Assembly: GCF_001418135.1 (NCBI RefSeq)
Contig: NZ_LIPQ01000103.1
Span: 1-64,000 of the forward strand
Reading direction: 5' to 3'
Origin: Streptomyces aureus
GTDB lineage: Bacteria; Actinomycetota; Actinomycetes; Streptomycetales; Streptomycetaceae
DNA: 64,000 nt
Shown: piece by piece, positions 1 through 64,000 of the stretch
Numbering within the stretch: position 1 is the stretch's first letter
Layout of the letters: each line of letters begins with the position of its first letter
The notes under the pieces: generated by a model
The model's input: the letters and a program-made list of their open reading frames with translations, nothing else
Told to the model about the DNA's origin: nothing
Database searches by the model: none
Made by a program: the position numbers and the translations under genes

Positions 1-52
1 AGTGCGGCTCCAGCCGAGCCCACTCTTCATCCGAAAGATCTCCCCGCCCCAT
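1..52 (-). pseudogene. N-terminus of an IS5-family transposase, cut by the window edge
   Basis: Reading leftwards from an ATG at 52-50, the first 17 codons begin MGRGDLSDEEWARLEP. This is nearly the same start as the IS5-family transposase fragment on the plus strand at 155. The rest lies outside the window, so completeness cannot be judged. The two starts face away from each other about 100 bp apart, so two related insertion sequences meet here. Confidence 0.6.
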
Positions 53-154
53 GTCCCACGGAACGAGTTCCCAGCGGGAGCGTCACACGACCCATCGGAC
101 AGGCCCTAGGCCGTGTGGCAAAAGTGGATCTTGGGCTGTGGATGATCACGGTTC

Positions 155-430
155 GTGGGTCGGGGAGATCTCACGGACGAGCAGTGGTCGGTGCTGGAGC
201 CGTTGTTGCCCAAGGGCGCCAGGGCGGGGCGGCCGCCCGTCTGGCCCCGGCGGCGGTTGATCGACGGCATACGGTTTCGGGTCCGTACCGGTGTGCCGTG
301 GCGGGACGTCCCCGTCGAGTACGGACCGTGGGGCCGGATCTACGACCTGTTCCGCCGATGGCAGCGGAACGGCACCTGGCACCGGATCCTCAGCCGACTC
401 CGGGCCCTGGCCGAGGCGAAGGGACCGGTC
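155..430 (+). pseudogene. IS5-family transposase, N-terminal fragment
   Basis: A GTG start at 155 opens a frame with the DUF4096-type N-terminus of IS5-group transposases: LTDEQWSVLEPLLP, then GRPPVWPRRRLIDGIRFRVR, GVPWRDVP and YGPWGRIYDLFRRWQ. About 90 codons match the family. Near position 430 the frame runs into the end of an unrelated insertion sequence and stops at 541. The DDE catalytic part is missing, so it cannot be active. A C-terminal piece of an IS5-family transposase lies at 54780-55252; whether the two came from the same element is not known. Confidence 0.75.
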
Positions 431-532
431 GATCCGCAAGCCCGTGAACGTCTCCACCCACACCGGCTCAGCCGCAACACCCCACCCATACAGGGGAAAT
501 GCCCAGAAGTGAGCCTTCTGCAACACCCTTTA
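430..532 (-). mobile_element. Terminal remnant of the insertion sequence found whole at 19363-20237
   Basis: Read on the minus strand this segment aligns with the left end of the element at 19363: a terminal repeat at 516-532 (TTCTGCAACACCCTTTA, against TTCTGCAACACGCTTTA there), the GGGAAATGCCC leader and the first codons containing WVETFTGLR. Only the terminal repeat and about 30 codons remain. It truncates the IS5 transposase fragment on its left. Confidence 0.75.
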
Positions 533-594
533 GTCACATGATCGGCCGGACGCGTCCTGGGAGCACGCCGCCCGTGCGGGCGGCGGACCGGGCC

Positions 595-1206
595 CTACGG
601 GACGGACAGCTCGCGGTCCGGCTTCCCGGTGCCCGGATCGAGGCGCACGGTTGTCACCTGGCCCTCCCCGGTCGTGAGGGCCAGGGTGTCCGGCCCCGAC
701 CAGGCCAGCTTCGCCAGTACGCCGCCGGCGTCACCGTTGAAGGTGGCGACGGTCCAGTGGCGCGCGGTGAGCCCCGACCCGTCCACGACCGACACCCGCC
801 ACAGCGGGTCGATCATGTCCGAGCCCTCCTCCACCACGACGTACCGATCCGCGCCGTCCGGGGCGGCCGTTCGGCCCGTCTCCTCCCAGTCGGTGCTCAG
901 CATCGGGAAGAGGACCATCCGGAACCAGACGGCAGTCACGGCCGCGAACGCGCACACCGCAAGCACCCGCCTCCGGACCGCGCCGCGGGCCAGCAGCCGG
1001 GTTGCCGCGCCGAACAGCGCGACCGCCACCAGGAAGCTCTGCCACCGGTACTCGAAGGCGCCGGTCAGTACGAGCAGCCCCGTCGACTCGGCGAGGTGGG
1101 GGCCCACCAGGCAGCCGACTCCCGTCGCCACTCCGCCGGCCAGCAACACCCGCCCGAGGGTCCGGTGCCGCGGGCGGTCCGCGCGTATGTCCGCAGTGAT
1201 CGTCAC
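595..1206 (-). CDS. Hypothetical membrane protein with extracellular C-terminal domain
   Basis: This is a 203-residue protein of unknown function, read from a GTG (1206-1204) chosen because the upstream codons of the longer frame (to 1308) are low-complexity and the protein from VTITADIR onward looks natural. Three hydrophobic segments follow (around LLAGGVATGVGCLVG, FLVAVALFGAATRLL and VLAVCAFAAVTAVWF). After them comes a polar domain of about 90 residues with WRVSVVDGSG and WSGPDTLALTTGEG, which suggests a small beta-rich sensor-like domain outside the membrane. It stands alone between IS debris. No family was recognised. Confidence 0.7.
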   Translation of the reverse strand: MTITADIRADRPRHRTLGRVLLAGGVATGVGCLVGPHLAESTGLLVLTGAFEYRWQSFLVAVALFGAATRLLARGAVRRRVLAVCAFAAVTAVWFRMVLFPMLSTDWEETGRTAAPDGADRYVVVEEGSDMIDPLWRVSVVDGSGLTARHWTVATFNGDAGGVLAKLAWSGPDTLALTTGEGQVTTVRLDPGTGKPDRELSVP

Positions 1207-1265
1207 GGGCCCATCCTGACAGCTCCGTTCGACCGCCCCGGACCCCAATGCTCCAGCTGTACATC

Positions 1266-1441
1266 GTGATCCTGCCGACGGGGCCGCTGCGGGGCCGCGT
1301 ACGGCCACCGTTGATCATCGTCGCGTGAAGACAGAAGATCAGGTGGTGGCCGCAGAGCACGGCGTGGACCCTGCCCGCTGGCAGGAAACATGCGAAGGCT
1401 TGAAGGGCCGCATTGTCAGTGCGGTGCGCTTCACTGTCCGC
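1266..1441 (+). pseudogene. IS701-family remnant: left end plus about 35 N-terminal codons
   Basis: After a leader with GTACGGCCACCGTTGATCA comes a GTG-initiated frame reading KTEDQVVAAEHGVDPARWQE then GLKGRIVSAVRF, which resembles the N-terminus of actinobacterial IS701 transposases. The same leader and first codons recur at 2343-2414, so two copies of the same element end lie in the same direction around the SUKH gene. The frame is lost at the SUKH start, only 2 bp away, so the IS leader now forms the 5' flank of that gene. Confidence 0.6.
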
Positions 1442-1442
1442 C

Positions 1443-2237
1443 ATGAAGCTCACACAAGCGGACGTCAGCGATCTGCTGGCCCGACTCGGCCCCGGGAACA
1501 GCTACATGTACCTGCCCGGCGATCTGGACCTGCAGGACCTGACCGACCGACTCGAAGGCAGGTATGGCGCACCGCGCACCCTCATCCTCGATGGCTTCAC
1601 CGATCCGACGGTCGACGATTCCAGGGGGGCGGCTCTCATCATCCCCTTCGAGGGCCGAGCTGTGATGCTACGGGCGTGGGCGTACGGGGATCAGTGGGTT
1701 GGCACGGGGACGGCGCGGGACTCCGAGGGGACCGAGCGGTCGGTGCTGGTCATCGCTCCCAGAGAGGTGCCCGAACCCTTGGTGGTCGCTCCGGACGAGG
1801 ACGAGGACATCGACTGGATGGAGCGGCTCAGACTTATCACCGGCTGGACGCAGTCCGACCAGCGGCCGGAGATGGACTGGGCGGAGATGGAGTCCCGCCT
1901 GGGCACTGCGCTGCCGAGCGACTACAAGCGCATGGTCGAGACGTTCGGCAAGGGCGCCTTCGACGGATTCCTGGACCTGAACCAAGAGCCGTGGACGGAT
2001 CTCAGGGAGGACGGCCTGCTCATCTGGGCAGGCACGGAGCACGAGAACCTGTATGGCTGGAGGGCTGACGGCGGCGACCCCGACCGCTGGCCTGTCGTGG
2101 TCCGGTCCTTCGACGGTGAGGACGTCGCCTTCGACTGCCAAGCCGCTGAGTTCGTCTGCCGCATCCTCACCGATCCGCATCACCCGTTCACGATGGCCAG
2201 CTTCTTCGATACTCACTGGTTCATGAACTACGGGTAA
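1443..2237 (+). CDS. SMI1/KNR4 (SUKH) family protein, likely immunity protein
   Basis: This 264-residue protein is started at the ATG giving MKLTQADVSDLL. The C-terminal half carries a SUKH-type pattern: a short acidic entry (DWAEMESRLGTALPSDYKRM), then FGKGAFDGFLDL and an aromatic-rich finish with HPFTMASFFDTHWF. In bacteria SUKH proteins commonly neutralise polymorphic nuclease toxins. The N-terminal 120 residues look like a separate alpha/beta domain (YLPGDLDLQDLTDRL, TARDSEGTERSVLV). No toxin gene is adjacent. The gene sits between two IS701 remnants in the same orientation, and its start abuts one of them. Confidence 0.75.
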   Translation: MKLTQADVSDLLARLGPGNSYMYLPGDLDLQDLTDRLEGRYGAPRTLILDGFTDPTVDDSRGAALIIPFEGRAVMLRAWAYGDQWVGTGTARDSEGTERSVLVIAPREVPEPLVVAPDEDEDIDWMERLRLITGWTQSDQRPEMDWAEMESRLGTALPSDYKRMVETFGKGAFDGFLDLNQEPWTDLREDGLLIWAGTEHENLYGWRADGGDPDRWPVVVRSFDGEDVAFDCQAAEFVCRILTDPHHPFTMASFFDTHWFMNYG

Positions 2238-2342
2238 AGCGACTGACCGAGCCCTGCTGTCAACGGCATCCACATCGCGGTTGGCGGTGCCTTCGGGGAA
2301 CAGGGCGGAAGCACTCACCTGCCACGGCAGACTCGCCAATTC

Positions 2343-2590
2343 ATGATCTTGCTGGCGAGGTCGCTGCAGGAACGGGTACGGCCACCGTTGATCACCGTTG
2401 CGTGAAGACAGAAGGGCACCCACACGGTCGGGGTCCGGCGCCAGTACACCGGAACAACCGGACGGATCGAGAACTCCCAGGTCGCCGTCTACCTCGTCTA
2501 CGCCGGCGAGCGGGGACACGCGGCGGTGGACCGGGAGCTGTACATCCCGCGCTCTTGGACAAGCGCCCCGGACCGCTGCCGGGCAGCGGT
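2343..2590 (+). pseudogene. Second IS701-family remnant with internal deletion
   Basis: The leader at 2376-2414 repeats that at 1299-1337 with few differences and again leads to VKTE. Here the frame jumps directly to an internal part of an IS701 transposase: VGVRRQYTGTTGRIENSQ, VAVYLVYAGERGHAAVDREL and YIPRSW. About 55 internal codons are left, joined to codon 5, so most of the N-terminal domain has been deleted. The element is dead. Confidence 0.75.
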
Positions 2591-2613
2591 CCGGCACAAC
2601 CCCCGGTGCGACA

Positions 2614-2654
2614 CGTTCCCCGAGGGAGCATCGGAAGTGTTCCCTCGGGGAACG
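2614..2654. terminator. Perfect 14-bp inverted repeat, probable terminator
   Basis: CGTTCCCCGAGGGA (2614-2627) is repeated in inverse at 2641-2654 with a 13-bp loop. It lies 53 bp beyond the stop of the minus-strand gene at 2707 and just past the IS701 remnant. There is no T-run, as is usual in Streptomyces terminators. An operator role cannot be excluded. Confidence 0.45.
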
Positions 2655-2706
2655 CTTGATCCTGCGGAGGCAGGGCTTTCCGTTCAGTTGCCGGTGGCGT
2701 ACCAGA

Positions 2707-3405
2707 TCAGCTGGGGCGCTGAGCGGTGGCCCGAAGGTGCTCATAGAGGAACGGGTCGTCGAGACGTGTGTCGATGACACGATTGCGCACGTCGGTGAGA
2801 AGCCAGCCCAGCAGCTCGGGAGTGGCGTCGTACTCACCATAAAAGCCCATGCGCAAGTCGGTGATCTCGAACTCGAACATCACGTCGTTGACAAGGTCTG
2901 CCAAGTGCGCGTCGGCGGCTGGGGTATTGGTCGTGGTCCATGTGTTCAGCCAAGGACGCAGGCTGTTGGTGGCCACGGTGATGAGGCTGAGGGAATCCCT
3001 GACGGGCACGGGGCTGGGGTGGGTATGCAGCGTGCTCTGCCACCAAGCGGACCAGACGTCCCGTAGAGCCTCGGTCAAGGGCAAGTCCCAGGTGGTCCAG
3101 CCCGCCTGAACCAGGCGGGAAGCGATGAGCTCCTCGTCGACGTGGAGCTGGCCGGTGACGAGTGGGCGGATGATGCGCGGGACGAGGCGGCGATAGAGAC
3201 GGGGGAAGTCCTCCCAATGATCAGGTACCTCTGCGGCAACCGAGGAGATCAGGCCGTCGGCTATGAGGTGCAGTGGCCCGGAGAGTTCGGCGAAGTCTTG
3301 CTCGCCGTAGCAGGAGGTGCACCCTGTGACGAGGAAGGGATCCTCTGAGGCGAAGGCGTGGTCCAGGGCATCGAGAGCTGTCATGAGCTGCTCAGAGCAA
3401 GGCAT
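2707..3405 (-). CDS. Hypothetical protein, function unknown
   Basis: This 232-residue soluble protein starts MPCSEQLMTALDALDHAF. The frame is intact and has natural amino-acid composition, with many Trp and acidic residues (PDHWEDFPRLYRRL, RDVWSAWWQST, WLNTWTTTN). There is no signal peptide or membrane segment. Two cysteines sit in TGCTSCYGEQDF, but no finger pattern follows. No family was recognised; small acidic proteins of this kind are common near SUKH genes in Streptomyces. A hairpin at 2614-2654 follows the stop. Confidence 0.65.
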   Translation of the reverse strand: MPCSEQLMTALDALDHAFASEDPFLVTGCTSCYGEQDFAELSGPLHLIADGLISSVAAEVPDHWEDFPRLYRRLVPRIIRPLVTGQLHVDEELIASRLVQAGWTTWDLPLTEALRDVWSAWWQSTLHTHPSPVPVRDSLSLITVATNSLRPWLNTWTTTNTPAADAHLADLVNDVMFEFEITDLRMGFYGEYDATPELLGWLLTDVRNRVIDTRLDDPFLYEHLRATAQRPS

Positions 3406-3570
3406 GAAGACCTGCCGGGGGACTCCGTCCGGGTGACCGGCGAAGATCGCAGGCTATCAGGCCGTCCCCCACCTCTCGCGCAATGCCTTGGTGGTCCGAG
3501 TGGAGGGGGCCGAGGTTCCGTGAAGAATCTATCTCTGATCCTCACACGGGCGACGCGAAAGGATCGGGCC

Positions 3571-3905
3571 ATGATGGAGAGTCCCGTGGTCGAGCTGCCT
3601 TAGGCCGAGTACCGACGCGTTGGGGACCGCTTCTACGACGAGTCCAAGTTCTAGCCGAGTACGAGTTCTTTCAAGTGGCCAGCCATCAAGGAGCCCGTCG
3701 CATCGGTTACCCGGAGCCTTGCCGCGCTTGACGACGACCTTGAACACGAGCGTTTGGACCGCCTGGTCGAGGTGGTCGAGCAGGGGCTGACTTCCTGCAT
3801 TGGCCCGAGCGGAACGCTGCTCGCGCTCGACTGGCAGCACACGTCATATCGCTTCACACCGCAGGGCGTCGGTGGCCCCGGGCAGCCGGCATGGCCCTTG
3901 AGCCC
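3571..3905 (+). pseudogene. DUF2716 family pseudogene
   Basis: The plus strand reads MMESPVVELP, a stop, then in another frame AEYRRVGDRFYDESKF, a TAG, and FKWPAIKEPVASVTRSL followed by LLALDWQHTSYRFTPQGVGG and PGQPAWPLSP. The last part is the usual N-terminal half of DUF2716 proteins. At least one stop and one frameshift interrupt it, and the C-terminal half is replaced by an ABC permease scrap at about 3905. Confidence 0.65.
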
Positions 3906-3918
3906 GCAGACGGCCGGC

Positions 3919-4030
3919 CGCCAGCACCACGCGGGACCGCTCGCCTATGTGCTGCTCGTCGTCGCCGGGTTCGTCTCGCTCTTCCCGTTGTACTGGAACG
4001 TGGTCGCCGCCTCGCACAGCGGCGAGCGCC
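3919..4030 (+). pseudogene. Fragment of a sugar ABC transporter permease
   Basis: Thirty-odd codons read AGPLAYVLLVVAGFVSLFPL then YWNVVAASHSGER. This is the first transmembrane helix and the start of the first loop of a MalG/LacG-type carbohydrate permease. Nothing else of the gene is left: it begins in the DUF2716 remnant and ends where a minus-strand fossil begins. Confidence 0.55.
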
Positions 4031-4440
4031 GGGCTCCTGTTGCGCTCCGCCGCCCAGGGTGGTCGAGGCTGGTGAAGTCGTCGTCGATCCGGACGGCGGG
4101 GACGTCGCCGAGTCAGGCGTCGACGTGGTTGCGGTTCCAGAGGTAGCCGTTGGGGTGGCTCCTGGTGATCTGGGGACGTGGCAGGCCGACGTGCGGCAGG
4201 GCCGGGAGGTCGAGAAGGGGCCCGATGAGGGGGGCCTGCCGCCAGCTGGTGCACCAGACGGGGGCGACCAGGCCGGTACGGATGACGTCCATGAGCAGGC
4301 GGCCGTGGTCGGGGCTGAGCCTGACGGTGACCGGGTTGTCGGCGCTGCGGCCGGCAGGGACGACGTCATGGCGGGCGTGGGCGGCCGGGGTCGAGCCGTG
4401 CTCGTCGGGGGCGCGACCGCGAGCGGCTGGGGCTCCTGCG
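4031..4440 (-). pseudogene. Fragment of a HAD-like hypothetical protein with internal stop
   Basis: The minus strand reads NPVTVRLSPDHGRLLMDVI, LVAPVWCTSWRQAPLIGPLL, PRPQITRSHPNGYLWNRN, a stop (4115-4113), then LGDVPAVRIDDDFTSLDH. This resembles the middle and end of the Streptomyces HAD-like proteins in which a W-x-T/S-W element and a late IDDDF element form the active-site region. The stop and missing ends make it non-functional. Confidence 0.5.
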
Positions 4441-4479
4441 GATCAAGGGGCCTACATCCCGGGCCCGAGCGGCGAGGGC

Positions 4480-4508
4480 GGGGTCATCCCCGCGTGCGCG
4501 GGGAGCAG
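4480..4508 (-). repeat. Solitary 29-bp sequence resembling a type I-E CRISPR repeat
   Basis: On the minus strand the 29 bp begin CTGCTCCCCGCGCACGCGGG and end ATGACCCC. The CCCCGCGCACGCGGGG palindromic core and the flanks match the style of actinobacterial type I-E repeats. No second copy stands about 61 bp to either side and no cas gene is in the window. It is therefore a relic, or a chance match to a GC palindrome. Confidence 0.4.
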
Positions 4509-4746
4509 GTTCCAGCGGCCTCGGCTCGCCGGCTGAAGCCGGGTTCCCTGGCGAAACGCCCGACGCTCAGCGGTCAGGCCCCCCAACCCCGCCGGATACC
4601 TCACCTCACCGGCATATCGGAGGGATCATCAACCGTCACTACCCGGCGACAACCCGAAAACCTCAGCAACTGCACTTTGTGTTGCGGGAGCTTCACCGAG
4701 AGCTGATCTCATGGAAGCTGGCGGTCGGGCGAGCGGCCGGGATGGC

Positions 4747-5709
4747 TCACCTGGAGATGAAGGTGACTTGGAACATGTGAGGCCAGAGTTTGCCGGTGAT
4801 CAAAAACCTGTCGGTTCCGGGTACGGCGGCGATGCCGTTCAGTTGCTTGGCTTTGCGGCGTTCGGATGCGGTCAGAAGTCCGGCTGCGTCGATGTTCGCG
4901 GTGACGGCACCGGTGTGCGGGTCGATGCGTAGGATCGTGTCCGTCGCGTACACGTTGGCGTAGACGAAGCCGTCGGGTGCGCATTCCAGCTCGTTGAGCC
5001 GCGTGACGGGTTGGCCGTCCTGGTGAACGTTGATGCCGCCCGTTGCCGTGAAGGTGTTGGGGTCGCGGAAGGTGAGTCGGCCTGTTCCGTCGCTCATCAC
5101 CAGTCGCTCCCGTCCGGCAACCCGTTGGTGGCACAGGCCCCATCCCTCGCCCCGGTAGGTGACCCTTCGGCGTTCCACAAGGGTGGTGGGGTGACGTTCG
5201 ATGGCGATGCCGTCGCGCCAGGTGAGTTGCCAGAGCCTGGAGCCGGTAAGGGTGATGCCCTCGCCGAACAAGGGCGCCGGTAGTTCGGCGTACGCGGAAG
5301 GCGGCTTCCCCGGCGGTCCGGCGCGCACGGAAGACCGGCCTACCAGACCCGTGCTTTCGTAGAGGATGCCGCCGCGCATCTCCAGACCCTGAGTTGAAGC
5401 ACGTGGATCGTGGGGCAGGACCTCTCGTACTGCGGCTCGCAGTGCCTGGGCCCGGTGGGCACTGGGCCCAGGAGCCGCTGGGCTGCTGGCTGGCTCGCGA
5501 GCGGATGCTGCCACACGACTGTCGGCCTGTCCGTGGTCACGGCCGGTCGACAGGGCGGCTGTTCGCATCGCCCTGTTGGTGTGGCCGGGGGCCGGCGCCG
5601 CGGCAACGCTCGAGAGCAGGGCGCCGGCCAGTACTGCTGCCGTGATCGTCCGTGAAGGGCTGGCCAGTGGGGCCCGTTGCGGGCGGGCGGCGCAAGTCAG
5701 GGGCTTCAT
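4747..5709 (-). CDS. Secreted glutaminyl-peptide cyclotransferase (plant/bacterial beta-propeller type)
   Basis: This enzyme would convert N-terminal glutamine of peptides to pyroglutamate, releasing ammonia, outside the cell. The 320-residue protein starts at MKPLTC, with a signal-like segment (ITAAVLAGALLSSVAAAPA) and then a variable linker. The mature part is typical of PF05096: EVLPHDPRASTQGLEMRGG, LYESTGLVGRSSVR, FGEGITLTGSRLWQLTW, YRGEGWGLCHQR, RLVMSDGTGRLTFRDP, LNELECAPDGFVYANVYATD and LNGIAAVPG near the end, covering the propeller blades. Length and motif order fit a complete enzyme. It is monocistronic, and a secreted protein gene follows upstream on the same strand with a 59-bp gap. 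Confidence 0.88.
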   Translation of the reverse strand: MKPLTCAARPQRAPLASPSRTITAAVLAGALLSSVAAAPAPGHTNRAMRTAALSTGRDHGQADSRVAASAREPASSPAAPGPSAHRAQALRAAVREVLPHDPRASTQGLEMRGGILYESTGLVGRSSVRAGPPGKPPSAYAELPAPLFGEGITLTGSRLWQLTWRDGIAIERHPTTLVERRRVTYRGEGWGLCHQRVAGRERLVMSDGTGRLTFRDPNTFTATGGINVHQDGQPVTRLNELECAPDGFVYANVYATDTILRIDPHTGAVTANIDAAGLLTASERRKAKQLNGIAAVPGTDRFLITGKLWPHMFQVTFISR

Positions 5710-5768
5710 ACGGCCACCGCGCAACCGGGCCGTCCAGCTGGGAGGTGGCCCGGTCGGCAGTGTCGATG

Positions 5769-6416
5769 TCAGTTGGTCGTCTTCGTGAAGTGCTGGGTGG
5801 TGGCGTTGCCGCCCCCAGGGCTATTGATGTTGTTGTTGGTGCTGATGTTGTTGAACATCGTGAAGATGCCGTTGAGGTTGATGGGGAGTAGCGATCCGCC
5901 TCCTCCGTTGCCTCCATTGCCTCCGCCTCCACCGCAGGTGCCGCCGGGGATGGTCGTGGTGACCTGAACCGAGTCGACAATTGACGCTCCGCTGCGGATC
6001 AGCGCCTCGTTGGTGACGGTGCATGGGGCATCCGCGGCCACGGAGACGTTGAAGGTGAAGGTGTAATTCGAAGGAGCTGGAAGGGGACCCTGGCTGTCGC
6101 ACGTGAACCCGCCAGCGTCCAAGCCGCACGCCCACTGAGCAGGGTCGGAGGCTGTGACGCTTACAGGAGTGAGTCCCGTGGGCAGGATGTCGCTCACGGA
6201 GGCAGGGGCCGTCCACTGCTCCGTACCCGTGTTGGACACGGTGACGGTGTACTGGCCCGCCCCGCCCCGGACGAAGCTCCCCCCGGTCTTGCCGACCTCC
6301 AGCTGCGCCCCTTGCGCGTGGGCCGGGGTGATTCCCGTGGCCAGCGGCAGCACGATGCCCAACCCCATGACGGTGAGGAGGGACGACGTACGTCGCTTGA
6401 GACCTTGAGTAAGCAT
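5769..6416 (-). CDS. Secreted protein with DUF11-like domain and Asn/Gly-rich tail
   Basis: This 215-residue protein starts at MLTQGLKRR. A signal peptide (SLLTVMGLGIVLPLATG, cleavage after AHA) is followed by a DUF11/CARDB-like beta-sandwich: LEVGKTGGSFVRGGAGQYTV, VSNTGTEQWTAPASVSDILP and NEALIRSGASIVDSVQV. A Gly-rich linker (CGGGGGNGGNGGGG) then leads to an unusual tail, LNGIFTMFNNISTNNN, with further Asn and Thr. Such tails may polymerise or anchor at the cell surface, but that is inference. The cysteines in the domain (WACGLDAGGFTCDS) probably pair. No sortase signal is seen. Confidence 0.75.
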   Translation of the reverse strand: MLTQGLKRRTSSLLTVMGLGIVLPLATGITPAHAQGAQLEVGKTGGSFVRGGAGQYTVTVSNTGTEQWTAPASVSDILPTGLTPVSVTASDPAQWACGLDAGGFTCDSQGPLPAPSNYTFTFNVSVAADAPCTVTNEALIRSGASIVDSVQVTTTIPGGTCGGGGGNGGNGGGGSLLPINLNGIFTMFNNISTNNNINSPGGGNATTQHFTKTTN

Positions 6417-6849
6417 GGTGTTTCTCCAGTTCTGTCGAACGCCGCCGTGTTGCCGCTGGGATCGTTGACGAACGGCAGTGCAGGCTGGCTTCGGGACATG
6501 CCGAACGGACAACGTCGCGGGATGAAGCTGGATACGCGTGAAACGCCTGCCTCACCTGATCGCCACAGCGGTATCCCCGGTCAGGCCCTAATTCAGCGGA
6601 CGTGCAGAGAAGCCAGGACCCGTCCCACCGGTACGGGTTCGGCGGCAACCCGCTGTCTCTGGGGGTGGATCGCGTGTGGTGTGACGTGGGGTGAGGGGTC
6701 TTCGTTGAGCCTCTGGGACTCGTTCTCGGGGGGTGTGGCTCTGCGGCGGGTTGTTCCACGACTCGTGGCAGGAGTATGCGATGCGCGCGTTTCCCGGTGG
6801 TGATGCTGTCCCGGCAGAAGTAATGGACGGTCCTTGATGACGACGTGGA
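6417..6849. other. Gene-free stretch
   Basis: Between the secreted-protein start and the recombinase remnant I see no convincing coding frame on either strand. Open frames here have no recognisable motifs. The stretch presumably holds the promoter of the 5769-6416 gene; no clear -10/-35 pair was identified. Confidence 0.5.
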
Positions 6850-7390
6850 GGTTTCCCCGTTGCCGATCGTTGGCTTCGGAATCTTCGGTTCGGGCGTGAC
6901 CGGGCAGAGCTGACCACGAAGGCGTACGCCCGCGGCGTCGCGCTCTACCTGCGGTCGTGTGGGTCGACAGATCGGGAGTGGGAGGCCGGCGGCCGTGATC
7001 TCGGTCTGTTCATGGTCTGGCTGAAGTACACCCCCGAGGGTCGGGACGGAGTGGCGCCGGTGGGCGGTCGGGGCCGGGCGCCACGCCGGTGAGGGGTGAG
7101 CGGCGGATCACCCGGGGGCTCTCGCGGTGCGTGGCCTGCTGTCGTACGCGGTGTCGGTGAGCGAGGCGCCGCGGTCGCTGCTCGGCCAGATCTACGAGCT
7201 CGCTGACCGCCGTGACCTGCCTGCGCATGCGCAGGGTGAGGACGGCGGGTTGTTCTACCGGCTGCGCCGGTGCACCGGCTTCGCGAGCCGGGGGCAGAGG
7301 CCGACCGGGCGCTGGACGCGGAGCTGGTCGCGATGTTCGGTGGCCGTAACCCTCGTCCGCCGCAGCCGCACCGTCCTGCTCGGCATGCCA
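6850..7390 (+). pseudogene. Tyrosine recombinase, N-terminal fragment with frameshifts
   Basis: One frame reads WLRNLRFGRDRAELTTKAYA then DLGLFMVWLKYTPEG, which resembles a SAM-like core-binding domain of actinobacterial tyrosine recombinases. It stops near 7090. The next frame continues with AVRGLLSYAVSVSEAPRSLL and QIYELADRRDLPAHAQGEDG, and a third with HRLREPGAEADRALDAELVAMF. At least two frameshifts are present, and the catalytic domain (R-H-R-Y) is absent. Confidence 0.6.
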
Positions 7391-7437
7391 CGCGTCCGCC
7401 AACCCCTGCCCGACGTCCGGCCTGCAAGGAACCTGGC

Positions 7438-7716
7438 ATGACCGACCAGATGACCGACGGCCGCCAAGCCGGCACCGACCGGCGCCCCCGCGTCCAGCAG
7501 CTGGAAGCGCATCTGTCCCGGCAGCTAGGGGACAGGGCATGGCGGGAATCAGGGCTCGGTGCAGCGGCCGGCATCGCCGGGCTTCAGGGCATCAACACCA
7601 ACCTGGAACAGCAGAACGTCGAGCTCAAGCGGCGCCTGGAAGAGATCCAGGAGGAACTAGACGCCGCGAGGGCCGCGAATCGTGATCTGACCCGAGTCCT
7701 CAACCAACGGGGGTGA
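7438..7716 (+). CDS. DUF6262-like protein, transposition accessory factor remnant
   Basis: A 92-residue frame starts at ATG 7438 behind AAGGAA. It contains RVQQLEAHLSRQLGDRAWRE and then a heptad-rich coiled coil (TNLEQQNVELKRRLEEIQEE). This is the C-terminal shape of the DUF6262/TnpC proteins found next to Tn554-type tyrosine recombinases. The usual N-terminal half is missing, and the preceding recombinase is broken, so a deletion has joined the two. It may still be translated, but the system is not complete. A terminator-like hairpin follows at 7739-7778. Confidence 0.5.
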   Translation: MTDQMTDGRQAGTDRRPRVQQLEAHLSRQLGDRAWRESGLGAAAGIAGLQGINTNLEQQNVELKRRLEEIQEELDAARAANRDLTRVLNQRG

Positions 7717-7738
7717 GGAGTCGCGGGTTCACCAGCCG

Positions 7739-7778
7739 GCTCCTGCCCGTCGGGTCCGCCAAGGCGACGGGCAGGAGC
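7739..7778. terminator. Bidirectional terminator between convergent genes
   Basis: GCTCCTGCCCGTCG (7739-7752) and its exact inverse CGACGGGCAGGAGC (7765-7778) enclose a 12-bp loop. It lies between the stop of the plus-strand DUF6262-like gene and the stop of minus-strand trxB, so it can end transcription from both sides. Confidence 0.7.
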
Positions 7779-7822
7779 TGGTGTTCTTGGGAAGGGCCGA
7801 CAACGGGCGCCCGGGTGCCGCC

Positions 7823-8815
7823 TCAGGTCGTGACGCTCGCGGCGGCCTTACGCCGGTCTGCGAGGGCGGCGAGGTGTCGCTCGGCGTCGAGTGCGGCCTG
7901 GCAGCCGGAGCCCGCAGCCGTGATGGCCTGGCGGTAGGTGTGGTCGACGACGTCGCCGGCGGCGAAGACGCCGGGAATGTTGGTGCGGGTAGAGGGGGAC
8001 TCCACCTTGATGTAGCCCTCGTCGTCGAGGTCGACTTGGCCGGTGAAGAGGTCGGTGCGCGGGTCGTGGCCGATGGCGATGAACAGACCGGTGGCGTCGA
8101 GGTCGCGGGTCTTGCCGGTGAAGGTGTCGCGCAGGACGACGCCGGCGAGCATGCCGTTCTCGGACTTGATCTCGGCGATCTCGCTGTCGAAGGCGAAGGA
8201 GATCTTGTCGTTGGCGAACGCCCGGTTCTGCATGGCCTTGGAGGCACGCAGGGTGGAGCGGCGGTGGACGACGGTGACCGAGCGGGCGAAGCGGGTGAGG
8301 AAGGTGGCTTCCTCCATGGCGGTGTCGCCGCCGCCGACCACAACGATGTCGCGGTCGCGGAAGAAGAAGCCGTCGCAGGTGGCGCACCAGGAGACGCCGC
8401 GGCCGGAGAGCTCGTCCTCGTTCGGGAGGCCGAGCTTGCGGTAGCCGGAGCCGGTCGTGATGATCACGGCCTTGGCGCGATGGACTGTTCCCTCGCTGTC
8501 GGTGACTTCCTTGATGTCGCCGGCGAGGTCGACGGAGATGATGTCGTCGTCGATCATCTCGGCGCCGAAGCGTTCGGCCTGAGCCCGCATGTTGTCCATG
8601 AGGTCAGGTCCGTCGATCCCGGTGGGGAAGCCGGGGAAGTTCTCGACCTCGGTCGTGGTGGTCAGCGAGCCGCCGACGAAGATCGAGCTGCCGAAGAGCA
8701 GGGGCTTGAGCTGGGCGCGGGCGGTATAGAGGGCGGCGGTGTATCCGGCGGGGCCGGAGCCTATGACGATGACCTCACGGACGTCGTCGGTGATGGGCTC
8801 GGTCACTTCGGTCAT
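7823..8815 (-). CDS. trxB: Thioredoxin reductase
   Basis: This FAD/NADPH enzyme reduces thioredoxin; in this operon it most likely recycles the thioredoxin used by arsenate reductase. The 330-residue protein has an FAD-binding [16 protein letters not shown] near residue 20, the redox-active CATC pair in [10 protein letters not shown] at residues 144-147, an NADPH fold [16 protein letters not shown] with the HRRSTLRAS element, and the late FAD motif [20 protein letters not shown]. Length is normal. Its ATG overlaps the arsC stop (ATGA), so translation is coupled. It could also be a second copy of the housekeeping gene carried by the island. Confidence 0.95.
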
Positions 8816-9228
8816 GCCTCCTGCTTCGCGTCGATCTCGGCGATGAGGCCCTCGATCAGGACCTTGATCTCGTCGCGGATGGGACGGACGGCATCGACGC
8901 CCTGACCGGCCGGGTCCTCCAGGGCCCAGTCGAGGTACTTCTTGCCCGGGAAGATCGGGCAGGCATCGCCGCAGCCCATGGTGATGACGTAGTCCGACGC
9001 CTGGACCGCCTCGGTGGTGAGGACCTTCGGCTTCTGGTCGGAGATGTCGACGCCGACCTCGGCCATGGCCTCGACGGCGGCGGGGTTGACCTGGTCGCCC
9101 GGGACGGATCCGGCGGAGCGGACCTCGATGCGGTCGCCGGCGAGGTGGTTGAGGAATCCAGCGGCCATCTGGGAGCGGCCGGCGTTGTGGACGCAGACGA
9201 AGAGCACGGAGGCGAGCGGAGCGGTCAT
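8812..9228 (-). CDS. arsC: Arsenate reductase, low-molecular-weight phosphatase fold
   Basis: This protein reduces arsenate to arsenite in the cytoplasm. It is 138 residues long. The phosphatase-type P-loop CVHNAGRS begins at Cys12 (C-x5-R), and [12 protein letters not shown] provides Cys86 and Cys90, the pair expected to relay electrons to thioredoxin in pI258-type enzymes. [10 protein letters not shown] contains the conserved DP loop. The gene is translationally coupled to trxB downstream and lies 44 bp behind a second, damaged arsC. Mycothiol-dependent chemistry is also possible in actinobacteria, but the two downstream Cys and the coupled trxB favour thioredoxin. Confidence 0.93.
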
Positions 9229-9272
9229 CGGTTCTTCCTTGGAGGCAGGGATGGTGCGAAGAGACGGAGAAC

Positions 9273-9943
9273 TCAGGAGCCGGACTGCAGGGTGTCCAGC
9301 AGGGTGGTGATCCTGGCGTCGGTGGCGTCGGTGGCGTCGGTGGCGTCGGTGGCGTCGGTGGCGTCGCGGATCGAGCGCACGACGGCGATAGGGGCGCCAT
9401 CGGGATCGGGTACGGGCCAGTCCAAGTAGCGATGGCCGGGCACCACCGGGCACGCGTCGCCGCAACCCATGGTGAGCACGATATCGGCGGCCTGGACGAC
9501 CTCGTCGGTCAGCGGCCTGGGGTAGACCTCGTCGACTGCGATGCCCGCCTCGGTGAGGGCCTGGACCACATGCGGGTCGACGGCTCGGGAAGGGTGCGTG
9601 GCAGCGGAGGAGACGATCACGTCGTCCCCTGCCCGGTGCGTGAGGAGAGCTGCCGCCAGCTGCGAGCGGCCGGCGTTGTGGCTGCACACGAACAGCACCC
9701 GCGGCCGTTCGCCGGTCGGTACTCGACATGCGCCGGCGCGTCCACGCGCTCTGCGGCGAACCGCTCGGCCAGCACCCCCAGGTGCGTACTGACGTGTGCG
9801 TTCGCGGCAAGCTGCTCGTAGGAGTCGGCGACCAGCCGCTGGACCGTCTCCACGGAGTACCGGCCCTGGAGGCGCACGGCTAGGCGGGCGACACCGGGCG
9901 CGAGGCGTTCGTCGGGAAGGACCGGGTACGAGTACGCGGTCAT
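9273..9943 (-). pseudogene. Second arsenate reductase with three-helix N-terminal domain, frameshifted
   Basis: From ATG 9943 the first frame encodes the three-helix dimerisation domain of larger actinobacterial ArsC-like proteins (GRYSVETVQRLVADSYEQLA, AERFAAERVDA). Near 9715 the reading frame must shift to continue into [35 protein letters not shown] and the C-terminus. Both phosphatase Cys and the later pair are kept. A single-base indel would restore one protein of about 220 residues. This could be a recent mutation or a sequencing error. The C-terminus carries a Thr-Asp-Ala tandem repeat. Confidence 0.7.
9315..9365. repeat. 9-bp tandem repeat inside the second arsC
   Basis: GGCGTCGGT is repeated about 5.7 times in perfect 9-bp steps, encoding (Thr-Asp-Ala)n on the minus strand between SIRDA and RITTLL. 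Because the unit is a multiple of three, gain or loss changes protein length without changing frame. Confidence 0.9.
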
Positions 9944-10017
9944 GGCGAGAACCCCCTGGGTTCAAAGAGGTCAGCCCAGGCTGGTATCAGCTCCGGGTGA
10001 TGTGAGAGTATCAGCAC

Positions 10018-10326
10018 ATGATGACGTCAGTCGATACTGATCTGATCCGGGTTCTGGGTGATCCCCTGCGCCTGCAGATCGTGACCCTGCTCGCCCGCGA
10101 GACGCTGTGCACCACTCATCTCGTGGAGGAGACCGGTGCCAAGCAGACCAACCTCTCCAACCATCTGAAGGTGCTGCGCGAGGCCGGGGTCGTGGAGACG
10201 GAGCCATGCGGCCGGTTCACCTACTACCGGCTCAAGCCGGACGTCATCGAGCAGCTCGCGGGGCAGTTCGCCGCCCTGGCCGCAGCCGCGCGCGCCAACG
10301 CCGACACCAAGAGAGCCTGCCCGTAG
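10018..10326 (+). CDS. arsR: ArsR/SmtB family arsenic-responsive repressor
   Basis: This 102-residue winged-helix repressor is divergent from the arsC-trxB operon across a 74-bp gap, so it probably controls both directions. The DNA-binding helix is in TNLSNHLKVLREAGVVE, followed by the wing FTYYRL. Candidate arsenite ligands are Cys31 (TLCTTHL), Cys64 (EPCGRF) and Cys101; the classical CVC motif is missing, so the site differs from that of the second ArsR at 12704. The start at ATG 10018 (second ATG at 10021) follows a DNA stretch with GAGTATCAG and GATACTGATC that may hold the operator. Confidence 0.9.
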   Translation: MMTSVDTDLIRVLGDPLRLQIVTLLARETLCTTHLVEETGAKQTNLSNHLKVLREAGVVETEPCGRFTYYRLKPDVIEQLAGQFAALAAAARANADTKRACP

Positions 10327-10359
10327 TCTCTCGACTCACCTGCCGAGGAGTACCTGCCC

Positions 10360-11130
10360 GTGACCGCCACCGAGCCCGCTGCGAGCGACGCCATAGTCAC
10401 CGACCCGTCGCCGCAGCCCGCACCCGGCGCCACCCCGCCCCGTACCCCGCTCGCCGCACGTGCTGCGGCCGAGCTCGTCGGCACCGCCGCCCTTGTGGCG
10501 ATCGTCGTAGGCTCGGGCATCCAGGCCACCCAGCTCACCGACGACGTCGCGCTGCAGCTCCTCGCCAACTCCACCGCCACCGTCTTCGGCCTCGGCGTCC
10601 TCATCGCCCTGCTCGGGCCGGTTTCCGGCGCGCACTTCAACCCGGTCGTCACCCTGGCCGAGTGGTGGACCGCCCGGCGCGGCGGTGCGGGCGTGAATGC
10701 GCGCGAGCTCGCCGTCTACGTGCCCTCCCAAATCGCGGGCGCGATCGCGGGCGCGATCCTGGCGGACGCGATGTTCGGCGAACCGCTGGTGAAGTGGTCC
10801 ACGCACGACCGCTCGGCAGGCAATCTGCTCCTCGGCGAGGTCGTCGCCACCGCGGGCCTCATCCTGCTGATCTTCGGCCTTGCCCGCACCGACCGCCTCC
10901 GCTTCGCGCCCGTCGCTGTGGCCTCGTACATCGGCGCCGCCTACTGGTTCACCTCCTCCACGTCCTTCGCCAACCCGGCGGTGACGATCGGCCGCGCCTT
11001 CACGGACACCTTCGCCGGCATCGCCCCCGCCTCCGTCCCGGCGTTCATCGGCATGCAGATCATCGGCGCGGTCGTGGGTCTGGCTCTGGTCGCGGTCATC
11101 TTCCTGCGCGGGAAGACGGGAGCCGAGTGA
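10360..11130 (+). CDS. Aquaglyceroporin of the MIP family, probable arsenite channel
   Basis: This 256-residue membrane channel starts at GTG behind GAGGAG. Six hydrophobic spans carry the two half-helix motifs, HFNPVVT at 94-96 and SFANPAVT at 205-207; the first is NPV instead of NPA. Placement directly behind arsR and before an ArsO-like gene resembles the arsR-aqpS arrangement known from rhizobia, where arsenite made by ArsC leaves through the channel down its gradient. The role is inferred from that context. An N-terminal extension of about 30 Pro/Ala-rich residues precedes the first helix. Confidence 0.88.
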   Translation: MTATEPAASDAIVTDPSPQPAPGATPPRTPLAARAAAELVGTAALVAIVVGSGIQATQLTDDVALQLLANSTATVFGLGVLIALLGPVSGAHFNPVVTLAEWWTARRGGAGVNARELAVYVPSQIAGAIAGAILADAMFGEPLVKWSTHDRSAGNLLLGEVVATAGLILLIFGLARTDRLRFAPVAVASYIGAAYWFTSSTSFANPAVTIGRAFTDTFAGIAPASVPAFIGMQIIGAVVGLALVAVIFLRGKTGAE

Positions 11131-12188
11131 CCCAGGTCGTGGACGTGGTGGTGATCGGCGGCGGCCAGGCCGGGCTCGCCGCCGGCTACCACCTGCGCCG
11201 CCTCGGCCTGGACTTCGTCATACTCGACGCCCAGCCGAGCCCGGGCGGTGCGTGGCAGTACACCTGGGACTCACTCCACCTCTTCTCCCCGGCCGCGTAC
11301 TCCTCGCTCCCCGGCCGGCTCATGCCGCCCCAGCCAGGGGAGACGTACCCGGGGGCGGCGCACGTCGTCTCGTACCTCTCCGACTACGAGCAGCGGTACG
11401 AGCTCCCCGTCGTGCGGCCGGTCCGTGTCGAAGCGGTCCACCGCGACGGCGAGTTCCTGCGCGTCGAGACCACCGCCGACACCTGGCGGGCCCGTACGGT
11501 CATCAGTGCGACCGGCACTTGGTGGCGCCCCTTCGTCCCCGCCGCCCTGGGGCGTACGGAGTTCAAGGGCACCCAGCTCCACACGGTCGAGTACCGCCGC
11601 CCGGCCGACTTCGCCGGGCGGCGAGTCGTGGTGGTGGGCGGAGGGAATTCCGGCGCCCAGATCGCCGCCGACCTCGCGTACGAGACCGACCTGACCTGGG
11701 TCACCCTGCGCGAACCGCGCTACCTCGCCGACGACATCGACGGCCGCGCCCTCTTCGACCACGCCACCGCCCGCCGCCGCGCCCTCGACGAAGGCCGCAC
11801 GGACACCGGCGGCGTCGCCTCCCTCGGCGACATCGTCGCCGTCCCGCCCGTACGCGAAGCACGCGACGCCGGACTCCTCAAGGCCCAGCCGATGTTCGAC
11901 CGGATCACAGCAACCGGTGTCGAGTGGGCCGACGGCACAAGCGCGGAAGCCGACGCGATCATCTGGTGCACCGGCTTCCGCCCGGCCCTCGCCCACCTCG
12001 CGCCCCTCGGCCTGCGCGGCCCCCGCGGCCACATCGCCACCCAGGGCACCCAGGTCCTCGCCGAACCCCGCCTGCACCTCCTCGGCTACGGCGACTGGAC
12101 CGGACCCGCTTCCGCCACCCTTATCGGCGTCGGCCGCCCGGCCCGGGACGCTGCCCGCGCGATTTCCGGCCTGCTGCAAGGCGAGTGA
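11127..12188 (+). CDS. arsO: ArsO-type flavin monooxygenase
   Basis: This 353-residue FAD/NAD(P)H protein has GGGQAGLAAGYHLRRLGLDF at the N-terminus for FAD, HLFSPAAYSSLPG (a landmark of the ArsO/CzcO group), ATGTWWRPF, a second Rossmann motif VVVVGGGNSGAQIAADLA for NAD(P)H, and IIWCTGFRPA near the end. The GTG start overlaps the aquaglyceroporin stop (GTGA), so the two are translationally coupled. ArsO proteins recur in ars operons, but their substrate is not settled. A related, broken gene lies at 13079-14156. Confidence 0.85.
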   Translation: MTQVVDVVVIGGGQAGLAAGYHLRRLGLDFVILDAQPSPGGAWQYTWDSLHLFSPAAYSSLPGRLMPPQPGETYPGAAHVVSYLSDYEQRYELPVVRPVRVEAVHRDGEFLRVETTADTWRARTVISATGTWWRPFVPAALGRTEFKGTQLHTVEYRRPADFAGRRVVVVGGGNSGAQIAADLAYETDLTWVTLREPRYLADDIDGRALFDHATARRRALDEGRTDTGGVASLGDIVAVPPVREARDAGLLKAQPMFDRITATGVEWADGTSAEADAIIWCTGFRPALAHLAPLGLRGPRGHIATQGTQVLAEPRLHLLGYGDWTGPASATLIGVGRPARDAARAISGLLQGE

Positions 12189-12263
12189 GTCGGCCGCATT
12201 CTGAGGAAGGGGCGGCTGCACGTTCACCGTTGCCCTGCCGCCTCTGCCGCCTGCCCACGCCAC

Positions 12264-12602
12264 TCACGACGGACCCGGGCAGGCCGCGGCCTCTGTGGCC
12301 CGCGCCTGCAGGATGCCCAGGACGGCCTCATGTGCGCTGTCGACCTCGATCACCAGACGGATGTGCCCCGGCGAGGGGATGGGGGTGAAGGCGAAGAACG
12401 AGCAGCAGCCGCTCTCGCGGGCCGCCAGGTTGCCCACCGCGTCCTCCCAGCTCTCACCACCGGCGAACACCAGCTCCAGCCTCAGCGGGTCCGGCCGGGC
12501 CGAACCGGTCAGCCGCTCGGCGAACAGCGTGTCGAACTCCGCGACCCGCAGCGGCTGCTCGACGGTGGGCAGCGTCCAGGACGCTGGTACACAGGTTCTC
12601 AT
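12264..12602 (-). CDS. Small Cys-containing protein of the arsenic island
   Basis: This 112-residue protein (MRTCVPASWTLPTVEQPLRV) has a paired-cysteine stretch RESGCCSFFAFT and a C-terminal PSPGHIRLVIEVDSAHEAVL. Similar small proteins occur beside metalloregulator genes in Streptomyces; their function is unknown. The adjacent Cys could bind As(III), Sb(III) or Hg(II), which is inference. It runs the same way as the ArsR gene at 12704-13066, 101 bp downstream of it, so the two may be one transcript. It is convergent with arsO. Confidence 0.7.
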   Translation of the reverse strand: MRTCVPASWTLPTVEQPLRVAEFDTLFAERLTGSARPDPLRLELVFAGGESWEDAVGNLAARESGCCSFFAFTPIPSPGHIRLVIEVDSAHEAVLGILQARATEAAACPGPS

Positions 12603-12703
12603 CGTGACCACTCCGTCCTCTTGTCGGGCCGGGTGGCATCTCCGACGGTAGGCCTGCACCCGGGGACAGACTGCAACCCGGCCTTCCGGGAGACCGTCCG
12701 GGG

Positions 12704-13066
12704 TCAGGCCGCGGCGGCCTTGGTCAGCAGTGCGCCCATCGCCGCGAGAACGGCAGGCTCGACGCGGTAGTACACCCAGGTCCCGCGCCGCTCAGAGGAG
12801 AGCAGCCCGGCTTCCTTCAGCTTCTTCAGATGGTGGGAGACGGTCGGCTGCGAGACGCCGACGTCGGAGATGTCGCAGACGCACGCCTCGCCGCCCTCGT
12901 GCGAGGCCACGGCGGAGAAGAGCCGCAGCCGGACCGGGTCCCCGAGGGCCTTGAACATGACCGCGGTCCGCTCGGCCTCCTCCGCCGTCAGCGGCCGCTC
13001 CGTGAGAGGCGGGCAGCATGGCTCGACGGCGGGTTCCAGCAGCGGCAGCACCTTCACATTCGACAT
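12704..13066 (-). CDS. arsR: ArsR family repressor with classical CVC metal site
   Basis: This 120-residue repressor has ACVCDISD (Cys62, Cys64) in the alpha-3 position used for As(III) binding in ArsR of plasmid R773, the recognition helix VSQPTVSHHLKKLKEAG, and the wing GTWVYYRV. An extra N-terminal pair, Cys17-Cys18 (EPCCPP), could add ligands. The start ATG 13066 lies immediately beside a GTCTATGTTGAC box (13069-13080). The same box occurs in front of the flavoprotein/MFS operon at 14182, so this regulator probably controls both. It is a different subtype from the arsR at 10018. Confidence 0.92.
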   Translation of the reverse strand: MSNVKVLPLLEPAVEPCCPPLTERPLTAEEAERTAVMFKALGDPVRLRLFSAVASHEGGEACVCDISDVGVSQPTVSHHLKKLKEAGLLSSERRGTWVYYRVEPAVLAAMGALLTKAAAA

Positions 13067-13068
13067 AC

Positions 13069-13080
13069 GTCTATGTTGAC
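13069..13080. promoter_or_regulatory. Candidate ArsR operator, copy 1
   Basis: GTCTATGTTGAC stands 3 bp upstream of the minus-strand arsR start and recurs exactly at 14182-14193. In both cases a TCG lies a short distance downstream. Position at the start of the regulator gene suggests autoregulation. Confidence 0.5.
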
Positions 13081-14156
13081 ACATGTCGAAGCAGACGCCC
13101 AGAGGGCACAGCTGGCGCAGGCCCGGCCGGCCGTCGCGCGGCACGTCGAGCGTCGCGGCCGACGCCACGCAAGGACGCGGACGACAGGCTGCGCTGCCAC
13201 TCCAGCCCGACGTACGCCAGGCGGGGATGAGCAGGCGAGGCGCCGTCCCGGTGTCGAGGCTGGCCCGACTCGTCGAGGGCTCCGGGCGGGGGGAGGTAGC
13301 CGAGGTCGGGACGGTAGCCGGAGGCCGGGATGATCGCGTCGACGTCCTCCACCGTGCCGTCGACCCAGGTGGCCGAGGGGTCGTCCGCGCGCATGAACAC
13401 CGGACGCCTGTCCGGCCGTCCGGCGGCAAGGGCGGCGCGCTAGCGGCCGTCGCCGATGATCGCCATCGATGCCGGATGCCTGGAAGCGGGCCGGCGGGGC
13501 GGTGTCCAGGCCGGTGACGGTGAGCCGGAAGTGCAGGCCCCTCCCGAGTGGCCGCTGCGGGAACCACCGCACGGGGGCCCAGGACGCCAGGCTCGCGCGC
13601 GCGGTGTCCGCGAGCTCTGCCGCGACCTGCACCGCCGAGTTCCCCGCCCCGACCACCGCGATCCGCTGCCCCTTGAACGGGTCCGGGTTTCGGTACTGCG
13701 AGACGTGCAAGGGCGTGCCGGTGAAGGTGTCGAGCCCGGAAAGCGCGGGACGGTTCGGCTGGCCGAAGCCTCCCGTGGCCGCGACCACCGCCCGGGCGCC
13801 CAGCGTCCGTCCGTCCGCGAGGTCGAGCGCGAAGCCCCCAACTGTCGGCCGTACCGCCACGACGCGATGCCCGGTGCGGATGTCGGCGTCCAGGCGCCGG
13901 CGTACCGGGTCAGGTAGTCGACGACCTAGCCCCGGTGCGGGTAGCGGTCCAGGTCGCCGCCGAACGACACTCCCGGCAGCGAGCTGTAGCGGGCCGGGGA
14001 GAAGAGGGTGAGGCTGTCGTAGTACTGCGGCCACGACCCCACCGCCCGCTCCGACGCTTCCAGAATCACAGGCCGAAGCCCCTCCTCCAACAGGCTGTAC
14101 GCGGCGGACAGGCCGGACTGACCGCCCCCGATCACCGCGACTTCGACGCGATCCAC
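13079..14156 (-). pseudogene. Broken ArsO/CzcO-like flavin monooxygenase
   Basis: The minus strand starts well (MDRVEVAVIGGGQSGLSAAY, TLFSPARYSSLPGVSFGGD) but meets a TAG near 13928. It then continues in frame-shifted pieces: VAATGGFGQPNRPALSGLDT, IAVVGAGNSAVQVAAELADT and DVDAIIPASGYRPDLGYLPP. At least two further frameshifts lie near 13470 and 13400. Both Rossmann motifs are recognisable, so it was a full FAD/NAD(P)H enzyme related to the intact gene at 11127. It lies between the arsR and the operon that starts at 14264. Confidence 0.8.
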
Positions 14157-14181
14157 GGGTCACCACCCCGTTTCGATGAAT

Positions 14182-14193
14182 GTCTATGTTGAC
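14182..14193. promoter_or_regulatory. Candidate ArsR operator, copy 2
   Basis: This is an exact copy of the 12-bp box at 13069, in the gap before the flavoprotein gene at 14264. TCGAT (14173-14177) and ATCGA (14198-14202) flank it as an inverted pair, which could form the two half sites. Confidence 0.5.
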
Positions 14194-14263
14194 GTCTATC
14201 GATACAGGTGCCATGCTGAAGGCGCAAGAGATCGATGGACGTCGAAATATGAGGAGACTCGTC

Positions 14264-15640
14264 ATGAACGCCACCGCCACCGAGCAGCTGCCCGTCGTGG
14301 TCATCGGAGCCGGCCCGGCCGGTCTGGCCGCCGCCGCCCACCTGGCCGGCCGCAGCATCGAGCCGCTGGTCCTGGAGGCCGGGGTACAGGCGGGTGCCGC
14401 GGTGCGTGAGTGGTCTCACGTGCGACTCTTCTCCACCTGGGGCGAGGTCACCGACCCCGCGGCCGAGAAGCTCCTCGCCCCCACCGGCTGGGTGAAGCCC
14501 GACGCGAGCACCTACCCCACCGGCGGTGACTGGGCGGAGAGGTACCTGCAGCCGCTCGCCGACGTCCTCGGCGACAAGGTCCGCGTCGGCGCCCGGGTCA
14601 CCGGAGTCTCCCGCTCGGGCCGGGACCGGATCGTCGACGCCGACCGCGCCACCCAGCCCTTCACCGTGTACGTCCAGTACGCCGACGGGCGTGAGGAGCG
14701 CCTCTTGGCCCGCGCCGTCATCGACGCCTCCGGTACCTGGTCCATCCCGAGCCCCGCCGGCGGCGACGGCCTGGCCGCGCTCGGTGAGCGCGCGGCAGCC
14801 GACCGCATCTCCTACCGCGTCCCCGACCTCAACGACGCCGCCGCCCGCTCCCGTTACGCCGGGAAGCGTACGGCCGTCATCGGATCTGGCGCCTCCGCCT
14901 TCACCGCCCTCGCCCTGCTCGCCGACCTCGCGAAGTCCGACGACGGCACCGGCACCCACGCCACGTGGATCCTGCGTCGCGGCATCTCCGGCTCCACGTT
15001 CGGTGGCGGCACCGCCGACCAGCTCCCCGCCCGCGGCGCCCTCGGCCTCGCCGCCAAGGCCGCCGTCGACGACGGCCACGCCGATGCCGTCACCGGCTTC
15101 CGTACCGACGCGTTCGAGCGCGACGACGAAGGCCGCCTGGTCCTGGTCGCGGAGGACGGCCGCCGCCTCGACGCGGTCGACGAGGTCATCGTCCTCACCG
15201 GCTTCCGGCCCGACCTGTCGTTCCTGGACGAGCTCCGTCTCGGCCTCGACGAGCGCCTCCAGGCCCCGGTGGACCTGGCTCCGCTGATCGACCCGAACCA
15301 GCACTCCTGCGGCACCGTCTACCCGCACGGCGTGAAGGAGCTGTCGCACCCGGAGGAGGGTGTTTACCTTGTCAGGATGAAGTCCTACGGCCGCGCGCCG
15401 ACGTTCCTCGCCCTGACCGGCTACGAGCAGGTCCGCTCCGTCGTCGCGGCGATCTCGGGCGACCACGAGTCCGCCGAGCGCGTCGAGCTCGTTCTCCCGG
15501 AGACCGGGGTGTGCGGGGGCGCCGGCCTCTTCGACCAGCCGGCCGCCGACGACGCGACGGACGGTGGTGGCTGCTGTGCGCCCGCGCCGGACCTGATCCA
15601 GCTCGGCACTGCGGCTCCGGCGCCTTCCTGCGGCTCGTGA
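14264..15640 (+). CDS. FAD-dependent NAD(P)H oxidoreductase with Cys-rich C-terminal tail
   Basis: This 458-residue protein starts at MNATATEQL behind AGGAG at 14250. It has an FAD motif VVVIGAGPAGLAAAAHLA, SHVRLFSTWGEVTDP, IDASGTWSIPSPAGG, an NAD(P)-binding AVIGSGASAFTALALLADL and the late VIVLTGFRPDLSFLDEL. It resembles the flavoproteins that accompany arsenic genes in actinobacteria and is sometimes called a thioredoxin-reductase-like protein, although no CxxC active site is present in the core. The last 60 residues contain TGVCGGAGLF, GGGCCAPAP and PSCGS, four cysteines that could hold arsenite or deliver it. It is translationally coupled to the MFS gene. Confidence 0.82.
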   Translation: MNATATEQLPVVVIGAGPAGLAAAAHLAGRSIEPLVLEAGVQAGAAVREWSHVRLFSTWGEVTDPAAEKLLAPTGWVKPDASTYPTGGDWAERYLQPLADVLGDKVRVGARVTGVSRSGRDRIVDADRATQPFTVYVQYADGREERLLARAVIDASGTWSIPSPAGGDGLAALGERAAADRISYRVPDLNDAAARSRYAGKRTAVIGSGASAFTALALLADLAKSDDGTGTHATWILRRGISGSTFGGGTADQLPARGALGLAAKAAVDDGHADAVTGFRTDAFERDDEGRLVLVAEDGRRLDAVDEVIVLTGFRPDLSFLDELRLGLDERLQAPVDLAPLIDPNQHSCGTVYPHGVKELSHPEEGVYLVRMKSYGRAPTFLALTGYEQVRSVVAAISGDHESAERVELVLPETGVCGGAGLFDQPAADDATDGGGCCAPAPDLIQLGTAAPAPSCGS

Positions 15641-16866
15641 CCGACCTCAACACCCGTGCGAGCGGGGCTGCGACCGGGACGGGGGTCTGGTCGCGGCCCC
15701 GCGCCGTGCTGCCCGCGCTGTGCGCCACGCAGATCACGAGCTGGGGAATCGTCTACTACGCCTTCCCCGTCCTCAACCCCGAGATCACCGCCGCCACCGG
15801 GTGGTCGAGCACCGCCACGACGGCCGCGTTCTCTCTTGCCCTGCTCGTCTCCGGCATTGCCGGGATACGGGTCGGCAGGATCATCGATCACCGCGGGCCC
15901 CGCACCGTCATGACCGCCGGATCTGCTGCGGGCGCGGCGAGCATGGTGATTGTCGCGCTGGCGCCGAATCCGGCAGTGTTCTTCGCGGGCTGGGTCCTGG
16001 CGGGGTTCGCGATGGCGGCCACGTTCTACCAGCCCGCCTTCGCCGCCCTCACCCGCTGGTTCGCCCCCGACCACGTCCGCGCCCTGACCATCGTCACCCT
16101 CGCCGGCGGTCTCGCCTCCACCGTCTTCGCGCCCCTCACCGCCGTCCTCGCCGACCACTTCACCTGGCGCACCACCTTCCTCGTCCTCGCGGGCACCCTG
16201 GCCGTGGTCACGATCCCGGCGCATGCTCTCGCTCTGCGCGCGCCCTGGCCGCCGGCGATGCCCGCGCCCGCCGACGTCGCTTCGACCCCGCGGGACGTCG
16301 TGCGCAGTCGCCCGTTCTTGCTGCTCTCGCTGGCGTTCACGCTCTCGTCGTTCGCGATGTTCGCGGTCGTCGTCTCCCTCGTCCCGCTCCTGATCGAGCG
16401 CGGCTACACCACCAGCCAGGCCGCCTGGGTCCTCGGTCTCGGCGGCGCCGGCCAGACCCTCGGACGCACCCTCTACGCCGGCCTCGCCCAACGCACCGGC
16501 ACCACCACCCGCACCGTCGTCCTCATCGTCCTCGGCGCCCTAACCACCGCCGCGTTCGCCGTCGTCCCCGGCCCGTACGGTCTGCTGATCGCGGTGTCGG
16601 TCGTCGCGGGCGTGGTCCGCGGCAACCTCACTCTTCTCCAGGCCACTGCCATCACAGACCGATGGGGCACCACCCACTACGGCCGCCTCTCGGGCATCCT
16701 CAGCGCACCGGCGATGACCGCATCCGCCCTCGCCCCGTTCGCTGCCGCGCTCCTCGCCGCGCCCCTCGGCGGCACACCCCAGCTCTTCGGCGTGCTCGCC
16801 GCCCTCGCCCTCGCGGCCGCGGTAATTGCCACCGGAACCTCGATCCGCAAGGCAGTAGGGGCATAG
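15637..16866 (+). CDS. MFS transporter of the arsenic island
   Basis: This 409-residue protein has twelve predicted hydrophobic spans (for example ATQITSWGIVYYAFPVLNP, GWVLAGFAMAATFYQPAFAA, AMFAVVVSLVPLLIERGYTT). Loop 2-3 carries RVGRIIDHRGPR, a variant of the MFS signature. Its GTG start overlaps the stop of the flavoprotein (GTGA), so the two are made together and probably act on the same compound. Arsenite, an organoarsenical or a thiol conjugate are candidates; the substrate cannot be read from sequence. No ArsB or ACR3 homologue is present, so this and the aquaglyceroporin are the only visible exits. Confidence 0.85.
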   Translation: MTDLNTRASGAATGTGVWSRPRAVLPALCATQITSWGIVYYAFPVLNPEITAATGWSSTATTAAFSLALLVSGIAGIRVGRIIDHRGPRTVMTAGSAAGAASMVIVALAPNPAVFFAGWVLAGFAMAATFYQPAFAALTRWFAPDHVRALTIVTLAGGLASTVFAPLTAVLADHFTWRTTFLVLAGTLAVVTIPAHALALRAPWPPAMPAPADVASTPRDVVRSRPFLLLSLAFTLSSFAMFAVVVSLVPLLIERGYTTSQAAWVLGLGGAGQTLGRTLYAGLAQRTGTTTRTVVLIVLGALTTAAFAVVPGPYGLLIAVSVVAGVVRGNLTLLQATAITDRWGTTHYGRLSGILSAPAMTASALAPFAAALLAAPLGGTPQLFGVLAALALAAAVIATGTSIRKAVGA

Positions 16867-17165
16867 CTCCAGGGGAGCCGTCAGGTGTGCAGCGCCCTGC
16901 TCTGGCCTGATGTCGGCAATCGTCGCTGCAGGCACGGCAGTCGGAGCCGCCGTGAATTCCCTCGATTCAGTGATCGCGCCACAGCTGTTGCACCCGGTAC
17001 GGTCAGCGGCACCGGTGCTGAGCCGAGAGAACCCTCTGCAGGACGATCGCGCCACCCGTTCAGTCCCAGAGAACCCGCTGTGCCAGGAACATCAGCGAGA
17101 GGTGCGCCGATCCACGAGCGCTCCGCCCGCCTCCAGGACGCCTACAACAACCGCACGAAGCAGCA

Positions 17166-17275
17166 GTGCTGAAGGTCGATACGAACTGCCGGGACCGCAG
17201 CGCATGCCGTGAGGAGAACCCCGAGCTGTCCTCCCCATCGGCGACACCGGTCCGGCGCTGCTGCAGATCGAGGAG
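17166..17275 (+). pseudogene. WhiB-like regulator remnant
   Basis: Two frames carry pieces of the Wbl iron-sulfur domain: NCRDRSACREENPEL, then after a shift LPIGDTGPALLQIEEAKAVC. These correspond to the first Cys and the CxxC-approach segment of WhiB proteins. The remaining Cys, the GVWGG turn and the basic tail are missing. The preceding 300 bases (16867-17165) show nothing recognisable. Confidence 0.55.
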
Positions 17276-17421
17276 GCCAAGGCCGTCTGCCGCCTTCTCT
17301 GGGGGTGACCGTGTGGCGCGAGGCGAGTGGAGACCGCTTTGTGCAGCTCAGCGCCGGTGTGATCGACCCTGTCGTGTGCAACACCTGTGGCGCTACTTGA
17401 TGTTGTGTAGGGTCACCGATC

Positions 17422-17895
17422 ATGAGTGATGAGTGGCGGAAGGACCGGATCGGCAGTGCCCTTCGGGGTGAGAACCCTGCGGTGCTGCGGAAGTTGGGGG
17501 CGGGATTCGCGGTGATCGGGGACGTCCAGTTCCTGCCGGGATACTCGGTGCTCCTGGTGGACGATCCATCGGTGGAGCGGCTGTCGGAGCTTTCGAAGGG
17601 CAAGCGCCTGACGTTTCTCTCCGACATGGACAAGCTGGGTGAGGCAGTGGAACACGCTTGCAGGCGGCTGGACCCGGCTTTCCGGCGGGTCAACCTGGAG
17701 ATCCTTGGGAATACCGATCCGTTTCTGCATGCGCATGTGTGGCCGCGGTTCGAATGGGAGCCCGCCGATCTTGTGGGCAGACCGGTGTGGCTGTATCCGC
17801 GTGAGCGGTGGCATGACAAGCAGTATGCGCTCGGCCCGCAGCACGACGCGGTGCGCGAGGCGATCACTGATGAGCTGGACCGCCTCACCCCCTGA
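17422..17895 (+). CDS. HIT-family nucleotide hydrolase-like protein
   Basis: This 157-residue protein (MSDEWRKDRIGSALRGENPA) carries the HIT-type segment FLHAHVWPRFEWEP; the usual H-x-H-x-H is reduced to H-x-H followed by W-P. Earlier GFAVIGDVQFLPGYSVLLVD and DPSVERLSELSKGKR fit the first strands of HIT/diadenosine-polyphosphate hydrolases. Substrates of the family are dinucleoside polyphosphates or nucleotide adducts; the altered motif leaves activity open. It is monocistronic, with no signal peptide. Confidence 0.8.
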   Translation: MSDEWRKDRIGSALRGENPAVLRKLGAGFAVIGDVQFLPGYSVLLVDDPSVERLSELSKGKRLTFLSDMDKLGEAVEHACRRLDPAFRRVNLEILGNTDPFLHAHVWPRFEWEPADLVGRPVWLYPRERWHDKQYALGPQHDAVREAITDELDRLTP

Positions 17896-18489
17896 CGTCT
17901 GCGGGGCGTCACCGAGTTCGGCATCCACTCCTACCGTCTCGGCAGCGCGAGGTGACAGGACTGCCTCCGTCAACAAGCCGCGGACGCGGAGACCGCTTCT
18001 TCTCACGGACATCGAGCGAGCTGTTCGTAAGCGGCGCCTGTCATCTCGTCAGCACCCACCGTGCTCACCCTTTCGACGACGTTTTCGGTTCTGCCGTCGC
18101 ACAAGCGCCTGAGCAACCGGCCGCTTGGGCCGACCGCTTGGGCCAGGCCCTCGCAGGGCGGAGGCACGATGCGCAGGCGGCAAGGGGGTGCAGGCCGGGG
18201 CCTCGATGCGACGCGAGCACCCGATTCCCCCGCCCCGCAGCCTGACCGCTCTAATGCCCCGGCCGCGCTGCCCGTACTGCTCGTATCCGTGCCGGAGTAC
18301 CGGCAGATGTGGGCGGCCGTGGACGCCCCCCACGCGGCCTGGGGCTGGCCCGCTGCAGGAACTCAGGACACCGAGGGCGAGGATGCGGCCGAGGGTCTCG
18401 CTGTCGCCCGGGGACGCGGCGCCTGCCCCGGTGCCCGGGGCGTCTTACCCAGCCCCTCATCGCCGGGTGAGGGCGTGTCGTGGTCTGGT
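17896..18489. other. Gene-free stretch
   Basis: About 590 bases between HIT and cupin genes. Open frames exist on both strands but none shows a family pattern, a ribosome site or natural composition. It may hold decayed DNA. Confidence 0.5.
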
Positions 18490-18921
18490 TCAGCCGGCGC
18501 CGACGGGCAGGGGAGCGACTCGGGTCTCCAGCCAGGAGGGGAGGTCGAGCAGCCGGACGCCTTCCTGTTCCTCGGGGTCGGTCCGGGCGACCAGGCACAC
18601 CATGTCTTCGCCTCCGGTGTTGACCGGCATGTGGGGGGTGTCGGCGGGGATGTGGATGTAGTCCCCAGCGCGCAACACGACGTGTTCGGCGAGATCGGGT
18701 CCGTGCCAGACCTCGACCTGTCCGGACTGGATGAAAATGGCCGACTCGTGTCCCTCGTGCAGGTGAGGGCGGCCCCGGGTGCCGGCGGGCATCACCAGCC
18801 GGTGCAGGCACAGCCGTTCCGCGCCGGCTGACTGGGCGCTGATTCCCGCCCCGAAACTGCCGCCCTGGATCCCTTCATACGTGCCGGTCCGTACGACGGT
18901 GCACTGCTTTTGATCTCCCAT
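18490..18921 (-). CDS. Single-domain cupin protein
   Basis: This 143-residue protein starts at MGDQKQCTVVRTG. Cupin motif 1 is RPHLHEGHESAIFIQSG, with the metal ligands His-x-His and Glu; motif 2 is AGDYIHIPADTPHMPVNTGG, with the final His. The fold usually binds Fe, Mn or Zn and may be an enzyme or a sensor; nothing in the context fixes the substrate. C-terminal LLDLPSWLETRVAPL may be a dimer arm. No operon partner is seen. Confidence 0.85.
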   Translation of the reverse strand: MGDQKQCTVVRTGTYEGIQGGSFGAGISAQSAGAERLCLHRLVMPAGTRGRPHLHEGHESAIFIQSGQVEVWHGPDLAEHVVLRAGDYIHIPADTPHMPVNTGGEDMVCLVARTDPEEQEGVRLLDLPSWLETRVAPLPVGAG

Positions 18922-19362
18922 GCGCGCAGTACACCAGCCGCCCCGCCCTGTGCGAGCAGTTCCCGCCACCGGCGACCGCAGGCTGCCGCCGAGCCCGAAG
19001 GCGGGACTGGGGCTGACCGCCTTCGAGGAGGCCGACTTCCTCGTGTGTGCGGGTTGGGCCTGCCCCGCCTGCTGCGGGGGCGGGGTTCATCGCGTGCGTG
19101 GGTGGTCAGGTCGGCGGGGCGGCCGCTGTGCCACGCGGCCGGCCCAGGTCGTTCTGCCGCGCCTGGGACAGGGGTGGTGACGGGTCGGGTGCGGGCTCGT
19201 TGTGCCGTCTGGACGACAGCGCCTGTCGGAGCACGGCGGCACGCCACGCCGGATGCCGGCGGGTGAAGCGCTCGGCCCTCCGGCGGCCCGGGGTCGAGCG
19301 GTTGACGAGACCGCGAGGCAGTGGGCAGCGTCGCTGCTTTCGGCAAGAGACACCGAGGTGTC
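18922..19362. other. Gene-free stretch before the insertion sequence cluster
   Basis: 440 bases with no convincing gene. The right boundary is the terminal repeat of the next insertion sequence. Confidence 0.45.
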
Positions 19363-20237
19363 TAAAGCGTGTTGCAGAACGCTGCGGAGCGGGCATTTCC
19401 CTTGCATGCGTGGGGTGTTGAGGGCCGAGTCGTTGTGGGTGGAGACGTTCACGGGTCTGCGGATGCGGCAGTTCGAGCGGCTGGTGAAGGTGGTTCGCGA
19501 GCGGGGCGGGAACGGGCCCGGTGGTGGTCGGCCGTGGTGTCTGCCGCTGGCCGACCGGGTGCTGCCGCTGGCCGTCTACTACCGCACGAACCTCACCATG
19601 CGGCAGCTCGCGCCACTGTTCGGCTGCTCGCCGGCGACGGTGTGCCGGGTGATCCAGCGGCTGCGGCCGCTGCTCGCGATCGAGCCGGCCACCCGTCCCG
19701 CCGACGCGGTGGAACGGTTGTGGATCGTGGACGGCACCCTCGTCCCGGTCCGTGACCGGAAGGTCGGAGCGTCCTCGCGCAACTACCGGTTCTCGGCGAA
19801 CGTGCAGGTCATCATCGATGCCGACACCAGGTTGGTGGTCGCCGCGGCCCGGCCGGTGCCCGGCAACACCGCGGATGCGAAAGCGTGGCGGGACTCCGGC
19901 CTGGCCCGGCACTGCGAAGGCGTGACCGTGCTGGCCGACGGCGCGTACATCAACACCGGGCTCGTCGTCCCGCACCGCAAACGCCCCGGACGAGCCCTCC
20001 TCCCCGGTGAGGAGGAGGACAACGCCGAGCACCGCAGAGTGCGGGCCCGCGTTGAGCACGCCTTCGCCCGCATGAAGCACTACAAGATCCTGCGCGACTG
20101 CCGCCAGCGCGGCAACGGCCTCCACCACGCGGTCCAAGCAGTCGCCCACATGCACAACCTCGCCATGGCCGCGTGAGCAGGCCAGCCACGAAACCGACCC
20201 TGACCTGCCCAGACACAACCTTCTGCAACACGCTTTA
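19363..20237 (+). mobile_element. Complete IS5-type insertion sequence
   Basis: Terminal inverted repeats TAAAGCGTGTTGCAGAA (19363-19379) and TTCTGCAACACGCTTTA (20221-20237) are exact inverses. They include a TA at each outer edge, which could be the target duplication. One full transposase gene lies inside. The right TA is also the left TA of the IS630 element that follows. Confidence 0.88.
19406..20176 (+). CDS. Transposase, DDE_Tnp_4 type
   Basis: This 256-residue transposase starts at MRGVLRAESLW. The HTH region is LTMRQLAPLFGCSPATVCRVI. The DDE catalytic residues are in LWIVDGTLVPVRD, VTVLADGAYINTG and the C-terminal RRVRARVEHAFARMKHYKIL (Glu). Length and motifs are those of a complete IS5-group enzyme. 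A fragment of the same element lies at 430-532, so the element has moved in this genome. Confidence 0.9.
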   Translation: MRGVLRAESLWVETFTGLRMRQFERLVKVVRERGGNGPGGGRPWCLPLADRVLPLAVYYRTNLTMRQLAPLFGCSPATVCRVIQRLRPLLAIEPATRPADAVERLWIVDGTLVPVRDRKVGASSRNYRFSANVQVIIDADTRLVVAAARPVPGNTADAKAWRDSGLARHCEGVTVLADGAYINTGLVVPHRKRPGRALLPGEEEDNAEHRRVRARVEHAFARMKHYKILRDCRQRGNGLHHAVQAVAHMHNLAMAA

Positions 20238-20249
20238 CTGATCTTCTCG

Positions 20250-20849
20250 TTAGTTCTGTGGGGTTTGTGGGTGGATGGTGAGTCCGGTGTGGGTGAGGAA
20301 GGACCAGGGCAGTTGTGGGTTGTCGTTGATGCGGTGGATGCCTTGCTCGGTGGCGTCTGCGACGTCGGCGAGGTGGTCGCCGGCGAGGTTGGCGAGTTCG
20401 CGTTTCTTGAGCGAGGACCACAAAAGTTCCACCGGGTTGAGCTCGGGCGCGTAGGCGGGTAATCGCTCGAGGGTGAGCCAGTCCTGCTCGGCGACCCAGG
20501 CCCGCATGGCTTGGCTCCAGTGGGCGGACAGTCCGTCCCAGACCAGCACCACCCGCTCGCCGCGGTAGAACACCTTCATCTGCTCCAGAACCTCGATGAG
20601 GGCGTTGGTGTCGTAGCTGCCGGGCTTGAGATGGAAACAGAGGCGGGCCCCGCGATCGGGATCGGTTGAGTGGTATCCCAGGGCCCCGGCCATCGAAGCA
20701 CGCTTCCAGTTCAGGCGGTGTCGCAGGAGCGGGGTGCGGCCGCGGGGCGCGTAGGTGCGGCGGACCTGCGGCAGCAGCGACACTCCTGATTCGTCGAGGA
20801 AGACGATCCAGGCACGTGTGTTCACCGCCCCTTTTTGATCCGCGGCCAC
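20250..20849 (-). CDS. IS630 transposase, catalytic part (orfB)
   Basis: This 199-residue frame has the DDE_3 domain: IVFLDESGVSLLPQVRRTYA (first Asp), VVLVWDGLSAHWS (second Asp) and LPAYAPELNPVELLWSSLK (Glu). It lacks the HTH part, which is in orfA (20822-21322). The two frames overlap by 28 bp, the usual arrangement for a programmed -1 frameshift that makes the fused enzyme. Confidence 0.9.
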   Translation of the reverse strand: MAADQKGAVNTRAWIVFLDESGVSLLPQVRRTYAPRGRTPLLRHRLNWKRASMAGALGYHSTDPDRGARLCFHLKPGSYDTNALIEVLEQMKVFYRGERVVLVWDGLSAHWSQAMRAWVAEQDWLTLERLPAYAPELNPVELLWSSLKKRELANLAGDHLADVADATEQGIHRINDNPQLPWSFLTHTGLTIHPQTPQN

Positions 20850-21322
20850 TCGTGAGCGATCCAGCGGGCGATCTCGGACTCATCCCGCTCCACCGCCCGA
20901 CGCTCGGGCCGCTGCAGACTCCACCCCAGCCGGCCGGTCAGCAGCCGCCACACCGACGCCCGCGACAGAGCAACTCCCGTTACCCGCTCGACGACGGCGC
21001 CTACCCGTTCCAGGGTCCACAGGTCGGCCTCGAAGCCGTGCGCCTGGGCACCTTGTTCCAGCGCGGACCGCACCCGCTCGGCCTGGTCATCGTCCAGCTT
21101 GGGCGGACGCCCGGTGGCCGGACGCCGACGCAGAGCATCGGTGCCGTCCCTCTCCCAGACCCGTTTCCAGCGGCGCACACTCTCCTCGCTGACCGCCAGC
21201 ATCCGCGCGATTTCAGCACCCGAACGTCCCTGATCGAACAACTCAGCCGCCCGCACACGCCGGGCCTCGGCCAACTGCGGCCGCGTCAAAGGAGGAACAA
21301 CAGGCGAAGGCTTGAAAGACAC
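20822..21322 (-). CDS. IS630 transposase, helix-turn-helix part (orfA)
   Basis: This 166-residue protein starts MSFKPSPVVPPLTRPQL. A double HTH is visible (AAELFDQGRSGAEIARMLAV, SEESVRRWKRVWERDG, and later ALSRASVWRLLTGRLGWS), which binds the terminal repeats. It overlaps orfB and is upstream of it. Confidence 0.9.
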   Translation of the reverse strand: MSFKPSPVVPPLTRPQLAEARRVRAAELFDQGRSGAEIARMLAVSEESVRRWKRVWERDGTDALRRRPATGRPPKLDDDQAERVRSALEQGAQAHGFEADLWTLERVGAVVERVTGVALSRASVWRLLTGRLGWSLQRPERRAVERDESEIARWIAHEWPRIKKGR

Positions 21323-21337
21323 CGCATCAGCATCCCA

Positions 21338-21826
21338 TCAACGACTCCACCGCACCCACTGGACTAACGAGAAGATCAGTAAGGCTTGTCCCGTAAAGCT
21401 GGACAGGCGGAGATCTCCGGACCAGGTCTCACACCGGACACGGCCGGAGTCGAAGGTGATCTCCAGTGCGAGCCGCCCGCTGTCCGGGGCACTCTCTTCG
21501 CTGACTGCCAGTGCCGTCTCGCCGAGGTGATCCGCGAACGCGGTCTCGCCACTCATCGGCGCCACCTCGACGCGACCTGACTCCGCCATGTCGTATCCCG
21601 CGAAGGGGGTTGACGTCTCCACGATCAGGCACCAGTCCGAACCGGTCGTGATACGCGTGGCGACCGCCTCACTGTCGATCAGCCACACGTCCAGCGGGCC
21701 GGACGGAGGCTCCGAGCCGAACAGATGCCACGAAGCCACCACTTGCTCAAGCCGACGCCCGACCAAGTGATCAGGACGCACACCAGCCCCGTGCAACGGG
21801 CACCCGCTCACCCTCATCGACTCCAC
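21338..21826 (-). CDS. Passenger gene of an inverted-repeat element; hypothetical protein
   Basis: The frame gives 162 residues from a GTG at 21826; a GTG at 21781 (VRPDHLVGRRLEQVV) is an equally likely start. The body looks like a real folded protein (WLIDSEAVATRITTGSDWCL, VETSTPFAGYDMAESGRVEV, RLALEITFDSGRVRCETWSG). I know of similar Streptomyces proteins without a function. The last codons run through the inverted repeat and into the IS630 end, so the natural C-terminus has probably been replaced. It may be an immunity-like protein, given the neighbours, but that is only context. Confidence 0.55.
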   Translation of the reverse strand: MESMRVSGCPLHGAGVRPDHLVGRRLEQVVASWHLFGSEPPSGPLDVWLIDSEAVATRITTGSDWCLIVETSTPFAGYDMAESGRVEVAPMSGETAFADHLGETALAVSEESAPDSGRLALEITFDSGRVRCETWSGDLRLSSFTGQALLIFSLVQWVRWSR

Positions 21827-21885
21827 CCAACGACCGTACCGTCAGGCAGAGCCCCAGCTCACGCCCTTATACGGGACAAGCCTTA
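21380..21885. mobile_element. 506-bp inverted-repeat element with one gene and no transposase
   Basis: TAAGGCTTGTCCCGTA (21380-21395) and its exact inverse (21870-21885) bound a segment that holds most of the 21338-21826 gene and nothing else. The ends resemble those of the larger element at 25488-27045 (TAAGGGTTGTCCCGC). This fits a non-autonomous element mobilised by a related transposase. Confidence 0.6.
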
Positions 21886-21951
21886 GATCGGTGCATCGGG
21901 CGATCTGGATGGCGTGCGTATCTGGTGATCGCCTGGACCGTTGATCACGGC

Positions 21952-22164
21952 ATGAAGCCACGCACCTTACTCGGGGCCCTCGCCCTCGCGACCATCCCCC
22001 TGCTCCCGGCGACTCCCGCCCAGGCCGCCGAAGCCAAGCCGTCCCCCGACTTCGGCGACATCCTCGACCTCGACGCCGGGACCATAGCTTTGGCCGCGGA
22101 CATCCTCGGCGTCAACGGAAAGGGAGGCATCATCGGAACCCCCGGGAATCTCCTCGGGCAGTAG
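21952..22164 (+). CDS. Small secreted protein, function unknown
   Basis: This 70-residue protein starts at MKPRTLLGALALATIP. A signal peptide ends after AQA (PATPAQAAEAKP). The mature part is about 45 residues, acidic then Gly-rich (DILDLDAGTIALAADILGVN, GIIGTPGNLLG). The start ATG at 21952 is preferred over 21925 because it gives a clean signal peptide. It is the first gene to the right of the element cluster. Confidence 0.6.
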   Translation: MKPRTLLGALALATIPLLPATPAQAAEAKPSPDFGDILDLDAGTIALAADILGVNGKGGIIGTPGNLLGQ

Positions 22165-22404
22165 TCCGTCGTAGTGCGCGGAACACTGAGCTTCTTCGAG
22201 TTGGCCACCGATCGGGTGACTGTGACTGAGCGCTTCACTTGGCGAGTGAGCGCTTGAGTTGGCGGCTGCAGCGTCCGGTGCCGGAAGCTGGGTGAGACGG
22301 GCCATGGGTCCACTCGGATTTGTCGGCCACAACGCAAACAGGGCGGGCAAGGCCGATGAGCGACGATCAAGCTGTTGTCAGTGGCTGACTCTAGGCTCGG
22401 CCCT

Positions 22405-23550
22405 ATGACAGCAGACCTGGTCCAGGCATCATGGACTCGCATCGACGCGTGGTTGCGCGAGCACGCGCCCCGCACTTTCGCCACGCTTCGGCCGCCCGCC
22501 AGGGACGAGGAGATCGCGGCAGCGCAAGAGGAACTGGGGGTCACCTTTCCTCCGGACCTGGTCGCTTCACTCCTCCGACACAACGGGGCGTTGGAGGGAC
22601 CTGAGGCTTTCCGGTTCAGCACGGGCGACCGGCTGCTCGGAGTGAGCGGGATCCTCGGGGAAACCGGGTGCATGCGTGGTTTTGACCAAGGCATAGACGG
22701 GGAGGCAGAGGGCTACTGGCTTCGCAGCTACGTAAAGTTCGGTTCCTATGACGTGACGTCGGACGGTCTCCTGGTGGATTGCCGTACTGGGCGGGACTCC
22801 TTCGGTGCGATCGGACGGTTCTTCGACGAGACCGGTACCCGTTTCGGGGCGGCCGACTCGCTGGGTGGGTATCTGTCCGAACTGGCCAGCAAGCTTGAGC
22901 GCGGCAAGGACGGTGGTGCCGTCACGTTCAACGGCCGGCTGTTCTGGGAGGGGCCTCTGGCTCCCAGACCGGAGTGCAGTGCCGACGAGCCCCTTCCCGC
23001 ACCGGATGAGAAGCTGCCGGAGCTGGACCTGTCCCACAGTCCCACCGACCTCTTCCACGCGAGCTACCTGGATGGGCATGAGGAACTCGGTGCACTGATC
23101 GCGATCCTGCCGTATGAGCAGGTGGTTGAGGCCGCACGGAAGCAGTTGCGCAGACTGGCGGTCGAATCGGGCCTGAACAAGTACCCGGAGGTCAAGGCAG
23201 CCCTGGACGCGTGGGAGTGCGGTGTGGCTCCACCGCAGCCGGACCAGACCGGGCCGCTCGCTTTGCGGCTCCGCGCGGTGCTCGTGCAGGCCAACACCGG
23301 CCGAGACGTCACTCTCAGGTGGGCCGCGGAGAAGATAGCCCTCGGGATCTGGGGGTCCCCCTACAGGTCCGTGTGCGAGAGCGCGGAGCTCCGAAGTCAT
23401 TTCACTGTCGACTGGCGTGCGGATCTGCATGCGGACCTGGGCAGTCCTCCACTGCCGCCGCTGCCTGACGAGCGCTTCTGGGGGACTCTGCGCAACCCCG
23501 CCATCGACTCCAGTTGGTACGCAGCTCAGTACACCCAAGATCAGGTCTGA
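22405..23550 (+). CDS. SMI1/KNR4 (SUKH) family protein
   Basis: This 381-residue protein starts at MTADLVQASWTRIDAWL. The SUKH domain is in the first 190 residues: RPPARDEEIAAAQEELGVTF, PPDLVASLLRHNGALEGPEA, FRFSTGDRLLGVSGIL and then YWLRSYVKFGSYDVTSDGLL with FFDETGTRFGAADSLGGYL. The remaining part (LDLSHSPTDLFHASYLDGHE, AAEKIALGIWGSPYRSVC) is a helical domain seen in other Streptomyces relatives. It may be an immunity protein or a scaffold; no toxin is adjacent. The helicase fossil follows on the other strand. Confidence 0.82.
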   Translation: MTADLVQASWTRIDAWLREHAPRTFATLRPPARDEEIAAAQEELGVTFPPDLVASLLRHNGALEGPEAFRFSTGDRLLGVSGILGETGCMRGFDQGIDGEAEGYWLRSYVKFGSYDVTSDGLLVDCRTGRDSFGAIGRFFDETGTRFGAADSLGGYLSELASKLERGKDGGAVTFNGRLFWEGPLAPRPECSADEPLPAPDEKLPELDLSHSPTDLFHASYLDGHEELGALIAILPYEQVVEAARKQLRRLAVESGLNKYPEVKAALDAWECGVAPPQPDQTGPLALRLRAVLVQANTGRDVTLRWAAEKIALGIWGSPYRSVCESAELRSHFTVDWRADLHADLGSPPLPPLPDERFWGTLRNPAIDSSWYAAQYTQDQV

Positions 23551-23559
23551 CCCCAGGGA

Positions 23560-24170
23560 CTCCGGTTCCGCGTGAGCGCCGGGTACCGCTCGGGGGCGCT
23601 GGCGTGCAGCCGCGCGGCGACGTCCGGAGGTCGGCCGCGAAGGCTTCGGCCTCCTTCACGACATGGTGGAACACAGGCGTCTGCGGAAGTGCTCCTCCGC
23701 AGACGCCTTCACCAACGCGGTCTGCAGGGCCGCGAGCCGGGCCCCGCGCATCTCGTCAGACCGGCCCCCGCGCCCAGAAACTGCGCGGCCTGGACCTGCG
23801 TGTCGGTCACGTCGATGCATACGACCTGGTAAGGGGCACAGATTCCTCTGTCGATCGCGTCCGAGAGCGTCAAAGTGAACGCCTGCCTGCCGAACGGGAC
23901 CTAGGGGCGTCTTCCATGCTCGCGACCAACGCGCCGGGCGCGCCGTCCTGGTCCCCGTCCCCGAGTTGCCACAGCCGGGGCGTGGCCGTCGTGTACAGGC
24001 GTCGCAACGAAGGGATCTTCTGATTGTCGTGGACGACCGCCCACGGCTTCCCGATCCGGCCCGACGTCCTGTGGCCTCATCGACCCCCGGCGGCCTCCCT
24101 CACGCCACGCGGCCCTGGTCTGGGCGAGCAGGTCCAAACAGGCCTTCCTTCGCTGACATTCCGATCTGCC
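23560..24170 (-). pseudogene. DEAD/DEAH-box helicase remnant
   Basis: The minus strand contains HRTSGRIGKPWAVVHDNQKI, PSLRRLYTTATPRLW (motif III region, TAT), GALVASMEDAP, APYQVVCIDVTDTQVQA, ALVKASAEEHFRR and FHHVVKEAEAFAADL in several frames. Farther upstream LDLLAQTRAAWRE corresponds to the motif Ia area. The DEAH box itself is broken by a missing base. The family is the large Streptomyces superfamily 2 helicases with helicase-associated repeats. Another piece of such a gene lies at 59760-59965. A hairpin GTCTGCGGA/TCCGCAGAC occurs at 23679-23704. Confidence 0.65.
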
Positions 24171-24392
24171 TTCTCCTGTGGGCCGGGCGAGCGGTCTCAC
24201 GCGGCAGAGAACGGGAAACCTGCACGTGGACGGGGCGTGATTGACTACGGTGAAGTACACCCCGTGACGAAGCAACGCACACACTCAGCCGAAGGGGAGA
24301 TATCTGAAGCAGCTCAAATCATTTCGATCATTTCTAAAACGATGCAGCGCCCATAATTCAGGTTGGATGTCGACTTGACGCGCGATAGAATA

Positions 24393-24824
24393 TCATCGAA
24401 GGTCGGTTATATGCCATGTGCCATCGACATCTTTGAGGACCAGCTGTGACAGGTCCAGTGGATTGCTGCCAAGATCGACGTATCCAGTGAGTCCTGACGC
24501 CTTGGGATATCGAGTGTCCGTGTCAGCGAGTTCGCTTTTCTCAGCGGAGGTCAGAGGCTCGATCATCGCTTGGATCGCTGCGGGACAGTCTTTGGCGCGG
24601 TAAGTGGCGGTGAGTTCGGCTCGGGCAGTCCGGGTCATAGCGGAGCAAGCAGCTTGACCGTCTTCTCTGCCGAGGTGACCAAGGTAGTTGGAGGCAGATT
24701 CCTCAAGGGGGTCCAGGGAATCGCGTAGAAGCATGAAAAGGCCAACACCGAAAGCCGTTACCAGGGCCGCGGCAAGGATGACTATTCCCTGGATCCAGCG
24801 GCGCGAGAATCCTGTTGAGGTCAT
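24393..24824 (-). CDS. Membrane-anchored protein with small extracytoplasmic domain
   Basis: This 143-residue protein starts at MTSTGFSRRWIQ. One hydrophobic segment (GIVILAAALVTAFGVGLFML) anchors it. The exposed domain has two Cys (QAACSAMTRTARAEL, AKDCPAAIQAM) that could pair, then YVDLGSNPLDLSQLVLKDVD and WHITDL at the end. The last part resembles the DUF4878/NTF2-like lipoprotein style (a final strand with W-h-I). Function is unknown. The 140 bases downstream (24250-24392) are clearly richer in A/T than the rest of the window. Confidence 0.65.
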   Translation of the reverse strand: MTSTGFSRRWIQGIVILAAALVTAFGVGLFMLLRDSLDPLEESASNYLGHLGREDGQAACSAMTRTARAELTATYRAKDCPAAIQAMIEPLTSAEKSELADTDTRYPKASGLTGYVDLGSNPLDLSQLVLKDVDGTWHITDLR

Positions 24825-25329
24825 ACAAACCCTCCTGCACGTGGTCGGGGATCGCCCCGATCCTACTCGGAATGGATCCACGATTCACTGATGAACGAGC
24901 CACCCGACCGCCCCAAGCCTGACGCAGCCGGAGAGCCACCGCAGGCCAGCGGCCCTTGGCCGGGTGACCGGCCCTCCGTATCCTGTTCTCGCCCGACGAC
25001 CCGTCACCACCCGTCCTCCACGCTAGCCTTGCCACGGCAGGGCCGTCAGGCCCGTGGGTGGGGCGCGCGGTGATGATCTGCGGGTTTGTCGGTGGTGGTT
25101 CGGCATTGTGATGTCAGTGGGTGAGTCTCGAACTCTCTGCTGTTCAGTGGGTTTTCGTGGGTGATTTGGCTGCTGCCAGGGATGCCGATTTGGTGCTGAC
25201 TTCCTTGCTGATGGTGTGGGTCATTTGGTTGCCGGTCGGTATTGTCGGGAGATGTGTTGTCACTGGTCAGAGCTGTGATGGAAGGGGCTGGGTGCTGGTA
25301 GTTGGGACGGGACCCGCCGGTGTCGGGTT
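24825..25329. other. Gene-free stretch of lower GC
   Basis: About 500 bases without a convincing gene. Open frames on the plus strand have no motif. The part from 25080 to 25330 is T-rich for the window and may be of foreign or decayed origin. Confidence 0.4.
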
Positions 25330-25487
25330 CTACCGGTGATGGCTGAGTGCGTAGCGGATTCCCGTTGCGGTGAGGCGGAATTGTTCGCCGTCCTGGACTG
25401 TGATGAGAGGCAAGACCGGGCTGTCCGGTGCACGGTCTTTGAGCTGTCCGTGGACGTCGGCAGCGCGTACGAGGCAGCGCGCCCAGG
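25330..25487 (-). pseudogene. C-terminal tail of an unknown protein cut by an insertion element
   Basis: Just outside the element end at 25488 the minus strand reads WARCLVRAADVHGQLKDRAP, VLPLITVQDGEQFRLTATGI and RYALSHHR to a stop. It looks like the last 50 residues of a real protein. No matching N-terminal part is seen on the far side of the element (after 27045). Confidence 0.4.
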
Positions 25488-25547
25488 TAAGGGTTGTCCC
25501 GCAAGTGATCTCGGACGTGCTTCTCAGCAGTCGTCGGCATAGATCCA

Positions 25548-26318
25548 CTATCCGGTCAGGGCGAGGTTGTGGAGGCGGGCGATGCCGAGCATGGCGTGGT
25601 GGACGCCGTCGCCTTTCAGGCGGCAGTCGCGGAGGATCTTTGAGGTCTTCATGCGGGCCAACGTGTGCTCGACTCGGGCGCGGACTTTGCGGTGGGAGGT
25701 GTTGTGGGCTTCCTTCCAAGCCGGTAGTTCGGTCTGGCCAGGTTCTCGGCGGTGCGGGATGATCAGACCGGTGCCGCGGTAGCCACCGTCTGCGATCACG
25801 GTGGTGTTGCCGACCGAGCTCTTGGCTCCGGATAGTTCCCATGCCTTGCAGTCGTTGCGGTTGCCGGGCACGGGCCGGCCGACGGAGACGACAAGGCGTG
25901 AGTCGGCATCGATGACGACCTGGTGGTTGGTCGAGTAGCGGTAGTTCTTGGACTGCTCCGCCACACTGTGGTCCCGTGTCGGCACCAGGGTGCCGTCCAC
26001 GATCAGCACCGTGTCTCGGCGGAAGCGGCTCCGCGGCTGCAGCGCGAGCAAGGGCCCGAGCTGGCTCACGATCCGGCCCGCGGCCGACTTCGAGATCCCG
26101 AACAGGGGAGCCAGCTGCCGCAAGGTCAGGTTCGTCCGCCAGTACGCGGCAACCAGCAGAACCCGGTCTTCCAGCGGCAGACTCCACGGACGACCCCTGC
26201 AAACAAGGGGCGGGCCTCCGCGCCGCAGCATGGTGATCAGTTTCCCGAACTGCTTCGGACTCAGCCCGGAGTACGGCGTTATCCATGACGGCTCCGACGC
26301 CGTGATCACAGCCCCCAC
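25548..26318 (-). CDS. Transposase, DDE_Tnp_4 type
   Basis: This 256-residue protein contains LTLRQLAPLFGISKSAAGRI (HTH), VLIVDGTLVPTRD (first Asp), NTTVIADGGYRGTGLIIPHR (second Asp) and KVRARVEHTLARMKTSKILR (Glu). It is full length and uninterrupted. It is related to, but clearly different from, the enzyme at 19406. The terminal repeats at 25488 and 27045 are its presumed substrates, and the similar ends at 21380-21885 might be too. Confidence 0.9.
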   Translation of the reverse strand: MGAVITASEPSWITPYSGLSPKQFGKLITMLRRGGPPLVCRGRPWSLPLEDRVLLVAAYWRTNLTLRQLAPLFGISKSAAGRIVSQLGPLLALQPRSRFRRDTVLIVDGTLVPTRDHSVAEQSKNYRYSTNHQVVIDADSRLVVSVGRPVPGNRNDCKAWELSGAKSSVGNTTVIADGGYRGTGLIIPHRREPGQTELPAWKEAHNTSHRKVRARVEHTLARMKTSKILRDCRLKGDGVHHAMLGIARLHNLALTG

Positions 26319-26396
26319 AAGAAGATCATCTCAGCGACGGGCCTGACATCCCTGCCCGCCCGGAGGCATACGGCCCGTGACTTTGCCGGGCCGAAG

Positions 26397-26957
26397 TCAG
26401 TAGAGCCAGCGGTCCAGGAGCCCTGGCCAGAGAAAGCCTTCGTAGCCGTTGAAGGCCGCCGGGTCGATCTCCTTCAGCTCCTCGGCCAGCTGGTTCAGCT
26501 CCGCGAAGGCCCGCTCTTCCTCCTCCTCAGAGAAGTACTCCTCGGGACCGTCCGGCTCACTGAGAAGCTCAGAGGCTGTGACTCGACTGCCGTAACAGTG
26601 AAGGACGTCGAGCCACACGCCGACACCCGAGTTGCCGAACCATGCCTCCCCATCCGGCATGACGAAGTAGACCGCCCCAGTCTCCGGCTCGACGCCGAAC
26701 GATGACCGCTCGGCCTGAACATCGGGGTCCGCCTGCTCGGTGAGACGGTAGAGCGGGCCCCGGGACGCGAGCAGGGCTGGCTCAGCCTCGCTCTGCATCA
26801 CGACTCGTTCGATGAGGCGCGGAGCTACCGGGATGCCCACCTCGACGAGCTGTGCCTTCATGAAGCCCGGGATCCGCCAGCCGGCCACAGCGTCCTGTCC
26901 GGCTCGCGTGACATGCCCCAGACCGGCCCACTCGGTCAGCTGGTCGTACGTCGCCAT
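26397..26957 (-). CDS. SUKH-4-like immunity protein carried by an IS element
   Basis: This 186-residue protein starts at MATYDQLTEWAGLGHVTRAG. The SUKH-4 pattern is visible: RIPGFMKAQLVEVGIPVAPR near the start, PETGAVYFVMPDGEAWFGNS in the middle and SEEEEERAFAELNQLAEELK with DPAAFNGYEGFLWPGLLDRW at the end. Such proteins protect against polymorphic toxins or act as related scaffolds. It lies 78 bp upstream of the transposase and inside the same pair of terminal repeats. The start was chosen because it follows a GAGGATC stretch and removes a poorly conserved 21-residue extension. Confidence 0.75.
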   Translation of the reverse strand: MATYDQLTEWAGLGHVTRAGQDAVAGWRIPGFMKAQLVEVGIPVAPRLIERVVMQSEAEPALLASRGPLYRLTEQADPDVQAERSSFGVEPETGAVYFVMPDGEAWFGNSGVGVWLDVLHCYGSRVTASELLSEPDGPEEYFSEEEEERAFAELNQLAEELKEIDPAAFNGYEGFLWPGLLDRWLY

Positions 26958-27045
26958 CGAACGATCCTCTTCCGTCGGCTGCGGACCTGACCCTATCGAG
27001 CCGGTCTCAGGCCAAGGCACGGCCGCACTTGCGGGACATCCCTTA

Positions 27046-27356
27046 GGGAGGGCGTAGAGCCGGCATCTGCGGGGGGCTGTGCTGTCGTGGATTCTGACGG
27101 CGGTCGCTGTTTTCGTTGATGTCGATTCCGCGGATCATAGCGAGCCGGTTGATGTCCGCCCCGGTGACCGCGTGAAACTGAACTTGATTGAGTTATGTCG
27201 GGGCTGGCCGCCTGATAGGAGTCGCGAGTCTCGCGGGCCTGTGGGTGTTGCCGAGCGGTCCGTTGGGAGAGGCTCCTCCCGCGAACCAGCCCCTGCCGCA
27301 GTTGCCGAAACCCCTTGTTGGCAAGCCAGGTCGTCGAGACGACACCTCTAATTCGT
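27046..27356. other. Gene-free stretch
   Basis: About 310 bases between the SUKH-carrying element and the IS110 leader. A frame with GVASLAGLWVLPSGPLG resembles a signal segment, but no mature protein follows; I do not call it. Confidence 0.4.
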
Positions 27357-27465
27357 TAGTAAATAGAGGTTCTGGATCTCTGAGGGGCCCGGGGCGGTTG
27401 TCCAGCCTGGGGCAGGACGTGTGTGGTCCGGTCGGTGCCGTGGTGACCTCTACGACACCTCCGAC

Positions 27466-27520
27466 CGTGCGAGGTCTTGCAAAAGACCGGTTGTGCTGGG
27501 CGCCGGCCGGTCCTCGCACG
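27466..27520 (+). ncRNA. Candidate bridge RNA structure in the IS110 leader
   Basis: CGTGCGAGG (27466-27474) pairs with CCTCGCACG (27512-27520). Inside, GTCTT-GCAA-AAGAC (27474-27487) and GACCGG/CCGGTC (27485-27490/27507-27512) give two alternative small stems; the second encloses a large loop. The position, between element left end and transposase start, is where IS110 bridge RNAs with internal guide loops are encoded. The full RNA would be longer than this core. No donor or target guides were assigned. Confidence 0.4.
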
Positions 27521-27743
27521 TTCTGCCCCCGCGGGCCCGTCGGGTTCGGGATCCACGATGGATGAGCTGCCGCACGGTGACGCGTTCCTTCTCACGAGCC
27601 TTGAGCTCTGGACACGGCGTGCGCCCGTGCGGTCTGGCGGTGCCGCGCACGGCTGATGAGGTGGCGGACCTTGGAGCCCTGGAATTAGTGCGCCGTGCGG
27701 CCCCGCGTGCTCGTGTTCGAGAACGGCACTGGAGAAGGGATCC

Positions 27744-28983
27744 ATGGACGTGTTCTGCGGGATCGACTGGGCGGAGGGACACCATGACGTTGCGCTCGTC
27801 GACGACACCGGCAAGTTGCTGCCAAGTGCCGCATCGGCGACGATCTGGACGGCTACCGCCTGCTGCTGGATCTCCTGGCTGAGCACGGCGATACCGCGGA
27901 GACGCCGATCCCGGTGGCGATCGAGACCAGCCGCGGCCTGCTGGTCGCCACGCTGAGGCAGAGTGCCCGGCAGATCTTCGCGGTCAACCCGATGGCGGCC
28001 TCCCGCTACCGCGACCGCCACGGAGTTAGCCGTAAGAAGCCCGACCCCGGCGACGCACTCGTGCTCACAAACATCATCCGCACGGACATGCCGATGCACC
28101 GGCCGTTGGCTGCCGACACCGACCTGGCCCAGGCGGTGGCTGTCCTGGCCCGAGCCCAGCAGGACGCGGTCTGGAACCGGCAACAGGTCTGCAACCAGAT
28201 CCGCTCGCTGCTGCGCGAGTACTTCCCGGCGTTTCTGGAGGCGTTCAAGGACAAGCAGGGCGGTCTGGCCCGTCCCGACGCCCGCCGGATCCTGGCGGTG
28301 GCACCGACGCCCGCGCTGGCCGCCAAGCTGCCGCTCTGGCGACTGACGGCCATGATGAAGCGGGCCGGCCGACGCAGGAACATCGAGGCTGACACTGGCG
28401 CCTGCAGGAGCTCTTCCGCCGCGAGGCCCCGCACCAGGTCCCGCTGGTCGAAGAAGCGATGGGCAAGCAGGCCCGGGCCCTGCTGCTGCAGCTGGACGCT
28501 GCCTGCGAAGCGGTCGCCGACCTTGGACAGGCCACAGAGGAAGCGTTCCGAGCCCAACCCGACGCCTCGATCATGCTGAGCTTTCCCGGCATCGGCTCCC
28601 AGATCGGCGCGCGAATCCTCGCGGAGATCGGCGACGACCGCACCCGGTTCGCCACCGCCGGAGGGCTGAAGGCATACGCGGGCGCGGCCCCCATCACCCG
28701 GGCCTCCGGCAAACGGCACTACGTCGGGCGCCGATTCGTCAAGATCAACCGGCTCAACCACGTCGGCCACCTCTGGGCCTTCGCTTCCCTCGGCGGCTCG
28801 GCCGGTGCCGACGCCCACTACCGGCGGCGACGGACCGGCGGGGACTGGCACATGCAGGCCCTGCGGCACCTGTTCAATCGGATGCTCGGCCAACTCCGTC
28901 ACTGCCTCTTGGCACGGGTCCCGTTCGATGAAGCGATCGCCTTCCCCGCACAGCCCCATCCAGCAGGAACAGCCACCGCGTGA
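27744..28983 (+). pseudogene. IS110 family transposase with two frameshifts
   Basis: The frame starts MDVFCGIDWAEGHHDVALVD with the DEDD domain, and one base appears lost near 27825 (ctg-ccaag for ctggccaag). It continues with CRIGDDLDGYRLLLDLLAEH, PVAIETSRGLLVATLRQ and KPDPGDALVLTNIIRTD to about 28390. A second shift then leads to LQELFRREAPHQVP and the Tnp_20 domain (SIMLSFPGIGSQIGARILAE, KAYAGAAPITRASGKRHYVG). All domains are present in order, so repair of two bases would restore it. A C-terminal relative is at 62945-63602. Confidence 0.85.
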
Positions 28984-29035
28984 AGCAGAACGGGGCGGCT
29001 TGTCCAGGGGCGGCGGGGGAGACGATCATTCGGCC

Positions 29036-29338
29036 ATGAGACCCGAAGTACAGACGTTCGTTGCCGACGGACCGCTTCCCGACTGGGACGCGAGCGAGGA
29101 AGAGATCGACCGGCGTGAACGCCAGCTGAGGACGATCTCCCGCCCTGTCACATCCGAAGAGGCGGCCGCCCTGGCCACCTGCTTCGGTCCCGACGACTGC
29201 TACGGCGTCGCCTGGACGCTCGTGCACCTGATCGAGACGGCTCCCAGCCCGGTGCCACACTGGCAAGATCCAGGTCCGGAATCTGGCGACTGGGCCGAGG
29301 TTCTGCGGGGGCGATGGGGCGGCGGCTTGACGCCTTAA
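29036..29338 (+). CDS. Hypothetical acidic protein
   Basis: This 100-residue protein starts at MRPEVQTFVADGPLPDWDAS. TSEEAAALATCFGPDDCYGV and AWTLVHLIETAPSP form its core. Similar proteins occur next to SUKH genes in Streptomyces, and I know no function. It starts 52 bp after the IS110 transposase stop, so an IS end lies immediately upstream. Confidence 0.6.
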   Translation: MRPEVQTFVADGPLPDWDASEEEIDRRERQLRTISRPVTSEEAAALATCFGPDDCYGVAWTLVHLIETAPSPVPHWQDPGPESGDWAEVLRGRWGGGLTP

Positions 29339-29658
29339 CTGCATGAGGTGTCTTTCTCCGCGATACTCGGAGGAAGAGGCTTGATGCGCCACGTGCGGCG
29401 GGCAGGCCTCCCGGTGGAACCAGCCTCCGGGAGCTGGCTGGCGAGGCTCACCGCTGCCGCTCACGCGCGTGAACGCCGAAGCGGCTGCTGAGCTTGCCTG
29501 ATACGGCGGTACAGGGGGGCCCTGTAGCAGAGGGTGAGGGCGCTCATCTGGAGCTTCTTGATCTGTGTTTGCGGCTACCGACGAACTGGCACCGGCGATC
29601 AATGCAAGAGGCGAGTTGAGTGTGCATCGGTCGGCGCACGCCTGCTCGTGCTCCGAAA

Positions 29659-29696
29659 CGCCTGACGACCCCGCCCGGGGGCGGGGACGTCAGGCG
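29659..29696. terminator. Long hairpin of terminator type
   Basis: An outer stem CGCCTGACG/CGTCAGGCG is continued by an inner CCCCGCC/GGCGGGG stem, giving 16 or more pairs around a small loop. It stands alone, about 320 bp after the 29036-29338 gene. Confidence 0.5.
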
Positions 29697-29851
29697 TGAG
29701 GGCTGGCTCCGGGCGCGTCCCAGTCGATGCGGCGACGCTGGGGGAGTGGCGGCTCGACGCCGAGGCGCATCACGCCGTTCGCGCTTCACGGGGGTCCTTG
29801 CTCTGCACGTTCATCCGTACGCAGCTCTGCACAGAGACGGGTAGGCCGACA

Positions 29852-29882
29852 ACGGCCCGCCGGATCCCGGAGGGCGGGCCGT
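29852..29882. terminator. 10-bp inverted repeat of terminator type
   Basis: ACGGCCCGCC (29852-29861) and GGCGGGCCGT (29873-29882) with an 11-bp loop. It may act as a back-up stop for minus-strand transcription from the 29989-32058 gene. Confidence 0.5.
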
Positions 29883-29938
29883 TCCACCGCCCGTGTGGCC
29901 GGTCGTCGGCGGGTCGGCCGACGAGGTCTCGGGGCGGT

Positions 29939-29967
29939 GGGGCCACGGCCTATCGGGCCGTGGCCCC
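29939..29967 (-). terminator. Terminator of the pseudo-protease gene
   Basis: GGGGCCACGGCC (29939-29950) and GGCCGTGGCCCC (29956-29967) form a perfect 12-bp stem with a 5-base loop, 21 bp beyond the minus-strand stop at 29989. Confidence 0.75.
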
Positions 29968-29988
29968 AGGTTGGTCCGACGTGGCTGG

Positions 29989-32058
29989 TCAGCCGTTCCA
30001 GGTGGCGGTGATGGTGAGCTGACCGGGGCCGGCGGGCAGACCCTGGAGTGCGACCGGGACGGGGGTGTCCCAGGTCCGGTCAGTGTGACGGATGGTGTGG
30101 AGGAGCTTGTTGTCGCTGGTGGTGACGGCCACCTGCACCTCTCCGTTGACGTGGGTGGCCGCGACGCTCTTGGCGGTCACGGTGCCCAGGACGGACTTGA
30201 GGTCGCCGAACGGGGCCCAGCTGCCGTTGGCGCTGCGGATGGTGTGGTACTGGCGGGTGCCGTTGTCGGTGGCGATGACGAAGTGGGCGTCGTCGCTGCC
30301 GGTGGCGGCGCTGACCGAGGTGATGGGGCCGATGGGGCTGGCCTGGCTGGCCTGCCCGGAAACGTCGCCCCAAGCGGTCCAGGTGTCGTTGGCCTTGCGG
30401 ACGCTGTGGAAGAGCTTGCCGTTGCTGACGACGGCGGTGTGGAGTTCGCCGCTGACGGTGGTCATGGCGGCGGCGGTGATGTTGGTGCGACCGTTGGAGA
30501 TGTCGCGGAATCGCGTCCAACTGCCGTCCTGCTTGCGGACGGCGTGGAAGGCCTTGCCGTCTGCGACGGCGAGGAGGTGAAGGTCGAAGCCGATGCCGGC
30601 AGTGGTGACACTGGTCAGGCTGCCGAGCTCGCCGGCGACGTCGAACACGTCGCCGAAGGGGCTCCACGTGCCGTCCTGCTTGCGGACGGTGTGGAAGAGC
30701 CGTGCGTTGGTGCCGATCGCGACGACGTGGGTGTCACCGTTCATGCCGGTGGCTGCCGAGGCGCGGATACCGTTCAGGGACGACGCCTTGTTCTGAACGT
30801 CCTGGAAGCCGGTCCAGGATCCGTCGTTGAGGCGAGTCGCCTGGTAGAGGCCGCTGCCGGACTGCACCAGAGCTTGGGTCTTCCAACCGGTGCTCTGGGC
30901 ACGGACGAACTGGAACCAGTTGTGCAGGTCGTCGACGCGGGTGCTGTGAGCGCCACCGAGGGTCTCGACGCTGCTGCCCAGGCAGTTCCCGAACGTCGAA
31001 CGGCTGACGATGCCGACGAGCGTGAACGTGCGGTAGTCGACCTGGCGGACCGCCGGTGCACCGGCGTCGCCCTGGCAGACGGTCGTCTCGTCCGGGTTCT
31101 GCGGGGTGAGGGGGAACCCGGTGGCCTCCACCGTTCCCGTGGTGAAGGCGCCGTCGTGGCGGGTGGTGGGGACCCATGCGGTCTGTGTACGGCCGAAGGC
31201 CGGGACGGTGAGCTTCTGCCCGGCGACGGGACCCGTGGTGGACAGGACCGCCGGGGCGATGTTCGTGGCCGGTGTGGCGAGGCGGCCCATGACGAGGTCA
31301 CGGTCGGGGTGCGGCACCAGCTCGACGATGTCGCTGGCGTGGCCGCCCATCAGGTTGATGGCCGGTCGGCCCAGGGCGACGGTGGTCTTCTCCTTCGGAG
31401 GCCCGGCGAGCAGTGTGTTGCTCTCGGAGGGCTTGTCTGCGAAGCAGCTCTTTGCGGAGAGAACCCACTGCGGATCGACCAGCGTGGCCGAACAGTGCTT
31501 GATGTCGCCGATGTTCAGACGGCCGCTGAAGGAGAGACCGGTGATGTCGGCCGAGAGGCCCGGGGGTGTAGAGGCGCCGGTGACGCGCATCTGCAGGAGC
31601 ACCGCCTGCTTGGGATCACTGACATCGGCTTCGCCGAAGCCCATCGAGGTGTCCCGGGCGACGGTCAGCTCCTCGGTGGTGCCGGCGATCGACACACCCG
31701 CCTTGACGTCCCGGCCGTCGGTCTCGATGCGGTAGGCGCGAGGGATGTTGACCTTGAGGTAGCCGGTGCGGCCGGGGGCTGCGAAGCAGATCCTGGAGTC
31801 GCCGGTCTTCAGCTTCACGGCCCAGACCTTGATCTGGTAGGGGCCGTCGCAGGGGGTGACGGTGATGTTGCCGTCGCCTTCGACGAGGTCTGCTCCGGTC
31901 AGCGCGAGGACATTGGCGCGGTCGGGGTACAGGCCGTCTTCTACTGCGTAGCCCAGGTCGGTCGGCGGGTCGCCGGCCGCGCTGGCCAGGGTGGTCGGTG
32001 TCCCCAGGGCGACGGCGAGCGCCGCGGTCGTAACGGGCATCCATCTGCGTATGCGCAC
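29989..32058 (-). CDS. Secreted trypsin-like protein lacking catalytic residues, with C-terminal propeller-like repeats
   Basis: This protein of about 689 residues is read from the GTG giving VRIRRWMPVTT; the frame is open up to 32094. A signal peptide ends near LASA. The middle is a chymotrypsin fold: DIKHCSATLVDPQWVLSAKS where LTAAHC would be expected, so the catalytic His is Ser; HPDRDLVMGRLATPA keeps an Asp; and TTVCQGDAGAPAVRQV has GDAG where GDSG is normal, so the nucleophile Ser is Ala. The C-terminal 300 residues hold five or six repeats with LFHTVRKQDGTWSPFGDV, of the kind found in PLL-like or DUF346 lectin propellers. It is probably a binding protein, not a protease. It is divergent from the toxin gene at 32483. 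Confidence 0.85.
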   Translation of the reverse strand: MRIRRWMPVTTAALAVALGTPTTLASAAGDPPTDLGYAVEDGLYPDRANVLALTGADLVEGDGNITVTPCDGPYQIKVWAVKLKTGDSRICFAAPGRTGYLKVNIPRAYRIETDGRDVKAGVSIAGTTEELTVARDTSMGFGEADVSDPKQAVLLQMRVTGASTPPGLSADITGLSFSGRLNIGDIKHCSATLVDPQWVLSAKSCFADKPSESNTLLAGPPKEKTTVALGRPAINLMGGHASDIVELVPHPDRDLVMGRLATPATNIAPAVLSTTGPVAGQKLTVPAFGRTQTAWVPTTRHDGAFTTGTVEATGFPLTPQNPDETTVCQGDAGAPAVRQVDYRTFTLVGIVSRSTFGNCLGSSVETLGGAHSTRVDDLHNWFQFVRAQSTGWKTQALVQSGSGLYQATRLNDGSWTGFQDVQNKASSLNGIRASAATGMNGDTHVVAIGTNARLFHTVRKQDGTWSPFGDVFDVAGELGSLTSVTTAGIGFDLHLLAVADGKAFHAVRKQDGSWTRFRDISNGRTNITAAAMTTVSGELHTAVVSNGKLFHSVRKANDTWTAWGDVSGQASQASPIGPITSVSAATGSDDAHFVIATDNGTRQYHTIRSANGSWAPFGDLKSVLGTVTAKSVAATHVNGEVQVAVTTSDNKLLHTIRHTDRTWDTPVPVALQGLPAGPGQLTITATWNG

Positions 32059-32482
32059 TGCTGAGTTCGCTTCCCAAGAAGAACCCCTCCGCACGGGCGG
32101 AGGGGGACAACGGAGTGTGGAGAAGACCGCGCCGTGAACGGCGGGCCGTCATGATCGCCTGGGGGGCCGCCGCACAATATATGCACAGGTTCCGACGAAG
32201 ACCTATTCGTCGCCCATGGTTTGACCATCAGTTATATTCCGGGATCGCGGCTGGTGGGTCGGTGCGACCCACCACCTCGCTCGTCCATCCGTGACGACCA
32301 CAGCAACGCCGCACGAGGTCCGTGTGTTTGCTGGGGCCCGAACGCCTTCGGCCTGGGGAAGCCGAACAACAGGAGGCGACAGGGCCCCTCCAGCGTGTTC
32401 CACCGCAACACAACGCAACGGTCCGGCCGTCGGCCGGAGCGGACTTCTTGGTGCACGGCGATCAGTAGAAGGAAGAGAAGAA
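32059..32482. promoter_or_regulatory. Divergent intergenic region between pseudo-protease and toxin genes
   Basis: This 424-bp region must hold both promoters. A patch richer in A/T (32170-32245, with ACAATATATGCACAGG and CAGTTATATTCCGG) is the best promoter area. I did not find a clear -10/-35 pair. GAAGGAAGAGAAGAA just before 32483 is a purine-rich ribosome site for the toxin. Confidence 0.45.
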
Positions 32483-35400
32483 GTGCGTCAGCATGCAGGC
32501 TCTGGGTCCCGGGGGAGGGGATTCCAGTTGGCCGGCAGGTCCGCCCGAGGACTCCTGCCCCTGGCCCTTGTGGCCACCCTCATATCCGCGGCGCCGGCCG
32601 CCGTCGCCGAACCGGTGGCGCCACCGCTCTCCGACCGGGCCAAGGTGCTTCAGGCCTGGAAGACCTCGAGCCCGGCCGTTCGCGCGGCTGCGGAGGAGGC
32701 CCTCACCGGCACCGATGCGAAGGTCAGGGAGTACCTGGCCGACGGTGAGAGAATCGCTGAGGAACTCGACCGGCGTGAGGCTGCCCTCACGCTCGTCACC
32801 GAGGCCGGACCGGAGGTGAGTGCGGCTGCGGCCGTGGCTCTCGAGGGCACTTCGGAGCAGCTGAGCGCCTTCATGCAGGACGGCTGGAAGCAGCCCCTGG
32901 AAGAGGACCAGAGGGTCGCCGCAGCACGCGCGACCGAGGCCGGCGGGCCCGTGGGCCGCGAGGCCGGCGATGCGGCGATGAACGGCACCATCGACGACAT
33001 CCGTGCCTTCCTGAACGAGGGCCAGCACACGAGCCGTGACGAGGACGCCCGTCTGCGCGTCGCCCAGATCGAGACGGCGGGAGGTCCGGCCACCAAGCGT
33101 GCCGCGGCCGCCGCCCTGAACGCGGGCATCACGGAAGTACGGGATTTCCTCGCCTACGGGCAGTACATCACCCGTGCCCAGGACCAGGAACACGCGAGCA
33201 TCAGCGACCTGGCCAAGCAGACCTCGGATGCGGCCGTCGCCGCTGAGAAGGCCAAGGCCAGTGCGGAGGAGCAGGCCAAGAAGGCTGAGGTCGCGGCGGG
33301 TCTGGCGAAGAAGGAAGCCGCGACGGCCGCGGCCGAGACCCTGGCCGCAGCGGAGGACGCGGACAAGGCCGAGGACGCGGCACGCCGGGCAGCGGAGTCC
33401 GCCCGCCGTGCCGCCGCAGCTGCGAAGACCGCCATCTCGGCGGCCCGCGCCGCCAACGCCGCAGCCCAGACCGCGATCGCCGCGGCGTCCAACGCCGCGA
33501 CCGCGGCCCAACGCGCCTCGCAGGCGGCCAGCGACGCGTGGTCGGCCGCGGCTTCCGGAAAGGTCAACGAGAAGGCGGCGGCTGACGCGCTGAAGGCCGC
33601 GACGGACGCCGAGAAGATCGCCAATACCCTCACGGCGATGCTCAAGACGGCCATCGCGGCGAAGAACTCGCTGACCGCGGCGCTCGAGGCCATCGAGGAC
33701 ATGAAGGATGCATCGGCCAGCGCGAATGCCGCAGCCGGACATGCCGCCAAGGCAGGCGCCGACGCGAGCAGGGCCAAGGCGGCGGCAGCAGCGGCGGAGC
33801 GGCACGCCGCCGAAGCCAAGCGTGCCTCCCAGGAGGCGCAGCGCCACGCGGACAACGCCGTCTCCGCCGCCACCGAAGCCCGCGACGCCGCTTTGTCCTC
33901 CGCCGCCCACGCACGCAAGGCCGCGGAGGCGGCTCGCAAGGCGAGCGAACACGCGGGCGATGCCAAGGCCGCGGCTGACGCGGCGAAGGTCAACGCCGCG
34001 GAGGCCGCGAAGGCCGCGCAGGCGGCCACCGATGCGGTCACCAAGGCGCAGGACGTCCAGGCCGCCACCCGCAAGGGCGAGGCCGAGGAGATCACCGCCC
34101 GCACGGCGCTGCTGGTCAACGAGGCCCGCGACGCCAAGGAAGTCACCGACGTCGCCAAGGCGGAGATCGCCAAGGTCGCGCAGGAGGCCCTCAAGCTGCA
34201 GGCCGATTTCGACACCCTCGCCACTGAAGCGGCCAAGCCTGATGCGCAGCCTGCGCAGATCGCCGCCAACGGCCGGCGCATGGCCATGACGGCCCTGCAG
34301 ATCCGTGGTCCCTGGAGCCGGGCGGCAGCCGAGGTCGCGCTCACCGGCGACGACAGCGCCGTCCTCGCCTACGCGCGCTCCGGCTGGAAGCAGGCAGAGG
34401 AGGAAGACGAACGCGAAGCCGTCAACGTCCTTGCCGAGCAGTCTCCCTACGAGGACGTCCGCACGGCCGCGACCGCGGCCCTGTCAGGCACCCCGGACCA
34501 GGTCCACGCGTTCCTCATCGCCGGCCAGTACCAGGTGGCCGCCGACGACAACCGTGTGCAGGTGGCCCGCGTCGCCCAAGCCGGCGGTGACGTCGTCAAG
34601 GAGGACGCGCAAGCCGCCCTGGACGCCGCCGACCCCAAGGCTCTCGACACGTTCCTCACCCACGGCCAGCACCAGGCACGGATCGAGGACTACCGCATCG
34701 AGGCCGCCCGGCTCGCCGGCGGGACACCTGAGGTCAAGGCGGCGGCGGAGGTGGCTCTGGCCAGCCCCGACACCCACCTGACCGCCTTCATCACCTCCGG
34801 CCGTCACAAGGCCACCCGTCGCGACGAGCTCAACGCCGCGCACATCGAGCAGATCACGTCCATCCTCGCCACCGCGGCCCAGACCGCTGCGCTGGCCCAC
34901 AAGTCGGCCTACGATGCGGCCGCGGCTGCCGAAACGGCCCAGGGCCATTCGGATCTCGCTGCCGGTCACGCCAGGACCGCTACCGCGTTCGCCACCGAGG
35001 CTCAGGGCCACGCCGCCCGGGCCCAGCAGGCCGCCGACCGCGCGAGCGCGTCGGCGAAGTCCGCGGTGGCCTCCGCCGCAGCCGCCCGCAAGGCCGAAGC
35101 GGAGGCCGCCGCCAGCGCCCGCAAGGCCCGGAACGCGGCCATCTCCGCCGAGGCCAGCTACAGCGCCGCCCAGGGGTATGCCGCCAGTGCGTTCCGGGCG
35201 GCCGAGCAAGCTCGGCAGTCCGCCCTGAACGCCGGTCAGAGTGCCACCGAGGCCTACGCCACGTTCCGCTCGACGGTCGTCCGCTACCAGACCGAGCGCT
35301 ACACCGCCGAACAGCAGAGCCTCCTCGACCAGCGCATGGCCGCGCACAAGTTCGCCGCAGAGCTGGAAGCGATGGCGGACGGCGGGGGGTCCTCTGAGTG

Positions 35401-36484
35401 GAACGAGTTCATCCTGGCGCTGGCCACCAACCAGATCCCGCCCGGCATGAGCATCAAGGAGTACATCCACTTCAAGCTGGACATCATGGGGGTTCTGCCC
35501 GTCGTCGGGGAGCCCGCTGACGCCATCAACTGCATTGCCTACTCCGTCGAATCCAACCTGTCCAAGTACGGGTTGGGCAACAAGGACGCGGCCAAGGACG
35601 CCGTTCTGTCCTGCGCCGCCATGATCCCTTTCGGGGGCTGGGCCGCCGCCGCCCTCAAGGGCCTGGGCTGGGGCAAGAAGTTCGGCGTCAAGTTCGACGA
35701 CATCTTCGAGAAGATCGGCAACGTCCTCAAGCGGGACCCCCCCTGCAACAGTTTTCCGGCCGGTACCCGGGTGCTCATGGGTGACGGCACGGCCGTCCCC
35801 ATCGAGGACGTCCGCACGGGTGACGCGGTGCAGGCGACCGATCCGCTGACCGGGGAGTCCGGACCGCGGCGCGTGGACGCCACCATCTACACTCCCGAGG
35901 ACCGCGACTTCACGGACATCACCCTGGACGCGGCCGTCGGCGGGGGCAGCCTCACCGCGACCGGGAACCACCCGTTCTGGTCGGACAAGTCCAGGAAGTG
36001 GGCGGAAGCCGCCAGCCTCAACCCGGGCGACGAACTACGCCTCCCCGACGGTGACACGGCACCGATCGCCAAGGTCCACCACTGGAAGGGCCTCCAGCCC
36101 GCCTACAACCTGACGGTCAACGACCTCAGCACGTACTACGTGCTGGCAGGTAGCACCCCGGTTCTGGTCCACAACAACCGGTGCCTGATCGCTGACGCCA
36201 CCGGCCCGCAGGGTGAAGTACTCTGGCTCCCCAAGGGCCGGAAGGCGATTTCCACGGCCAATTCAGGCAAGGGTTGGTTCTACGAGATCAAGGCCGCCGA
36301 GGCCAAAGCCAACGGGTTCCACAAGGACGTCAGGTACGTGCGCGTCATGGATCCCGTGACCGAGGGGACCCATAAGTACCCCAACGGTTACATAACGTAT
36401 GTGAACGAGGCCGGCCAGTTCGTCAACCCGCACACAGGTCAAACCGTTGGCAAAGCAGACAAGTACTGGCATATATCTCTGTGA
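32483..36484 (+). CDS. Polymorphic toxin with ALF repeats, coiled coil, Hint domain and C-terminal toxin
   Basis: This 1333-residue secreted protein starts at GTG 32483 behind GGAAGAGAAGAA. Signal: LLPLALVATLISAAPAAVA. Residues about 48-235 hold four ALF repeats (AALTGTDAKVREYLADGERI, AAMNGTIDDIRAFLNEGQHT). Residues 239-570 are an Ala-rich coiled coil, 598-792 four more ALF repeats, and 793-950 a second coil. Residues 960-1087 are a pre-toxin region (IMGVLPVVGEPADAINC). Residues 1088-1232 are a Hint autoprocessing domain: Cys1088 in CNSFPAGTRVLMGDG, TGNHPFWSDKSRKW, and the terminal VLVHNN. The last 100 residues (1234-1333) are the presumed toxin, with GKGWFYEIKAAEAKANGF and YPNGYITYVNEAGQFVNPHT. 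The product would be cut at His-Asn to release the toxin. Confidence 0.88.
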   Translation: MRQHAGSGSRGRGFQLAGRSARGLLPLALVATLISAAPAAVAEPVAPPLSDRAKVLQAWKTSSPAVRAAAEEALTGTDAKVREYLADGERIAEELDRREAALTLVTEAGPEVSAAAAVALEGTSEQLSAFMQDGWKQPLEEDQRVAAARATEAGGPVGREAGDAAMNGTIDDIRAFLNEGQHTSRDEDARLRVAQIETAGGPATKRAAAAALNAGITEVRDFLAYGQYITRAQDQEHASISDLAKQTSDAAVAAEKAKASAEEQAKKAEVAAGLAKKEAATAAAETLAAAEDADKAEDAARRAAESARRAAAAAKTAISAARAANAAAQTAIAAASNAATAAQRASQAASDAWSAAASGKVNEKAAADALKAATDAEKIANTLTAMLKTAIAAKNSLTAALEAIEDMKDASASANAAAGHAAKAGADASRAKAAAAAAERHAAEAKRASQEAQRHADNAVSAATEARDAALSSAAHARKAAEAARKASEHAGDAKAAADAAKVNAAEAAKAAQAATDAVTKAQDVQAATRKGEAEEITARTALLVNEARDAKEVTDVAKAEIAKVAQEALKLQADFDTLATEAAKPDAQPAQIAANGRRMAMTALQIRGPWSRAAAEVALTGDDSAVLAYARSGWKQAEEEDEREAVNVLAEQSPYEDVRTAATAALSGTPDQVHAFLIAGQYQVAADDNRVQVARVAQAGGDVVKEDAQAALDAADPKALDTFLTHGQHQARIEDYRIEAARLAGGTPEVKAAAEVALASPDTHLTAFITSGRHKATRRDELNAAHIEQITSILATAAQTAALAHKSAYDAAAAAETAQGHSDLAAGHARTATAFATEAQGHAARAQQAADRASASAKSAVASAAAARKAEAEAAASARKARNAAISAEASYSAAQGYAASAFRAAEQARQSALNAGQSATEAYATFRSTVVRYQTERYTAEQQSLLDQRMAAHKFAAELEAMADGGGSSEWNEFILALATNQIPPGMSIKEYIHFKLDIMGVLPVVGEPADAINCIAYSVESNLSKYGLGNKDAAKDAVLSCAAMIPFGGWAAAALKGLGWGKKFGVKFDDIFEKIGNVLKRDPPCNSFPAGTRVLMGDGTAVPIEDVRTGDAVQATDPLTGESGPRRVDATIYTPEDRDFTDITLDAAVGGGSLTATGNHPFWSDKSRKWAEAASLNPGDELRLPDGDTAPIAKVHHWKGLQPAYNLTVNDLSTYYVLAGSTPVLVHNNRCLIADATGPQGEVLWLPKGRKAISTANSGKGWFYEIKAAEAKANGFHKDVRYVRVMDPVTEGTHKYPNGYITYVNEAGQFVNPHTGQTVGKADKYWHISL

Positions 36485-37005
36485 TGACAACTATGGAAGA
36501 CCTCTACAGCCTGCAGCACTATCGACGCGCTCTCGAGACCGTCGAATGCGATCCGCTGACGAGATCAGACGCACTGCATGATGTGCAGCTGCTGGAAGCC
36601 AGGGTAGGTCCGACAGTCAATCAGGCGGCGCTTCTCTTCGACATGAGAACCGCATCGTTCTTCCCGTCGGGGAATGCCGCTCTGATCGTCTTCCGGGGGC
36701 TCAGGTCTCTGCGATGGGACGGAATGCCGCAGGATTCTAAGCTGATGGCGTTCACGGTGACATCAAGCCGGCCGCGCGTCGCGCCGACGGGTGAGATCTC
36801 TTTCGAGATGGACTTCTTTCCCGATGGAAATCTTGCTGTGAGCGGCGATTGCGCGGACTTCTACCTGCTCCAGGTGGAGGGAATCCCGGAGGCCCCGCCT
36901 CTTTATCTCGAACGAAGCCTCGAGCACGTGCGATCGGACCTCCCCTCGTGGGATTCGCAGTGCGAGGTGCTGCAATCAAGCACTCTTCCGCAGGCAATCG
37001 GGTGA
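36484..37005 (+). CDS. Candidate immunity protein for the ALF/Hint toxin
   Basis: This 173-residue cytoplasmic protein starts at an ATG that overlaps the toxin stop by one base (TGATG), so translation is coupled. The sequence (MTTMEDLYSLQHYRRALETV, DPLTRSDALHDVQLLEARVG, DMRTASFFPSGNAALIVFRG, GDCADFYLLQVEGIP) is a soluble alpha/beta protein with no family recognised. Coupling to the end of a polymorphic toxin gene is the usual position of the cognate immunity gene; the assignment rests on that. An alternative GTG at 36481 is in frame. Confidence 0.72.
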   Translation: MTTMEDLYSLQHYRRALETVECDPLTRSDALHDVQLLEARVGPTVNQAALLFDMRTASFFPSGNAALIVFRGLRSLRWDGMPQDSKLMAFTVTSSRPRVAPTGEISFEMDFFPDGNLAVSGDCADFYLLQVEGIPEAPPLYLERSLEHVRSDLPSWDSQCEVLQSSTLPQAIG

Positions 37006-37085
37006 GGCCTGGCCTGCTCGGGCGCATCGCTCGCGCTGAGCCCGGGTGAGGCCTTGCCTGCTCGGGCGCATCGCTCGCGCTGAGC
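37000..37085. repeat. Tandem duplication at the end of the immunity gene
   Basis: A 42-bp unit starting GGGTGAGGCCTGGCC and ending CGCGCTGAGC (37000-37041) is repeated at 37044-37085 with one difference (period 44). The first copy includes the immunity gene's final codon and stop. Confidence 0.85.
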
Positions 37086-37104
37086 GTACGTAAAGGGGCG
37101 GTGT

Positions 37105-37133
37105 CGGCGCCGACGGTTAAGCCGTCGGCGCCG
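37105..37133 (+). terminator. Terminator of the toxin-immunity operon
   Basis: CGGCGCCGACGG (37105-37116), loop TTAAG, CCGTCGGCGCCG (37122-37133): a perfect 12-bp stem 100 bp after the immunity stop. It also faces the minus-strand sortase remnant. Confidence 0.75.
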
Positions 37134-37263
37134 GCAGACCGGCTCGTCCTCGCCACCCCAGCACCCTCACAAGCAGCATGATCGGCTGGACAGGCACGGA
37201 CGCCTCCGATGACCGCCGTCGGGTGTGGGCGGTACTGTCCACCGAACGCCCGCGCTCCCGCAC

Positions 37264-37640
37264 TTATCGGAGCGCCGGTCCGGCGAGGGTGTCACGGTGG
37301 CCGACGAGGACGGCCGTGCCGGTTTCACCGGGTGAGGGGCCTGCCTTGGGCCGGCCCGCCGTCATCGGCCTGTTCAGTGGTGGGGCCCCAAGTCGTCCAC
37401 GCTTGTCGAGGCTGAGAGGGGTGATGGGCTCCTCGACGAAGATGGCGGGGATGGCGACATCCACCGGCCGTGAGCGCTGAAGAGGCGTGGGCGCGGCCGG
37501 CGAGACCGGTGGAGCGCCGCGGCCCGCGGCATCGTCGGCACGGACGGCGACGGCCGGGGGCCGAGTTCGTCGGTCAAGTCCGAGCAGGCCGACACGAGGC
37601 CTGCCAGCGACGCGAACGTCACCGACAAGGTCATCGTGAG
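37264..37640 (-). pseudogene. Class E/F-like sortase, truncated and frameshifted
   Basis: The N-terminal membrane segment (MTLSVTFASLAGLVSA) is in one frame. After a shift near 37500 the sortase core begins: RPVDVAIPAIFVEEPITPLS, RGRLGAPPLNRPMTAGRPKA, ETGTAVLVGHRDTLAGP. It stops right after the catalytic His motif. The TLxTC cysteine and the Arg are missing. It cannot be active. Confidence 0.65.
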
Positions 37641-37654
37641 TCGGCAGGCGCGAC

Positions 37655-38116
37655 TCGGCCCCCGCCGCCGTGGGGGTCGGCGGTGCTTGCTTGGCCTTGC
37701 CGAGGGCACGACGCACGGCGGACCGGCGGACCACGACCACTGCGATGCCCAGCGCACCGGCGGTCAGCGCGGCACTCGACCCGAAGTTCGACTCCTCCTC
37801 GGCGCTGAGCGTCTCAAGGTCCGGGACACCGCCGCCGCCCGCGGGGACGGCGCCGGAGGGCTGCTGGTAGCCCGATCCGGCGTTGATCTCCGCGGCAGGC
37901 CTGCTGCTCGGGCTGGCCGGACGGGTTCGGGCCCTGGCCCGCGGCACGGCCGTCACAGTCGATTTCGAAGCTTCTGTTCTTGGGGCCGGATGGGACCGTC
38001 CAGACGAGCTGGTAGGTGCCTTCCGGCAGGAGGTACCGCTCGCTGCGCGCCGCGCCGTTGACCAGCGGCAGCGTGCAGACCAGGTGTCGCCCGGCGGCAC
38101 GGTCGGCGGCTGCCAC
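37655..38116 (-). pseudogene. Surface protein fossil upstream of the sortase
   Basis: Pieces in two frames read RYLLPEGTYQLVWTVPSGPK, NRSFEIDCDG and then LETLSAEEESNFGSSAALTA with a membrane segment and basic end (GIAVVVVRRSAVRRALGKAK). A secreted domain, linker, hydrophobic segment and Arg/Lys tail next to a sortase is typical of a sortase substrate; the LPxTG-like motif itself is not clear. Confidence 0.5.
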
Positions 38117-38119
38117 GGG

Positions 38120-38712
38120 GACACCGTTTCGCCGACCGGACCCGGGCCAACCACGCGACCATGCACGAACTGCTGGCGGGCGGACTCAGCCGGAGGGCAA
38201 TCGGCCGCCAACTCCGCATGACCTCGCGCACCGTCAAACTCTTCGCCGACGCAGCCACCCCGGAGGACCTCTTTCGCGGGCAGTGGCAGGGCCGGCCATC
38301 CAAGCTGGACGCGTTCAAGCCCTACCTGGATGACCGCCGGAATCAGGGCTGCACCAACGCTTGGGCAGTATGGGAAGAGATCGCGCCACTTGGCTATCAG
38401 GGCAGCTACCAGCGCGTTCGCGCCTACTTCCGTAAGAAGCGGATCTCTCCCAACCCGATCACAGCTCGGCCACCATCACCCCGCGTCGTCGCCGGCTGGA
38501 TCCTCCGGCGCCTCGAGACCCGCCTCCCCAGCCTCCACACTCTTGCCGCGGGCATCGAACGTGACCGCAATGCCGTCATCGCCGGGCTCACCCTGCCCTG
38601 GAACTCCGGCGTGGTCGAGGGGCACGTCAACCGGATCAAGATGCTCAAACGCCAGATGTTCGGTCGGACCGGCTTCGCTCTCCTGAAGAAGAGGGTTCTT
38701 CTGGCCAGCTGA
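38120..38712 (+). pseudogene. ISL3-family transposase with internal deletion
   Basis: The first part (MHELLAGGLSRRAIGRQLRM, TVKLFADAATPEDLFRGQWQ, RVRAYFRKKRISP) is the HTH region of an ISL3 enzyme. The last part (LPWNSGVVEGHVNRIKMLKR, QMFGRTGFALLKKRVLL) is its C-terminus. Only about 184 residues are left where roughly 500 are normal, so the DDE domain is largely gone though the frame is open. Confidence 0.75.
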
Positions 38713-38755
38713 CCACAGCCACCCGTAGGGTGACGGGGAACCAGAGAAGAGCACG

Positions 38756-39343
38756 ATGGATCCCCGCATACCCCGCCTGCGTCGCAAGCTGGCCGCGATC
38801 CCTTTCCAACCCCTGCGCAGTCACTCCTTCGGAGAAGAGCAACACAAGTTCCGCCTCGGTCCGAAGCTGGCGGAAGCACGCGTCGCTGCCTTCGAGGCCG
38901 AGCACTACATCGTCCTGCCCGACGCCTATCGGCAGTTCCTGACGCACATCGGCGGCTCAGGCGCGGCGCCGTTCTATGGCCTCGTGCCGCTGGAGCGATG
39001 TTCCCTGCGGGGCATGAATCCGCGCGGAGAACCAGGGGCACCCCGCGGCTTCGACGGCAGAGACCCCAGGGCCCACGGACGCGACCTCTTCCTCCACATC
39101 ATCGAGATGGGCTGCACCGACGTGTGCCTCATCGCGGTGACCGGGCCCCTCACTGGCCGCGTCCTCATCGGTAACAGCGACGGGTACTGGGGCCCTAACG
39201 TCTCCTCAGCCACCGACTTCCTCGACTGGTACGAACGCTGGCTCAACCACATGAGCGCCGGACGCGACAACCGCGCCCTGGAACTCACTTCGCCAAGGCT
39301 TCGCGCTCATCCAAACCGCCATCGCCTGGCTCCGAAGATCTAA
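38756..39343 (+). CDS. SMI1/KNR4 (SUKH) family protein
   Basis: This 195-residue protein starts MDPRIPRLRRKLAAIPFQPL. SUKH hallmarks are in order: PKLAEARVAAFEAEHYIVLP, DAYRQFLTHIGGSGAAPFYG, LVPLERC, LIAVTGPLTGRVLIGNSDGY and ATDFLDWYERWLNHM at the end. It is most probably an immunity protein without its toxin. It starts 43 bp after the ISL3 remnant, again directly behind an IS end. The last 20 residues (RLRAHPNRHRLAPKI) may be frayed. Confidence 0.85.
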   Translation: MDPRIPRLRRKLAAIPFQPLRSHSFGEEQHKFRLGPKLAEARVAAFEAEHYIVLPDAYRQFLTHIGGSGAAPFYGLVPLERCSLRGMNPRGEPGAPRGFDGRDPRAHGRDLFLHIIEMGCTDVCLIAVTGPLTGRVLIGNSDGYWGPNVSSATDFLDWYERWLNHMSAGRDNRALELTSPRLRAHPNRHRLAPKI

Positions 39344-39572
39344 TCTCCGTAATCGCTCCACGGAAAGTGAGCCAGAACCATTTCTCGTGAGCATCAGCAC
39401 CGCTCAAGATCGCCAAGTGCTGCCCAAAACACTGACCAAACGCAGCTCTGCACGTGAACGAAGCCAGCCTGTCCCTGCCTGATGTTGAGGCCACGGGATC
39501 ACACCGGGGGCAGGCGCCATGCGCACCGACTGCGGTGCGCAGCAGTAGAAAACCCGCCAAGGAGATACCCGC

Positions 39573-40004
39573 ATGAAGGTGACCCGCCGCGCCCTCGTGG
39601 CTGCCGCCACGGCCGTGCTCGCCGCCGTCGCGCTCGCCGCCTGCAGCCCCGAGTCGTCTGACTCGGCGCCGGCACAGTCGGCCACCACGCAGCCGACGAC
39701 CGCCGCGCCGACCACCGAGCCCACCCCGGCCCCGGAGACCACGGAGCCGACCGAGGGTGCGACCGAGGAGGCCCCGGCCGCCGAGACGGCCGAGGTCCCC
39801 GACGTCGTCGGCATGAACCACGCCGAGGCGCAGAGCCTGCTGCGCAGCAAGGGGTTCATGGTGAACGAGGAGGACGCCAGCCCGGAGGGCCGCATGATCC
39901 TGAACAACTCCAACTGGAAGGTGTGCAGCCAGGACCCGCAGCCGGGCGCGAAGGACACCCTGCGTGTCGCGATCTATTCGGTCAAGCTCGACGAGTCCTG
40001 CTGA
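39573..40004 (+). CDS. PASTA-domain lipoprotein
   Basis: This 143-residue protein starts behind AAGGAG. A lipoprotein signal (VLAAVALAACSP, lipobox LAAC) is followed by a Thr/Pro/Glu-rich linker (residues 25-72) and one PASTA domain: VPDVVGMNHAEAQSLLRSKG, FMVNEEDASPEGRMI, CSQDPQPGAKDTLRVAIY. PASTA domains bind peptidoglycan fragments or beta-lactams; a single domain on a lipoprotein is common in Streptomyces. A small gene follows after 71 bp. Confidence 0.88.
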   Translation: MKVTRRALVAAATAVLAAVALAACSPESSDSAPAQSATTQPTTAAPTTEPTPAPETTEPTEGATEEAPAAETAEVPDVVGMNHAEAQSLLRSKGFMVNEEDASPEGRMILNNSNWKVCSQDPQPGAKDTLRVAIYSVKLDESC

Positions 40005-40075
40005 CGTGACAGTCGGGGGCCGTCGTGCCCGTCAGCGGCGGCCCCGCCCCCTTGACCCGCCGCAAGGAGTACCTG

Positions 40076-40219
40076 ATGTCCGCCCTTCCCTTCACGGACC
40101 CGGTCGAGACCGACCTGGCCTCTGGGGCGTCGCTCGAAGCGGTCGCCGCCCGGCACCCCGACCTGAGGGTGCTGGTCGAGGAGTTCGCCCGGCGCCTGAA
40201 CTGGCCGCCCTACCTGTAA
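40076..40219 (+). CDS. Small protein downstream of the PASTA lipoprotein
   Basis: This 47-residue frame (MSALPFTDPVETDLASGASL, ARHPDLRVLVEEFARRLNW) has a good AAGGAG ribosome site at 40063-40068. It has natural composition but no known family. The recombinase fossil starts directly behind its stop, so the 3' end may have been changed by that event. Confidence 0.5.
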   Translation: MSALPFTDPVETDLASGASLEAVAARHPDLRVLVEEFARRLNWPPYL

Positions 40220-40723
40220 AAGGTCGGGCCGAGCGTGTGCCGGCTCTGTCTCCCGTCTCCGCTCAGCCGCCTGGTCATCGCCTTGGTGGCCATTCACGCG
40301 CTGCCTGGTGAAGAGCTTCGCATGATTCCGACGAACGACCTCAACCTTGCTCGCGGCACTCTCGAAGTCCGCCGCGGCTTGCTGCGGCACACCCTCTACC
40401 TGGAGGAATTTACCCACCGACTCGCCAGTGAGTGGCTCGCCTATCGCCACCACCGCTGGCCGGCATCGGCGAATCCCTACCTTCTCGTCAGCCTGAGGAC
40501 AGCCCTCGACCCAGATCATCCGGTGGTCAGCAGAACATTGCTTCGCAGAACCCTCCCCAAGAACGTCACACTCGTCGGCCTGCGGCAGGACCGCATGCTC
40601 AACGAGGCGTTTGCCACCGGTGATCCCCTCAAGCAGATGCGGTTTTTCGGGATCACCGCGCAGACCGCCATGTGCCATGTCGGCGCCGCCTGCCCGGGGC
40701 GCACCGCGAAACTGCCCAGGTAG
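40220..40723 (+). pseudogene. Tyrosine recombinase C-terminal fragment
   Basis: The frame reads LVIALVAIHALPGEELRMIP, RHTLYLEEFTHRLASEWLAY, RHHRWPASANPYLLVS, LRQDRMLNEAFATGDPLKQM and RFFGITAQTAMCHVGAA. It follows the C-terminal part of a Streptomyces recombinase-like family. The nucleophilic Tyr expected after the TA-A-M step appears as Cys-His, and the N-terminal half is absent. It is not active. Confidence 0.55.
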
Positions 40724-40795
40724 CGGGCCCGCTCCGAGCCCGATGCCAGCTGAAAGCCCGTGGCGGGGTAGCAGTGGGTCCGGCATCATCCCCAT

Positions 40796-41425
40796 GTGAT
40801 TGTGATGCAGCCCGTTCTGGAGATCTCCGCCGCTGACGACTTCGCGCTCTGGCCGGTTGGCGAGCACGAGTCATATGGCTACCTCGTGCTGAACGGGGAG
40901 CTCACTCCGGCGGAGGTCGGCACGGCGGTTATGCAGATCGCCGACTGCAACGACTTCGAGCCGGAGGAGGAGCACGGGCCGCGCCCGACCGACCCGCTCG
41001 GCACATTCCTGCACGGGCTGCTCACCATGCCTGATCTGTTCGCCGCCGGAGGGTTCCGGGTGACCGAGAATGCCACCGGCACCGTCTTCGTCGAGCCGGG
41101 CTGCTGCAACGGCCTGGAGACCTGGCGGGACTGGCTGGAGGTGCTCGACGGCACCGGCTGCTCCTACTTCGGCCACGATCCGTCGTCGGTGGCCGAACGC
41201 GTTGGCGACATTGTCCGGCTGACGTTCGACGCTTACGGGTCGGACGGCAGCCCGGTGATCGAGCTGTCGGTGGACCAGGCCCGCAGGCTTGTCGCGGGCG
41301 CCCAGCAGGATTTGCAGGACTTCCTCGGTCTTGCCGGAATCTGGGCTGAACAACACCTGCCAGCAGACGCCGCCGCCATCACTGCCGCCCTGGCACGGGC
41401 ACTGGACCTGGCGCCCACACAATGA
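40796..41425 (+). CDS. Hypothetical protein, first gene of a coupled pair
   Basis: This 209-residue acidic protein starts at GTG 40796 (ATG at 40805 also possible). Segments GYLVLNGELTPAEVGTAVMQ, FVEPGCCNGLETWRDWLEVL and IELSVDQARRLVAGAQQDLQ are natural protein. The middle (a Cys-Cys followed by LETWRDW, then GHDPSSVAERVGDIVRL) occurs in other Streptomyces unknowns that I cannot name. It overlaps the next gene by four bases (ATGA), so the two products probably act together. Confidence 0.7.
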   Translation: MIVMQPVLEISAADDFALWPVGEHESYGYLVLNGELTPAEVGTAVMQIADCNDFEPEEEHGPRPTDPLGTFLHGLLTMPDLFAAGGFRVTENATGTVFVEPGCCNGLETWRDWLEVLDGTGCSYFGHDPSSVAERVGDIVRLTFDAYGSDGSPVIELSVDQARRLVAGAQQDLQDFLGLAGIWAEQHLPADAAAITAALARALDLAPTQ

Positions 41426-42075
41426 CCAGCTTCCTGACCCACCGAGCGCACGTGCACGACGCCCGTCTCTCCCTCCGTCGCCGGCACAGCGCGCTGCGGA
41501 CCTGCATCACCCTCTTTGCTCCGTACGGCTTCCGGGCGACGTACCACCACCTCACGCTCAGCGCCGCGATCCCCCGGCGGCTGGAGGCGGACCCGGACGC
41601 GCTGGTGCGGGCGGTGGAGGAACTGCATGAGGCGCGGGTGCTGTGGCTCGCGCGAGCGAAGGAGTACGCCGCGCAACGCCGGGCGGAGAAGCGGGCGGGG
41701 CGGCGCCCTGTACAGAATCCGCGACCGTGGTGGCTGCGGAGCTGGTGGGAGGGCCCGAACCGCGCCTGGTACGAAGACCCGTTGCGCCATCCGTCGCTGC
41801 GGCTGCCTGAGTACGTCCGGCGACAGAATGCGATTCTGGACGGCGCCGACCTCCCCGGCTGCCCCGCCTGCGGGGACGAGAGACCGCTGGTGTCGAACTC
41901 GACCGGGCACGGCTGGGTGGAGCTGTGCCGTGGGTGCGCCTGGGTGCTGGCGCCATGTCCGTGCGGGCAGCGGCCCCGGTTCGTCCCGGAGACGCCGTTC
42001 AACTGGAAAGGGATCTGGCAGCGGGCGCACATGAGCGATGACGGCATGCCGAACCCACATTGGCCTGCGGGCTAG
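41422..42075 (+). CDS. Zinc-ribbon protein, second gene of a coupled pair
   Basis: This 217-residue protein starts MTSFLTHRAHVHDARLSLRR. The N-terminal half is basic and helical (RRLEADPDALVRAVEELHEA). The C-terminal half has four or more zinc-type Cys: LPGCPACGDERPLV and LCRGCAWVLAPCPCGQRPRF, giving CxxC-x(n)-CxxC-x5-CxC. It is likely to bind nucleic acid or a partner; no family was recognised. Translation is coupled to the gene before it. Confidence 0.7.
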   Translation: MTSFLTHRAHVHDARLSLRRRHSALRTCITLFAPYGFRATYHHLTLSAAIPRRLEADPDALVRAVEELHEARVLWLARAKEYAAQRRAEKRAGRRPVQNPRPWWLRSWWEGPNRAWYEDPLRHPSLRLPEYVRRQNAILDGADLPGCPACGDERPLVSNSTGHGWVELCRGCAWVLAPCPCGQRPRFVPETPFNWKGIWQRAHMSDDGMPNPHWPAG

Positions 42076-42241
42076 CCGGTTGGATGCGGCATGGGGGGCT
42101 TGGGTGTGGACGATCAGCTGGGTGGCGCGCGCTCTTCAGATCGTTGCCCGCCGCGCAGGTGATCGTTGCCCGGCGCTCCTCGTAGTGAAGAGATATCGCG
42201 GACGCTGCTGGGAGGTCGCTGTGGAAGCACTCAGGGAGCCT

Positions 42242-42280
42242 TTTCCAACCTCAGGTCGAGGCGTGGTGAAGGACGAGAGA
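42242..42280. repeat. Solo copy of the left end of the IS at 42735-43650
   Basis: CTTTTCCAACCTCAGGTCGA here corresponds to CCTTTCTAGCCTCAGGGCGA at 42735, and both continue GGCGTGGTG-AGGACGA. A matching inverse (CAGGTTGGAAAG) is at the right end of the IS. The 42338-42731 gene therefore lies between two copies of the same IS end. Confidence 0.5.
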
Positions 42281-42337
42281 GGGCTTAGCGAGGCCGTTCC
42301 CGGTGGCCCGCACCAGGGATGGGCCCTGCCCGTTCGT

Positions 42338-42731
42338 TCAGGAAGCCCGGATCGCCCGATCGATCTCCGCGCCGGTGCAGGCCACGACGACGGGCCACTC
42401 GTTCCTGAGGGCGGCAGGCAGAAGGTCACGGTCCTCGTCCCGCTGAATCATGGTTGGTCCGCCCGGGACGACGAGCACGGCATCCAGTCGGCGCAGCAGG
42501 ACGGCCAGGAGGTCCATGATTCCGCCGCCTCCGAAGCGGTTGAAGGTGATGTTGTCCGGACTGGAGAAGAACACACCAGCCTCCTCCCTCTCCGCCGTAC
42601 GCACCTGCAGGAAGTTCGTTCGGGGGTCCCGTGCCACCGCATAGGGGGGCGAGGACCTCGTGCGCAGCACTCATGTCCAACGGCGTCGGCTCACCGTTCT
42701 CGAACCGGCATACGAAGATGTCGAAACTCAT
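42338..42731 (-). pseudogene. Hypothetical protein gene, frameshifted
   Basis: From ATG 42731 the frame reads MSFDIFVCRFENGEPTPLDM, SAAHEVLAPLCG and is then shifted near 42640. In the next frame it continues with PRTNFLQVRTAEREEAGVFF, DNITFNRFGGGGIMDLLAVL, LRRLDAVLVVPGGPTMIQRD and ends IDRAIRAS. Together these form a protein of about 130 residues of a small family frequent in Streptomyces, often near SUKH genes. One indel would repair it. The start abuts the IS end at 42735. Confidence 0.6.
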
Positions 42732-43544
42732 GGAGTCCTTTCTAGCCTCAGGGCGAGGCGTGGTGCAGGACGACGGCCTACCTCGGTTTGTGCAGTTCAG
42801 GTGCAGGGTGAGGATGGCCTGGACGAGCCTGGTGATGCGATTGGTGCTGCAGCGGAGTTTGCGTAGCAGGCGCCAGGTCTTCAGGGTGGCCATGGCCTGC
42901 TCGGCCAGGGCCCGGATGCGCGCGTGGGCGATGTTGACGGCTTGCTGTCCTGCGGACAGTCGCTCCCACCGGCCGAGGAAGGGCACCCGGACGGTGCCGC
43001 CGGCGCCCTGGTGGCCCTTGTCGGCCCAGCAGGCCAGGCCCACGTCGGTAAGGGCATCGGTGATGCCGTGGCTGCGGGCCGCCTTGATGTCGTGGACGGC
43101 GCCGGGCAGGGCGGGCGAGGCCCACAGCAGGCGGCCGAACGGGTCGGAGATTACCTGCACGTTCATGCCGTGCTTCTTGTGCTTCCCGGAGTTGAACGGG
43201 CGGTCGGCGGTCCGGTCGATCGCCAGCAGCGTCCCGTCCAGGATCACGAACGCCTTGCGGGATGCGGCCTTGACCGCACTTGCCATGTCCGGGGCGAGTG
43301 CGGCCAGGATCTCGACGGCCTCGGCGATGTACCGGTAGGCGGTGGTGGTGCCGACGCTGAAGCCGGCCGCAAGCTGGGCATAGGCGTGTTCGCACCGCAG
43401 GTGAGCCAAGGCCAACAGGGCCTGACGGCCGGTGGTCAGCCGCCGCCAGCAGGTGCCACGCTGGCGGCGATGGGCACGCAGGCGGGCGGTCAGGAAGCGC
43501 AGAGCGGAACTGGACACGTCGATCCCTGACGGGTAGGCAAGCAT
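42426..43544 (-). CDS. IS5-type transposase reading through its own element end
   Basis: The 372-residue frame starts MLAYPSGIDVSSSALRFL. The transposase part comprises RCEHAYAQLAAGFSVGTTTA (HTH), VILDGTLLAIDRTADRPF (first Asp), ACWADKGHQGAGGTVRVPF (second Asp) and ARIRALAEQAMATLKTWRLL (Glu). It ends near LTLHLNCTNRG (about 42785). No stop follows, and the frame passes the IS end into the first codons of the neighbouring gene fossil (MSFDIFVCRF). All catalytic residues are present, so it may still be active. Confidence 0.8.
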   Translation of the reverse strand: MLAYPSGIDVSSSALRFLTARLRAHRRQRGTCWRRLTTGRQALLALAHLRCEHAYAQLAAGFSVGTTTAYRYIAEAVEILAALAPDMASAVKAASRKAFVILDGTLLAIDRTADRPFNSGKHKKHGMNVQVISDPFGRLLWASPALPGAVHDIKAARSHGITDALTDVGLACWADKGHQGAGGTVRVPFLGRWERLSAGQQAVNIAHARIRALAEQAMATLKTWRLLRKLRCSTNRITRLVQAILTLHLNCTNRGRPSSCTTPRPEARKDSMSFDIFVCRFENGEPTPLDMSAAHEVLAPLCGGTGPPNELPAGAYGGEGGGWCVLLQSGQHHLQPLRRRRNHGPPGRPAAPTGCRARRPGRTNHDSAGRGP

Positions 43545-43650
43545 GAAAGCCTCTGGTGGAGACGGTTCTCTTGGTTAGAAACCCATCTACCAGGGGCTCC
43601 ACTGCGCTGTCAGCCCAACTTGCCATCAAAGAAACCAGGTTGGAAAGTTC
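42735..43650 (-). mobile_element. IS5-type insertion sequence
   Basis: About 0.92 kb with imperfect ends: CCTTTCTAGCCTCAG at the left and CAGGTTGGAAAG at the right (inverse CTTTCCAACCTG). It carries one transposase. The right end abuts the tail of a membrane protein gene (43652-43758). Confidence 0.6.
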
Positions 43651-43651
43651 T

Positions 43652-43758
43652 CACTGACCGCCTGGATCGCGTTCAGCGGGACCATTCCCTTGGTCGGCCC
43701 CGCGGTGGCAGTCAGCCTTTATCTCCGAGACGGCACCGTCGGCGAGGGCCTGCCATGA
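43652..43758 (+). pseudogene. Tail of a membrane protein cut off by the IS
   Basis: The frame SLTAWIAFSGTIPLVGPAVA then VSLYLRDGTVGEGLP and a stop begins exactly at the IS edge. It looks like the last helix and C-terminus of a small membrane protein. The N-terminal part is not seen on the other side. Confidence 0.35.
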
Positions 43759-43907
43759 ACAACCGTGCCGTCGACTTGCTGAGGTCGGCGCATCCGCGGC
43801 GAGGTGAGGTGGGCCTCGCTCTGCCCGCAGTGGTCGTCGGGCCCGCCGCTGCTGTTGACCCGGCAGTTGTTCCTCCGGATGCCGGGATGGATCTCCGGTA
43901 TCGCCCG

Positions 43908-45386
43908 CTACGCTCCGGCTGACGTGCCCGCGTCGCTGTGCGTTCGAGTATCTGAGCGGCGGTTCTTTGCCGCACCCGAGTCATCCGTCTCACGGTTGGT
44001 CAGGGTTTGGAGTATGAGCGCGCCCACGCACAGCAGCGCGCCCAGTCCCCAGATCGTCAGATAGGCGGAGAGCGCTGGGACGTCCGTGTCCCTGACGACC
44101 AGGGTGCCGAGGACGACGGCCGAGCCCGCGCCCGCGAGGCTGCCGCCCAGGGTCTTGAGGTTGTTGTAGACGGCGGTCGCGCTCGCCGTGCGGTCCGGGG
44201 TGCTGCGTTCCGCGATCAGGGTGGGCAGACCGCCCATGGCCAGGCCCATGCCGAAGCCGGAAACTGCGGATGCCAGGGCGAACAGCGGCAGTGTGGTGTG
44301 GCCGGCGATCAGCCCCACGTTGCCGGCGGCCATCAACGCGAAGGCGAGCAGCAGGACGCGACGGTAGCCGGTGCGGGCCGCCACTCGGGCCACGAGGCTC
44401 GCCCCGGCGAAGGCCAGGACGTGGGGCACCGCGCCCCACGCGCTGATCTCCCAGGTCGTGAGCCCGAACCCGTATCCCTCGTCGTCCGTCGACGCGGCGA
44501 TGTACGAGATGCCGACTGCCTGCCCGCCCAGCATCACGGCGCCGAAGACGAAACCGGAGACGTAGTACGGCGCGGACCGGGGGTGGGCCACCGCCCGGAC
44601 GTCGACCAGGGCGTGCGTCCGGTCCCGTTCGAGCCGGACCCACCAGGCGAGCAGGGTCAGGGAGAGCACGAGGCCGCCCAGGGTGAGCGGAGAGGTCCAG
44701 CCCCAGGTCGCGCCGCGCGCCGTCGTGCCGAGGAACAGCAGCAGCGCCAGGCCGAGCAGCAGTGCCCCCGTCCAGTCCATCCGGCCGGGCGCGCGCGTCC
44801 GGGACTCGGGGATCGCGCAGTACGACAGGGCCACACAGGCGCAGGCGATCGCGGCGAGGACGCCTAGCGTCGCCTGGACGCCACCGGTGAGTTCGAGCAA
44901 GGGGCCCGCCAGGCCATGGCCGAGGAGCGAGCCGAAGGTGAGCGCCCCGACGAGGAGCCCTACGGCCCGCCTCGCGCCCTCGAGGTCGAGCCGGTCCCGT
45001 ACGAGACCGATCTCCAGCGGCAGCAGCGCCGCCAGCGGACCCATGAGGGCACGGCCCACCAGCAGCACCGTCAGATTCGGTGCGAGGGCCACCAGGACGG
45101 TGCCCGCCGCGACACAGACCAGCGCGATCCGGACCAGTCGACGGTGCCCGTACAGATCACCGAGCCGCCCCAGCACCGGCACCCCCACCGCGGCGGCCAG
45201 GAACTGGACCGCCATGTACCACTGCGCCTCCGACGCGCTGATGGACTGCCAGTCCTGCACGGCGGGCACCAGCGCCGGGCCCGACCCCTGGAGGAAGCCA
45301 CTGACCAGCTCGAAGACGACCAGCAGACCCACGACGGCCGTGACCCGGGGCGCCGCCATGCCCTCCGTCCCGCTCGGCGCTCTCAT
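43908..45386 (-). CDS. MFS transporter, 14-TM drug/proton antiporter type
   Basis: This 492-residue protein starts at MRAPSGTEGMAAPRVTAVVG. Hydrophobic spans run throughout. Loop 2-3 contains GRLGDLYGHRRLVRI, the MFS signature. The central and C-terminal helices (GALLLGLALLLFLGTTARGA, GFVFGAVMLGGQAVGIS, SAVSGFGMGLAMGGLPTLIA) fit the DHA2/EmrB-like group. Its ATG overlaps the stop of the M20 amidohydrolase gene (ATGA), so export or import of that enzyme's substrate or product is the likely task. The final 30 residues are polar and cytoplasmic. Confidence 0.88.
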   Translation of the reverse strand: MRAPSGTEGMAAPRVTAVVGLLVVFELVSGFLQGSGPALVPAVQDWQSISASEAQWYMAVQFLAAAVGVPVLGRLGDLYGHRRLVRIALVCVAAGTVLVALAPNLTVLLVGRALMGPLAALLPLEIGLVRDRLDLEGARRAVGLLVGALTFGSLLGHGLAGPLLELTGGVQATLGVLAAIACACVALSYCAIPESRTRAPGRMDWTGALLLGLALLLFLGTTARGATWGWTSPLTLGGLVLSLTLLAWWVRLERDRTHALVDVRAVAHPRSAPYYVSGFVFGAVMLGGQAVGISYIAASTDDEGYGFGLTTWEISAWGAVPHVLAFAGASLVARVAARTGYRRVLLLAFALMAAGNVGLIAGHTTLPLFALASAVSGFGMGLAMGGLPTLIAERSTPDRTASATAVYNNLKTLGGSLAGAGSAVVLGTLVVRDTDVPALSAYLTIWGLGALLCVGALILQTLTNRETDDSGAAKNRRSDTRTHSDAGTSAGA

Positions 45387-46585
45387 GCGGACGCCCCGGT
45401 GGCGAGCCGCCGCTCCGCAAGCTCGGCGAGCAGCGCCGCCTGGCGGTGGAGCACCTGGTCGTCGAACATGGCCCGCGGGGAGTGGTTCTGCGGCGCCTTC
45501 ACCACGTCCACGCCCTCGGGCGCCGCGCCGACCAGCAGCATCGCGCCGGGCACCTTGTTCAGCACCAGGGAGAAGTCCTCGGAACCGCTCGCGGGCTGGG
45601 GGGCGTGCCACACCTCGCCCGGGCCGAACAGGTCGCGCGCCGTCTCCAGGGCGAACTCCGTCGCGGCCGGCTCGTTGACCGTGACCGGGTAGAGCATCTC
45701 GTACTCCACCTCCGCCTCCAGGCCGTGCGCGGCCGCGATCCCGCGCACCAGACGGGGCAGCCCCTTGGCCAGCCGCTCATGGTTGGCTTCCGAGTAGCTG
45801 CGTACGGTCGCCTCGAACTCGGCCGTGTCCGGGATGACGTTGTGCTGCGTACCGGCGTGCAACCGTCCGACGGTCACCACCACCGGGTCGAAGATGTCGA
45901 AAGTGCGCGTCACCCAGTTCTGCAGCGCGGTCACCATCTCGCAGACCGCGGGCACCGGGTCCTTGGCGTGGTGCGGAGCCGAACCGTGCCCACCCTCGCC
46001 CCGCACCGTCACCCGCAGGACGTCGGATGCCGTCATGACGGTGCCGGGCCGGGACGCGACCCAGCCGCCCGGCAGGCGGTTGGCCGACACATGGAGCGCG
46101 AAGGCCGCGTCGAGGGGCTTGCCGGCCGCGTCCAGGACACCCTCGTCGATCATCGCGCCCGCGCCGTTGTGTCCCTCCTCGCCCGGCTGGAACATGAACA
46201 CCACGTCGCCCTGGAGGCTCTCCCTGCGGTCCGCGAGCAGCGTCGCCGCGCCGACGAGTCCGGCGGTGTGCAGATCGTGTCCGCAGCCGTGCATCCGGCC
46301 CGGCACCTCGGAGGCGTACTCCACCCTGGTGAGTTCGTCCACCGGCAGTGCGTCCATGTCGCCCCGCAGCAGGACCGCCCCGCCGGGACGGCCACCCCGC
46401 AGCACGGCCGTGATGGAGGTCAGCTCCCGGCCGAGCGTGATGTCGAGGGGGAGACCGTCGAGCGCGGCAAGGACCTTCTCCTGCGTACGCGGCAGCCGCA
46501 GACCCAGCTCCGGTTCGCGGTGGAGCAAGCGGCGCAGCCGCACGAGATCGGGCTGGAGTTCCCTGGCGCGTTCCAGTACGGACAT
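45383..46585 (-). CDS. M20 family amidohydrolase (hippurate hydrolase / N-acyl amino acid deacylase-like)
   Basis: This 400-residue cytoplasmic metallohydrolase starts MSVLERARELQPDLVRLRRL. Metal ligands and catalytic residues are in place: LLRGDMDALPV, MHGCGHDLHTAGLVGAA, QPGEEGHNGAGAM, FALHVSAN in the core, GRLHAGTQHNVIPDTAEFEA in the dimerisation domain and APQNHSPRAMF near the end. The reaction would be removal of an acyl group from an amino acid or a related amide. It forms an operon with the MFS gene and is divergent from the Lrp-type regulator at 46690, which probably controls both. A decayed relative lies at 56440-57636. Confidence 0.92.
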   Translation of the reverse strand: MSVLERARELQPDLVRLRRLLHREPELGLRLPRTQEKVLAALDGLPLDITLGRELTSITAVLRGGRPGGAVLLRGDMDALPVDELTRVEYASEVPGRMHGCGHDLHTAGLVGAATLLADRRESLQGDVVFMFQPGEEGHNGAGAMIDEGVLDAAGKPLDAAFALHVSANRLPGGWVASRPGTVMTASDVLRVTVRGEGGHGSAPHHAKDPVPAVCEMVTALQNWVTRTFDIFDPVVVTVGRLHAGTQHNVIPDTAEFEATVRSYSEANHERLAKGLPRLVRGIAAAHGLEAEVEYEMLYPVTVNEPAATEFALETARDLFGPGEVWHAPQPASGSEDFSLVLNKVPGAMLLVGAAPEGVDVVKAPQNHSPRAMFDDQVLHRQAALLAELAERRLATGASA

Positions 46586-46689
46586 GCTGCGTCAACCTCC
46601 TGGTACGGTTCCGGCTTTCGATGGGGCAAGACTGAAGTACTCACCATCCCGTCGGCTCTGAATCGCAGGAAACACGCAAGGGGCATCGC

Positions 46690-47751
46690 ATGACGCAGGA
46701 TTCTGGGCATGGTCAGGTAAGGGCCCTCGACGACGTCGACCAGGCCCTGGTGCACGCACTGCAGATCGCCCCCCGGGCCGGATGGAACGAGATCGGCGCA
46801 GCACTCAGCCTCGACGCCGTAACCGTGGCCCGCCGCTGGCACCGGCTCACCGAAGCCGGCGCCGCCTGGATCAGCTGCTCCCCCTCGCCCGCCCTCGCCT
46901 CGGCGGGACAAGGACTGCTCGCCTTCGTCGAGGTGGACTGCGCCGGCGGCAGCCTGCTGACCGTGGCCCAGGCCCTCGCCCAGCTGCCCCACGTCACTGC
47001 CGTCGAACACGTCAGCGGAGACCGCGACCTCCTGCTCACCGTGATGGCCCCGGACCTCGCGGCACTCACCCACTGGATGACCCGCGGCATCGGCGCGATG
47101 CCGGGCGTCGTCGCCAGCCGCACCCACCTCGCGAGCACCGTCTACACAGAGGGCAGCCGCTGGCGGCTGCGCGCCCTCGACCGCACCCAGATCGCCCGCC
47201 TCACCGACACCGACACCGCCCGCACCGAGGCACCCGTCTTCCCGCTCACCGACCTGGACCACGCCCTCATCGCCGCCCTTTCCATGAACGGCCGCGCCAC
47301 CTACCGCGCACTCGCCGACGCCTGCGGGGCGAGCCCGGACACGGTCCGCCGACGGCTCGGCCGGCTCTTCGCCGCCGGCATGCTCCAGACCCGCTGCGAG
47401 GTCGCACGCCCCCTGTCGGAGTGGCCGGTCACGGTGATCCAATGGGGGCGGGCAGCCGCGGGGGAGCTGGAACGCGTCTCGCGCGGAGTCACCGGCGCCC
47501 GGGAGGTACGCCTGTGCGCCGGCGTCACCGGCCGGAACAACGTCCTCATCATCGCCTGGGTGAAGTCCCTCACCGACGTGCAGCGCTTCGAGGTACGACT
47601 CGCCCAGCGCGTTCCCGGCCTGGAGATCACCGACCGGGCCGTGGCGCTGTGGCCGCTGAAGCTCAGCGGCCATCTCCTCGACGAACAGGGCTACCGCATC
47701 GGCGGCGTTCCCCTGGACGTCCGCACGGCGGGACCGAGCACCCGGCCCTAA
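46690..47751 (+). CDS. Tandem Lrp/AsnC family regulator
   Basis: This 353-residue protein has two Lrp units. Unit 1: LDDVDQALVHALQIAPRAGW with NEIGAALSLDAVTVARRWHR (HTH) and the RAM-like sheet LLAFVEVDCAGGSLLTVAQ, AVEHVSGDRDLLLTVMAPD. Unit 2: LTDLDHALIAALSMNGRATY, RALADACGASPDTVRRRLGR, then VRLCAGVTGRNNVLIIAWVK and WPLKLSGHLLDEQGYRIGGV. Fused double Lrp proteins usually control one adjacent divergent operon in answer to an amino acid or its derivative; here that is the M20/MFS operon, 104 bp away. Confidence 0.9.
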   Translation: MTQDSGHGQVRALDDVDQALVHALQIAPRAGWNEIGAALSLDAVTVARRWHRLTEAGAAWISCSPSPALASAGQGLLAFVEVDCAGGSLLTVAQALAQLPHVTAVEHVSGDRDLLLTVMAPDLAALTHWMTRGIGAMPGVVASRTHLASTVYTEGSRWRLRALDRTQIARLTDTDTARTEAPVFPLTDLDHALIAALSMNGRATYRALADACGASPDTVRRRLGRLFAAGMLQTRCEVARPLSEWPVTVIQWGRAAAGELERVSRGVTGAREVRLCAGVTGRNNVLIIAWVKSLTDVQRFEVRLAQRVPGLEITDRAVALWPLKLSGHLLDEQGYRIGGVPLDVRTAGPSTRP

Positions 47752-48332
47752 GGCCCTGCCTGACAAAAGGCCGCGGCCGCGGAGCGCATGGCTCGGGTGG
47801 CGATGGCCACCCGGTGGCCCATCGGCCACAGACGCGCCCGCCCTGCCGTGGAGTACACCCGCGACGTCGACGACTGGCTCGCCACCGTTGCCACCCGGCC
47901 GATCTGTCGGCGTCACCCCGCAGGCCACGTCAAGTCGCCGCAGGCCACAGGGTCCGGCCCGAAAGCAGCGTCACGCGACTGCGTCGACAGCGAAGTTGGT
48001 CCGCGCAGGTCAGCGACTTCGGACTAACTTCGTTGTCAAAGGACACGAACTGCAGTGGCCGTCTCGGATGTGGGTTCTCAATAGCCGCGCCATATGCTCA
48101 GCGGCAATCGCATTCCCGGACCACATATGGGACTGCTGCAGGGTTGGGTGACACCCGACCGAGACCGTGAGGTAATCAGCGACCGTGGGGTTCAGGGAGC
48201 GACGGGAACCTGCCACGTGGCGCGAACAAGCTTGTTTGGCAGGGGGATTGGGCTGGAAATCAGGAATGGGGAATCGGGGCCATCACGCCACGACCCGGTG
48301 GGGTCGCCCGGCCCCGGAAACAGGGGGCAAAT
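47752..48332. other. Gene-free stretch
   Basis: 580 bases without a recognisable gene on either strand. It contains the promoter region of the large toxin gene; CAGGGGGCAAAT just before 48333 is a weak ribosome site. Confidence 0.45.
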
Positions 48333-51296
48333 GTGGACGCACGGGACAGATTATCAGTACCGTCCGAGCAGCCACCTCCGCAACGACCGATTCCCCCGTA
48401 CCCTTCGTTCCCACCACTTCCCCCGCAGGCGCCGCACCTCTCGCCGCCGCTAGCGGGCAGTCGGGCGTCCCGGACGGCTGGAGCGCTTGTCCGGTTGATT
48501 AAGTCCAGTTGCTGGTATTGGCGTTGGGGAATCCTGGCGCTGGTCATGGTGCTTGCCGCCGGTCTGATGACCTTTGTGCTCTGGCCACGCGAGAAGACGC
48601 CCCCGCAGCTGGCCTCGGCGGCAACGAAGAGCCTGCGGGCCTGGCGCGGGGTCACCTATGCGGGGACCACGGTGAACGGCAACGGCGCGATCATCGGCTT
48701 CCGTCTGACGGTCGCTCGCGACGGCACTACGTACGGAACCCTGAGCCGTGACTCTGGGGCATACGCGGAGCTCGCTGTGAGCCCCAAGCGAACCCTTCTG
48801 CGCGGCAACAGCCAATGGTGGTTCGAGCACGAGCCGGGCAGCGCCGAAGCGCTGGCCAACACCTGGGTGGCCGACCCGCCGCAGGGGGTGATCGGCCTGG
48901 CCGAGCTGTCCCGGATGACTCCGACGGCGCTCGCCGATGCCCTCTCGGGTAAGGACACCGACGGTCCGTCCGGGCGGCCGTCCACGTGGCGCCAGAGCGG
49001 GGCCACGTCGGTGAACGGCCGTCCGGCGAAGGTACTGACCGACGGCACCCTGCGCATCGTGGTGAGTGCGTCCCCTCCGTACCAGCCGCTCTCGGTCGGC
49101 CTGCCAAGTTCTGCCGGATCTCAAGGAGCCGCCACACCCGAACCTGCGCCGGACGCCTCGGATGCGCGCACGGCCGTCTTCCGCTCCGGCCCGCAGGACG
49201 GTGCCGCACGGTCCGCGGGCCATGTGCAGTCCGCAGGTCAGGTGCCGGCGGCGGTGGGTGATCCCGCGCCCGCCCCGGCCCTGTCGTCCGCGGTCAGCGA
49301 GCCCGACAGGGCCCAGGTCCAGAGCACAACGGAGAACGTACGCCGGGTCGGCGCCTCTCACGAGCAGGCCGAACCGCTGAGCCAACGTGTGGCGGCCCAG
49401 GCGGATGTGGCCGTACAGCTCTCGACATCGTTCTGCAGCACCCCGAGCTGCCCGGCCACCGTGAACGTGACCAACCAGGGCACCGCTCCGGCCAGCGGCA
49501 CGGTGATAGTGACCGTAGCCGGACAGACGCCCCTGAACAGTCCTGTTTCCGTGCCGCCCGGCGGAAGCCGCACGCTGACGACGGCGGCGAGGAACGTGGC
49601 ACCGCCTGGCCAGACGATCCGGGTGAGCTGGTCCGCGGTCTTCTACGAAGCGAGCGTCATGGGCGACGACCTGGCGCTCGTCAAACGGCTGATGGGCCGC
49701 GGCTTCCAGCTCAATGAGCCACTGGGCGACCAGCGGGCCAACGACAGCAAGGGTAAGCCCGTCCTGCAGCTCCTCGACGCCATGACGCCCGACATCGGCC
49801 CGCGGACCAGCCCCGAGGTCCGCAAGAGCCGGCTCAGCAATGTCGGCAGGACAGTGGCCAATCTGAAGCAGCAGGGAGCGTTCGAGCCGTTCTACGACCT
49901 AGCCGTGAACACCGACAACCTGACCGTTTCCGGCGAGAGCGGCATTGCCGAACTGACAGCCAAGACAGCCCAGCTCTCCGTCTCCGACCGGCGGACGCTG
50001 CAGTATGCGAGCGATCTGGCGCGGGCGGGGAACAAGGTCGTGTGGGGTAACACCTACAAACCCGAGGGTTCCACGGACGGGTACAAGGCGGACCTCCAGA
50101 ACCTGACTGGCAAACAGACCATCCAGCGCAAGGCCGTGTCCGGCGGCACGGACGCGGTCGTGAACGACTTCGCGGCGGCGATCAACGAACTCTCCGGTAC
50201 CGGGGTGGTCCCGCCCGGCTTCGACAAGGTCGCCTGGATCGACATCGACCCGAACGCCTCCACCGTCCTGGCCGGAAGTGACCGGCAGGCACTGGCGAAG
50301 GAGTTCAAGAAGCTCAAGCTCGGGAAGTACTGCAACGGCGCGGGCGGGCCCGCCTTCGACACGGCCGTGTTCACCACCTATCCGCCCGGCCCGGACGGCA
50401 CCCCGCAGCGTACGAACAGCGTGTTCAGCTGCAACGAGCTACTGAGCAGTTCCGTCGACCACCACAATTACATCCAGGACGAGATGGTCTGGAAGGCCAA
50501 CAACGACCCGGTCTGGTACTCCGCCAACTACATCAGCGACGGCCGCCGAAGGAGCGAGACCACCACGGAGAACGGCATCGCGCTGCCGAAACTCGCCAAG
50601 GACAACGAGAACCACTGGATCTCCAAAGACAAGCTGCCCTCGGCCCCCGGCGCGAAGCTGTCCCCCGCGAAGTTCGTCGGCCCGGTCTCGGTCGGTGACA
50701 GAAAACGGAGCAGCCTGCTCAACAAGATCGCAGACCATCGCAAGACGTCGGTGGATCTCACCAACGCGGAGCGGAAGTTCCAGAAGACCCAGAGCGTGGC
50801 CAATGGGCGGACACGCGACAAGGCATTGCAGCACTACCGGAAGGAACTAGGCGTCACGCCCAACAACAGCTCCATACCCGAGCGGCTCGGCGAGAGCGCG
50901 GCACGCTACCACGTCATTCCGGACCAATTCCCGGGAGCCCAGTGGATCACCCTGCCCAAAACCCCCAATGGTGCCGATAGGTTCGACCAGCTGTACCGGC
51001 TCAAGGACGGCACGCTGCTCATCGTCGAGGCCAAGGCGCCATCGAGCGCCCTCGGCTGGCGTCAGGGGAAGGGCCGACACAAGAACAAGATGGTCCAGCA
51101 GATGACCAGGGAGTACGTGGAGACGATCATCGAGGCGATGAAGGAGCGTGCGCCGAAGACCCCGCGGGACGGCGAGCTGGCGCACGACCTGGAGGAGGCG
51201 CTGGACCACGGCAAGCTCCGCTACATCCTCGTGAAAGCAAAGGACGACGGCAACTCCTACGCGGGTGGCACCCTACAGGAAGGCATCATCAACTAG
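48333..51296 (+). CDS. Membrane-anchored polymorphic toxin with PD-(D/E)XK nuclease-like C-terminus
   Basis: This 987-residue protein starts at GTG 48333. Residues 1-45 are Pro-rich and cytoplasmic; 65-84 form one membrane helix (WGILALVMVLAAGLMTFVLW); 90-240 are a lipoprotein-like beta domain; 260-350 a disordered linker; about 367-435 a CARDB-like sandwich (CPATVNVTNQGTAPASGTVI); 450-860 a long domain of unknown type with DFAAAINELSGTGVVPPGFD and WIDIDPNASTVLAGSDRQAL. The last 125 residues contain HVIPDQFPGAQWITLP, Asp885 in FDQLYRLKDG and E899-A-K901 in TLLIVEAKAP. D-x13-ExK is the core of PD-(D/E)XK restriction-like nucleases, found in Tox-REase polymorphic toxins. No Hint or protease release domain was seen, and no immunity gene is adjacent. 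Confidence 0.78.
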   Translation: MDARDRLSVPSEQPPPQRPIPPYPSFPPLPPQAPHLSPPLAGSRASRTAGALVRLIKSSCWYWRWGILALVMVLAAGLMTFVLWPREKTPPQLASAATKSLRAWRGVTYAGTTVNGNGAIIGFRLTVARDGTTYGTLSRDSGAYAELAVSPKRTLLRGNSQWWFEHEPGSAEALANTWVADPPQGVIGLAELSRMTPTALADALSGKDTDGPSGRPSTWRQSGATSVNGRPAKVLTDGTLRIVVSASPPYQPLSVGLPSSAGSQGAATPEPAPDASDARTAVFRSGPQDGAARSAGHVQSAGQVPAAVGDPAPAPALSSAVSEPDRAQVQSTTENVRRVGASHEQAEPLSQRVAAQADVAVQLSTSFCSTPSCPATVNVTNQGTAPASGTVIVTVAGQTPLNSPVSVPPGGSRTLTTAARNVAPPGQTIRVSWSAVFYEASVMGDDLALVKRLMGRGFQLNEPLGDQRANDSKGKPVLQLLDAMTPDIGPRTSPEVRKSRLSNVGRTVANLKQQGAFEPFYDLAVNTDNLTVSGESGIAELTAKTAQLSVSDRRTLQYASDLARAGNKVVWGNTYKPEGSTDGYKADLQNLTGKQTIQRKAVSGGTDAVVNDFAAAINELSGTGVVPPGFDKVAWIDIDPNASTVLAGSDRQALAKEFKKLKLGKYCNGAGGPAFDTAVFTTYPPGPDGTPQRTNSVFSCNELLSSSVDHHNYIQDEMVWKANNDPVWYSANYISDGRRRSETTTENGIALPKLAKDNENHWISKDKLPSAPGAKLSPAKFVGPVSVGDRKRSSLLNKIADHRKTSVDLTNAERKFQKTQSVANGRTRDKALQHYRKELGVTPNNSSIPERLGESAARYHVIPDQFPGAQWITLPKTPNGADRFDQLYRLKDGTLLIVEAKAPSSALGWRQGKGRHKNKMVQQMTREYVETIIEAMKERAPKTPRDGELAHDLEEALDHGKLRYILVKAKDDGNSYAGGTLQEGIIN

Positions 51297-51937
51297 CCCG
51301 GCGCTGCGGGCAAGCCCTGGCTGAAATGGCGTGACGTGTCCCACGCGCTTCCCTCGTACTGCGCAAGCCTGGCCGTAATCGGCGGCCCCCCGGGGCTCCG
51401 GCAATCCTGGCCGGCTGACCCGAGCCCTTCCTCCCCAGCCCACGGGCCGTGCTGTAAGGAGCACCGCGCTCGCGGGCTGGAGCGTTCCCGCGGGCTGTGA
51501 GGGTGAAGGCGCCGGACGTCGTCAGCGAAGGGAACGTCTGCGCGAGAAGCCGGGCCCATCTGCTCAGCGCCCTCTGTTTCTGGCGCAGCCCCCGCGGCCG
51601 GCGCCGCCCCGCTCATGGCCGCCAGCGCATACGGAGGGCCCGCTGGGAGAGCGAGCACATGGTGCGGCCTGTCGAACGGCAGCCACAGTTCAGCCAGGAC
51701 CGTGAGGAAGTGCCACGGTCGTGAGACCGACCAGCTGTGCCATCGAGCTGGGACAGCAGAAGAACTGCTGGTCAGCGTGCACGACCTGCGCCACAGGCAG
51801 CGAGACCCTACGGCCCCCAGGCTATGCAGCCTGGCGTCGTGGTTTCGGCGGTGAACCCGCCACCCAGATGACGGACCTATTCGGTGCGTTTCCGTACGCC
51901 GCAGGCTCCCGGTCGGGCAGGCTCTGCGATCGTGATC
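51297..51937. other. Gene-free stretch behind the nuclease toxin
   Basis: 640 bases where an immunity gene would be expected. I found no frame with convincing protein character on the plus strand. Frames on the minus strand (for example 51293-51658) look like shadow frames. Confidence 0.45.
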
Positions 51938-52312
51938 ATGAACTTTGCGCGCCGCAGTGCCGCGCTCCCCTCGCTCTCCTCACTGTCGCCGCTCCGGCCG
52001 CGGCCGCTCAGGCTGCGCCGGCGGCCGCGGCGGTCCTGCCGCTCGCTGATGCCGCCGAACTCCTCCCGGTCGCGGACGAGTCCCGCACCGGCTACACCCG
52101 TGACTCCTTCAGGCACTGGAACTAGGGACTCGACCCCGCCGACGGCTGTAACACCCGCGCCGAGGTCCGGCTGGCCGAGGCGGTCGAGGCGGGCTGCAAG
52201 CTCTCCGGCGGCCGCTGGATCAGCTACTACGACGCGGCGGAGGTCACCCGACCCGGGGAAGCTCGACATCGACCACATGGTCCCGCTTGCCGAGGCGTGG
52301 GACTCCAAGTAG
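51938..52312 (+). pseudogene. Secreted HNH endonuclease family pseudogene
   Basis: ATG 51938 starts MNFARRSAAL. After a shift near 51970 a signal segment and mature start follow: LLTVAAPAAAAQAAPAAA, LLPVADESRTGYTRDSFRHW. A TAG interrupts before GLDPADGCNTRAEVRLAEAV, ISYYDAAEV. After another shift KLDIDHMVPLAEAWDS appears, the first half of the HNH/DUF1524 metal site (DIDHMVPLAE). The rest is missing. Two frameshifts, one stop and a truncation are visible. Confidence 0.65.
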
Positions 52313-52442
52313 GCGGAGTTGGGCGCGATGCATCACTCTGCTCCCGCGTGCTGACGGCTTGGGGCAGGTGGGGGAGGGGGTTGTCGCTCGTCGAGGTGAC
52401 GGTGGGTGAGTTCTGACCTGCGGCGGGGCAGTCAACGCCACG

Positions 52443-53602
52443 ATGTTGCATCTGATGCAACCCTCGGAGGTGGCGTTGAGCGGGGCGAGTTTGCCGGGGG
52501 CGATCCGGCTCGTGCGGGCGGCGAATGTGGCCGCGCTGGATCCGGAGGCAGTGATGTTCACCGCGATGCTGACCGGGTGGGAACAGCAGCAGCGCAGCCG
52601 GCTGCTGACGAAGAAGACGATCACCGACCGGCTCAGTCTGGTGCGGCGGTTCGCCGAGTTCACCGGCACCTACCCGTGGGACTGGACCCCCCGAGGACGT
52701 CGAGGCGTACTTCTCCGCCCGGCTCTCGCGTGGCGAGCTGGTGTGGCCCACGGTTCGGGGGCAGCAGGGCGACTTGGAGATGTTCTGTGCGTTCATCACC
52801 GACGCGCGGTACGGCTGGGCTGCGGCCTGCTCGGAGGAGTTCGGCCGGTTCCCGGTTCAGGTGTGTCACGACTGGAACACCGCAGCTAACGTCGTCGAGT
52901 ACGAGGGCCGGCCCGGGCGGCCGGCGCTGACGTTCGACGAGCTCCAGACGTTCTTCGATGCCGCAGACGATCGGGTCGAGGAGACCCGCCGGAAGCAGCG
53001 CAAGGGGGTGCTCGCGGCGTGGCGGGACGCGATCCTTCTCAAGCAGGTCTACGCCCGGGACGCGGCGCCGAGAGATGGCGATGCTGGATCTGGCCGACCT
53101 GCGGCGGAATCCGCGGGCGCCGCAGTACGGGCGGGTGGGTGCGGTGGAGGTGCGGTTCGGGAAGGCGTCGTGGGGGAGCCCACCGAAACGGCGGACGGTG
53201 CTGAGGGTCCCGGAGGCCGAGTGGATCGTCCGCCTCATCGAGGAGTGGGTGGCCGAGGTGAGGCCCGGCTTCTCTCCTGGGCGTCATCCGGCGTTGTGGG
53301 TGACGGAGCGGTGCGGCCGGATCGGGGTCCGGCGCCTGGACGAGGAGTTCGCCACGGTGCGCGAGCGCGCCGGGCTGCCGGGTGAGCTGGACCTGCACTG
53401 CCTGCGGCACACCTACATCACGCACCTCGTCGAGTTCGGGTATCCGGAGCGGTTCGTGCAGCAGCAGGTCGGACACGCCTACGGCTCGACGACGGCCTTG
53501 TACACGTGGGTGTCTGATGAGTACCGCAACCGGCTGATCGAGAGCGCACTGCGGCGACGGCTGGAGCCCGGCACGAAGAAGGAGGTGGCGCTGTCGTGGT
53601 GA
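52443..53602 (+). pseudogene. Tyrosine integrase with two frameshifts
   Basis: Frame 1: MLHLMQPSEVALSGASLPGA, WEQQQRSRLLTKKTITDRLS, RFAEFTGTYPWDW. An extra C in a run of C (52686-52692) shifts to frame 2: LVWPTVRGQQGDLEMFCAFI, EYEGRPGRPALTFDELQTFF, RDAILLKQVYA. A second shift near 53058 opens frame 3 with REMAMLDLADLRRNP, LDLHCLRHTYITHLVEFGYP, QQVGHAYGSTTALYTWVSDE. The HxxR, the second His and the Tyr of the catalytic domain are intact. It forms a three-gene module with the next two genes (overlapping starts). Confidence 0.8.
52445..52461. repeat. Palindrome at the integrase start
   Basis: GTTGCAT-CTG-ATGCAAC (7-bp arms, 3-bp centre) overlaps the first codons of the integrase gene. Recombinase or repressor binding is possible. 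Confidence 0.4.
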
Positions 53603-53931
53603 AGCGTATGGGGATCGTGTGGAACCTGCGCCGGCTGATGGCCGAGCGGGACATGTTCCAGACCACCGATCTGATCCCGGCCCTGGCCGAGCACGGGGTC
53701 CATCTCTCCCGCGAGCAGGTCTACCGCCTCGTCGCCCAGGTACCGCAGAGGCTGTCGATGGACGTGCTGGCCGCACTCTGCTCGATCCTGCACGTCACCC
53801 CGGCAGACCTGATCACCGTCACCGAGACCCACGTCCAGGTCGCCAAGCCGACCGCGACCGGCGAGACCACCACCGCCGCGAAGGCCCCGCCGGCACGCCG
53901 CGTACGCCTGACCCGACCCGGGGACCGATGA
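53596..53931 (+). CDS. XRE-type helix-turn-helix protein of an integrase module
   Basis: This 111-residue protein starts at GTG 53596, overlapping the integrase stop. The HTH core is NLRRLMAERDMFQTTDLIPA, LAEHGVHLSREQVYRLVAQV, PQRLSMDVLAALCSILHVTP, of the Cro/C1 type. A basic tail (ARRVRLTRPGD) follows. It overlaps the next gene by ATGA. In similar actinobacterial modules an integrase, an XRE protein and a zinc-ribbon protein occur in this order; the XRE protein may regulate the module or help the integrase. Confidence 0.82.
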   Translation: MVKRMGIVWNLRRLMAERDMFQTTDLIPALAEHGVHLSREQVYRLVAQVPQRLSMDVLAALCSILHVTPADLITVTETHVQVAKPTATGETTTAAKAPPARRVRLTRPGDR

Positions 53932-54780
53932 CCGCCCCCGGCTCCGCCCCGGACACCTGGCGGGAACTCGCCCGCCTGATGACCGCATCCCTCCCCGACC
54001 TTGCCGATCCGGACGCGGCCCGGATCGTCGCCGACCTGACCCCGGCCGCCCGCGGCCGCATCCGGGCCCACCTCACCGCCTACCCCGACGCCCTGGTCAG
54101 CGGCGCATCCGCCGCACCCCGGTCCGTCCAGGCCCTCATCACCACCCTGGCCAACCACGGGGTCACCGGAGTGCGGGCCCCGGCCTGCCTGCGCTGCGGA
54201 CGCGTCCGGCCGCTACGCCGGGCCGTCCCGGGCGGCCGGGTCTGTCTCGGCTGCTAAGGGATCCTCGCCAGCCGCGGCAACATCGGCGCCTGCACAGTCT
54301 GCGGAACCATCGGACCACGACCGAGCCGGAACACCTGCGCGGCCTGCCGCCGCAGACAGGCCGCGGCGACCCGCACCTGCTCGGCCTGTGGCAAACCGGC
54401 CGAACTGGACCCCTGCTCGAACTGCCGCCCCCGGCCGGTGATCGCATGCGCGCTCTGCCACACCACCGCACCCGCGACCGCACGATGGCCCCTCGGCCCG
54501 GTCTGCCTCCCCTGCTACCGGACCGCCCTGCCCGGTCTGCAAGCGGACCCGGGTACTGATCGGCCGCGTCGACCGGCACCGGGTCTGCGGGCCCTGCGCA
54601 GGCCTTATTCATCTGTTCGACGACAGCGATGAGGACGCGTTCGCTGGTCCCGCTCTCGACCTGTTCACCGACTGGGCGGCCGCGGAGACGGACGTCGCCG
54701 TCCTCACCGAGGTGCTGGTCGCTCTTGGAGAACAGAGCGACCCCCGCGCGGAGACGGCCCTTCTGTCCCACGCCAGACAT
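53928..54780 (+). pseudogene. Multi-zinc-ribbon protein of the integrase module, interrupted
   Basis: Starts MTAPGSAPDTWRELARLMTA with a helical N-terminus (VQALITTLANHGVTGV), then CLRCGRVRPLRRAVPGGRVC and a TAA (54255-54257) where a Tyr would be expected. The frame goes on with GACTVCGTIGPRPSRNTC, AACRRRQAAATRTCSACGKP, CSNCRPRPVIACALCHTTAP. After a shift near 54550 come CKRTRVLIGRVDRHRVCGPC and AGLIHLFDDSDEDAFAG. At least five CxxC pairs are visible. The stop, shift and the IS5 fragment at its end make it non-functional. Confidence 0.65.
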
Positions 54781-55252
54781 CCCCGCACCGTAACGCCACA
54801 CCTGACCAGCAAAATCCACCTCGCCTGCGACGGCCGAGGCCGCTCCCTGGCCTTCCTCATCACCGCGGGCAACCGCAACGACTGCACCCAGGCCGAGGCC
54901 GTCATCAGCAAGATCCGTGTCCCGGGTCCGGGCTCCGGACGACCCCGGACCCGGCCCGACCACGTGGTCGCGGACAAGGGCTACTCGTCCCGTACCTTCC
55001 GGGCCTACCTCCGCCGGCGCGGGATCAAGATGACGATCCCCGAACGCGTCGACCAACTCGCCGGCCGGAAGCGGCGTCGTGAACGGCCCTGCGGGTTCGA
55101 CAAGACTGTTTACCGGCGCCGCAACGTCGTCGAGCGCTGCTTCCACCGCCTCAAGCAATGGCGCGGCATCGCCACCCGCACGACAAACGCCCCGACCGCT
55201 ACCTCGCCGCCATTACCCTCGCCAGCACCCTCATCCGGCTCGACACATGATC
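54780..55252 (+). pseudogene. IS5-family transposase, C-terminal fragment
   Basis: LTSKIHLACDGRGRSLAFLI, TAGNRNDCTQAEAVISKIRV, PDHVVADKGYSSRTFRAYLR (second Asp), RRRGIKMTIPERVDQLAGRK and YRRRNVVERCFHRLKQWRGI (Glu) form the DDE_Tnp_1 half. One base is missing near 55183, after which another frame gives RPDRYLAAITLASTLIRLDT. The N-terminal half is absent and the fragment is joined to the zinc-ribbon pseudogene. Confidence 0.8.
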
Positions 55253-55269
55253 GCCGAGACACCCCCTAG

Positions 55270-55809
55270 CGCCCGACTCAGGCGGGGGCCGTGCCAGGCC
55301 GCTTGCCCCCAGCGCCTTGTTGGCGAGCCTGTCGGATCTGTGACCGGGGCCCTGTGGGGAATGGCCGGGCTGCTTCCACCGCTGATGGGGAGTGGATGGA
55401 GTTCCACGGGGCGTTAGCTGTCAGGGCCCCGGCCTCCGGTGTTGGAGTGTGTCTGTGGTGTTCTTTGATGGTTCTCGAGTGGGCTGGAGTGCGTGAGCAT
55501 GGCGAATGTGAAGAGCGCGGGAGTGTGGGGTGTTGGCGGCGTTTGAGTCATCGCGCGTTACGAGGCGGGCCCGGCATTGGCGAGTCTCGCTTCGGCCCCC
55601 TGGGTCGCGGTCATCGCGGCTGTGTAGATGCGCTACGGCCGTGCCTCGACACGATTCGCATCCTGCCGAGCCGTCTGTTCGGTGATCTCCGCGCCTCTCG
55701 GCCTCTCCCGGTCCTTTCCTCGGTCTTTTCAGGGTGGGGATCGTTGCTCAGGTTGCCGTACAGCGCGTCGCGGCGGCTGATCCGGTCGGCCAAATCCCTG
55801 CTCGTGAGG
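55270..55809. other. Gene-free stretch
   Basis: 540 bases between transposase fossils, without recognisable genes. Composition is slightly less GC-rich than coding neighbours. Confidence 0.4.
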
Positions 55810-56048
55810 CCAGGTCGCTTCCCCGCGGGTCAGGTCCCGGCGGATCGCCCGGTGCAACGTGGAGAGCGACGGCACCGGGGGAGCGCCGGATCGTCGGCCG
55901 CCCGCCGCATCAGCTCGGCGTGGACTCCAGAGGCGTTTCCGCCCCACAGCGCCAGCAGGCGTCGGACCTCCGTGGTGATCGTGAAATGAGGCGACTCCAT
56001 CCGGGCAAGGCGGTGATCTTCCCGGGCAACGGCCAGCCATCGCCGCAC
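55810..56048 (-). pseudogene. Transposase N-terminal fragment (Mu/IS481-like rve type)
   Basis: The minus strand reads RRWLAVAREDHRLARMESPH then TTEVRRLLALWGGNASGVHA and ELMRRAADDPAL, and in a second frame PSLSTLHRAIRRDLTRGE. This is the HTH region of Streptomyces transposases with a downstream integrase core. The core is absent. Confidence 0.45.
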
Positions 56049-56439
56049 CGGCTACGCCCTAGCGGTGGCCTGCTTGCACGGAGTCACGATAGGCACCGGG
56101 AAGTTCGCGCGGACACGCTGGCCAGGTAGGTGCCCAAGAGGGCCTGGCAGCAGCTGTCCGCAGGGGTTGGAGCCAAGTGCCACCGTCGACGCCGGCATGT
56201 GCCACCGCCTTTGCTCTCCCGCCCGAGCACGCGGCCCGTCGCCTCGACGCCCAGGAGCAGGGGGCCACCGGCCGCCAGCTCCAGCAGGCCACCGCCGACG
56301 CTCTCGGTGAGGTGCACTTCCGCGACGGCGGGCGCTGTGCGCACGGCCTCCTGGTCGAGCTGAGTGACATTGAGCAGATCGAGTTCGGGCTGTAGGTGGA
56401 GATGCCCGGGCCCCGGGGCAGGTGTGTCCGAGGGCCCCG
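56049..56439. other. Gene-free stretch
   Basis: 390 bases without a convincing gene. A plus-strand frame ending LLVELSDIEQIEFGL may be the tail of a lost gene, but nothing supports a family. Confidence 0.35.
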
Positions 56440-57636
56440 TCGGGTGTGGTGCTAGCGATGGGCGTTGACCGTCACGCTGATGCCGCCGGAATCGAGGTGA
56501 CGGAGAACGTCGGCAGGACCGGAGTGGTCGGGGTACTGCAGAACGGTCCCGGCAGGACCGTTCTGATCCGCGCGGACATGGACGCGCTGCCCGTCCAGGA
56601 GACAACCGGACTGGCCTATGCCTCACGCGTCGCCGGGGTCATGCACGCATGCGGCCACGACACGCACACCGCGATGCTGGTGGGCGCCGCCCAGGCCCTC
56701 GCCCGCGGTCGCCGTCACTGGAGCGGGACGGTGCTCTTCGTCCTCCAGCCGGCCGAGGAAACCGGGGAGGGAGCCCTCGCGTTGCGCGCCGACGGACTGC
56801 TGGAGCAGTTCCCTCGCCCCGACGTACTGCTCGCCCAGCACGTCAGCGCCGGACCAGTGGGGCTGGTGGCCCATGTCGAAGGACCGGTCCTGGCAGCCTC
56901 GACATCCATCCACATCGTCATCCACGGACGCGGCGGCCCCGGGTCACGCCCCGACACCACCATCGACCCCATCGTCATCGCCGCCGCCGTGGTCGGCCGA
57001 CTACAGTCGATCGTCGCGCGCGAGATCGCCCCACGCCGCAGCGCCGTCGTCACCGTGGGACGGATCAAGGCCGGCACTGCGAACAACGTCATCCCCGCGA
57101 CAGCGGGCTGTCCGTGCGCTCCACCACGGGCGAGGTCCGGGACCGGATCGTGACGGCGATCCGTCGCATCGTGGCGGGCGAGTGCGCGGCGGCGGGCGCC
57201 CCCACCGAGCCCGAGATCCGCAGAGTGAAGTCCATACCCCGCAACGGTCAACGACACCGCAACGGCCCGCCGTATCGCGCAAACCCACCGCGAGATGTTC
57301 GGCGCCACGCATGTCATCGGCCCCGGACCAGCCATGGGCAGCGAGGACTTCTCCGAACTCGCCCTCTGCCCCGACGGCACGTCAATCCTGTACCACTACT
57401 GGTTCCTGCCCTCCACCACGGCCGCAGTGTGGGACGCAGCTCCGGGCGCGTCACCGCTGGAGAAGTTCGCAGAGGTTCCCAGCGCCCACAGCCCGCACTT
57501 CACCCCCGACCCCGCGGTCCTCAGCCAAGGCGTCGCGGCCATGACCGGTGCGGTGCTGGCCGAACTCAACCAGCCGACTCTCACTTCAGCGCCTGAGCGT
57601 CTTCTCGTTCTGGTGTCCGGAGGGATGCGGACCTGA
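56440..57636 (+). pseudogene. Second M20 amidohydrolase, N-terminally truncated and frameshifted
   Basis: Frame 1 reads AGIEVTENVGRTGVVGVLQN, TVLIRADMDALPVQETTGLA, VMHACGHDTHTAMLVGAAQA, LQPAEETGEGALALRADGLL and GRIKAGTANNVIPATAG. It shifts near 57105 to GLSVRSTTGEVRDRIVTAIR and EPEIRRVKSIPRN, and again near 57245-57295 to MFGATHVIGPGPAMGSEDFS and AHSPHFTPDPAVLSQGVAAM. The first 60 or so residues are missing. It is related in type to the intact enzyme at 45383, but the sequences differ enough to be separate acquisitions. Confidence 0.8.
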
Positions 57637-57848
57637 TAGGTATGTCCTCGACACGTGGTGAGCGGCGACGGACCCCTCGTGAGAGTGCCCAGTACAGCGA
57701 AACGAGAATCAGCAGCCGGCCTGGGCCTGTCGCGGTAATTACGTCACCTCACCTGCGAAAAACGCGGGTCGCCCTGCTGAGGGGCCCGCCCTCGCGGTAG
57801 ATGAGAACAGGGTGCCGCCTTGTCAGTGCCGGGTGACACCATCCGGCT

Positions 57849-59738
57849 ATGAGTAGCGAATCGTTCAACTGGCACGAGTTCCTGGGACGGTGGCAGGAGG
57901 AGTGGGTTCCGCGCCCGGACGCAGACGAGGTCGGTGAGCAGATCCTTGTCCGCCCGGGCCTGCCCGGGGCGGACGAGGCGGTGATCGCCGTGGCCGAGGA
58001 GCGGCTGGGGCGGCGGCTGCCGCCCTCGTACCGGGGGTTCCTGGCCGCGAGCGACGGGTGGCACGTCGACCAGCCGGCCGGGATCTACCGGCTCGGGGGT
58101 GCCTCGGATATCGACTGGTTCGGGGATCCATACGACATGACCGCGCTGTACGAGCCGGATCCGGGCGACGACCCCCGCGAGGAGGACGTGCTGCTGGCCG
58201 GCATGTGGCAGCGGGCGCTGCGCCTCGAGACGGACTCCGACATGTCGCACGCCCTTCTCGACCCGGGCGACAGCGACGAGGACGGCGAGTGGGCACTCTA
58301 CGTCTACAAGGGCTGGAGCGGTGAAGTGCTTGACCGCTACCCCTCGTTCCGCGCATACATGGAGGCCATGTACCGCGGCTTCCACGCCGACCGGGTGGCG
58401 CAACCCGGCTTCGTGAACGCGACCACGCTCGCCCAGGACGTCCACGTGGACGAGGCTCATCTGCTGGCCCTGCGTGGACGGTACGAGGAGGCCTTGCCCC
58501 TGCTGCAGGAGGCGTTCTCATTCGGGAGGCCGCGCAGCGCCGTCCTGCTGAACCAGCTCAGGCAGATGCTCGCTCCGAGCGGCTCCCAGGGCCACGGCAA
58601 CCTGGTGGCGGACCCGCTGTACCAGCCGGAGATGCTGCCCCTGGAGGCCATGGAGCAGGCCAACGGCCGTGGGTCGTCGGGCGGGGACGAGCAGTGGCTG
58701 CGGATGATGGTCGCCCGGGGGGTCGCCCCGGAGATCGCCGAGGCCGTGCTGGGCGCCGTGCGGGACGGCACACACCAGTACGCGCCTCCCGGTCCGTGGG
58801 GGCGGGCCGTCGCCGAGGCCCGGAAGGCGGCCCGCTGGGGCGCGACCGACGCCGCGTGGCACGTGCTGCGGGACGCGCTGCCGCTGTGGGAGGCGCCGGG
58901 GCCGCTGATGGTCGTCCCGCTCGGCCTGCTCGCCGATCCGGTCCTGGGGCCGCTGATCACTCCGGAGCGCGGCCGGGAGATCCTCGCGACACCGCGGGCC
59001 GGTGAGACGGGCCCCGCTCCCGAGCCGGTGCCCGATCTCGATCCGCCGGGCCTCACCTGGCTGGCGGGGCCGTTCAGGTACGGGCAGCCGCTCGACGGCT
59101 ACCGCTGCGTCTGGGTCGAGGGGGCGGATCCCGTCGGCCTGCCTGCCCTGATCGGTGAGGAGGGCGCCGAACTGAGCCCGCCCGTTGATCTGTCGAGGTC
59201 TTTCCGGCGGGCGCCCCAGCCCCACGAGCGGGAGGGCGTGGAACTCTGGGAGGACCGGGCCGTCGTCGCCGTCGGCCGCACGACCGAAGGGTGGGCTTTC
59301 GCCTTCGACGGGCCCTCCCACCGCCACCTGCACGGCCTGTTCCTGTCCCCGGCCGCGGCCGCCTCCTCGTCCGGCCGCGCGGTGGTGGTGTGGTCCGACC
59401 CGAGGCGCTCGTCCCCGGACGATCCGTCGGCCTTCCACGTATCGGTGGCCGAACACGGCCAGGAGCTCTACGCCTTCACCGTGCGGGGCACGGAGATCCA
59501 GCGCTCCGGCGCGATACCCGAGACCCTGGACCCCGCACGGCTGTTCCGGCCGGAGGACACCGAGCGGGACAACGAACGGCGGGTGCTGGAGGCCCTGCAC
59601 ACCGAACTGGGGCTCTCGCTCCCGCGCTTCGCGCTGACCCAAGGCAGGCTCCACACCTTCACCACCCGGTCCTGGACCCGGGCGCCACGCGCAGGTGAGG
59701 GCTTCGCCTACATCAGCTTCGCGCGGCACCGGTCCTGA
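57849..59738 (+). CDS. Large SMI1/KNR4 (SUKH) domain protein
   Basis: This 629-residue protein starts MSSESFNWHEFLGRWQEEWV. The SUKH domain covers about residues 35-180: PGADEAVIAVAEERLGRRLP, PSYRGFLAASDGWHVDQPAG, DEDGEWALYVYKGWSGEVLD, RYPSFRAYMEAMYRGFHADR. A region of short helices follows (EAHLLALRGRYEEALPLLQE, AVAEARKAARWGATDAAWHV), then a beta-rich C-terminal half with GWAFAFDGPSHRHLHGLFLS and RGTEIQRSGAIPETLDPARL. Length is much more than a simple immunity protein; in Streptomyces such proteins are common and may be scaffolds or multi-immunity proteins. Frame and composition are intact. Confidence 0.85.
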   Translation: MSSESFNWHEFLGRWQEEWVPRPDADEVGEQILVRPGLPGADEAVIAVAEERLGRRLPPSYRGFLAASDGWHVDQPAGIYRLGGASDIDWFGDPYDMTALYEPDPGDDPREEDVLLAGMWQRALRLETDSDMSHALLDPGDSDEDGEWALYVYKGWSGEVLDRYPSFRAYMEAMYRGFHADRVAQPGFVNATTLAQDVHVDEAHLLALRGRYEEALPLLQEAFSFGRPRSAVLLNQLRQMLAPSGSQGHGNLVADPLYQPEMLPLEAMEQANGRGSSGGDEQWLRMMVARGVAPEIAEAVLGAVRDGTHQYAPPGPWGRAVAEARKAARWGATDAAWHVLRDALPLWEAPGPLMVVPLGLLADPVLGPLITPERGREILATPRAGETGPAPEPVPDLDPPGLTWLAGPFRYGQPLDGYRCVWVEGADPVGLPALIGEEGAELSPPVDLSRSFRRAPQPHEREGVELWEDRAVVAVGRTTEGWAFAFDGPSHRHLHGLFLSPAAAASSSGRAVVVWSDPRRSSPDDPSAFHVSVAEHGQELYAFTVRGTEIQRSGAIPETLDPARLFRPEDTERDNERRVLEALHTELGLSLPRFALTQGRLHTFTTRSWTRAPRAGEGFAYISFARHRS

Positions 59739-59759
59739 CCGCCAGCGGGCCCGCTGGCA

Positions 59760-59965
59760 ACGACCGACCGCGGTCTCAACTGCCTCCCTCACCGACGGCG
59801 AGGACAAGCAAGGCGGCCTGCTCGCCGCCCACGAGTCCGGCCTCCTTCCTGCCTGGGACCTGCTGATCGCGGACGAGGCCCACCGCACCTCGGGCAGCAT
59901 CAACAAGGCCTGGGACGCCGTCCACGACGACACCAAGATCCCCGCGCGCCGCCGACCAACGGCTA
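59760..59965 (+). pseudogene. DEAH-box helicase remnant
   Basis: About 55 codons read LLAAHESGLLPAWDLLIADE, AHRTSGSINKAWDAVHDDTK, IPARRR. This is motif II (DEAH) with its flanks from a superfamily 2 helicase. It overlaps in content with the fossil at 23560-24170 but is a different copy. Both sides are lost. Confidence 0.6.
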
Positions 59966-60110
59966 TGCGGGGTAGCCCGTAAAGCGAAGGTTGCCTGATG
60001 CGGCACCAGGCCCGCCAACTGGCCTGGGTCGCTGGACCACCAAGGGCACCAAATCCGGTGCCCGCGGACCCCGGCTGCTCCGATACTGCTGGTGAGGAAA
60101 GCGGGGCCCC

Positions 60111-61770
60111 GTGTCCCAGATCGAGCCGAGCGTGCTGTCCGCGCTCACGAGGGCGTCGAAGGACGCCGTCTCCCACCCGACCCCCGCGCGGGCCCTCGCG
60201 ACCGCGGACGTCGGCTCGATCACGGCCACCGCACACCGGGGCGCAAGGGTCGCGGCCTTGTACCGTCGGCCCGCTCCGGTGACGAAGGCCCGGAAGGAAT
60301 CGGGGGAGACGTCGCCGGCTCCGCCCGCACCAGCCCAGGTGGAGATCTGGAACTTGTACGCAGACCACGTGGATGACCCTTTTCTCCGTGGCCACCTGCA
60401 TCATCTGCTGCTCGACGCCGGCCACGGCCGTAGGCCCGACCACGTCCGCGGCGCGGCCACCGGATACCTCGACACGGCGCAACTGCTGTTGACCGCCGAA
60501 GACGGCCACAGGTGGCCGCGGGCCGCCCAGTGCTTGAAGAGGGCCGGGGAGCTCTCCCTCAAGTTCAAGCAGCCCGAACTGCGCGAACGCGTGACCAAGG
60601 ACGCCCTCACCATCGCCGAGCACCTCCTCGCAGACGCCAACGCCGATGCCGAGGGACGGCCCCTGCTGGCCGCCCTGGAAACGCTGCAGACCCTTAAGTG
60701 CGATGTCGCCGACCTCGCCGAACAGGCGGTCAGCCTCTTCACCCACGACATGGATGTCCGGCTCGGCCTCCTCGACGCGCTGCGCAAGAACGTGCCCCCC
60801 AGCCGCCACGCGGAGATCGACACCGCCGTGGTCCATACCCTCCTCGACGCCGCCGATACCGCCGACGCAGGCCACCGCCGCCTGCCCTTCTGACGCAGGC
60901 AGCGACCGAGGCGCACAAGCGGGGACTGCCCGACCTGCGGGCCCGCGCCGAGATGGCCCTGCAGCAGACCACGCCGGAAGGAACTTCCATCCGCACCGAG
61001 GGCACCATCCCGCCCGCGGCGGCCTTCTGGCACCAGGATCAGGTCGATGCCACCCCGGACCTGCGGACCGCCCTGTGGCTCACCGTGCCGGACATCCACC
61101 CGGCGATGCGCGCGCAGGCCGAGGTCGAGACCGACGGCGCACTCGAGGGCCTGCTACGGAGCCCGCGTTCGCGCATCAACCCAGCCGGACCGGTCTTCGT
61201 CCGCCCGCCCGTCGACGCCGATGACGACCTCGCCGTGGCGATGCAGGTCCGCGGCCTGAGGCTGTTCGGAAGGCTGACCGCAATCCAGCTCGACCGCATC
61301 GGCGAGCGCTTCCGGCTCGACGAGTCCGAAATGACCGCCGCTCTGGCACACGAGACGGTGCTCCCCGAGCCTCGCGCGCGGACCTCGCCCGGGCCTTCCG
61401 CTACTACTGGCTGCAGGAATTCGACGCCGCGGCGTGCGTGGCACTGCCCCAGCTCGAACAGATCCTCCGCCAGCTTCTACGCCCCCAGGTCCCTGTCATC
61501 TCCGTGGCGCGAGGACAGAGCCCTGGTGGCGTCGACCTTATGGGCACACTCCTCCAGAGCATGCCGAAGGCCGGGTACCCGGCGGACTGGAGCAAGGCGC
61601 TAAAACTCCTCCTGGTCGATCCCGACCGCGGAATGAACCTGCGCAACGACATCCTCCACGGCCTGACCGGCACTCCGCCCAGGCACTACGTCGCACTCAT
61701 CCTCCAGGCGGCCCTGTACCTGCTCAGCCACGCGCACGGACAGCGCACGCCACCCGGGACGACACCCTGA
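60111..61770 (+). pseudogene. DUF4209-like large protein, two frameshifts
   Basis: Frame 1 (60111-60890) reads MSQIEPSVLSALTRASKDAV, IWNLYADHVDDPFLRGHLHH, LLLDAGHGRRPDHVRGAATG, YLDTAQLLLTAEDGHRWPRA. Frame 2 (to about 61375) contains ATEAHKRGLPDLRARAEMAL, PPAAAFWHQDQVDATPDLRT. Frame 3 contains YYWLQEFDAAACVALPQLEQ, ILRQLLRPQVPVISVARGQ and MNLRNDILHGLTG. The last element (LRNDILHG) is the signature of DUF4209/RloB-neighbour-type C-termini. Two indels break a protein of about 550 residues. Function is unknown. Confidence 0.6.
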
Positions 61771-62090
61771 TCGGTGAGTTCTCAGCCCCGGCCTCTGACG
61801 GGGCACAGCACAAGGGCCACAAGGCCTTGACCGCCAGGGCCGTAGGGCGCGGAGGCCCACGTGCCGCTCACCTTGTAAGGCCCTGCATCGCGGGGAAACG
61901 CCGAAGCGCCCGACGACGGTCGATGCAGACCGCTACGATGCGGCTCGGCAGGACGCGCACCGCCAATCGCCGCCGCTGAATCCCCCCCCCGCGTCGGGGA
62001 CAGCCCTGACGGCCAAGGCCCCCACCCGGACCCGCGCTACTCACCCGCATACCTGCGGGCAAGCGCGGGATGCCCGGAGAGACCACCGCC

Positions 62091-62684
62091 ATGCCACGCA
62101 ACCAGTCGCGCCCCGCCCAGCGGGCCCGCCGCGCCCAGCAAGCCGCCAGCGGCAAGGGCGGCTTCTACGGCCGTATCAAGGTCGGCACCGGATCGCAGGT
62201 CTACAACCAGATCACCGGAGGCAGCGACCTGACCGGCGACGGCAGGCCGGACGTCCTCGCCGCCGACAAGACCGGCGTTCTCTGGCTCCACCCCGGAACC
62301 GGCAACGCCACCACCCCCTTCGCCGCCCGGACGAAGATCGGCACCGGCTGGGGCATCTACAACTACATCACCGCCGTCGGCGACATCGCGGGCGGCCCGG
62401 CCGGAGACCTCCTCGCCCGTGACACCTCGGGCGTTCTCTGGAACCACCTGGGCAAGGGCGACGGCACGTTCGCCCCGCGCACCCGCGTAGGCGGCGGCTG
62501 GAACGCCTACAGCCACCTCATCGCCACCGGAGACGTCTCCAAGGACGGCCGCCCTGATCTGCTCGCCATCCGTGGCAACGGCGACATGTCCCTTTACCGG
62601 GGAACCGGCAACTGGAAGACCCCGCTCCTCGCCCAGCGGGTCTGGTCCTACGACATCGGGTTCGGCTACAACCACGCTGCCTGA
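62091..62684 (+). CDS. VCBS/FG-GAP repeat protein fragment joined to a foreign N-terminus
   Basis: The frame begins MPRNQSRPAQRARRAQQAAS, a basic start known from unrelated small Streptomyces proteins. It then continues with three FG-GAP-like units: SDLTGDGRPDVLAADKTGVL, VGDIAGGPAGDLLARDTSGV, TGDVSKDGRPDLLAIRGNGD. The normal protein would have a signal peptide and more blades, as the C-terminal part of a secreted hydrolase or adhesin. A junction at about residue 25 produced this chimera. It may not be expressed. The flanks 61771-62090 hold nothing recognisable. Confidence 0.55.
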   Translation: MPRNQSRPAQRARRAQQAASGKGGFYGRIKVGTGSQVYNQITGGSDLTGDGRPDVLAADKTGVLWLHPGTGNATTPFAARTKIGTGWGIYNYITAVGDIAGGPAGDLLARDTSGVLWNHLGKGDGTFAPRTRVGGGWNAYSHLIATGDVSKDGRPDLLAIRGNGDMSLYRGTGNWKTPLLAQRVWSYDIGFGYNHAA

Positions 62685-62803
62685 ACGAAGCCACGCCGTC
62701 GAACCAACGCAGCAGCAGACCACGCTGACGGCGGGCCAGAACCTGCGTACGGCCCAACTGCGCCGTAACGTCGTCTCGGCCCCGACACTACGGACGCCCG
62801 TAG

Positions 62804-62837
62804 CCGGTCCCGCGTCCCCGCACGTGCGCGGGACCGG
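62804..62837. terminator. 11-bp inverted repeat
   Basis: CCGGTCCCGCG (62804-62814) and CGCGGGACCGG (62827-62837) enclose 12 bases. It lies 120 bp after the VCBS frame and before the IS110 fragment. Confidence 0.5.
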
Positions 62838-62944
62838 CTGAAGGTACCGCCACCGAAACGAGGGACACCGGCCTTCTCTCGGCGCCCTTGCCTACACCGC
62901 CCACCGTCACCCCGAGCCGGCCACGCTGCTGACACTCCCACCCT

Positions 62945-63602
62945 CGCGGCCCTGCTGCCGACGTGGAAGCTGCGGCTGATGATGACGAACGCGGGCCGCA
63001 AGCGCGGCTTCACCGAGGACGCCGAACGGCTCCATACCCTGTTCCGGCAGCCTGCCGCCTGTCAGCTGCCCGCGCCCGAGGAAGCCATGGGAATCCAGGC
63101 GAAGGCCCTGCTGACCCAGCTCAACGCCGCCTGCAAGGCCGTCGACGAGCTGGCCAAGGCGGTCGAGCGGACCGTCCGCACCCACCCGGACGCGCCGATC
63201 ATGCTCAGCTTCCCCGGCGTCGGCGCTCAGGTCGGCGCCCGCATCCTGGCCGAGATCGGCGACGACCGCACCCGTTTCGCCACCGCCGGCGGACTGAAGG
63301 CATACGCGGGCGCGGCCCCCATCACCCGGGCCTCCGGCAAACGCAAGTACGTCGGCCGCCGGTTCGTGAAGAACAACAGGCTCAACCACGCCGGATACCT
63401 CTGGGCCTTCGCCACCCTCACCCACTCGAAGGGCGCCAACGCCCACTACAGGCGCCGACGCGAAGCAGGAGACTGGCACGCCCAAGCCCTGCGGCACCTG
63501 TTCAACCGCATGCTCGGCCAGCTCCACCACTGCCTCCAGAACCGGATCGCCTTCGACGAATCCATCGCCTTTCCCACCGCCTGCCCCGGACAGGCGGTCT
63601 AA
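62945..63602 (+). pseudogene. IS110-family transposase, C-terminal fragment
   Basis: Begins LAALLPTWKLRLMMTNAGRK and continues GFTEDAERLHTLFRQPAA, PIMLSFPGVGAQVGARILAE, GGLKAYAGAAPITRASGKRK, YVGRRFVKNNRLNHAGYLWA to the normal end. This is the Tnp_20 domain with its conserved Ser region. The DEDD half and the leader with the bridge RNA are missing. It is closely similar to the C-terminus of the element at 27744. Confidence 0.85.
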
Positions 63603-63654
63603 GCAGGAAAAACGCAGTCGTAACCGACGCTGTCGGTGGGATACAACGGCTCGT

Positions 63655-64000
63655 ATGACGGTCTTCTACTGCGCGAAGTGCAGCGCCGAACTCACCCCGG
63701 ACCTGCAAAAGCTTCCGGGCATCCCGGACGTCTCCGTGCACGACAAGGACCGCCACCGCACGACACGGCTCGCGCCATCGACAGTCCCCCAAGGCAGCTA
63801 TGCCATCGATCCCGAACCCTGGGGCGCCCCCTTCGAAATCCCGGATGCCCAGACCACGGACGTGCAGGGAAGCCGCGCGCTTCTCATGCCACCTGACATG
63901 ACCGGCATGGTGCCTGCCGGACCCAGGAACTCCGTGATCGTGCATCCACAAGACGTGCCGAGTCTGCAGCTGACCAGCCGGCTGGGCGTGCACCACGGAT
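63655..64000 (+). CDS. Hypothetical zinc-binding protein, cut by the window edge
   Basis: The frame starts MTVFYCAKCSAELTPDLQKL, with a CAKC pair, then PDVSVHDKDRHRTTRLAPST, GSYAIDPEPWGAPFEIPDAQ and GPRNSVIVHPQDVPSLQLTS up to the right edge (115 codons). I recognise the type as a Streptomyces unknown of about 180 residues with a second Cys cluster at the end; that part lies outside the window. It follows the IS110 fragment after 52 bp. Confidence 0.7.
   Translation, partial: MTVFYCAKCSAELTPDLQKLPGIPDVSVHDKDRHRTTRLAPSTVPQGSYAIDPEPWGAPFEIPDAQTTDVQGSRALLMPPDMTGMVPAGPRNSVIVHPQDVPSLQLTSRLGVHHG

Follow-up and report, generated by a model that had tools for sequence, protein, structure and literature searches.

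Positions 25488-27045 of the Streptomyces aureus window analysed here (the whole stretch of 64,000 nucleotides from contig NZ_LIPQ01000103.1) form a mobile element of 1,558 bp, in which near-perfect terminal repeats enclose a transposase gene and an intact SUKH-4 gene. This element is an IS5/IS112-like insertion sequence (IS) that prefers CTAG targets, has a TA dinucleotide on both sides and appears to move as one piece with its SUKH-4 cassette. The best explanation of the whole, to which we give a probability of about 0.72, is an IS that moves as a unit and has an exchangeable slot, occupied here by the SUKH-4 gene as an orphan immunity cargo.

The left terminal inverted repeat (25488-25507, forward strand) and the right one (27026-27045, reverse strand) are identical at 19 of 20 positions, for a chance expectation of 0.01 matches in the window. 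Each of them includes one copy of the TA target, and the 17-nt core (TAAGGGNTGTCCCGYAA) lies at 25488-25504 on the left and at 27029-27045 on the right. The IS5-type DDE transposase (25548-26318, reverse strand, annotated start GTG) is intact, with 256 aa. DDE_Tnp_1, HTH_Tnp_4 and DDE_Tnp_4 were each detected above the Pfam cut-off, and the putative DDE residues, assigned from motifs, are D108, D177 and E217. The conserved transposase leader and start (26300-26333, reverse strand, TGAGATGATCTTCTTGTGGGGGCTGTGATCACGG) contain an ATGATC motif about 10-15 nt upstream of the annotated GTG, and the outer edge of this segment, at about 26333, is the fixed cargo junction. Next to it, the cargo slot (26334-27028), which holds only a short spacer in the transposase-only relatives, is filled by the SUKH-4 cassette. 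The SUKH-4 gene is upstream of the transposase and co-directional with it; its longest frame (26397-27020, reverse strand, 207 aa) matches PF14435 with an E-value of 1.3e-17, covering positions 4-178 of the 179 of the profile. The likely coding sequence is 26397-26957, with an ATG at 26957 (MATYDQ...) and 187 codons including the stop. The sequence-only reading had described near-perfect repeats enclosing a full transposase and a full SUKH-4 gene on the same strand, and the repeats and the Pfam matches bear this out.

Two other transposases are found in the neighbourhood. At 19460-20334, another IS5-type transposase (52% identical) belongs to an element of about 875 bp with other ends (TAAAGCGTGTTGCAGAA...). 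At 27914-28983, an IS110-type transposase (DEDD_Tnp_IS110) extends across two overlapping frames and is probably a frameshifted copy. In addition, a gene with a SMI1_KNR4 (SUKH-1) domain (22375-23550) lies about 2 kb from the element.

We then searched for the empty site, a comparison that had been proposed beforehand as proof of the boundaries. The joined flanks of the element have an uninterrupted match in five other Streptomyces genomes (84-90% identity), and the element boundaries are exact. At base level, over a longer stretch (78-82%), CCAGG-TA-[IS]-TA-GGGAG is aligned with CCAGGTGGGGAG in one relative. The insert has one TA per side where the relatives show only one dinucleotide, TG or CG; the pre-insertion TA itself was not seen. 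None of the relatives compared showed the pattern named beforehand as a refutation, in which the element would consist of the transposase alone and end near 26340, with SUKH-4 at the same place.

In other species, unrelated DNA flanks the SUKH-4/transposase unit. At six loci (L013, L014, L015, L017, L018, L020), the right end is where homology to the window begins, and at two of them (L015, L020) it stops at the left end. L015 and L020/L027 contain the same unit, whole and with exact ends, at unrelated loci, and L013, L014, L017 and L018 are copies anchored at the right end that have lost part of the left side. As this homology starts and stops at the repeats while the surrounding DNA differs, the mobile unit includes the SUKH-4 gene, as the earlier reading had it. 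The uninterrupted empty sites and the homology breaking exactly at the repeats, with differing flanks, indicate that the ends of the window element are true transposition ends. These independent insertions suggest that the transposase moves the passenger together with the ends: it would act on the two outermost repeats and move all the DNA between them.

The target context was then determined for the related elements. A CTAG context was found for 51 of 64 cargo elements and 22 of 29 transposase-only elements, and none of 52 pairs of elements with the same cargo shared flanks. Moreover, joined-flank matches spanning the junction were also obtained for other cargo elements (L128, L129, L137, L149). 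The end core TAAGGGNTGTCCCGYAA was also searched by pattern in 150 Streptomyces genomes, with the reversed core as a control. It is present in 71 of these 150 genomes, with zero reversed controls among the matches listed, and is thus enriched over the control. Miniature elements of about 166 and 213-230 bp with the 17-nt end core were also observed (L037, L039, L040, L051, L075, L077 and others). They are too short for a transposase and are probable MITEs mobilised by this transposase group. Such miniature elements, scattered in these genomes, mean that stray ends exist, which is the point in favour of a composite made by chance, i.e. a transposase-only IS standing beside an unrelated SUKH-4 gene, with a right end that is fortuitous or that belongs to a second element. 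We nevertheless judge this composite to be extremely improbable given the CTAG at the cargo ends, the empty site, the exact boundaries shared by unrelated loci and the control for right-end sites (0 in 434 kb). The last three refute a fortuitous right end for the window element.

To place the element among its relatives, the transposase protein was searched in 393 Streptomyces genomes, 161 of which contain a match with E<=1e-90. Both ends were found for 95 of 129 full-length transposase matches when all loci are counted; two of these 95 are distant homologues with less than 60% identity and were excluded later. For the census, we took 100 of the listed loci, which are the copies most similar to that of the window and not a random draw. 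This census contains 79 complete elements, 53 with cargo and 26 with the transposase only. The transposase-only elements measure 872-884 bp and the cargo elements at least 1,147 bp, with none between these sizes; elements of more than 2 kb are less certain, as the nearest right end may be that of a neighbour. The expectation that IS5-type elements normally have no passenger is therefore wrong for this group, since cargo is present in 53 of the 79 complete copies. A second cargo element with the same kind of ends was observed in the genome of the window (L002, G000:C334:21878-23240); its passenger, DUF6221, is on the opposite strand and its transposase is broken by frameshifts.

The position of the cargo slot is fixed: it lies between the 17-nt right-end repeat and the conserved leader that immediately precedes the transposase start. 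When 38 cargo classes are aligned on the transposase start, conservation stays at background (about 0.1-0.4 bit) until four bases before the ATGATC motif, then rises sharply past the slot edge and is mostly >1.5 bits through TGANATGATCTTGNNGTGGCTGGTGTGATCACGG. On the right side of the slot, only the 17-nt repeat core is common to the cargo classes. This conservation edge and the shared right core define the architecture of the group: right repeat, any cargo, fixed transposase module and left repeat. Both cargo orientations occur. Furthermore, well-separated transposase lineages carry common cargo classes, such as a 127-aa protein of unknown function (c0), HAD_SAK-like, DUF6082, DUF6584 and c1, and each of these classes tends to retain its own sub-terminal right-end sequence, which suggests that the cargo and the right end travel as a cassette. 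The tree contains 52 state changes, a number that is only indicative as it comes from a quick tree with many weakly supported forks. One element (L101) owed its c3 label to an antisense artefact; in its cargo region it is similar to the DUF6584 cassette. We therefore describe two parts that meet at a fixed point: a constant transposase module, made of the left end, the transposase and the conserved leader, and an exchangeable cassette with the right repeat at its end; the mechanism by which cassettes would be exchanged is our inference.

About 38 unrelated cargo classes occupy this one slot in the census. Three are immunity classes, SUKH-4, Imm35-like (2.7e-07 at best, one member being just under the curated cut-off) and MafI (7.5e-14), and one is a weak VapB-like antitoxin (L113). 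Elements with the same ends and different immunity genes, which had been put forward as the expected support for an immunity-carrying IS, are thus present. The majority of the cargo is not recognisably immunity. In the Pfam and NCBIfam searches, the other passengers were DUF6221, DUF6082, DUF6584, DUF7878, DUF998, HAD enzymes, a mycothiol-S-transferase, a phosphotransferase, an alpha/beta hydrolase, GNATs and HEAT/LRV repeats, and many further ones are unknowns. A slot reserved for immunity genes is therefore rejected by the census. The excess of immunity classes is not significant (3 of 38 cargo classes vs. 2 of 103 flanking frames, both SMI1_KNR4; P = 0.12); including VapB gives P = 0.045, a post hoc comparison. 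These counts do not establish that the group is specialised in immunity in general. The PADLOC scan of the cargo gave no matches, and no toxin link was recognised in the contexts that we read around distant homologues of the unknown cargo classes. As this spot holds one of dozens of other single genes in close relatives of the window element, we regard these elements as small gene carriers rather than bare IS. The wider group would move many kinds of small accessory genes, of which immunity genes would be one minority.

This diversity, mostly of unknown function, is also what neutral hitchhiking would produce: any DNA would be tolerated in the slot, from the 17-nt right end to the leader, and the SUKH-4 gene would be a fortuitous host gene without benefit. 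The lack of significant immunity enrichment and the cargo regions with no clear frame (L121, L134, L139) agree with this explanation, which we nevertheless consider unlikely in view of the constraint on the SUKH-4 gene. Compared with the window copy, its dN/dS is 0.22-0.35 across loci, including copies without a transposase, which indicates purifying selection. In five copies, the transposase is gone and remnants of the right end are kept (L016, L021, L022, L185 with a perfect right-end core and L186 with a decayed one), and in all five the SUKH-4 gene is intact and constrained, which points to a value for the host. In one of them, the right end and the SUKH-4 gene are found without the transposase (L185:2967-3669), and homology to the window element ends about 8 bp before the slot junction, which hints that the slot is a place where cassettes can break.

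The cargo could also serve the element itself by regulating transposition, by stabilising the element or by countering functions of the host or of rival elements. The fixed slot beside the leader, the SUKH-4 gene just upstream of the transposase and in the same direction, and the weak VapB-like antitoxin would fit such a role, for which the toxin-antitoxin (TA) modules of the Tn3 family are a precedent (PMC7157771). We find it less likely still than a neutral passenger, since cargo-free transposase-only relatives are present in multiple copies (L035, L096-L098), both cargo orientations are found and no one function is common to all the cargo.

We therefore retain an orphan immunity cargo as the explanation for the SUKH-4 gene. 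The SUKH-4-type transposases form a single clade with a long stem (SH-aLRT 100). Together with purifying selection on the gene, this makes a single capture of SUKH-4 followed by co-transposition the simplest account: one lineage would have captured the gene once, and gene and transposase would have moved together since. The gene is rare: at >=80% identity, it occurs in 6 of 393 genomes. Neither beside the close SUKH-4 homologues examined nor beside those with 45-60% identity whose context was read was a toxin recognised; the latter also stand alone, and some adjoin recombinase-like genes. The toxin-linked SUKH-4 gene on the NBC_00690 plasmid has no significant similarity to that of the window. 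Toxin linkage was thus rejected, and its absence is consistent with an orphan SUKH-4; as no toxin was recognised beside the gene, protection is proposed by inference. The NCBIfam scan gave no match for the SUKH-4 protein, and its AlphaFold model (pLDDT 37) is too poor for confirming the fold. The putative immunity function rests on the family, on the constraint and on precedents of orphan SUKH proteins: in Bacteroidales rAID arrays, SUKH orphans protect against a T6SS effector, as shown experimentally (PMC12247911). Most likely, the SUKH-4 protein would neutralise the polymorphic toxin of a competitor in the cytoplasm, and the cell receiving the IS would gain protection without owning the toxin. 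At one of the loci with the SUKH-4 IS (L018:6462-7836), two IS copies have between them an Imm21 gene (2.9e-52) and another SUKH-4 gene, which is dissimilar (4.9e-07); this cluster of immunity genes adjoins the SUKH-4 IS but is not within the limits set for either element.

Finally, we compared the element with known systems. It resembles the IS112-like, IS5-family (IS427-type) elements of Streptomyces in its DDE transposase with HTH_Tnp_4, its repeats of 17-20 bp and its 2-bp target duplication, and records about 81% identical are annotated as IS112 family. The best NCBIfam match of the transposase is the IS5 model NF033581 (1.1e-27), under the curated cut-off (97 vs. 140 bits). Members of the IS427 group measure 832-865 bp, nearly all with a 2-bp direct repeat, and most have two overlapping transposase frames (PMC3281130), whereas the window element has one. 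The size of the transposase-only relatives (872-885 bp) is close to that of this group, and 26 of the 79 census elements have the usual IS5 organisation (about 830-890 bp, transposase only). In contrast, the window element, at 1,558 bp, has a cargo gene in the slot, whose position between leader and right end is fixed. A transporter IS (tIS) is an IS derivative in which the ends of a single IS enclose passenger genes (PMC9330008; PMC7986276), and the window element likewise has a gene unrelated to transposition inside both ends of one IS. We would thus class it as a transporter IS within the IS5/IS112-like group, one whose cargo slot is exchangeable. In the IS6 family, one passenger-bearing member is reported (PMC7986276), whereas here two thirds of the complete copies have passengers, of about 38 kinds and at one junction. 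The rAID arrays (PMC12247911) similarly combine a recombination enzyme with orphan immunity genes, some of them for SUKH proteins, that stand without their toxin, but these are multi-gene co-oriented arrays with a tyrosine recombinase, while the window has a single, putatively protective SUKH-4 gene on a DDE IS in Actinomycetota. The TA passengers of the Tn3 family are also exchangeable modules, found next to the transposition genes at a particular position (PMC7157771); that transposase family is another one, and the passengers here are single genes of many functions and not TA pairs. The open-access literature searched yielded no report of an IS with an immunity gene as a passenger of this kind, and against that literature the frequency and diversity of the passengers, and the single junction that they share, appear unusual.

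IS are usually annotated as transposase only, with their neighbours as host genes. As about two thirds of the complete copies carry a gene, genuine mobile cargo is overlooked by such annotation. With a fixed slot, the question of where IS passengers come from can be put to the test, and the way in which one cassette reaches different transposases can be traced in living genomes. Tentatively, and at slightly less than even odds, this IS group may be a general gene-shuttling platform, a constant transposase module with a defined slot, in which single-gene cassettes with their own right ends would pass again and again from one transposase lineage to another and so spread accessory genes, orphan immunity genes among them, in Streptomyces. 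Such elements would offer immunity proteins a minimal route (<2 kb) for spreading without their toxins.
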